Origin: a virus
DNA length: 23,960 nucleotides
Virus record (IMG/VR): IMGVR_UViG_3300031963_000923
Span: 1 to 23,960 of that record
Strand: one strand, 5' to 3'
Positions within the stretch are counted from its first letter, which is position 1. Each line of letters begins with the position of its first letter. Shown piece by piece: positions 1 to 23,960 of the stretch. The notes under the pieces are model-generated. The model was given only the letters and a program-made list of their open reading frames with translations. It ran no database searches and was not told the origin of the DNA. A program made the position numbers and the translations under genes.

Positions 1-2
1 AC

Positions 3-371
3 CTCGGGGTTTTGGGTGAGGAACGGGAACGGATCTTGAACATGGCGCGGTGCATTGTCGCCCCCTCCCGCTATGTTGAGCCCTTTTGTGGCTCAGTGGT
101 GGAGGCGCAGTTGTGCGGCGTCCCGGCTATTACGTCCGACTTTGGCGCGTTTGCGGAAACCATTCAGCACGGCATCACAGGGTACCGGTGCAACACCATG
201 AGCCAGTTTGTGGCGGCTCTTGATAAAGTCGGGCGTCTTAACCGGCGGGCTATCCGCAAGCGAGCCGAGCGGCTGTGGGCGCTGCCGCGTGTGGGGCGGC
301 TGTACCATGATGCTTTTCAGGTCTGTGCGGAGCGGCTGGCAAACAAGGCATTTCCGGCGAGCGGCTGGTGA
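3..371 (+). CDS. Glycosyltransferase family 4-like protein, C-terminal part (5'-truncated by window edge)
   Basis: The reading frame is open to the left edge, so this is the last ~122 residues of a longer protein; the in-frame TTG at 12 is unlikely to be the true start. The segment LNMARCIVAPSRYVEPFCGS followed by VVEAQLCGVPAI and SDFGAFAETI matches the nucleotide-sugar-binding half of GT-B glycosyltransferases (Pfam Glycos_transf_1: A-P-S-x-x-x-EPF, then VxEA, then CGVPxI). The family transfers a sugar from an activated donor. In a phage this would act on virion protein, modified DNA or host surface glycan; the sequence does not say which. The tail after residue ~75 is basic and helical. It lies just upstream of the lysis genes. 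Family call is good, substrate unknown. Confidence 0.8.
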   Translation, partial: LGVLGEERERILNMARCIVAPSRYVEPFCGSVVEAQLCGVPAITSDFGAFAETIQHGITGYRCNTMSQFVAALDKVGRLNRRAIRKRAERLWALPRVGRLYHDAFQVCAERLANKAFPASGW

Positions 372-463
372 TCGGCGTATTGTGCGCGCGTGGTGTTTTC
401 CACAGATTTACTCCCGAGTGTGCATTGTGGAAACACGCCACCTGTCAACCTAGTGAGGGCCTC

Positions 464-694
464 ATGATGGCTGGAGATCCGACGATAACGCTCTCTCCGC
501 TCATGTTGACGGTGGGCACCATTGTGGCCTCAGTCGCAGCGGCATGGGGTGTGATGCAGGCCACACTGAAGCAGGTCACGCGCGAGATGCAAACCGTGCG
601 GCATGACCTCAAGAACTGGCAACAAGCGCAGCAAGGGGTGCTGATGGAGACCCTTGAACGGGTGGCGCGTATTGAAGGGAAGCTGGGCGTCTAG
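464..694 (+). CDS. Small one-TM protein with coiled-coil tail, likely lysis accessory
   Basis: 76 residues. An N-terminal hydrophobic segment (LSPLMLTVGTIVASVAAAWG, about residues 8-27) is followed by a charged, heptad-like helix to the C-terminus (QVTREMQTVRHDLKNWQ and ETLERVARIEGKLGV). ATG 464 is chosen because GAGGG lies 5-8 nt upstream; the frame stays open back to GTG 368, but that extension lacks a ribosome-binding site. The stop (TAG 692-694) shares a base with the next GTG. Its position directly before an endolysin and a holin-like gene suggests a lysis role (second holin, spanin-like or XhlA-like factor). I recognise no specific family, so the functional call is by context. Confidence 0.7.
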   Translation: MMAGDPTITLSPLMLTVGTIVASVAAAWGVMQATLKQVTREMQTVRHDLKNWQQAQQGVLMETLERVARIEGKLGV

Positions 695-1215
695 TGTCCC
701 CAGTCTTTGGCACAGTGCCGGTCGAGGTACGCGCGGTACGAGACCTGAGCGTGCTGGCCCCCAAGTTCCGGGCCGCACTGGAGCGCGGCATCGCGCGCCT
801 GATGGCTATGGGGTTCGACCCGGTGGTGGTGGAGACTCTGCGGACCCATGACCGGCAGGAGTACCTGTACGGCTTTGGGCGCGACTATGATGACGGCCGA
901 GGGCGGGTCACCTTCAGCCGGGACGCCGACGAAACATGGCACGGCTACGGACTAGCCGCTGATGTGATCCCGCGCAAGGACGGCTACACTGCCCCACGCT
1001 GGGTTTGGGATGCCTATGGCCGCGCGTGGCAAGCGGAGGGCCTTCGCTGGGGCGCAGACTGGGACCATGACGGCAGCACCAAGGACGAGACCTTTCTTGA
1101 TTTTCCTCATGTGCAGTGGGGGCCTCCAATGCGGCGGTCTCCCTCTCCGCGCGCGGCTCGACTCTTGGCAACTGGAGGCCCTCCCGCTGTGTGGCGTGAG
1201 GTTGGTGCGATCTAA
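694..1215 (+). CDS. M15-family peptidase endolysin (D-Ala-D-Ala / L-Ala-D-Glu carboxypeptidase type)
   Basis: 173 residues, GTG start overlapping the preceding stop (TAGTG). The zinc site of M15 peptidases is visible: WHGYGLAADVI supplies His83 and Asp90, and DFPHVQWG supplies His139. The family hallmark GLRWGADWDHDG (residues 116-127) lies between them, and TLRTHDRQEYLYGFGR (49-63) matches the conserved region upstream of the first zinc ligand. These enzymes cut peptide cross-links in peptidoglycan. There is no signal peptide, so release should depend on a holin, and candidate membrane proteins sit on both sides. The ~30 residues after the catalytic core are Arg/Pro-rich without a recognisable cell-wall-binding domain. 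Confidence 0.9.
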   Translation: MSPVFGTVPVEVRAVRDLSVLAPKFRAALERGIARLMAMGFDPVVVETLRTHDRQEYLYGFGRDYDDGRGRVTFSRDADETWHGYGLAADVIPRKDGYTAPRWVWDAYGRAWQAEGLRWGADWDHDGSTKDETFLDFPHVQWGPPMRRSPSPRAARLLATGGPPAVWREVGAI

Positions 1216-1234
1216 CCTGAACTGGAGGTGATCG

Positions 1235-1549
1235 GTGGACACGCTCAAGCTCAAGCTGGTAGAGTACGGGTTCGCGCTTATTGTTGGCCCGCTGGCGGCA
1301 CTAACCGTGCAGGGGCTCAAGAGCTATCTGGTGTGGGTAGATGGCTTGTCGGTGTGGCAGAAGCGGGCCTTTGTCATGGTCACCGTTACGGTCTTTACCT
1401 TGCTGGGCCAAGTGGCTGGCATGGACTTTGGCATCAAGGACGGCGACCTGTCGGCTCTGATGGCGCTGGACGTGGAGATGGTCAAGGTCCTGCTGGCCAG
1501 CCTGTTTGCCATGGGCCTGCACGCCGTGAAAAAGATGCTGAAAAAGTAA
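1235..1549 (+). CDS. Holin-like small membrane protein (three predicted TM segments)
   Basis: 104 residues, GTG start with GGAGG at 1224-1228, 6 nt upstream. Three hydrophobic stretches are visible at about residues 10-27 (YGFALIVGPLAALTVQG), 44-63 (AFVMVTVTVFTLLGQVAG) and 80-98 (VEMVKVLLASLFAMGLHAV), and the protein ends in a basic tail (KKMLKK). This is the usual build of phage holins, which permeabilise the inner membrane and let the endolysin out. Direct adjacency to the M15 endolysin supports the role. No named holin family is assigned. It is the last gene before the hairpins and terminator at 1594-1729. Confidence 0.75.
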   Translation: MDTLKLKLVEYGFALIVGPLAALTVQGLKSYLVWVDGLSVWQKRAFVMVTVTVFTLLGQVAGMDFGIKDGDLSALMALDVEMVKVLLASLFAMGLHAVKKMLKK

Positions 1550-1593
1550 GGCCAAGGGCTTGCACACTTTCGCTACCGTGGTAGATTTGCTGT

Positions 1594-1645
1594 TGACTTG
1601 GGGACAGCTTCGCGTGATGCGCCACGCGCACCCGATGCCAAGTCA
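1594..1645 (+). other. Nested stem-loop downstream of the lysis genes
   Basis: TGACTTGG (1594-1601) pairs perfectly with CCAAGTCA (1638-1645). Inside it, CGCGTG (1611-1616) pairs with CACGCG (1623-1628). The two stems are separated by a symmetrical 9 + 9 nt internal loop, and the terminal loop has 6 nt. No U-tract follows, so it is not itself a terminator. It may be a 3'-UTR structure or a small structured RNA. A smaller hairpin ATTACG/CGTAAT (1665-1670 / 1681-1686) follows, then the terminator. Confidence 0.5.
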
Positions 1646-1695
1646 GACCGATCAGGTGCAGAGGATTACGTCTCTCCCGTCGTAATGCCTCGCAG

Positions 1696-1729
1696 AAAGC
1701 TCCGGTGCGAACCGGGGCTTTTCTGTTTT
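1696..1729 (+). terminator. Intrinsic terminator closing the lysis operon
   Basis: An 11-bp stem, AAAGCTCCGGT (1696-1706) with ACCGGGGCTTT (1711-1721), carries one G-T wobble and is capped by a GNRA-type GCGA loop. It is followed by TTTCTGTTTTG. This is the strongest terminator-like structure seen in the window. It lies between the holin-like gene and the first promoter of the early side. Confidence 0.85.
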
Positions 1730-1735
1730 GGTCCC

Positions 1736-1763
1736 TTGACCTGCAAGGCTGAAGGTGTAGACT
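1736..1763 (+). promoter_or_regulatory. Predicted sigma-70-type promoter after the terminator
   Basis: TTGACC (1736-1741), 16-bp spacer, TAGACT (1758-1763). Start of transcription is expected near 1770, exactly where the perfect inverted repeat GGTCGGG (1771-1777) / CCCGACC (1792-1798) begins. A hairpin at the transcript 5' end is the same arrangement found in the repeated promoters at 2137-6330, although the sequence differs. It would drive the ~450-nt untranslated stretch and possibly the genes from 2224. Confidence 0.55.
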
Positions 1764-1770
1764 AGGCACA

Positions 1771-1798
1771 GGTCGGGCCTCCCTTGCGTCTCCCGACC
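1771..1798 (+). other. Hairpin at expected 5' end of the 1736 promoter transcript
   Basis: GGTCGGG / CCCGACC form a 7-bp perfect stem with a 14-nt loop. It begins 7 nt after the -10 hexamer TAGACT, so it would sit at the 5' terminus of the RNA. Confidence 0.5.
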
Positions 1799-1983
1799 GG
1801 TTGTGACTGTCCCACAGCCAACCAATCCTGACGCTACCGGATGGTGAGTAGGTCAAGAATCTGGGCTCTGCCGCGCCTGCACCCCAGTCGGTCAGAAATC
1901 ACCAAGCCGCGTCACACGGTCGCATCACAAGACCGCAGGTAACTCCCGAGGGGGACCACGCATTAGCGGGCGTGGATCTGGAA

Positions 1984-2042
1984 GGGACCCCATTGTGAGC
2001 CGGACAGCCTACACGACGAGGACCGCACTGGTCCGGTGTCCC
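1984..2042 (+). other. Foldable segment, candidate structured RNA
   Basis: CCGGAC (2000-2005) pairs with GTCCGG (2031-2036), and GGGAC (1984-1988) pairs with GTCCC (2038-2042), giving a two-step stem. An alternative local hairpin, GGACC/GGTCC at about 2020-2034, competes with it. Mutually exclusive folds can indicate a switch but also arise by chance in GC-rich DNA. No riboswitch class is recognised. Confidence 0.3.
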
Positions 2043-2050
2043 GCACGACA

Positions 2051-2086
2051 GGTATGCGCTTCGCGCTTATGACCTGACCGGGAATG
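2051..2086 (+). repeat. Orphan copy of the small-gene leader (no gene attached)
   Basis: ATGACCTGACCGGGAATG matches the CCTGAcCGGGA core that precedes the small genes downstream. It is preceded by an imperfect stem, AGGTATGCGC with a CGC...AT...ACCT arm. The ATG at 2084 abuts the GGGA with no spacing and opens only nine codons. It looks like the remnant of a lost gene cassette. Confidence 0.4.
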
Positions 2087-2110
2087 GCCCCGCTGTGCCC
2101 TTTGCAAAGA

Positions 2111-2125
2111 TGAAGAACAAATAAT
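2111..2125 (+). repeat. 15-bp AT-rich direct repeat, copy 1
   Basis: TGAAGAACAAATAAT occurs here and identically at 5258-5272. Each copy lies upstream of one of the two promoters with a TTGCTA -35 (11 and 22 nt away). It may be an UP-type element or a binding site. The reading MKNK-stop within it is too short to call a gene. Confidence 0.55.
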
Positions 2126-2136
2126 GAAACTGCCTC

Positions 2137-2165
2137 TTGCTATTGCATGGGACTCTTGCCATTAT
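2137..2165 (+). promoter_or_regulatory. Reiterated small-gene promoter, copy 1
   Basis: TTGCTA (2137-2142), 17-bp spacer ending CTCTTGC, CATTAT (2160-2165); TGC before the -10 makes it an extended -10 promoter. It is the first of six promoters sharing spacing and the CTTGCCATTAT core. It should drive the genes at 2224 and 2582. Confidence 0.75.
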
Positions 2166-2169
2166 ACTG

Positions 2170-2223
2170 GTGTGCGGCGGCAATGAGGCAGCCACACAGC
2201 AACCTGACCGGGAGATTAGAACC
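2170..2223 (+). promoter_or_regulatory. Leader copy 1: 5' hairpin plus ribosome-binding segment
   Basis: GTGT (2170-2173), a 2-nt bulge and GGC (2176-2178) pair with GCCACAC (2191-2197) across a 12-nt loop. AACCTGACCGGGAGATTAGAACC follows from 2201, with GGGAG as Shine-Dalgarno, then ATG 2224. The hairpin begins at the predicted transcription start. Confidence 0.65.
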
Positions 2224-2523
2224 ATGACTACTGCCGCGCCCCTCTTCATCCGCTCCGAGACCCCTACCATTCTTGCCATGGGTCTTGCCTCCAATATGCT
2301 CGGCCTATTGGTAAACGGTCCCAACTCTGTGATTCAAGAGATTGTTCGTGAGCGCCTGCTTGACAATAGCGGCGAGATGGCGCAGCTCCTGCACAATGAG
2401 CTGATGGCTGGTGATGCCACAGACACACAACGTACCGCTGTTATTGTGGCAAACTTTGTTCGCCATCTTTTGCAGACCACTGTGCGGGAGACTCAAGAAA
2501 AGATGGATTGCCGGGGCTTCTAA
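2224..2523 (+). CDS. Uncharacterised small early phage protein
   Basis: 99 residues, not recognised. ATG 2224 is fixed by the GGGAG of leader copy 1. The sequence is predicted mostly helical, with no cysteine clusters and no TM segment beyond a moderately hydrophobic stretch around ILAMGLASNMLGLLV (residues 15-29). The C-terminal half (TAVIVANFVRHLLQTTVRET) looks amphipathic. It is the first gene of the leader-bearing block and is followed after 58 nt by a gene with a promoterless copy of the same leader, so the two are probably co-transcribed. Confidence 0.75.
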   Translation: MTTAAPLFIRSETPTILAMGLASNMLGLLVNGPNSVIQEIVRERLLDNSGEMAQLLHNELMAGDATDTQRTAVIVANFVRHLLQTTVRETQEKMDCRGF

Positions 2524-2531
2524 CATTTCAC

Positions 2532-2581
2532 GGGGTCAGTCAACCGGCTGGCCCCAACCACCTGATCGGGAGAACAGGACC
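2532..2581 (+). promoter_or_regulatory. Leader copy 2: promoterless hairpin plus ribosome-binding segment
   Basis: GGGGTCAGTC (2532-2541) pairs with GGCTGGCCCC (2546-2555) over ten positions (two G-T wobbles) around the loop AACC. Then comes CACCTGATCGGGAGAACAGG and ATG 2582. No -35/-10 precedes it; the upstream stop codon is only 8 nt before the stem. The hairpin is therefore internal to a transcript here. Confidence 0.7.
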
Positions 2582-2932
2582 ATGCCGAACCGCACCTTCT
2601 ACGAGTGGGACGTAGAGACTTTTGTGGAATATGACGGCACCGATGATGAGGACATTATCGACCACAGCCACAGCGAGACCGTTGCCACCCTCTTGCCAAT
2701 AGTGGCGCACCCTGACTGTGCCGCGCCCGAGGGATATGAGCAGGGCACCGTCAAGGCTCGGCTAGTACTGGTGCGCGATGTGTTTGATGACGCCGAGATC
2801 CTTGTTCACCGCGCGTGGGCCTACGTCGATGATGGGGAGTTGCCTGCTGAGTTCGACGATGGTTGCAAGGTTCCGGTGCGGTTCCACCGTGAGCTGGAAT
2901 CAGCGCAAAAAAACTTTTGGATTCCCTCTTGA
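2582..2932 (+). CDS. Uncharacterised acidic phage protein, paralogue of the 3553 gene product
   Basis: 116 residues, ATG 2582 set by leader copy 2. Strongly acidic N-terminal half (VEYDGTDDEDIID). It aligns along its length with the first ~115 residues of the product at 3553: FYEWDVETFVEYDGTDDE against CYDWVSELVELHDDGVDE, and the C-terminal pattern YV-x4-LP-x2-F-x2-G-x3-VP-x6-E. Function unknown. The last codons (AAAAAAACTTTTGG at 2907-2920) double as an AT-rich element upstream of the next promoter, and the TGA stop lies inside that promoter's -35 hexamer. Confidence 0.75.
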   Translation: MPNRTFYEWDVETFVEYDGTDDEDIIDHSHSETVATLLPIVAHPDCAAPEGYEQGTVKARLVLVRDVFDDAEILVHRAWAYVDDGELPAEFDDGCKVPVRFHRELESAQKNFWIPS

Positions 2933-2957
2933 CATATCCTGCCCCTCTTGCCATTAT
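2929..2957 (+). promoter_or_regulatory. Reiterated small-gene promoter, copy 2
   Basis: TTGACA (2929-2934, perfect consensus), 17-bp spacer ending CTCTTGC, CATTAT (2952-2957), extended -10 TGC. The TGA of the upstream gene (2930-2932) is inside the -35. AAAAAAACTTTTGG at 2907-2920, 8 nt upstream of the -35, recurs at the same distance from the 5295 promoter. Confidence 0.85.
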
Positions 2958-2963
2958 TCTGGT

Positions 2964-3013
2964 GTCCGGCAGCACTGAGGTTGCCGACCTAACCTGATCG
3001 GGAGAACAGGACC
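2964..3013 (+). promoter_or_regulatory. Leader copy 3: 5' hairpin plus ribosome-binding segment
   Basis: GTC-c-GGC (2964-2970, bulged C) pairs with GCCGAC (2983-2988) across a 12-nt loop, starting 7 nt after the -10. AACCTGATCGGGAGAACAGG and ATG 3014 follow. Confidence 0.7.
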
Positions 3014-3220
3014 ATGTACAAGTTCCGCGTTGTTGAGCAGCACAAGTTCCTCACCGGCCACATGGCTGGCATGACAATAAAGAGCGAGTTTCCGATCTGC
3101 TCTCTCAGCGACTACAACGTGGAGAAGGAGGTCGGCAAGGTCTGGAGGTCCCTGTTCAGCAGTACGATGGGGCGGTTTGACAAGTACGAAGTGGTCAGCG
3201 CGCGGATCGTGAAACTCTGA
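3014..3220 (+). CDS. Uncharacterised small early phage protein
   Basis: 68 residues, not recognised; ATG 3014 set by leader copy 3. Mixed alpha/beta-looking, slightly basic, with VEKEVGKVWRSLFSS in the middle and a strand-like end (YEVVSARIVKL). No metal-binding pattern or membrane segment. The next gene has a promoterless leader 6 nt beyond this stop, so the two probably form one transcript. Confidence 0.75.
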   Translation: MYKFRVVEQHKFLTGHMAGMTIKSEFPICSLSDYNVEKEVGKVWRSLFSSTMGRFDKYEVVSARIVKL

Positions 3221-3226
3221 ACCATA

Positions 3227-3283
3227 GCCCGGGGCCAGCCGGATTGCTGGCCCCGGGCATCACCTGAACGGGAGAACAGGGCA
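3227..3283 (+). promoter_or_regulatory. Leader copy 4: promoterless perfect 13-bp hairpin plus ribosome-binding segment
   Basis: GCCCGGGGCCAGC (3227-3239) pairs with GCTGGCCCCGGGC (3246-3258) with no mismatch around a 6-nt loop, followed by CACCTGAACGGGAGAACAGG and ATG 3284. No promoter precedes and no U-tract follows, which argues against both initiation and intrinsic termination here. An RNA-processing or stability element is the likelier reading. Confidence 0.75.
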
Positions 3284-3475
3284 ATGTCAAAGGAAATCAA
3301 CTACAAGGTCGGCGAGCAGGTTTGGATTGTTGGCTACTACGACCGGCCCTCGCGGATGTGGTGGGCCTTCTACCGGGACGCCGAAGGCAACCAGATCGGG
3401 GACGCATGGTTTGATCCCTGCCGCGACATTCTGCTGCTGATCCGCCCCGACGTCCCGGCATTGGTTGCCTCTTGA
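3284..3475 (+). CDS. Uncharacterised small aromatic-rich phage protein
   Basis: 63 residues, not recognised. Unusually aromatic (WIVGYYDRPSRMWWAFYRD), beta-rich in appearance; QVWIVGYY and AFYRDAEGNQIGDAWF resemble a compact SH3-like or barrel fold, which is a guess. Ends VAS-stop with the TGA (3473-3475) inside the next promoter's -35. Start set by GGGAG in leader copy 4. Confidence 0.7.
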   Translation: MSKEINYKVGEQVWIVGYYDRPSRMWWAFYRDAEGNQIGDAWFDPCRDILLLIRPDVPALVAS

Positions 3476-3500
3476 CATAGCTCGCACCTCTTGCCATTAT
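3472..3500 (+). promoter_or_regulatory. Reiterated small-gene promoter, copy 3
   Basis: TTGACA (3472-3477), 17-bp spacer ending CTCTTGC, CATTAT (3495-3500). The stop codon of the preceding gene is within the -35. It should drive the genes at 3553, 4146 and 4515. Confidence 0.85.
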
Positions 3501-3503
3501 TGT

Positions 3504-3552
3504 GGTGTCAGCGCCTCTGCTGGCACCATCACCTGAACGGGAGAACAGACCA
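3504..3552 (+). promoter_or_regulatory. Leader copy 5: 5' hairpin plus ribosome-binding segment
   Basis: GGTGTCAGC (3504-3512) pairs with GCTGGCACC (3519-3527), 9 positions with one G-T wobble, loop of 6 nt. CACCTGAACGGGAGAACAG follows, then ATG 3553. Confidence 0.75.
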
Positions 3553-4143
3553 ATGGCGCGTGAGATTTGCTACGACTGGGTGAGTGAGCTGGTAGAGCTG
3601 CACGATGACGGTGTTGATGAGACGCTAGAGCAAGAGTACGCAGCCACCTACGCACAGGCCCGCCAGTCAGCCCGAGCCACGATTGAGCGCGAAGGAAGCC
3701 AACACCCTGACCTGATGTTTGAGGATTTCGTTGGGTTGGTCCGCTACATCATCGTTGATGGGCAGGTGCAGGAGACCGAGAGCGTGTATGTGCAACAGGA
3801 CAACCGGCTGCCTCACACCTTCTTGTCAGGTGCCGCCGTGCCGCTCAAGTATCGCAAAGAGGTGGACACCTTCCACCGCCGCGTAGACTGGGACCGGTAC
3901 GAGGCGGAAACCTCAGTTGACCGGTTAGTCACTGAGTACGATCAGGCGCGCCAGCAGGTAGACACCAGCCGCCAGCTTGCGAACTGGGCTGGCAATCAGC
4001 GGCGGGGTGGCTACGAGGAGCGCGAATACTTCTACGATATGGGGCAAGCGCACCGCGCCGAGATGCAGCGTGCCGAGGACCGCATGGCCGCGATTGGGCT
4101 GCGGCTAGATGCGCTGATGCAACGTCACGCTGAGGAGGCGTAA
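3553..4143 (+). CDS. Uncharacterised phage protein with coiled-coil C-terminus, paralogue of the 2582 product
   Basis: 196 residues, ATG 3553 set by leader copy 5. Residues 1-~115 are related to the whole of the 2582 product (see there). Residues ~120-196 are an added charged helical region (DRLVTEYDQARQQVDTSRQL, later AEMQRAEDRMAAIGLRLDALMQ) predicted to form coiled coil. No catalytic motif is visible. The next gene starts 2 nt after its stop, and GAGGAGG inside its own 3' end provides that gene's ribosome-binding site. Confidence 0.75.
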   Translation: MAREICYDWVSELVELHDDGVDETLEQEYAATYAQARQSARATIEREGSQHPDLMFEDFVGLVRYIIVDGQVQETESVYVQQDNRLPHTFLSGAAVPLKYRKEVDTFHRRVDWDRYEAETSVDRLVTEYDQARQQVDTSRQLANWAGNQRRGGYEEREYFYDMGQAHRAEMQRAEDRMAAIGLRLDALMQRHAEEA

Positions 4144-4145
4144 GG

Positions 4146-4481
4146 ATGACGACCAAGTACGTGAAGTGGCTGCGCGCGACTGAGGAAACCATCCGCGCAG
4201 ATTGTCAGGAGGCGCAGGCGTTGCTGGAAAGTGTCCGCCGACTCAAAGCGGGATGGCTGGGACCCGCCGAGCTGGGCGCGGATGGGATGCCGCTGGACCG
4301 TGAGGCGGCACGGGCGAATGCGGTGCATAGAGCATGGCAGGCAGTGATCGCGGCGGAGCTGGATGCGGAGGCGCTCTGCCGGTCCTACCGGGCGATTCTG
4401 TCGCGTCTAGATCGTGGCGAGAGGCCCTTTCTATTGGATGACGACTCTATATATTCCAACCTGCCGGTCGGGCCTATCTGA
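4146..4481 (+). CDS. Uncharacterised helical phage protein
   Basis: 111 residues, not recognised; ATG 4146 preceded by GAGGAGG. The sequence is highly alpha-helical and Ala/Arg/Glu-rich up to residue ~95 (QEAQALLESVRRLKAGW, AWQAVIAAELDAEALCRSYR), with a flexible acidic end (LLDDDSIYSNLP). Translationally coupled to the preceding gene and 33 nt upstream of the ERF gene, so an accessory recombination role is possible but only by position. Confidence 0.7.
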   Translation: MTTKYVKWLRATEETIRADCQEAQALLESVRRLKAGWLGPAELGADGMPLDREAARANAVHRAWQAVIAAELDAEALCRSYRAILSRLDRGERPFLLDDDSIYSNLPVGPI

Positions 4482-4497
4482 TCGGTCTATCAACCCC

Positions 4498-4514
4498 AAC
4501 GGGAGAACGGGAGA
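4498..4514 (+). promoter_or_regulatory. Partial leader copy 6 (ribosome-binding segment only)
   Basis: AACGGGAGAACGGGAGA directly before ATG 4515 repeats the CGGGAGA core twice. It keeps the Shine-Dalgarno part of the leader but has no hairpin and no promoter. Confidence 0.5.
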
Positions 4515-5255
4515 ATGAAAACCAGCAATAGCATCGGGGCACTGGCCCCGGCCCTCGTCGCCGCCGCCGCCGAGCTTGCGCCAGTGGCAAAGGACGCGGT
4601 GAACCCGGCGTTCCGGAACCGGTACGCCACGTTGGACGCCATCATGGAACAGGTGCGCCCAGTCCTTGCGCGGCACGGGCTGGCGGTCATGCAGACAGGA
4701 TCTACGCCGGAAACAGTGGACGGGCGGCTCATGGCGGTCGGGGTCGAGACGATGCTTCTGCACAAGTCGGGCGAATGGATCGCCAGCAGTGTCACCCTCC
4801 CGGTTGAGAAGCTGACCGCGCAGGGTGCCGGAAGCGCCCTCAGCTACGGGCGGCGTTATGGCCTTTCTGCCATCCTCGGGCTCACGGCGGAAGATGATGA
4901 CGGGCAAGACGCCTCCGCGCGCCCGGTGGCTATTCAGGCCCCCAACAGCGCACCGGCGGCAGTGGAGCCCGGGCAGCGCCTCTATTCCAACGTCCCAGAC
5001 ACCCCGCGCGCCAAGCCATTCAGCGGGGACGTGAACGAGGCGATGAGCTGGAAGTTGCCGTTCAAGAAGTCCAAGTTCTACAACGTGGCGTTGCAGGACA
5101 TTCCCGAGAACGAACTGGAAAAGCTGCTAGAGTTCGTGCGCCGGGACCCTGAGAAGTTCAAGGACATTATCGCGCGGGTCGAGACCGTGCTGGAGGCATG
5201 GACCGGCATGGCCGCGAACGCCGAGGCTGAGGAGCGGGACGACCTGCCCTTCTAA
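4515..5255 (+). CDS. ERF-family single-strand DNA annealing protein
   Basis: 246 residues. The ERF signature is clear: NPAFRNRYATLDAIMEQVRP (30-49), HGLAVMQ (54-60), LLHKSGEWIASSVTLPVEK (81-99) and the hallmark GSALSYGRRYGLSAILGLTA-EDDDGQDA (106-133). ERF proteins anneal complementary single strands during phage recombination and genome circularisation or repair. Residues ~140-180 are a Pro/Ala-rich linker. A separate helical C-terminal domain follows (KFYNVALQDIPENELEKLLE onward). The protein ends EERDDLPF, which resembles the C-terminal tip of bacterial SSB proteins (DDDIPF). It is third in the unit driven from 3472. Confidence 0.92.
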   Translation: MKTSNSIGALAPALVAAAAELAPVAKDAVNPAFRNRYATLDAIMEQVRPVLARHGLAVMQTGSTPETVDGRLMAVGVETMLLHKSGEWIASSVTLPVEKLTAQGAGSALSYGRRYGLSAILGLTAEDDDGQDASARPVAIQAPNSAPAAVEPGQRLYSNVPDTPRAKPFSGDVNEAMSWKLPFKKSKFYNVALQDIPENELEKLLEFVRRDPEKFKDIIARVETVLEAWTGMAANAEAEERDDLPF

Positions 5256-5257
5256 TG

Positions 5258-5323
5258 TGAAGAACAAATAATAAAAAAACTTTTGGGGACCCTCTTGCTA
5301 TTGGGGGTCCCTCTTTGCATTAT
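5258..5323 (+). promoter_or_regulatory. Composite reiterated promoter, copy 4, with AT-rich repeats and inverted repeat over the -35
   Basis: TTGCTA (5295-5300), 17-bp spacer, CATTAT (5318-5323). Upstream lie the 15-mer TGAAGAACAAATAAT (5258-5272, identical to 2111-2125) and AAAAAAACTTTTGG (5273-5286, identical to 2907-2920 and at the same distance from the -35). GGGACCC (5286-5292) and GGGTCCC (5305-5311) form a perfect 7-bp inverted repeat bracketing the -35. That repeat could be an operator, or a terminator for the ERF transcript, since TCTTTGCATT follows. Confidence 0.75.
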
Positions 5324-5326
5324 TGT

Positions 5327-5380
5327 GGTGTCCGGCGGCACCAAGGCAGCCGACACCAACCTGATCGGGAGACCAGACCA
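5327..5380 (+). promoter_or_regulatory. Leader copy 7: 5' hairpin plus ribosome-binding segment
   Basis: GGTGTC-c-GGC (5327-5336, bulged C) pairs with GCCGACACC (5349-5357) over nine base pairs, 12-nt loop. Then AACCTGATCGGGAGACCAG and ATG 5381. Confidence 0.75.
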
Positions 5381-5806
5381 ATGCTCAAGACCACGACGAC
5401 CCCCGCCTACCTGACCACCCAGCCCGTTGTGGCAGAGTTCCCGGCCTACCGGATTGTGGCGGCGGACCTGACCCGCGAGTTCCAGTACGGCGAGCAGTTT
5501 GCGGTGCCTTACGAGAGCGGGCGGTACGGCACGATGTACCGGATGTACACCCTTGGCTCAGTGGCCGGATACGCGGCGGACTACAACGAGGACCCCACGG
5601 CGGCGGTGGAGCGGGCGCGCGCGCGCGGCGAGGAGCTGTACTGGGCGAACCAGAACTCGACCATGCTGACCGCGTGGGACCGCCCGCAGGAGACCTTCCC
5701 GATGGTGCAGTACGGCGATGTGATCCGGTTCGCTGGCAAGCAGTTCTTCCTTGATAAAGCGAACAACAACAACATCGTGCTGGTTGAGTTGCCAGCAGCC
5801 TCTTGA
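5381..5806 (+). CDS. Uncharacterised early phage protein
   Basis: 141 residues, not recognised; ATG 5381 set by leader copy 7. Rich in Tyr and Thr, with FQYGEQFAVPYESGRYGTMY near residue 35 and ATG-proximal MLKTTTTPAY resembling the start of the next gene product (MLDTIKTTTTPG) at both protein and DNA level. MVQYGDVIRFAGKQFFLDKAN looks like a small beta-barrel strand pair. Ends AAS-stop with the TGA inside the next -35. Transcribed as a single-gene unit between two promoters. Confidence 0.75.
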   Translation: MLKTTTTPAYLTTQPVVAEFPAYRIVAADLTREFQYGEQFAVPYESGRYGTMYRMYTLGSVAGYAADYNEDPTAAVERARARGEELYWANQNSTMLTAWDRPQETFPMVQYGDVIRFAGKQFFLDKANNNNIVLVELPAAS

Positions 5807-5831
5807 CATAACGCAGCACTCTTGCCATTAT
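5803..5831 (+). promoter_or_regulatory. Reiterated small-gene promoter, copy 5
   Basis: TTGACA (5803-5808), 17-bp spacer ending CTCTTGC, CATTAT (5826-5831). Stop codon of the preceding gene inside the -35. Confidence 0.85.
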
Positions 5832-5834
5832 TCT

Positions 5835-5883
5835 GGTGTCAGCAATGCGGCTGGCACCACCACCTGATCGGGAGAACAGGACT
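5835..5883 (+). promoter_or_regulatory. Leader copy 8: 5' hairpin plus ribosome-binding segment
   Basis: GGTGTCAGC (5835-5843) / GCTGGCACC (5850-5858) with loop AATGCG; then CACCTGATCGGGAGAACAGG and ATG 5884. Same arms as copies 5 and 9, different loop. Confidence 0.75.
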
Positions 5884-6252
5884 ATGCTAGACACCATCAA
5901 GACCACGACCACCCCCGGCGCGACCCCTGACGATGCGATTGATCTCAACTACGCCGACTCGTCGCGCCTTATGAAGCGTGTGCTGACCAAGGCGTTCCCG
6001 GGCACCAAGTTCGGCGTCCGGTTGAGCAGCGGCACCGGCTACGGCAACTGTTACCTACGGTGGACTGATGGCCCGACCGTGACTGAGGTGGCACAAATCA
6101 CCTCCGCGTTTGAGGGGCAGGGGTTTGATGGCTGGACGGATATGGCGTACAGCATGAGGACCAAGATCATGTATGACGCGCAGCGCAAGCAGTGGGTGCG
6201 TCCGCGCCTGCGAATGATTCTTGAGCAGCGCGACCGCTCCGCAGAGTCTTGA
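5884..6252 (+). CDS. LPD29-like domain protein (large polyvalent protein-associated domain 29)
   Basis: 122 residues. LMKRVLTKAFPGTKFGVRLS, then YLRWTDGPTVTEVAQITSAF and GFDGWTDMAYS match the pattern I associate with LPD29 (x-L-K-x-A-F-P-G-x-K-F-S-V-R, WTDGP-x3-EV, F-x-G-x2-FDG-x-x-D). That domain occurs in phage and mobile-element polyvalent proteins and as a stand-alone ORF, and its biochemical role is unknown. The start is set by leader copy 8. It ends AES-stop inside the next -35. The assignment is from memory of the motif, without a database search. Confidence 0.7.
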   Translation: MLDTIKTTTTPGATPDDAIDLNYADSSRLMKRVLTKAFPGTKFGVRLSSGTGYGNCYLRWTDGPTVTEVAQITSAFEGQGFDGWTDMAYSMRTKIMYDAQRKQWVRPRLRMILEQRDRSAES

Positions 6253-6277
6253 CATTCTCTGCACCTCTTGCCATTAT
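6249..6277 (+). promoter_or_regulatory. Reiterated small-gene promoter, copy 6
   Basis: TTGACA (6249-6254), 17-bp spacer ending CTCTTGC, CATTAT (6272-6277). Stop of the preceding gene within the -35. It is the last copy, and probably reads into the long overlapping operon from 6329 onward. Confidence 0.85.
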
Positions 6278-6280
6278 TCT

Positions 6281-6328
6281 GGTGTCAGCGATCCGGCTGG
6301 CACCATCACCTGAACGGGAGACAGACCG
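6281..6328 (+). promoter_or_regulatory. Leader copy 9: 5' hairpin plus ribosome-binding segment
   Basis: GGTGTCAGC (6281-6289) / GCTGGCACC (6296-6304) with loop GATCCG, then CACCTGAACGGGAGACAGACC and ATG 6329. Relative to the other copies, two bases are missing between GGGAG and the start. Confidence 0.75.
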
Positions 6329-6547
6329 ATGGCACAGCACCAGATGCAGCAGATGACCGTAGAAGCTCTTGAGCAGTGGGCCGAGGAGTTGGCGGCGTTC
6401 ATTCAGGCATGGGACCGCCCGTCCAGCCGCTGGCACCGCGATGTGGATACGGGCGGGCTTGTGTTGGATGCGGCCGAGCAGAAGTTGCGGCAGGTGCGCG
6501 AGGAGCTCGGGTTTCGCCGTGCGGCGGCGTGGGAGGTCAACGTATGA
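6329..6547 (+). CDS. Uncharacterised small helical phage protein
   Basis: 72 residues, not recognised; ATG 6329 set by leader copy 9. Almost entirely predicted helix with two segments (VEALEQWAEELAAFIQAW and AAEQKLRQVREELGFRRAAA) joined by a Trp/His/Asp-containing turn. Its stop overlaps the next start (ATGA). It heads the operon that runs without a gap larger than ~65 nt to the terminase. Confidence 0.7.
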   Translation: MAQHQMQQMTVEALEQWAEELAAFIQAWDRPSSRWHRDVDTGGLVLDAAEQKLRQVREELGFRRAAAWEVNV

Positions 6548-6747
6548 GCCGCCGCCGTCATCTGATGAACCCGGCCGATGATTGGGTTCCGTTGCCCCGT
6601 GATCCGGGCACCCGGATGCGGCAGTTCCCAGCCCTGTGCGGAAAGCTGCTGACGATTGTGCCCATGCTGGAGACCTCACCCGGGCAGTCGATCTGCCAGC
6701 ACTGTGAGGCGCTGGGGGCGGCGATGGGGCTGGAGGCTGTGCCGTGA
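6544..6747 (+). CDS. Small putative zinc-binding phage protein
   Basis: 67 residues, ATG 6544 overlapping the previous stop. Contains ALCGK (Cys32) and SICQHC (Cys50, Cys53), a CxxC knuckle plus an upstream Cys, reminiscent of the half zinc ribbons in small actinophage proteins. MNPADDWVPLPRD is the other conserved-looking segment. A shorter start at ATG 6565 is possible. Function unknown. Both ends overlap neighbours by 4 nt, which supports it as a real gene despite its size. Confidence 0.65.
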   Translation: MSRRRHLMNPADDWVPLPRDPGTRMRQFPALCGKLLTIVPMLETSPGQSICQHCEALGAAMGLEAVP

Positions 6748-7262
6748 CTACCCTTGACCTTTTCAGCGCGCGTGAGATCCGAGACGCCGCCATTGCGCGC
6801 GCGGATCAGACTGTACAGGACGACCCGTTTCAGTCGGCCGTGGTGGAGCAAATCACCGAGATGCTTATTGACCGGCTGCGCGATGTGGGGCAACTGGAGT
6901 TCACCGCCGACCTTGTCGGGGTGCTGCTCGACGAGATGCAAATCGTGGACGATCTTTCAACAAGGCGGCGGCTGGCGTCTACCATTATCAACCGTGGCAA
7001 AGGCAAGCACTGGCGGCGGATCGGGTCCGCGCAATCCGCGCGGCGGCACTGTGCCGAGATCGCGCTCTGGCAACTCAACGAGGGGGGCGGGACCGTGAGC
7101 GGGGACTTGATTGCAATGGCACGGGCGGGCATCACCCTGCTGCCGGGAGAGGCCAAGAAGGTGGCGAATGCCTTCGACAAGCTGCAACAGCGGCTCCATG
7201 AGGTGGAGGCCGAGCGTGATGCCGTGCGCGCGGAGCTGGCCAAGTGCCGGGGTGAGGCGTGA
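6744..7262 (+). CDS. Conserved phage early protein with coiled-coil C-terminus
   Basis: 172 residues, GTG 6744 overlapping the previous TGA (GTGA). Residues 1-~110 (EIRDAAIARADQTVQDDP, then LEFTADLVGVLLDE, TRRRLASTIINRGKGKHWRR) resemble a phage family in which a helix-turn-helix-like region sits beside recombination/replication genes. I know that family only as a pattern: an aliphatic helix, then FTA-D-V, then R-x-A-x-x-x-R-x-x-x-x-G. Residues ~130-172 form a charged coiled coil (ANAFDKLQQRLHEVEAERDA). Possibly a DNA-binding replication accessory protein, low certainty on function. Confidence 0.7.
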   Translation: MTTLDLFSAREIRDAAIARADQTVQDDPFQSAVVEQITEMLIDRLRDVGQLEFTADLVGVLLDEMQIVDDLSTRRRLASTIINRGKGKHWRRIGSAQSARRHCAEIALWQLNEGGGTVSGDLIAMARAGITLLPGEAKKVANAFDKLQQRLHEVEAERDAVRAELAKCRGEA

Positions 7263-7714
7263 GCGCGGCCCCGACCGATTGCCGGGTGCCGGACCCGTCT
7301 GACAAGCTCGACGCCAAGGCGGACGGCCAGTTTCAAGCCGTCAACCGGCGGGCGGGGTACGGCGACGACCGATTGAGCCGCACCATTGCCACCGCCCGCA
7401 AAGGCTGGACGCTGGCCGCTGGCGAGGGGCTGGTGCTGGTGCAGGAGATCGACCGACTGCGGAAGGAGTTTGACATTGCCACGTCCATGCTGGGCGGCAA
7501 GTCCCGGATTATCAATGGCCTGCAAGACGAAATGGACCACGCGCGGGCGCTCTTGATTGACCTCAAGCGATGGCGCGACGAGGCGGAACGGTCCCGGCCG
7601 ATTGTGCAGGCCGCGCAGGCATACCTTGACTCAGGTGGCAGCTACACCACTTGGCTGGCGCTTCGGCAACTCATCCCTCTATCAGAGACTTCGCCATATG
7701 CCACTGAGCCTTGA
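7259..7714 (+). CDS. Uncharacterised helical phage protein
   Basis: 151 residues, GTG 7259 in a GTGA overlap. N-terminal ~50 residues are polar (GYGDDRLSRTIATARKGW), followed by a long helix (LVLVQEIDRLRKEFDIATSM) and another (ALLIDLKRWRDEAERSRPIV). The mixture of Asp/Arg heptads suggests a coiled coil, as in the neighbouring products. Not recognised. Confidence 0.65.
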   Translation: MSAAPTDCRVPDPSDKLDAKADGQFQAVNRRAGYGDDRLSRTIATARKGWTLAAGEGLVLVQEIDRLRKEFDIATSMLGGKSRIINGLQDEMDHARALLIDLKRWRDEAERSRPIVQAAQAYLDSGGSYTTWLALRQLIPLSETSPYATEP

Positions 7715-7865
7715 TCAAGCCGTGCGGGGCGAGCGGCCACCGCAGATGACCAAAACCGCATGGCAGCGGATGCATGACCGCAGCCGGGAGTTGATGGTTG
7801 AAGCCCTCCGCTCGACTGTTGACCGGCATAACCTTTCCCGAGAGCAAGAGCGCCAGCATGAGTAA
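7698..7865 (+). CDS. Small uncharacterised phage protein
   Basis: 55 residues from ATG 7698, overlapping the previous gene by 17 nt and the next by 8 nt. Basic and helical (MTKTAWQRMHDRSRELMVEA). No strong Shine-Dalgarno (AGAG only), so it may depend on coupled translation. No homologue recognised. Overlap at both ends in a packed operon is the main support. Confidence 0.5.
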   Translation: MPLSLDQAVRGERPPQMTKTAWQRMHDRSRELMVEALRSTVDRHNLSREQERQHE

Positions 7866-8226
7866 GGCATACCGGACCCCCGTGGAGGTCCGAGCGGATT
7901 TCCATTTAACAGAAAAGATGCCGTGGGTAGTGATTGATCCGCGTATTGACCGGCTCGCGCAATACGCTGCTGACCTTGAGGTGGCGCTGGATCTTGCCAA
8001 GCGCACCACTGAGCGGCTGCGGCTGACGTTGCAAGAGGCACAGCAGGCAGAGGTGGAGGCCATCCGCGCGTTAGAAAGTGCGCGCGTCAAGGCAGCCGTT
8101 GGGGTCAACCTGTTTCAGTCTGTGTTGACGTGGGATGCGGCCCGTGGCGGTCGCCATGAGAAGCAAGCCATGGCAGACCTGCGGGAAGCGATCACGATGT
8201 GGCGGCGAGAGGAGGCGCGGCTGTGA
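7858..8226 (+). CDS. Uncharacterised coiled-coil phage protein
   Basis: 122 residues, ATG 7858 within the end of the preceding gene; AGAGCAAGAG upstream is a weak ribosome-binding site. N-terminus EKMPWVVIDPRIDRLAQYAA, then a long heptad helix (LEVALDLAKRTTERLRLTLQ through EAIRALESARVKAA) and a terminal helix REAITMWRREEARL. It is the third coiled-coil-containing product in a row, possibly partners. Not recognised. Confidence 0.65.
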   Translation: MSKAYRTPVEVRADFHLTEKMPWVVIDPRIDRLAQYAADLEVALDLAKRTTERLRLTLQEAQQAEVEAIRALESARVKAAVGVNLFQSVLTWDAARGGRHEKQAMADLREAITMWRREEARL

Positions 8227-8513
8227 AGTTCCCGACGAATCAGACCTGCGGCGAGCGGTTGTGGAGTGGTGAGATATGCCAAGAGATAAAGCGCCCGATT
8301 CGGCTTTCCTCTGGGCGGGTTACTTTTGGGCTGTGCCTGCGATGCCATGCCCAAGAGTGCGGCCATTGCTGGAACTGCGGCAAGGTGCGCGAGAACGACA
8401 GCACGCAAGCATGGTTCTGTGACCGGTGCGCCACCGTGAAAAGCCAGTTGTACAATCAGGAATGGAACAAGGCCCACCCGCGTCGGCGGTCAGTCGCTCA
8501 GTCTGATGCCTAA
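8223..8513 (+). CDS. Cysteine-rich zinc-ribbon protein
   Basis: 96 residues, GTG 8223 in a GTGA overlap. Nine cysteines: Cys9, Cys19, then CLRCH (38, 41), CGHCWNC (46, 49, 52) and CDRC (66, 69), enough for two zinc sites. After the last CxxC the protein is basic (QLYNQEWNKAHPRRRSVAQS). Likely nucleic-acid-binding. It overlaps the start of the VRR-NUC nuclease gene by 8 nt, so a partnership is plausible. Family not named. Confidence 0.7.
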   Translation: MKFPTNQTCGERLWSGEICQEIKRPIRLSSGRVTFGLCLRCHAQECGHCWNCGKVRENDSTQAWFCDRCATVKSQLYNQEWNKAHPRRRSVAQSDA

Positions 8514-8976
8514 GCGCCCGTCATGGCCAGCCAGCCGACCGCTGCCGGACTGGATGGTGCGCGCACGGGCCAAGGAGCCGGGAGCTTCCACGCCGCGCGC
8601 CAAGCCCAAGCACCTAGAAGCGGTGGAACAGCGGCTGTTCATTCAGCGGGTGCGGCTGGACCCGCTGACGCGCGACTTGCCGTGCTGTGCCATCCCGAAC
8701 GGTGGTGCGCGATCCGCCCGTGAGGCCGCACTCCTCAAGGCCGAAGGCGTCACGGCGGGTGCCCCGGACTGGATGCTGTTTGCCGCGCGGGGGCCGTTTG
8801 TTGGGCTGGCACTGGAGTTCAAGAGCCCAACCGGGCACGGGCGTATATCGGAGGCGCAGAAAGCCTTCCACGACCGGTTGCGTCAAGAGCGATGGTCAGT
8901 TCATATTGTCAAGACTGCCGCTGAAGCATGGGCGGTGCTTACCACCTACCTGTTAGGAGTAATACCAGATGCCTGA
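8506..8976 (+). CDS. VRR-NUC domain nuclease (Holliday-junction-resolvase-like)
   Basis: 156 residues, ATG 8506. The PD-(D/E)xK core of phage VRR-NUC proteins is evident: EQRLFIQRVR (41-50), AIPNGGARSAREAALLKAEG (62-81), GAPDWML (85-91, Asp88), LALEFKSP (101-108, Glu104 and Lys106), ISEAQKAFHDRL (114-125, Gln118). VRR-NUC proteins cut structured DNA such as flaps or junctions. In phages they occur in replication/recombination or pre-packaging modules. It fits the ERF annealing protein upstream. The ~35-residue basic, Pro-rich N-terminus is extra. Confidence 0.88.
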   Translation: MPKRPSWPASRPLPDWMVRARAKEPGASTPRAKPKHLEAVEQRLFIQRVRLDPLTRDLPCCAIPNGGARSAREAALLKAEGVTAGAPDWMLFAARGPFVGLALEFKSPTGHGRISEAQKAFHDRLRQERWSVHIVKTAAEAWAVLTTYLLGVIPDA

Positions 8977-9301
8977 CGAGTTGCCGGACCTTTCGATTGC
9001 GGAAGCGGCCACGTTTATCGGCGTATCGCGCGCGCGCATTTATCAGCGGGTTACCGGTCGAGCGGGGCAGTGGCCTGCCGGTCGCCCGTTGCAGTCCATC
9101 ATGCGGGAGACCAAGCGCCCCGGCACCAAGGATGGCCAACAGCGCCGGATCAGTATTGCGGATGCGCTGGCATGGCGCATGGAGCGCGAGGTGAAGCAGC
9201 AGCCGGTTGGCCCCATTACTCCGCACATGGATGCCCTGCTGGCCAAATACCGAGAGGCTACAAGTGCCCCGGTTGGGATGCCCACCATTCAGCCGTTTTG
9301 A
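8969..9301 (+). CDS. Helix-turn-helix DNA-binding protein
   Basis: 110 residues, ATG 8969 overlapping the nuclease stop by 8 nt, with AGGAG 11-15 nt upstream. LSIAEAATFIGVSRARIYQRV (8-28) is a MerR/excisionase-type HTH; RRISIADALAWRMEREV (59-75) looks like the matching strand-helix that reads a nucleotide-binding pocket in such proteins. It could be a transcriptional regulator of middle or late genes or an accessory DNA-binding factor. No dimerisation domain is seen. Confidence 0.7.
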   Translation: MPDELPDLSIAEAATFIGVSRARIYQRVTGRAGQWPAGRPLQSIMRETKRPGTKDGQQRRISIADALAWRMEREVKQQPVGPITPHMDALLAKYREATSAPVGMPTIQPF

Positions 9302-9350
9302 TGCGCTGATTGTCACCGCAGGACGCTCGCTCACCCTCACCGGAGGCCCG

Positions 9351-9536
9351 ATGCTGTCGTTCCTGACACTCCCTGATGTGCCGCCGTATCAGCCAACCAA
9401 GCCGCTGCCCGTCATCCAAACCTATCGGGCGCAATCCCACGGGCGCACCATTGAATCCCGGGTGCATCTGTCGCACCTCGCAGAGGTGGTCATGGCGCGC
9501 CTGATGGTCCAAACCTATGCCCCTGAAACTGTCTGA
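9351..9536 (+). CDS. Small uncharacterised phage protein
   Basis: 61 residues, ATG 9351 with GGAGG 4 nt upstream (9342-9346). Pro-rich beginning (LPDVPPYQPTKPLPV), then HGRTIESRVHLSHLAEVVMA. Its TGA overlaps the next ATG (TGATG). Not recognised. The strong ribosome-binding site and overlap support expression. Confidence 0.6.
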   Translation: MLSFLTLPDVPPYQPTKPLPVIQTYRAQSHGRTIESRVHLSHLAEVVMARLMVQTYAPETV

Positions 9537-10060
9537 TGCTGCAATACCTACCCATCACGCGCGTGCGCGGAAACCCGAAGAACCCGCGCGTTGTCAAGGA
9601 TGAGCGATTCCACAAGCTGGTGCAAAGTGTCAAGGATTTCCCTGAGATGCTGGAGCTTCGCCCGATTGTAGTGGACGCGGACTTTATGGTGCTGGGCGGC
9701 AATATGCGCCTTAAAGCCTGTCAGGCGGCGGGCCTCACTGAAATCCCGGTCTTGATTGCGGATAGCCTGACCGAAGCGCAAAAGAAAGAGTTCGTCATCA
9801 AGGACAACGTCAGCACCGGCACGTTTTCATGGTCCACCTTTTTTGACACGGGCGATGACTGGGACGTGCATGAGCTACAGGACTGGGGCCTTGAGCTGCC
9901 GTATTCCCCAAACATTGACCCCAGCTTTTCCCGGGATGAGGTCACAGACAAGGACATCGCCACGGCCGACCAGAAGCTGACCACCAAGTTCAATGATCGG
10001 CAGGAGCTACGCGAAGTGACGTGCCCTCATTGCGGCGAGGACTTTGGCATTGACCAGTGA
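9536..10060 (+). CDS. ParB-like N-terminal domain protein
   Basis: 174 residues, ATG 9536. ParB/sulfiredoxin-like domain at residues 5-~100: NPKNPRVVKDERFHKLVQSV (13-32), LRPIVVDADFMVLGGNMRLKA (41-61), AGLTEIPVLI (65-74), then EFVIKDNVSTGTFSW (85-99), typical of stand-alone phage ParB proteins that precede DNA methylases or PAPS-reductase-like enzymes. The domain binds or hydrolyses CTP in chromosomal ParB. In phage versions the activity is unproven. A CPHC motif near the C-terminus (163-166) may bind metal. It is the first gene of the ParB / PP-loop enzyme / ParB group. Confidence 0.85.
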   Translation: MLQYLPITRVRGNPKNPRVVKDERFHKLVQSVKDFPEMLELRPIVVDADFMVLGGNMRLKACQAAGLTEIPVLIADSLTEAQKKEFVIKDNVSTGTFSWSTFFDTGDDWDVHELQDWGLELPYSPNIDPSFSRDEVTDKDIATADQKLTTKFNDRQELREVTCPHCGEDFGIDQ

Positions 10061-10337
10061 GCCAGTAGACAAGCGGGTCATGCTGGCGGGCGCGTTGCGC
10101 GAGCAGGTATGGACATTTGCCAAGACGATGGCGTCTATGCCGCATGACTATGTGCATCAGGACAAGTGGACGGGCAGCATACCCTTTGAGGCAGCCAAGG
10201 AGTGGATTGCCCAGCTCGGCGTCCCGCGCCGATTCATGCAACAGACCTATACCTACTTTCGAGCCAACGGGTACAGGTATTGGGCCATGCCAGCCATCAA
10301 GCCGGGGACCTATCTCATTAATCGGGCAAAAGAATGA
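10050..10337 (+). CDS. Conserved phage protein, associated with the PAPS-reductase-like gene
   Basis: About 95 residues. The start is uncertain: TTG 10050 has GCGAGGA 9 nt upstream, TTG 10044 and ATG 10080 are alternatives. The pattern MPHDYVHQDKW (around 33-43), IAQLGVPRRFMQQTYTYFRANGYRYWAMP (56-84) and a TYLINRAK end is one I recognise from many phage genomes, where it lies next to ParB and PAPS-reductase-family genes. Its function is unknown. Its TGA overlaps a 26-codon ORF. Confidence 0.7.
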   Translation: MTSEPVDKRVMLAGALREQVWTFAKTMASMPHDYVHQDKWTGSIPFEAAKEWIAQLGVPRRFMQQTYTYFRANGYRYWAMPAIKPGTYLINRAKE

Positions 10338-10414
10338 TCGCCATTTTGCTCGGGCACCGGATCGGAGGCAGCCCCATGTACGTGGGACAGGTGGCCAATC
10401 ATGCGGATCTATAA
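10334..10414 (+). CDS. Possible 26-residue peptide bridging two genes
   Basis: ATG 10334 overlaps the previous stop (ATGA) and the frame runs to TAA 10412-10414, 14 nt inside the next gene. The product would be MIAILLGHRIGGSPMYVGQV and six more residues. The fit to both overlaps and the absence of any other gene in this 63-nt gap favour it. No Shine-Dalgarno is evident, and 26 codons can be open by chance. Confidence 0.3.
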   Translation: MIAILLGHRIGGSPMYVGQVANHADL

Positions 10415-11561
10415 CCACGCCAACGTATTGGAAGCCGCGCAGCAGCGGATTGCGTGGCTGTTCGACGAGTTTGAAAACGTGGTCGTGCATTGCAGCGGCG
10501 GCAAGGATAGCACTGTGGTGCTCAATCTGGCGCTGGCTGAAGCTGAACGCCGGGGGCGGCTCCCGCTGCCGGTCATGTGGCTAGACCAAGAGATGGAATG
10601 GCAAGCCACGGCCGATATGGTGCAGGCGGTTATGGAGGACCCGCGCGTAGAGCCGCGTTGGTTTCAGATCCCTTTCCAAATGCCGAACAGCACGTCGGCA
10701 GAGGCATGGATCAAAATCTGGGACGCCGACCGGCCTGACTTGTGGATGCGCCCAAAATGGGCGCGCGCATACACAGAGAACATCTTTGGCCCCGGGGAGG
10801 ACTTCTATAGCCTGTTCCAAGCAATCCGGCGGCATTTCTACCCTGATAGTTCCTGCGCGACCATTGGAGGCGTTAGGGCGGAAGAGAGCCCCGGTCGAGC
10901 GGCAGGGCTGACGAGTTTTCCGACCTATAAGTGGGTGACGTGGGGGACCAAGGAGGACCCCAAGCGGGGGCATTACAACTTCTACCCCATCTACGACTGG
11001 ACGTACCGGGACGTGTGGAAGGCCATTCATAGCCACGGCTGGCCGTACTGCCGGATCTATGACCAGATGTATCAGTACGGCTACCACATACAGGATATGC
11101 GGGTCAGCAACCTGCACCATGAGACCGCCGTCAAGCATTTGCGGTTCATGCAAGAGATTGAACCGGTAACGTGGGAGAAGCTCACCCGCCGCATGAAGGG
11201 CATCAACACCGTCAAGCAGCTCAAGCAGTTTGCGTCACAGACCCCTAAAGAGCTGCCGTGGATGTTTTCTGATTGGAAAGAGTACCGGGATTTCCTGCTG
11301 CCGCGTTTGGTGCATGACCCAACCACCCAGCACAACCTTGCCAAAACGTTTGCGGCCTTTGACAAGAAGTACGTTGACATGAAACGACCTGACCTTCGCC
11401 ACAAGGTTGAGGTGGCGTCCATCCTGACCCAAGACGGGGACGTGATGACCAAGATGAAGAACTGGGAGATTTCACCACCGGTTGGCACATGGCGCAAATG
11501 GAAGCGCGGCGATGCGATCCGGCCTGAGTTCCTCCGCACGAACCCCTACATCAATGGATGA
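10401..11561 (+). CDS. IbrA-like PAPS-reductase-family (PP-loop) enzyme
   Basis: 386 residues, ATG 10401. The PP-loop SGGKDST (32-38), which binds ATP or PAPS pyrophosphate, is intact. GGVRAEES (156-163) and YPIYDWTYRDVWKAI (195-209) are the other adenylyl-sulfate reductase / DndC-family motifs. The long C-terminal region (NLHHETAVKHLRFMQEIEP and beyond) fits IbrA/DUF3440-type proteins of E. coli and phages. There is no catalytic-cysteine tail typical of true PAPS reductases (ECGLH), so an ATP-pyrophosphatase or nucleotidyl-transfer chemistry is likelier than sulfate assimilation. The gene overlaps an IbrB-like gene, the known partner arrangement. Confidence 0.88.
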   Translation: MRIYNHANVLEAAQQRIAWLFDEFENVVVHCSGGKDSTVVLNLALAEAERRGRLPLPVMWLDQEMEWQATADMVQAVMEDPRVEPRWFQIPFQMPNSTSAEAWIKIWDADRPDLWMRPKWARAYTENIFGPGEDFYSLFQAIRRHFYPDSSCATIGGVRAEESPGRAAGLTSFPTYKWVTWGTKEDPKRGHYNFYPIYDWTYRDVWKAIHSHGWPYCRIYDQMYQYGYHIQDMRVSNLHHETAVKHLRFMQEIEPVTWEKLTRRMKGINTVKQLKQFASQTPKELPWMFSDWKEYRDFLLPRLVHDPTTQHNLAKTFAAFDKKYVDMKRPDLRHKVEVASILTQDGDVMTKMKNWEISPPVGTWRKWKRGDAIRPEFLRTNPYING

Positions 11562-12312
11562 AGCCCTCACCGCCGTGCTGGAGGCCCTCCGCGCGTTGCC
11601 GGAATCTGCGCGTCTGGCCGGAATAGAAAGGGTGCGGGATGCCCTGCACCAGCTTTCCCCGCTTGCTACCCAGCCGGTGGACCGGGTGCGCTGGGTGCCG
11701 GTTGAAGAGGTGGACCCCAACGACTACAACCCCAACTCAGTCGCCGGGAAAGAGATGGGCTTGCTGTATACCTCTATCAAGCATGACGGCTACACCCAGC
11801 CGGTGGTGGTGATCCGCGATGAGGCCAAGGGCAAATACGTCATCGTTGATGGGTTTCACCGCTATTTCACCTGTAAGAGCAACCCGGACATTTACGAGCG
11901 GAACCGTGGTCGGTTGCCGGTCGTGGTGATTGAGAAGAGCATCAACGACCGGATGGCCTCCACCGTGCGGCACAACCGAGCCCGGGGCGAACATTCTGTA
12001 CAGGGCATGGCCAACATGGTCTTTACCATGCTGGACAACGGCTGGAGTGACGCCGCCATCTGCAACGAGCTGGGCATGGAGCCGGAAGAGCTGCTGAAAC
12101 TGAAGCATATCACCGGCTTTTCTAAACTCTTTGAGGACGTTGCGTATCAAAAATCGTGGGAATCTAAAAATCAGATCCGGCTACGAAAGGAATGGCAAGC
12201 CCGAGAAGCGGCAGGTGAGGCGCTCCAACCGGACAGCCTCAAGCGCGATCCTAAGCAGATGAAAGCAGCCAAGGAGGCGGCTAATGACAAGAGACAAAGC
12301 GGGACAACGTAA
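11554..12312 (+). CDS. IbrB-like ParB-domain protein
   Basis: 252 residues, ATG 11554 overlapping the end of the IbrA-like gene by 8 nt. Residues 45-~140 are a ParB domain of the IbrB subtype: VEEVDPNDYNPNSVAGKEM (50-68), DGYTQPVVVI (78-87) and the hallmark YVIVDGFHRY (95-104), then STVRHNRARGEHS (136-148). An HTH-like region follows (WSDAAICNELGMEPEELLKL, 164-183), and the C-terminus is Lys/Ala-rich. In E. coli, IbrA and IbrB together raise expression of prophage eib genes. The molecular mechanism is not known to me. It overlaps the terminase small subunit gene by 29 nt. Confidence 0.87.
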   Translation: MDEALTAVLEALRALPESARLAGIERVRDALHQLSPLATQPVDRVRWVPVEEVDPNDYNPNSVAGKEMGLLYTSIKHDGYTQPVVVIRDEAKGKYVIVDGFHRYFTCKSNPDIYERNRGRLPVVVIEKSINDRMASTVRHNRARGEHSVQGMANMVFTMLDNGWSDAAICNELGMEPEELLKLKHITGFSKLFEDVAYQKSWESKNQIRLRKEWQAREAAGEALQPDSLKRDPKQMKAAKEAANDKRQSGTT

Positions 12313-12643
12313 AAAGGCCATGCTGGAGGCGCTGCGCGCGTCTCTGGGCATTGTGACCACTGCCTGTGAGCGGGCTGGCGTTGGTCGTGCCACTCACTAC
12401 CGGTGGCTGGAGAGTGACCCGGATTACGCCGAGGCGGTCAAGGAGTGCGAAGACGTGGCGTTGGATTTTGCCGAAACCTCCCTGATGAAACAGATCGGGC
12501 GAGGGGAGGCAGCCGCGACCATCTTCTACCTCAAGACCAAGGGCCGGAACCGGGGCTACATTGAGCGGAAGGACGTGGACGTGACCAGTGCCGGACAGGC
12601 GGTCGTGTCCCCTCCGGTGCTCTGGACCGACTCCAGTCCCTAA
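12284..12643 (+). CDS. Terminase small subunit (phBC6A51-type helix-turn-helix)
   Basis: 119 residues, ATG 12284 with AAGGAGG at 12271-12277. LGIVTTACERAGVGRATHYRW (21-41) is the HTH, followed by the family features DPDYAEAVKECEDVALDFAE and AATIFYLKTKGRNRGYIER. Such proteins recognise the packaging site and load the large subunit. The C-terminus (VVSPPVLWTDSSP) is probably the large-subunit contact. Located directly before the large subunit. Confidence in family is high from motif order. Confidence 0.85.
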   Translation: MTRDKAGQRKKAMLEALRASLGIVTTACERAGVGRATHYRWLESDPDYAEAVKECEDVALDFAETSLMKQIGRGEAAATIFYLKTKGRNRGYIERKDVDVTSAGQAVVSPPVLWTDSSP

Positions 12644-12644
12644 G

Positions 12645-13943
12645 ATGGCCACCGCCGTCATGCCCCGGCCAGCCAAGCAAGGGATGGACGCCGCTGTCCC
12701 TCCCTTGCTGCTTTTGCGCCAATACAAAGAGCTATTTGCTCAGAAGCCAATCAAGGCAGATGGGACGCCGTGGCGTTATGCCTTTATCACGGGCGGGCGC
12801 GGCAGCGCGAAGAGCTTTCACGTCAGCCTGTTTCTGTTGAACCTGACGTATGAGGTCGGGCACGTCATCCTGTTTACCCGATACACGCTGACCTCAGCCA
12901 ACCTCTCAATCATCCCTGAGTTCAAGGAAAAGATCGGCCTCTTGAGCAGGGAGGAAGATTTCCACATTACGGCTAGTGAAATCATCAACCTCAAGACCGG
13001 TTCGCGCATCCTGTTCCGGGGCATCAAAACTAGCTCCGGCAATCAGACCGCCGCGCTGAAGTCCATTCAGGGGGTGACGACGTGGGTGCTGGATGAGGCC
13101 GAAGAGCTTGTGGACGAGGACACCTTTGAGCGGATTGACCTATCTATCCGCCATAAAACGTTGCCCAATCGCGTCATTTTGGTTCTGAACCCCTCCACTT
13201 TCAGCCATTTCCTGTACCGCAACTTTATCGAAAACGGGCAGCGGCCTGACACCCTATACATTCACACCACATGGGAGAACAACCGGCACAACCTTGCCCA
13301 GTCATGGATTGAGAAGGCCGAGGAGACGCGCGAGCGCAACCCTGCCCGCTATAACCACATCTTTGGCGGGCTGTGGAGCAAGGAAAAGCCGGGGCTGCTC
13401 TGGACCCGGGCTGAGATTGAGCGGTGCCGTATTGCAACCGCCCCGGAGCTGTCCCGCGTGGTCATTGGTGTTGACCCTGCCGCCACCAGTCACATGGAAT
13501 CCAATGAGACCGGCATTGTGGTAGTTGGCGCGGATCGGCAGCGGCGAGGTTATGTTCTGGAGGACCTGAGCGGGCGGTATAACCCCAACCAGTGGGCCAG
13601 CATTGCCATTGACGCGGCCAAGCGGTGGAAGGGGAGCATTGTGGCCGAGACCAATCAAGGGGGCGATATGGTGACCAGTGTCATCCGCTCCATCGGGGAT
13701 CGCGCCAGCGGGGTCCGTATCATTGACGTGCGCGCCTCGCGCGGAAAGTACGCCCGTGCCGAGCCCTGCTACTCCCTCTATACTGAAAACCGCGTGTTTC
13801 ATGTGGGCGAGTTCCCAATCCTTGAGCAACAGATGGCCGGATTTAACCCGGACGATGACGTAGACTCCCCTGATCGCGTAGATGCGCTGGTTTGGGCATT
13901 GACCGCGCAGCTCTTGACTGGCTCAACCCCGTTTGTGATTTAA
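12645..13943 (+). CDS. Terminase large subunit
   Basis: 432 residues. The packaging ATPase has Walker A GGRGSAKS (50-57) and Walker B WVLDEAEE (147-154). C-terminal RNase H-fold nuclease acids are Asp277 (IGVDPAATS), Glu335 (VAETNQGG) and Asp410/Asp413 (SPDRVDALVWAL). It translocates DNA into proheads and cuts concatemers. ATG 12645 begins 1 nt after the upstream stop; no good Shine-Dalgarno is present, and ATG 12660 is an alternative. Length is normal for the Terminase_3/6 group. Confidence 0.95.
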   Translation: MATAVMPRPAKQGMDAAVPPLLLLRQYKELFAQKPIKADGTPWRYAFITGGRGSAKSFHVSLFLLNLTYEVGHVILFTRYTLTSANLSIIPEFKEKIGLLSREEDFHITASEIINLKTGSRILFRGIKTSSGNQTAALKSIQGVTTWVLDEAEELVDEDTFERIDLSIRHKTLPNRVILVLNPSTFSHFLYRNFIENGQRPDTLYIHTTWENNRHNLAQSWIEKAEETRERNPARYNHIFGGLWSKEKPGLLWTRAEIERCRIATAPELSRVVIGVDPAATSHMESNETGIVVVGADRQRRGYVLEDLSGRYNPNQWASIAIDAAKRWKGSIVAETNQGGDMVTSVIRSIGDRASGVRIIDVRASRGKYARAEPCYSLYTENRVFHVGEFPILEQQMAGFNPDDDVDSPDRVDALVWALTAQLLTGSTPFVI

Positions 13944-14044
13944 CTGAGGTAATGTAAACCGGCTTTAAGCGGGCTGTTGACTCCTTGCTTGCAATCACCT
14001 ACCGTTGTGGTGAGGCGTGGCGAGTCCGCGCATGAGTGCCCATT

Positions 14045-14063
14045 GACACGGGGGCAGCGTGTC
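14045..14063 (+). promoter_or_regulatory. Hairpin spanning the portal start codon
   Basis: GACACG (14045-14050) pairs with CGTGTC (14058-14063). The GGGG ribosome-binding bases lie in the 7-nt loop and the GTG start (14059-14061) in the 3' arm. It could limit portal translation. The preceding 100 nt (13944-14044) contain no gene and no convincing promoter. Confidence 0.45.
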
Positions 14064-16665
14064 CGAGAGGACTACCGGCAGTTCCGTAGTACGGCGACTC
14101 GCGCGCGCATGGGATGTGGTGCGTGGACGTGATGAGTCCCGCGCAATCAACTCTATTACCTATCCCAACTTCCCCGGCGCGGCTGGCCTTGCGTCGATGA
14201 GTTTGGTTCGCACCGCGAACCCGCAGGAATACAAGCCCGATGGCGCGGTCATCCGCGCGGAAGGGTTCAATAAGCATCCGGTCGTTCATGCCTGTATTCG
14301 GGTAGTGGCTGACATTATTTGCTCAGTCCCTCTGATTGTGCTGCGCGAGAAGGGCAACACCGAGAGCCGCGTTGAGGATGACCACCCGCTCCAGCGGCTC
14401 CTGAACTACCCCGGACCCCGGCTTACGGCGCGTCAGTTCCGCGCGCGGTACGCGGTGGATTATCTCGGCTACGGCAACAGCTTCTTTCAGCTAGAGCGCC
14501 CCGGAGCTACCGGCCTCCCGGTTGGCTTGCGGCCAGTCAATGCCGAGTCCATTCAATCTGTCTGGGTGGATGGTGAAGGAGACCCCCGCCGCTACGATTA
14601 CGCGAACTGGGCGGGCATCATTGTACAGGCCCCGGTCGAGGATATGCTGCACTTCCGCGATTTGGATATGCCGCGACCCTTTCAACCGGACGTGTTTGGG
14701 TTCCCGAGGGGGGCCACCGCGATTGCCAGCATGGCCGCTGACAATGAGGCCACCAAGTACGTAAGGCAAGTGGTGACCAACGACGGCACCCCCACCTTTG
14801 CGGTGCTGTTGGCAGATGAAGCCTCACAGGATGACGCGCAGGCCATGCAGGACCGCTACCGCGCGCGCACGGTAGACCGGGGCAAGCGAGGCACTCCGGC
14901 GTTCTTTGGGGCGGTGCGGGACATTAAGCCGCTGGGCTTTACCCTGAGTGACCTAGAGTTCCCTGACCTGCGGCGGGTCAGCCGGGAGGACATTTGCGCG
15001 GCGTATGGGGTAGACCCGCGCATGATTGGCATCGCCAGTGCCAGCAAAGATTCTGGTCTCTCGGGCGCACAATACGTTGAGGCCCGAGCGCGGCTGGTGC
15101 AGCATACCATTGAGCCGATGTTGAGCGCCATTGAGGACGAGCTCAACCACTGGCTCGCGCCTGAGTTTGGCGAGGTCTGGATCACTTACGATCACGACAT
15201 CCTGCGCGATTTGGTTGAGGATGACGAAAAGACCAGTACGCGCGTGCGCGCGGAGTTCAAGGACTCGCTGCGGACGTGGGAGGAAGCTCGGCGTGCTCTC
15301 AAGTTGCCGCCTTTGCCAGTTCCTACTGACGCCATCGCCCTATCTACTGGCACCCAACTGGTGCCAGCGTCTACTGCGGTTCTTGACGCAAGCACTGTTC
15401 TACAAGAAGCACCCTCAACTGACAATGAAACCCCAGCAGTTTTCACAAAACAGGACACTGCTGAGGTTAAGCAACGCACTCGCAATCTGACCTACGCCGT
15501 GCGCGCGCTCTCTGATGCCGCGCTGGATGGGGACCAGATTGAGGCTATTATGGAGCTGCTAGAGGCTGTTGTGGAGGGCGAGCTTCCGGCGGCGGCGGTT
15601 AAGGGGGTGTTGCGGCTGGCGTTCCCGAAGGCTGACCCGGCAACAGTAGCCGCCATGCTGGCGTCTCTGTCAGATTTTGAGGCCCCGGAGGAAGAGCCGG
15701 AGGAGGAACCGGAAGCCCCGGAGGAAGCGCCAGAGGAGCCGGAAGAAGAGCCGGAGGAGATGGCGGAGGAGGTTGAGGACCAGCGCCCGTGGTGGGTCCA
15801 TGTGCCGCCCGAGGAGCGCCCGTGGTGGGTGCCGATGTATGAGAACGGCACGCTGGCCACTGAGCCCCGGTATCAGGCATGGAAGCGGGCGATGGACGAG
15901 CTAGACGGTGAAGAGTCGGTTTACTACACCGCCGCGCGCAACCAGTTTGCCGCTGACGCGCAAGCGGTCGCCATGCTCTTTGCCCAATACGTCAAGGAGG
16001 CCGCTGACGCTACTGAGGGCCGCCGCAAGGCCATGCTAGACGAAATCAGTCGGCGTATTGACACCAACTACGGCAAAAAGGGCGAGTATTACCGCGCGTG
16101 GAAGGCGGCGTATGAGGCGCTGGTTGGGGAGACCTATATGATGGGTGCGCGGCAGGGCGCAGGGCTCAACTTCAACTTTACCTTGCAGTCGCCGGAAGTG
16201 CTGCGCGCCATTGACACGCGCGTCTCCAAGCTGGCCGAGTTTGTTGGTGAGGACACCGCCAAGCAGGTGACCGCCGCGATCCGCGCAGCGGAGAAGGCCG
16301 GGTTTAGTGTGGAAGAGACCGCGCGGCTGGTGCAGGCGAGCGTGTACAGTGAGCGGCTGACTGAGGTACGCGCCATGCGGATTGCCCGCACAGAGGCGGC
16401 TGGCGCTATGTCGCAAGGTTCATGGGATCAGGCGATGGAGCTGGGCATCTACAAATCCAAGGAATGGCTCTCGTTTGATGATCGCAAGACGCGGGACAGC
16501 CACCGTCGCTACGGCAACACCAACATCAAGCCCATGGATTACAAGTACGGCCAGATGCTCTACCCGCTGGATTCCATGGGTGGCGCATCAGAGGTCATCA
16601 ACTGCCGCTGCACTCTTGTTTATTATACGGAAGAGGCCCCTGCACAACCCGAGGTGACCCCATGA
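14059..16665 (+). CDS. Portal protein fused to a MuF-like head morphogenesis domain
   Basis: 868 residues, about twice a normal portal. Residues ~75-400 are an HK97-type portal (HPVVHACIRVVADIICSVPL; LGYGNSFFQLER; FPDLRRVSREDICAAYGVDP with SGAQYVEARARLV). Residues ~540-575 are an almost pure Glu/Pro linker, then RPWWV occurs twice (576 and 587 region). Residues ~765-860 are a MuF (Mu gpF) domain: MRIARTEAAGAMSQGSWDQA, FDDRKTRDSHRRYGN and the terminal INCRC motif. Portal forms the DNA channel; MuF proteins are minor head proteins, sometimes ejected. GTG 14059 has GGGG close upstream. The stop overlaps the protease ATG. Confidence 0.92.
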   Translation: MSERTTGSSVVRRLARAWDVVRGRDESRAINSITYPNFPGAAGLASMSLVRTANPQEYKPDGAVIRAEGFNKHPVVHACIRVVADIICSVPLIVLREKGNTESRVEDDHPLQRLLNYPGPRLTARQFRARYAVDYLGYGNSFFQLERPGATGLPVGLRPVNAESIQSVWVDGEGDPRRYDYANWAGIIVQAPVEDMLHFRDLDMPRPFQPDVFGFPRGATAIASMAADNEATKYVRQVVTNDGTPTFAVLLADEASQDDAQAMQDRYRARTVDRGKRGTPAFFGAVRDIKPLGFTLSDLEFPDLRRVSREDICAAYGVDPRMIGIASASKDSGLSGAQYVEARARLVQHTIEPMLSAIEDELNHWLAPEFGEVWITYDHDILRDLVEDDEKTSTRVRAEFKDSLRTWEEARRALKLPPLPVPTDAIALSTGTQLVPASTAVLDASTVLQEAPSTDNETPAVFTKQDTAEVKQRTRNLTYAVRALSDAALDGDQIEAIMELLEAVVEGELPAAAVKGVLRLAFPKADPATVAAMLASLSDFEAPEEEPEEEPEAPEEAPEEPEEEPEEMAEEVEDQRPWWVHVPPEERPWWVPMYENGTLATEPRYQAWKRAMDELDGEESVYYTAARNQFAADAQAVAMLFAQYVKEAADATEGRRKAMLDEISRRIDTNYGKKGEYYRAWKAAYEALVGETYMMGARQGAGLNFNFTLQSPEVLRAIDTRVSKLAEFVGEDTAKQVTAAIRAAEKAGFSVEETARLVQASVYSERLTEVRAMRIARTEAAGAMSQGSWDQAMELGIYKSKEWLSFDDRKTRDSHRRYGNTNIKPMDYKYGQMLYPLDSMGGASEVINCRCTLVYYTEEAPAQPEVTP

Positions 16666-17456
16666 CGGCAACAACCCAGCGGCCACCCCTGCGGCCTGTG
16701 CAGTACATCACCAGTGAAGTGACCCTCTCGGTTCGCGCGGATGGCAACCTGCCGCCCGGGATTGCGGGGCGCGTCTCCGGGGTGGCGCTGACCTATGACG
16801 TGGTGGACAGCTACAACACCATCTTCGCGCGCGGCTGTGCCAAGCGGTCGATTGATAACAAGGTCAAGGCCCGCAAGGTCCCGCTGTTGATGGACCACAG
16901 CCGCACCGTGGGCGCGCACGTCGGCGTGGTGGCGTCCATGATTGACAGCGGGGATTCCCTGATCATGACCGCTGACCTGTTTGACACGCCCGAGGGGCGC
17001 GCGGCCCTTGATTACGTCAAGACCGTGATTGCGGCGGGCGCGTCTACTGGCTTCAGCATTGGGTTTGTCCCGCGTCGGTCTGATATGGTCATGCTTGAGG
17101 GCAAGCCGAGCGAAAAGTTCCTAGAGATTGAGCTGCGCGAAGTCAGCCTAACGCCGATGCCTGCGGTGCCGGGGGCTGATGTGACTGGCGCGCGCATGGA
17201 TGAAACCTCCCCAGTACAAGCTCCCGTCCGGCCAGACGCGGAGTTGTTGGAAACGGCAGCCGTCGTTGCGCTTGAGGCGCTGGATGCCTCAACCCGCGCG
17301 GCTATCGTTTCGCGGTATCTGTCTCCCGCCGCCACGTCCCCCGCGTCGGCCCGCTGCTGCGGTCCTGACACGACCCGTGCCACGGAGTCAGCAGGTGTTA
17401 GCATGGCCGACCGGCTTGCTGCCGTGCGGCGTTCGTTCCTTACTCCCCAGCACTGA
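16662..17456 (+). CDS. HK97-family prohead protease
   Basis: 264 residues, ATG 16662 overlapping the portal stop (ATGA). The U35/S78 protease features are GRVSGVALTYDVVDSYNTIF (36-55), VPLLMDHS with His79, GHxG-like AHVGVV, and GASTGFSIGF (126-135) carrying the nucleophile Ser (128 or 132), then EIELREVSLTPMPA (155-168). It trims the capsid protein delta domain during head maturation. The C-terminal ~80 residues (Ala-rich, with CC at about 238) are outside the fold and are probably removed by autoprocessing. Confidence 0.92.
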   Translation: MTATTQRPPLRPVQYITSEVTLSVRADGNLPPGIAGRVSGVALTYDVVDSYNTIFARGCAKRSIDNKVKARKVPLLMDHSRTVGAHVGVVASMIDSGDSLIMTADLFDTPEGRAALDYVKTVIAAGASTGFSIGFVPRRSDMVMLEGKPSEKFLEIELREVSLTPMPAVPGADVTGARMDETSPVQAPVRPDAELLETAAVVALEALDASTRAAIVSRYLSPAATSPASARCCGPDTTRATESAGVSMADRLAAVRRSFLTPQH

Positions 17457-17463
17457 GGGTATC

Positions 17464-18825
17464 ATGAAGGCTCCCCTGATTTCCAAGAATCGCCACGCCA
17501 ACGAGCTGCGTGAGCAGGCGCATAAGATCCGCCACGATTTGGCGGACCCGAGCGTCAGCCTGTCCGCCGAGCAGGTTGAGAAGATGACGCAGGACCTCCG
17601 CGCGCTGGAGATGCGCGCGCAGGCGGCTGCGGAGTTCACCGCTGATGCTGAGATTGACCGGCAGGGTGGTGACGAGGGCCTTGTCCGGGTGGACAACAAC
17701 AGCAAGGCCGAACGCACGGAGTTCCGCAGCATGAGTGACGCGCAGGGTGAGGTGCGCGCTATCCTCGCCAAGAACTGGCCCAACTACGGGGCCTACCTGC
17801 GCGCGGCCACCAAGGGCGCGGGCAACAGCCGGGAGGCTGAAGCACTCCGGCAGGTGGACCAGTACACCCGCACCATCACCGGCAGCACGAACGGCGGCGA
17901 GTACCTGCTGCCGCTCACGCAGGTGCCGGAGATTTTCTCTGTGTCCAACCAGCAGCCGGGGCTTTTTCAGGTTGCGCGTCGGTACTCGGTCCCCGGGCGC
18001 AGCTTGAGAATCCCGTATCTTATTCAAGATGAGGGCACCACGACCCTCAACCGTCCTATGGCCGGTAAGATCGCCAACGTGACGATTGTGGGTGAGGGCG
18101 CGACCAAGCCGGTGCGTGAGCCCAGCTTTGGCCAGCGGCTGCTCACGATGTTTAAGTACGCGGCCGTTACGCAGTTTGGCGACGAACTGCTCGGGGATGA
18201 CTTCACGGGCGAACTCCCGGCGGAAGTGACCACGGCGGTCGGCGGTCAGATCATCAACAAGCTCAACGAAGATGTGACCATCGACGGCACGGGCTCCAAC
18301 GAGCCGCTGGGCGCGTTCAACACCAACAATGCCGCGCTCATCAAGCACCCGCGTGCGGTTGCCTCCACGTTCTCGGCGGCGGATGCTTTCCAGATGTACC
18401 AGAAGCACACCCATGGGCCGAACTCCATGTGGATGATTACCCGCAATGCGCTCGCCCAGATGTTCGCGCTCCAGACCACCAACAACACGATGGTGACGTG
18501 GATTGCGAACCTCCGCGACAAGCCGCAGATGCTGCTGCTCGGGCTGCCGGTCGTGGTAACGGACCTGCTCCCGTCGCTTGGCACTGAGGCGGATGTGTGC
18601 CTTGTGAACCCGGACTTCTACGCGCTCGGGCTGCGGCAGGCCCTGACGGTGGAGTCCAGCATCCACTTCGCGTTCACGTCAGATGTGACCACTTACCGCT
18701 TTGTGGCGCGCGGCGGTGGCATCCCGCTCCCGACCAGCACCTACGCCTACAAGGTGGATGGCAGCGGCAACAAGGTGAACGCGCACAGCCCGTTCGTTGT
18801 ACTGGACGAGCCCGCTGGCCCGTAA
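17464..18825 (+). CDS. HK97-fold major capsid protein
   Basis: 453 residues, ATG 17464 with GAGGG 6 nt upstream. Residues 1-~75 are a charged coiled-coil delta (scaffold) domain (ELREQAHKIRHDLADPSVSL, VEKMTQDLRALEMRAQAA), expected to be cut off by the upstream protease. The HK97 fold follows: TNGGEYLLPLTQVPEIF, then LRIPYLIQDEGT, TMFKYAAVTQFGDELLGDD (E-loop/P-domain region), TIDGTGSNEPLGAFN and MITRNALAQMF in order, ending with VARGGGIPLPTSTYAYKV. Typical length. It is probably the most highly expressed gene in the window; a stable hairpin lies just after it. Confidence 0.93.
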   Translation: MKAPLISKNRHANELREQAHKIRHDLADPSVSLSAEQVEKMTQDLRALEMRAQAAAEFTADAEIDRQGGDEGLVRVDNNSKAERTEFRSMSDAQGEVRAILAKNWPNYGAYLRAATKGAGNSREAEALRQVDQYTRTITGSTNGGEYLLPLTQVPEIFSVSNQQPGLFQVARRYSVPGRSLRIPYLIQDEGTTTLNRPMAGKIANVTIVGEGATKPVREPSFGQRLLTMFKYAAVTQFGDELLGDDFTGELPAEVTTAVGGQIINKLNEDVTIDGTGSNEPLGAFNTNNAALIKHPRAVASTFSAADAFQMYQKHTHGPNSMWMITRNALAQMFALQTTNNTMVTWIANLRDKPQMLLLGLPVVVTDLLPSLGTEADVCLVNPDFYALGLRQALTVESSIHFAFTSDVTTYRFVARGGGIPLPTSTYAYKVDGSGNKVNAHSPFVVLDEPAGP

Positions 18826-18832
18826 TGCTGCA

Positions 18833-18870
18833 CCAGTGGCTGGGGGCCGGTCTGGCCCCCAGTTCACTGG
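18833..18870 (+). other. Stable two-part hairpin after the capsid gene
   Basis: CTGGGGGCC (18840-18848) pairs perfectly with GGCCCCCAG (18854-18862) around a 5-nt loop, and the flanking CCAGTG (18833-18838) pairs with CACTGG (18865-18870). There is no U-tract, so it is more likely an RNA stabiliser or partial terminator that sets capsid expression above that of the connectors. Confidence 0.65.
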
Positions 18871-18891
18871 GGACCCTTAGCCTGACCTCCC

Positions 18892-19452
18892 GTGGCGCTC
18901 CCGACAGCAACTGATCTCAAGACGTACCTGCGGATTGAAAGCACGGCCGAGGATACCCTGCTCGCCGCGCTGGTGGCGCGCGCGCGGGCCATGTTGGAAC
19001 AGTGGATCGACACCCCCCTTACGGCAGAGGCCCAAACCGCCATAGATCGCGCCGATGCGCTGGACGGTGCGGTCACCTCCTTGGTCTTTCCTCGCCGCCC
19101 AATGACCACCACCAGTGTGGTTGATAGTGATGGGGTCACGGTGGTCGCCACCGATTACTGGACAGATAGCCGCAGTGGCATCATCTATGGCAAGGATGGA
19201 GTGACCTTTCCGTATGGGCCGTACACCATTACGGCGTCCTGTGGCCTCTCCCTCCGCGCTGATTATGCCCGACTGGAGCCCCTGCTGAGTGAGGCCATTC
19301 TGGATTTGGCGGCAGACCTCTACGAACGCCGGACCCCCGGAGCCGCTACAGAAACGGCGGCGGGCACCACGGTGGCATGGGATGCTTCGCGTGAGACGGT
19401 GGCGCGGGTTATGAAAACCCTGCGGCTGCTCAAGCTCGGGGTGGCGGTATGA
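18892..19452 (+). CDS. Head-tail connector protein (gp6-like)
   Basis: 186 residues, GTG 18892 with ACCTCC-type spacing and no strong Shine-Dalgarno. TDLKTYLRIESTAEDTLLAA (7-26) followed by RARAMLEQWIDTPL is the N-terminal signature of the HK97 gp6 / SPP1 gp15 adaptor family, which forms a ring below the portal. ADYARLEPLLSEAILDLAAD and LYERR (C-terminal helix) also match. The 20-residue Ala/Thr segment before the last helix looks like an insertion. Confidence 0.8.
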   Translation: MALPTATDLKTYLRIESTAEDTLLAALVARARAMLEQWIDTPLTAEAQTAIDRADALDGAVTSLVFPRRPMTTTSVVDSDGVTVVATDYWTDSRSGIIYGKDGVTFPYGPYTITASCGLSLRADYARLEPLLSEAILDLAADLYERRTPGAATETAAGTTVAWDASRETVARVMKTLRLLKLGVAV

Positions 19453-19853
19453 CGGTGATGCCGGGGCTGCTTGATCGACGCATCAGCATTTATGAGCGGC
19501 AAGACGCCGGAGCGGATGGCTTCCAGCGCCCAGTCTATGTCAAGACGTTGGAGCGATGGGGCCGGATTGATGACACAGCGGACTCACAGACTGTCCCGTT
19601 GGCTCCGCAGGCGCACATGGAAAGCCGCACGACGGCCATGGCGACACTGGCGGACTATGTTGAGGTGCCCAAGTTTGGCCTGCTGCGCGAGAACGACGGC
19701 CCGTTGTATTATGTGCGCGGCACCTTTGTGCAGCGCGCGCTCCGGTGTCAGAAAGTGACCCTTGAAGCCATTGACCCGACACAGGCGGCGTCATTTGCGG
19801 TGTTTGAGGATGTCGAAGTGCTTGACGGCACTCACCTGATTACTGGAGCCTGA
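19449..19853 (+). CDS. Head closure / head-tail joining protein
   Basis: 134 residues, ATG 19449 in an ATGA overlap. PGLLDRRISIYERQDAGADG (5-24), then FQRPVYVKTLERWGRIDD and a beta-rich remainder (TTAMATLADYVEVP) fit the SPP1 gp16 / HK97 gp7-type head-closure family, a small beta-barrel that plugs the portal complex. Position immediately after the connector agrees. Family-level confidence is moderate. Confidence 0.75.
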   Translation: MTVMPGLLDRRISIYERQDAGADGFQRPVYVKTLERWGRIDDTADSQTVPLAPQAHMESRTTAMATLADYVEVPKFGLLRENDGPLYYVRGTFVQRALRCQKVTLEAIDPTQAASFAVFEDVEVLDGTHLITGA

Positions 19854-19854
19854 C

Positions 19855-20151
19855 GTGAATACTCGGTGTGATGCGCGCGCTATGTGTGGCCATGACCTCC
19901 GCATGGTGCGCTGGACCCCGGCAGATATGGCGCGCGCGGATGCGCTAGTGGTTGAGCACGGCGGCATTCTGTCCAACTATATCGGCTCCCTTGGGGCCGA
20001 TCTCGGCGTGGAGTGGCTGGGCATGGATGGGCGGCACATTGTGTTGACTGGGCGCGATGTGCCGACCTTGCTGTCCGAACTCTCCGCGATGCTCCGCGAC
20101 GGTGACGAGAGGGTCACTGGTCCGGCGACTTTCTCCCCACCTCTCTCCTAA
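19855..20151 (+). CDS. Uncharacterised neck/tail-completion candidate
   Basis: 98 residues from GTG 19855, with GGAG upstream and 1 nt after the preceding stop. WTPADMARADALVVEHGGIL and LGADLGVEWLGMDGRHIVLT are the distinct parts. Unrecognised. Position among connectors suggests a tail-terminator or neck role, by context only. Confidence 0.6.
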   Translation: MNTRCDARAMCGHDLRMVRWTPADMARADALVVEHGGILSNYIGSLGADLGVEWLGMDGRHIVLTGRDVPTLLSELSAMLRDGDERVTGPATFSPPLS

Positions 20152-20166
20152 AGGAGTAGCAGACTC

Positions 20167-20592
20167 ATGGCCGCGTTCAACAAGTTCGACGCCTTTGTCG
20201 AGGCGCTTGCCGAGAAGGTCCATGACCTCGGCACTGACACCCTCAAGGTCTACCTGACCAACGATACGCCGTCCGCATCCGCTGATGCGGTCAAGGCTGA
20301 TCTGGCCGAAATCGGTGCCGGGAATGGCTATACGGCTGGCGGCAATGCCGCCGCGCAGACCTCATCCGCGCAGACCGGCGGGCTGTATAAGCTGGTGCTG
20401 GCGGATCCGACCGCATGGACCGCAAGCGGCGGCAACATTGGCCCGTTCCGGTATGCGGTGCTGTATAACGATACCACCGCGTCCAAGAACCTGATCGGGT
20501 ACTGGGACTATGGCACGTCCATCACGCTGGGCGCTGGTGACACCTTCACGGTGGACTTTGACCCCACCACTGGCGTGTTGACGCTTCAGTAA
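20167..20592 (+). CDS. Conserved phage appendage or decoration protein
   Basis: 141 residues, ATG 20167 with AAGGAG at 20152-20157. NKFDAFVEALAEKVHDLGTD, LKVYLTNDTPSASADAV, then GNGYTAGGNAAAQTSSAQTG and GPFRYAVLYNDTTASKNLIG recall a common phage family found beside tail-fibre genes. Beta-rich and Gly/Thr/Ala-rich, so likely a virion surface protein. No enzymatic motif. The family has no assigned function that I know. Confidence 0.65.
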   Translation: MAAFNKFDAFVEALAEKVHDLGTDTLKVYLTNDTPSASADAVKADLAEIGAGNGYTAGGNAAAQTSSAQTGGLYKLVLADPTAWTASGGNIGPFRYAVLYNDTTASKNLIGYWDYGTSITLGAGDTFTVDFDPTTGVLTLQ

Positions 20593-20614
20593 AACCCTCT
20601 GACGGAATAGACCG

Positions 20615-22789
20615 ATGCCCCTCGTTGCTGATCGCGTCAAGGAAACCACCACCACCACCGGAACCGGGGCGCTCACACTTGCGGGCGCAACCACCGGCTA
20701 CCAGAGTTTCACTGCGGCCTTCGGCAACGGGGTGTCGGTCTATTACGTCATTGCTGGCGGGGCCGACTGGGAAGTCGGCATTGGCACCACCGGTGCCGGT
20801 ACACTCAGCCGGGATTCGGTGCTGGCCTCCAGTAATGCCAATGCGCTGGTGCCGCTCGCGGCGGGCGCAAAGGATGTGTTTTGTGCGTATGTGGCGGGTC
20901 GAGCGGTCACGACCGAAGATGCGGCGACCCTGACCAACAAGACCATCGACGATTACACCAACAACGTCGGGGCCAACTCCACGCATTTCCGCATCAAGGC
21001 CGGGGCCACGCTGGCAAAGGGCGATGTGGTGAAGGCGGTCGGGTTTACGCCCGGTGAGCAGGCCATTGAGGTGATCAAGGTCGCCAGCTCGGCGGACGTG
21101 GCGCTCGGCATCTGTGAACAGGCGCTCAATACGGGCAACTTCGGCACCGCCGTGGTGATTGGTGAGCTGTTTAGTGTCAACACCAATGGGTTCACGGTAG
21201 GCGATACCCTCTATAACAACGGCGCGGGCGGCTATACCGCCACCAAGCCGTCGAGCGGGCTGTATCAAGTGCTTGGCTGGGTGGTTCGCGTCAATGCCTC
21301 CAACGGGGTGATCGCGGTCAACGTGGTCAGCCCGCTGTATGTTGAGACCAGCAGCAACACGGTCAACACGGCGGTCCTGCGGGATGGCTCCGGCAACTTC
21401 AGCGCAGGCACGATCACCGCCGCATTGACCGGAAATGCCTCAACCGCCACCGCGCTCTCTTCGGTGCGTACGTTTGAGCTGACAGGCGATGTGACCGGAA
21501 CAGTTTCTAGCAACCTGTCAACCGGTGCCAGCATTAACACCACGATTGCTGCTGGCGCGATTGTTAATGCCGACATCAACGCGGCGGCAGCTATTGCAGA
21601 TACCAAGCTCGCCACCATTAGCACGGCAGGCAAGGTCGCCAACAGCGCCACGACGGCAACCAATGCCAACACTGCCAGTGCCATCGTGGCGCGGGATGCA
21701 AGTGGCAACTTTACGGCGGGCACCATTACCGCCTCACTTTCCGGCAACGCGACGACCGCGACCACCGCTACGCAGGTCAGCAATGCGCTGACCGCGGGCA
21801 CCTATTTGACGAGCGGCGGAACCTTTACCGGCGCAGCGGCTCGCACGTTTGCGGTTGATGCCACCGAAGCCTCAACGGCCAGCAAGGTCGTGGCCCGCAA
21901 CGCCAGCGGACAGGCGGCGGTCAAGGGTCTGCTGGTGGATGGCACCAGCAGCGGTACGGTGACGGTGCAGGGTGCAGCGGCGGCAGGCACATGGTCGCTT
22001 ACGTTGCCGACGAGCGGCGGGACAAACGGCCATTTTTTGCAGACCAATGGCAGCGGCGTCACGTCATGGGCGGCGGCTGGTGGCGCAACAGTCAATCAGC
22101 AGGTCTTTAACAGCAGCGGCACTTGGAACAAACCTGCGTCGGGCTCCATGATTTTGATCGAGGTGTGGGGTGGTGGCGGTGGTGGCAGTAATGACAGCAC
22201 AGGACAAACACAGGGAACCGGTGGTTCTGGCGGCAACTATGTTTGGCGTGTCATTCGCATGGCCGATGCTGGCTCCACGGGATCGGTAACGGTAGGTGCT
22301 GGTGGTACGGGAGCCGCTAGCGGTGTTACTGGTAACGGCAACTACGGTGGCAACTCATCATTCACAACAACGAGCGGAACAACAATCACTGTCACCGCCG
22401 CTGGCGGCGTTGGGGCTGGCAATAACTACAACACCTTGCCACAGGGCAACGTCGGGTCCAGCCCTGCGATCGTCACATTTAAGATCGACAACTCTGTTCA
22501 GTCTACTACATATCTAGCGATTGCTAACTTAGCGGTGGCTGATGGGTACTATTTTGGCGGAATCGGGATCACAGGAACTGCAAACTGTTATCAGTGCAGC
22601 AGCGTCTATGGCGGCGGCGGTGGCGGATCACAACTCAATACTGGCGCTGGGACGAGTATGTTTGCAGGAGCTGGCGGCACTCGGGGGATTAATGGAACAG
22701 CTCCGGCGGGTGGCGGTGGTTCAGGCAATGGTGCGAGCGGTGCGGCTGGTTCCGGTGGTGCCGGACGTGTTGTCGTCACAGTGTGGTAG
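20615..22789 (+). CDS. Tail fibre / receptor-binding protein with glycine-rich tip
   Basis: 724 residues, ATG 20615. N-terminal domain 1-~100 (RVKETTTTTGTGALTLAGAT, GTLSRDSVLASSN), a fibre attachment module; TLTNKTID (105-112). Shaft at 250-440 includes near-repeats LRDGSGNFSAGTITAALTGN (255-274) and VARDASGNFTAGTITASLSGN (358-378), plus a weaker VVARNASGQAAVKGLL (425-440). Residues 497-724 are a tip starting FNSSGTWNKPASG and LIEVWGGGGGG, with many poly-Gly loops (665-671, 699-702) like T4-type gp38 adhesins. It should bind the host surface. The tip DNA has more A/T and different codon use than the shaft. Confidence 0.88.
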   Translation: MPLVADRVKETTTTTGTGALTLAGATTGYQSFTAAFGNGVSVYYVIAGGADWEVGIGTTGAGTLSRDSVLASSNANALVPLAAGAKDVFCAYVAGRAVTTEDAATLTNKTIDDYTNNVGANSTHFRIKAGATLAKGDVVKAVGFTPGEQAIEVIKVASSADVALGICEQALNTGNFGTAVVIGELFSVNTNGFTVGDTLYNNGAGGYTATKPSSGLYQVLGWVVRVNASNGVIAVNVVSPLYVETSSNTVNTAVLRDGSGNFSAGTITAALTGNASTATALSSVRTFELTGDVTGTVSSNLSTGASINTTIAAGAIVNADINAAAAIADTKLATISTAGKVANSATTATNANTASAIVARDASGNFTAGTITASLSGNATTATTATQVSNALTAGTYLTSGGTFTGAAARTFAVDATEASTASKVVARNASGQAAVKGLLVDGTSSGTVTVQGAAAAGTWSLTLPTSGGTNGHFLQTNGSGVTSWAAAGGATVNQQVFNSSGTWNKPASGSMILIEVWGGGGGGSNDSTGQTQGTGGSGGNYVWRVIRMADAGSTGSVTVGAGGTGAASGVTGNGNYGGNSSFTTTSGTTITVTAAGGVGAGNNYNTLPQGNVGSSPAIVTFKIDNSVQSTTYLAIANLAVADGYYFGGIGITGTANCYQCSSVYGGGGGGSQLNTGAGTSMFAGAGGTRGINGTAPAGGGGSGNGASGAAGSGGAGRVVVTVW

Positions 22790-22797
22790 GAGGAGCG

Positions 22798-22992
22798 ATG
22801 ACAGAGGATTATGCACTTATCGATAGTCAAAACATCGTCGTAAACATGGTCTTATGGGATGGCGTCACACCGTGGACACCACCGGATGGCTTGACGGCAA
22901 TCCGCGTTGGCGATCAAATGTGCGGTATCCGGTACACTTACGATCCGGCAACCGGCACGTTCTCGCCGCCGCCTGTTGTCCCCGCGCCGTAA
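22798..22992 (+). CDS. Small fibre-associated protein (chaperone-like)
   Basis: 64 residues, ATG 22798 with AGGAG 3-7 nt upstream. YALIDSQNIVVNMVLWDGVTP, then PPDGLTAIRVGDQMCGIRYT and a Pro-rich end PPPVVPAP match the short proteins that often follow phage fibre genes and are thought to assist fibre assembly or cap the tip. The codon use is as A/T-rich as the preceding fibre tip. Confidence 0.65.
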   Translation: MTEDYALIDSQNIVVNMVLWDGVTPWTPPDGLTAIRVGDQMCGIRYTYDPATGTFSPPPVVPAP

Positions 22993-23107
22993 CGTATCCG
23001 TGACGTAAGGAGCCGCCCAGCGACTACATCAACGCGGTGACCGACCCGTTCAATCCACCGGCATGGCCGGTGCCGCCCGCGTCTTGAACCTGAGCTAAGA
23101 GGATCGC
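22993..23107 (+). other. 115-nt gap with a possible gene remnant
   Basis: No complete gene. The frame ending TGA near 23087 reads SDYINAVTDPFNPPAWPVPP, the type of Pro-rich tail found at the end of small fibre proteins, but has no usable start (only a GTG at 23038). AAGGAG lies upstream at about 23006, as if it had served a start now lost. A hairpin CACCGGC-ATG-GCCGGTG covers part of it. Confidence 0.35.
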
Positions 23108-23503
23108 ATGGCCGTTACCCTGAACATCAATCTCAAAAACGACCTGCTGGACGGCATCGACACGGTGTTTAATAACGGCAGCTTGGAGATCCGAACAGGC
23201 AGCCCGCCGGGTGCTGGAGCGACCGCGACCGGAACAGTCCTTGTCACGATGACGTTGCCAGCCGATGCGTTCAACCCGGCAAGCGGTGGGCAAAAGACCA
23301 AGGCCGGGACGTGGCAGGATTTGTCGGCAGATGCCACCGGGATTGCCGGATATTTTCGGTTGCTGAATGTCGGCGGAACGCGGGTCTTGGAGGGCACGGT
23401 CACGACGACGGGTGGCGGTGGCGATATGCAGTTGGATAACACCAGCATTGCTGTAGGCCAGCAGGTCACTGTCACCGCATTTACTCTCACCAGCGGCAAC
23501 TAA
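23108..23503 (+). CDS. Putative virion surface protein, paralogue of the next gene product
   Basis: 131 residues, ATG 23108 with AAGAGGA upstream. Ends MQLDNTSIAVGQQVTVTAFT, almost the same pattern as the next protein (ILDNTSINTGQTVTINSATI). The middle PADAFNPASGGQKTKAGTWQ resembles the family SxxxxA-x-G. Beta-rich, probably part of a fibre, tail spike base or decoration complex. Confidence 0.65.
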   Translation: MAVTLNINLKNDLLDGIDTVFNNGSLEIRTGSPPGAGATATGTVLVTMTLPADAFNPASGGQKTKAGTWQDLSADATGIAGYFRLLNVGGTRVLEGTVTTTGGGGDMQLDNTSIAVGQQVTVTAFTLTSGN

Positions 23504-23515
23504 CTCGGAGGCATT

Positions 23516-23896
23516 ATGGCTGTTGTTTACACTACCGCCGTGAAGTCCGCTCGCATGACGGCGGTTCGCGATCAGATTGACGCGGGAGCCGGGGCGGGCA
23601 TCTTGCAGATCGGCACCACGGGCATGGCCACGGTGCTGGCCGAAATCACACTGGGGGACCCTTCAGGCACGGTGACCAACGGCGTGTTGACGTTGTCCGG
23701 GTTCCCGCGCTCCGACGTGTCTGCAAATGCGTCAGGCACGGCGGCGGCGGCACGTATTCGGGATAGCAACAGCACCGACATCATCACCGGCCTCACGGTG
23801 GGCACGTCGGCGACTGACATTATTCTGGACAATACCTCGATCAACACGGGTCAGACGGTCACAATCAACAGCGCAACGATCACGCACGCCGCGTGA
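23516..23896 (+). CDS. Putative virion surface protein, paralogue of the preceding gene product
   Basis: 126 residues, ATG 23516 with CGGAGG at 23505-23510. It begins with a helix (TTAVKSARMTAVRDQIDAGA), then GAGILQIGTTGMATVLAEI and LGDPSGTVTNGVLTLSGFPR, finishing with the DNTSINTGQ signature shared with 23108. Known in phages as a conserved unnamed family near appendage genes. Function unproven. Confidence 0.65.
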   Translation: MAVVYTTAVKSARMTAVRDQIDAGAGAGILQIGTTGMATVLAEITLGDPSGTVTNGVLTLSGFPRSDVSANASGTAAAARIRDSNSTDIITGLTVGTSATDIILDNTSINTGQTVTINSATITHAA

Positions 23897-23929
23897 TTCG
23901 GTAGACTTACGCCGTAGCGGGGAGCGGTC

Positions 23930-23960
23930 ATGGCGCTCGGAACACCGACCGACAACGGTG
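23930..23960 (+). CDS. Start of a gene cut by the right window edge
   Basis: ATG 23930 with GGGGAG at 23919-23924 opens MALGTPTDNG and continues beyond the window. Too short to identify. Confidence 0.55.
   Translation, partial: MALGTPTDNG

Follow-up and report, generated by a model that had tools for sequence, protein, structure and literature searches.

The window, i.e., the whole stretch of viral DNA analysed here (23,960 nucleotides), lies within a 40.9-kb viral contig (L053), the two being identical at 13,252 bases over the compared overlap. Six cassettes are encoded within positions 2137-6331, each located 5' of a small open reading frame (ORF) and each made of a -35 box, a 17-bp spacer, the -10 box CATTAT, a hairpin, the segment CACCTGAWCGGGAGAACAG and an ATG. 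The six promoters with spacers of exactly 17 bp that an earlier note had placed in this region are all present, and their conserved parts are far above what is expected by chance. Spacer length and -10 box are the same in 6/6 promoters, the -35 box being TTGACA at 2929, 3472, 5803 and 6249 and TTGCTA at 2137 and 5295. The sequence that the note held to be common to five of them is CTTGCCATTAT; the promoter at 5295 has CTTTGCATTAT instead. When we scanned the window for the core that runs from the extended -10 to the stem (CTCTTGCCATTATTCTGGTGTC, up to 3 mismatches), we found exactly 6 occurrences (0.00 expected). For the leader CCTGAWCGGGAGA, with up to 2 mismatches allowed, the scan gave 10 matches where 1.2 were expected; 9 of them are leaders, including a degraded copy in front of the ERF gene at about 4494.

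All elements are on the + strand; promoters and leaders were located by motif scan and hairpins by folding. With +1 set 7 nt after the -10, each of the six RNAs is predicted to form a hairpin whose stem begins at base +1, in line with the stem-loop at about +1 proposed earlier. The first promoter (TTGCTA-17-CATTAT, 2137-2165) is followed by a type A hairpin that starts at the predicted +1 (2172-2197; the orthologous sequence of L054 folds likewise) and by the leader ACCTGACCGGGAGA... with the Shine-Dalgarno sequence (SD) and the ATG of a 99-aa ORF (2202-2226). The second (TTGACA-17-CATTAT, 2929-2957) precedes another type A hairpin (2964-2988) and the leader, SD and ATG of a 68-aa ORF (2992-3016). 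The third (TTGACA-17-CATTAT, 3472-3500) precedes a type B hairpin (3507-3524, with a DNA repeat spanning 3503-3528) and the leader, SD and ATG of a 196-aa ORF (3531-3555). The fourth (TTGCTA-17-CATTAT, 5295-5323), which sits within a repeat resembling an intrinsic terminator (5285-5312), is followed by a type A hairpin (5330-5354) and the leader, SD and ATG of a 141-aa ORF (5359-5383). The last two are again TTGACA-17-CATTAT with type B hairpins: promoter 5803-5831, hairpin 5838-5855 (DNA repeat 5834-5859) and leader with SD and ATG of a 122-aa ORF with an LPD29 domain (5862-5886); promoter 6249-6277, hairpin 6284-6301 (DNA repeat 6280-6305) and leader with SD and ATG of a 72-aa ORF (6308-6331). 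The units are tightly packed, since in 4/6 promoters (2929, 3472, 5803, 6249) the -35 box contains the TGA stop of the upstream gene. The hairpin loops differ within the window (TCAACC, GCCTCT, AATGCG, GATCCG). Most downstream ORFs belong to no known family, the exceptions being ERF, the LPD29 domain and two PHROGs of unknown function.

Two further leaders, at about 2560-2584 (ATG of a 116-aa ORF) and about 3262-3286 (ATG of a 63-aa ORF), had been described as copies without promoter. This holds, but the promoter is all they lack, because both follow strong intergenic hairpins, one 8 nt past the stop of the upstream ORF (2532-2555) and one with a perfect 13-bp stem (3227-3258). The truncated leader ascribed to the ERF gene is the degraded copy mentioned above (4492-4517, motif scan and a weak model match), in front of the ERF single-strand annealing gene at 4515-5255.

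Searches with ERF retrieved related contigs of this uncultivated group of bacterial viruses: L054 (86% identical), L055 (69%), L056 (59%) and L073-L080 (66-71%), of which L075 is a near-duplicate of L073 and L078 of L077. Eight relatives (one in near-duplicate contigs) have the same architecture 5' of small genes, usually in 2-3 copies each. Absence of the motif from relatives had been named as grounds for giving up the idea; what we found is the same architecture in lineage-specific sequence, and the multi-copy cassette of promoter, transcribed hairpin and ribosome-binding site in front of small genes is thus real and recurrent. It consists of a TTGAC-type -35, a spacer of 16-18, a -10, a hairpin within 1-2 bases of the predicted +1, an SD and a start codon, the latter lying 41-52 nt from the predicted +1 across the 21 tabulated units. 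A promoter scan blind to folding found units 5' of small ORFs in L054, L055, L056 (where the second unit is TTTACA/TATATC), L073, L074, L077 and L079; L076 and L080 show one unit, with a weaker -35 and a stem of only about 5 bp. A covariance model, as the earlier note had suggested, built from the window and L054 on an RNAalifold structure that did not reproduce the +1 hairpin, clearly matched only the copies of these two genomes and gave one borderline match in L074. The similarity in sequence between cassettes is lineage-specific and their architecture more widespread. The window leaders also contain a hairpin whose loop holds the SD (CCUG/CAGG); it is not kept in relatives and was rejected as a candidate. 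Outside this group, no similar DNA was found in cultured phages save a 93-bp coding match, database matches to ERF and terminase were distant, and the ERF search of species genomes returned no relative.

We found that promoters picked by sequence alone, in 8 loci, have an RNA hairpin starting at base 1-3 in 21/21 cases: the stem-loop adjoins the predicted transcription start in each of these units. In 19/21 units, a number that overstates significance because copies within a genome and orthologues in close contigs are not independent, the RNA reaches a minimum free energy of -8.4 or below over +1..+28 with a paired 5' end. The same joint criterion is passed by 12% of random windows from the same loci and by 2/64 promoter-like sites in unrelated viral contigs (1/7 of the GC-rich ones, a small control). 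The mean z-score against shuffled sequences is -2.7 for +1..+28 and +0.6 for +29..+56, and the predicted +1 is where stem starts peak and folding energy is lowest. Two hairpins of L055 are weak (z of -0.7 and -0.3).

The stem sequences are wholly different between lineages, yet they covary, and L074 alone has three cassettes with three different stems. When the eight hairpins of L073, L074, L077 and L079 are aligned on their loop, 6/8 stem pairs have changed on both sides and 93.8% of cells pair (27-58% in slid versions), a covariation score reached by 0/500 shuffles; the hexaloop UAGCCG (TAGCCG in DNA) is invariant across all eight. In the window, 2/9 pairs are double-changed among type B and promoterless hairpins. 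The type A stems of the window and L054 show G-U changes only, with no double change. The alignments thus indicate that pairing, rather than sequence, is conserved in the cassette stems, though not for type A taken alone. Where arm positions of the 26 hairpins depart from Watson-Crick pairs, G.U accounts for 11 cases and A.C for one; many of the hairpins are related copies, which lowers the number of independent events, perhaps to 6 vs 1. This bias is unexplained by a DNA palindrome and is accounted for by an RNA hairpin on the sense strand, which is why we regard the repeat as RNA and not as a DNA operator. Comparison of the cassettes further shows that the -35, the extended -10, the stem and the leader are kept while spacer and loop diverge. 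This pattern of divergence, together with the covariation across lineages, points to selection on structure.

A covarying noncoding RNA of ~340 nt lies just upstream of the cassettes (~1764-2110 in the window) and is present in every relative; a promoter (1736-1763) and a hairpin of its own stand at the start of the block. RNAalifold predicted 46 pairs from 10 relatives, 27 of them changed on both sides, and in the core 14/27 pairs are double-changed, with 95.9% of cells pairing (33-46% when slid). No Rfam family matches it. Among 81 loci, the matches of a model of this RNA are confined to this phage group; a pattern scan of viral contigs returned the same contigs, and one strict pattern gave no match in species genomes. 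It may represent a new class of structured RNA. Pairing between this RNA and the leaders was rejected as a family-wide mechanism (mean z of -0.4 over 20 leaders, with some window and L054 copies at -2 to -3), as was a complement to the UAGCCG loop, seen in one locus only.

The structure of the cassette is established computationally; its function, probably stabilisation of the message, is inferred. We think it probable that each cassette joins an early promoter read by host sigma-70 to a 5'-terminal stem-loop protecting the 5' end of the mRNA and leaving the SD single-stranded. Sequence comparison shows the promoter to be followed by a stem-loop of about 18-26 nt from the predicted +1, a short single-stranded stretch holding the SD, and the start codon at 41-52 nt, i.e., about 20-28 nt from the end of the stem. 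The cassette would then be a self-contained early expression signal for a host RNA polymerase of the sigma-70 type. The stem-loop would block decay that depends on the 5' end (by pyrophosphohydrolase and RNase E/J-type enzymes) and prevent the SD from pairing upstream, such that short single-gene messages could be long-lived and well translated. Promoterless copies would provide the same hairpin, at the 5' end or between genes, for the gene that comes second in a unit, perhaps following processing. That 5'-terminal stem-loops can stabilise mRNA is established (Emory 1992 and the recA, vacA and ompA-type cases in PMC7509114; the T4 gene 32 leader in PMC8948821). The equal and independently timed expression suggested in the earlier note finds no support: from six sigma-70 promoters that are nearly identical, one would expect the same timing.

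The invariant UAGCCG loop of one lineage exceeds the needs of a pure stabiliser. The transcribed loop could instead be read as a sequence-specific tag, by a protein from phage or host or by RNA polymerase as at HK022 put sites, for antitermination or translational control of all early messages: the loop stays fixed while 6/8 stem pairs change on both sides, a related GGTAGCCGCC is found in L056 and promoterless copies exist as well. We nevertheless consider this reading rather unlikely, since loops are not conserved in the window, boxA-like elements were not noticed and terminators are few in the region. A version in which the 5' hairpin gives early transcripts their identity, its loop being read in a lineage-specific way by a coevolving phage factor or RNA polymerase, possibly with the ~340-nt noncoding RNA, is also a minority view in our estimate, and a slightly more doubtful one. 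Control at the DNA level is less probable still. A phage repressor or activator could bind an operator at +1 and jointly control all early promoters, as with the conserved inverted repeats of phiC31 or the ESAS of cluster K: a repeat over +1 is well placed for a repressor, copies are alike within a genome, and the type B DNA repeat reaches 4 bp upstream of +1. Such an operator calls for one duplex sequence genome-wide, whereas L074 has three stems and the window has types A and B; the arm asymmetries are G.U and hardly ever A.C, type A stems are bulged, and the repeat is retained in the promoterless copies. Among the proteins scanned, which cover part of the 40.9-kb contig, no integrase or lysogeny repressor was recognised, and an HTH_17 match at 8969-9301 is weak and below the cut-off. 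Finally, that the cassettes are recent duplicates of promoter and leader without specific RNA function, retained as recombination homology, is very improbable: copies are most similar within a genome and the gene content around them varies between relatives, but spacer and loop are free while the stem stays paired, begins at +1 and covaries across lineages.

A stabilising cassette, as we favour it, may still move with genes. Copies are most alike within the genome in the window, L054, L055 and L077; in L073, L074 and L079, orthologous units are most alike between genomes. Gene content between three anchors (the noncoding RNA, the 196-aa ORF and ERF) differs among relatives. One small gene family, represented in L054 by a 61-aa ORF, is found with a unit after ERF in that contig (8862) and before it in L079 (7017). 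The 196-aa ORF is preceded in the window by a complete unit, in L054 by a hairpin that has no promoter. These arrangements fit with cassettes that travel with their genes. Since about 90 bp suffice for an entire unit, which overlaps the preceding stop codon, small genes could be gained, lost or moved with their own cassette, and it is plausible that cassettes serve as homology points for gene shuffling, as joints between modular gene cassettes. If our reading is right, the early small genes of this phage group would be standardised on one plug-in start unit inherited whole, and the fusion of promoter, stabilising 5' hairpin and ribosome site would explain how they move and yet are expressed at once. 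The cassettes would also supply a natural set of 5' stabilisers that covary, on which the rules for such hairpins could be tested.

Several known systems share part of this design. The E. coli ompA and T4 gene 32 leaders (PMC7509114, PMC8948821) likewise have a stabilising stem-loop at the mRNA 5' end and a free SD downstream. They are single leaders, whereas the cassettes are fused to promoters, reiterated on many small phage genes, and have covarying stems. Phage morons, too, are variable small genes that each come with a sigma-70 promoter of their own, and one cassette promoter overlaps a terminator-like repeat; in contrast to morons, the same leader is reused over many genes and most units have no terminator of their own. 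The HK022 put RNA antiterminators and the boxB of lambda nut are hairpins that lie close to the 5' end of early phage RNAs, from which the cassettes differ by their many copies, by having one short stem-loop only and by the lack of a noticed boxA. Our searches of open-access papers turned up no account of the reiterated arrangement of promoter, +1 hairpin and ribosome-binding site. The nearest design is that of the SAS/ESAS elements of cluster K (PMC3203893, PMC11373665), with those of cluster EF (PMC7302621), which are also present in multiple copies 5' of small non-structural genes. They share with the cassettes a SigA-like promoter, an inverted repeat, a strongly conserved SD segment abutting the start, a lineage-specific consensus and genes that have the SD part only. 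Contrary to the claim that cluster K elements have no promoter, SigA-like -35 and -10 hexamers lie within each Adephagia ESAS (PMC11373665), and the sequence we retrieved agrees; a SigA-like promoter inside the extended element is therefore found both in all six window copies and in Adephagia. The claim that the leader is unrelated in sequence was right: the cluster K SAS is the 13-bp GGGATAGGAGCCC next to the start, the cassette leader is CCTGAWCGGGAGAACAG, which is not close to it, and the SD sequences are unrelated. A model built from the leaders had no match in Adephagia (L104). The repeat differs as well. In Adephagia, an inverted repeat of 12-17 bp spans the DNA from -35 to -10 (it covers the promoter in 6 of seven elements, and none was found at gene 36), whereas here its start is at about +1, never further upstream than -4, and it forms part of the transcript. 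RNA pairing was judged unlikely for the cluster K elements, with no support found (Pope 2011, PMC3203893), and, gene 92 excepted, the Adephagia RNA downstream of +1 shows weak folding. The cassettes thus occupy a similar place in front of similar genes but are not members of the SAS/ESAS family, and, if our reading is true, two look-alike designs can be told apart: a DNA repeat that spans the promoter in cluster K and an RNA hairpin at +1 in the phages described here.

Five of the six cassette promoters, named here by the first base of the -35 element, share sequence with neighbouring signals. Promoter 5295, the fourth of the six, overlaps an intrinsic-terminator-like repeat (GGGGACCC...GGGGGTCCC-TCTTT, window 5285-5312), its -35 lying within the loop of that repeat; two stretches of the related locus L054 (6580-6615 and 8765-8805) look similar. 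At promoters 2929, 3472, 5803 and 6249, the -35 TTGACA encloses the TGA stop codon of the upstream ORF.

Tail-gene sequence is present at both termini of the 40.9-kb contig in similar, non-identical versions (L089 527-1160 and L090 11070-11703), so the genome may be complete with variant ends. Next to the terminase, a PAPS-reductase/DUF3440 protein sits between two ParB_N-domain proteins (window 9536-10060, 10401-11561 and 11554-12312), an unusual combination possibly involved in DNA or nucleotide modification. Among the relatives, a 182-aa ORF is a single frame in L073 and is split into two in L074 and L079 (7457-8001 in both).

Upstream of the first cassette, the lysis-gene transcript is terminated by a terminator-like hairpin (window 1695-1722), which is kept in relatives and immediately precedes a noncoding block of about 340 nt (1736-2110; core 1864-2036). 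This block has its own promoter and 5' hairpin, and has counterparts in L054 (6301-6481), L055 (6927-7098), L056 (4727-4905), L073 (6083-6254), L074 (6587-6757), L076 (1545-1722), L077 (7098-7269), L079 (6666-6835) and L080 (6178-6354). Covariation is strong, both sides having changed in 14 of the 27 core pairs. A model search of 81 loci and a pattern scan of viral contigs found the block confined to this phage group; it matches no Rfam family and is probably a new structured phage RNA.
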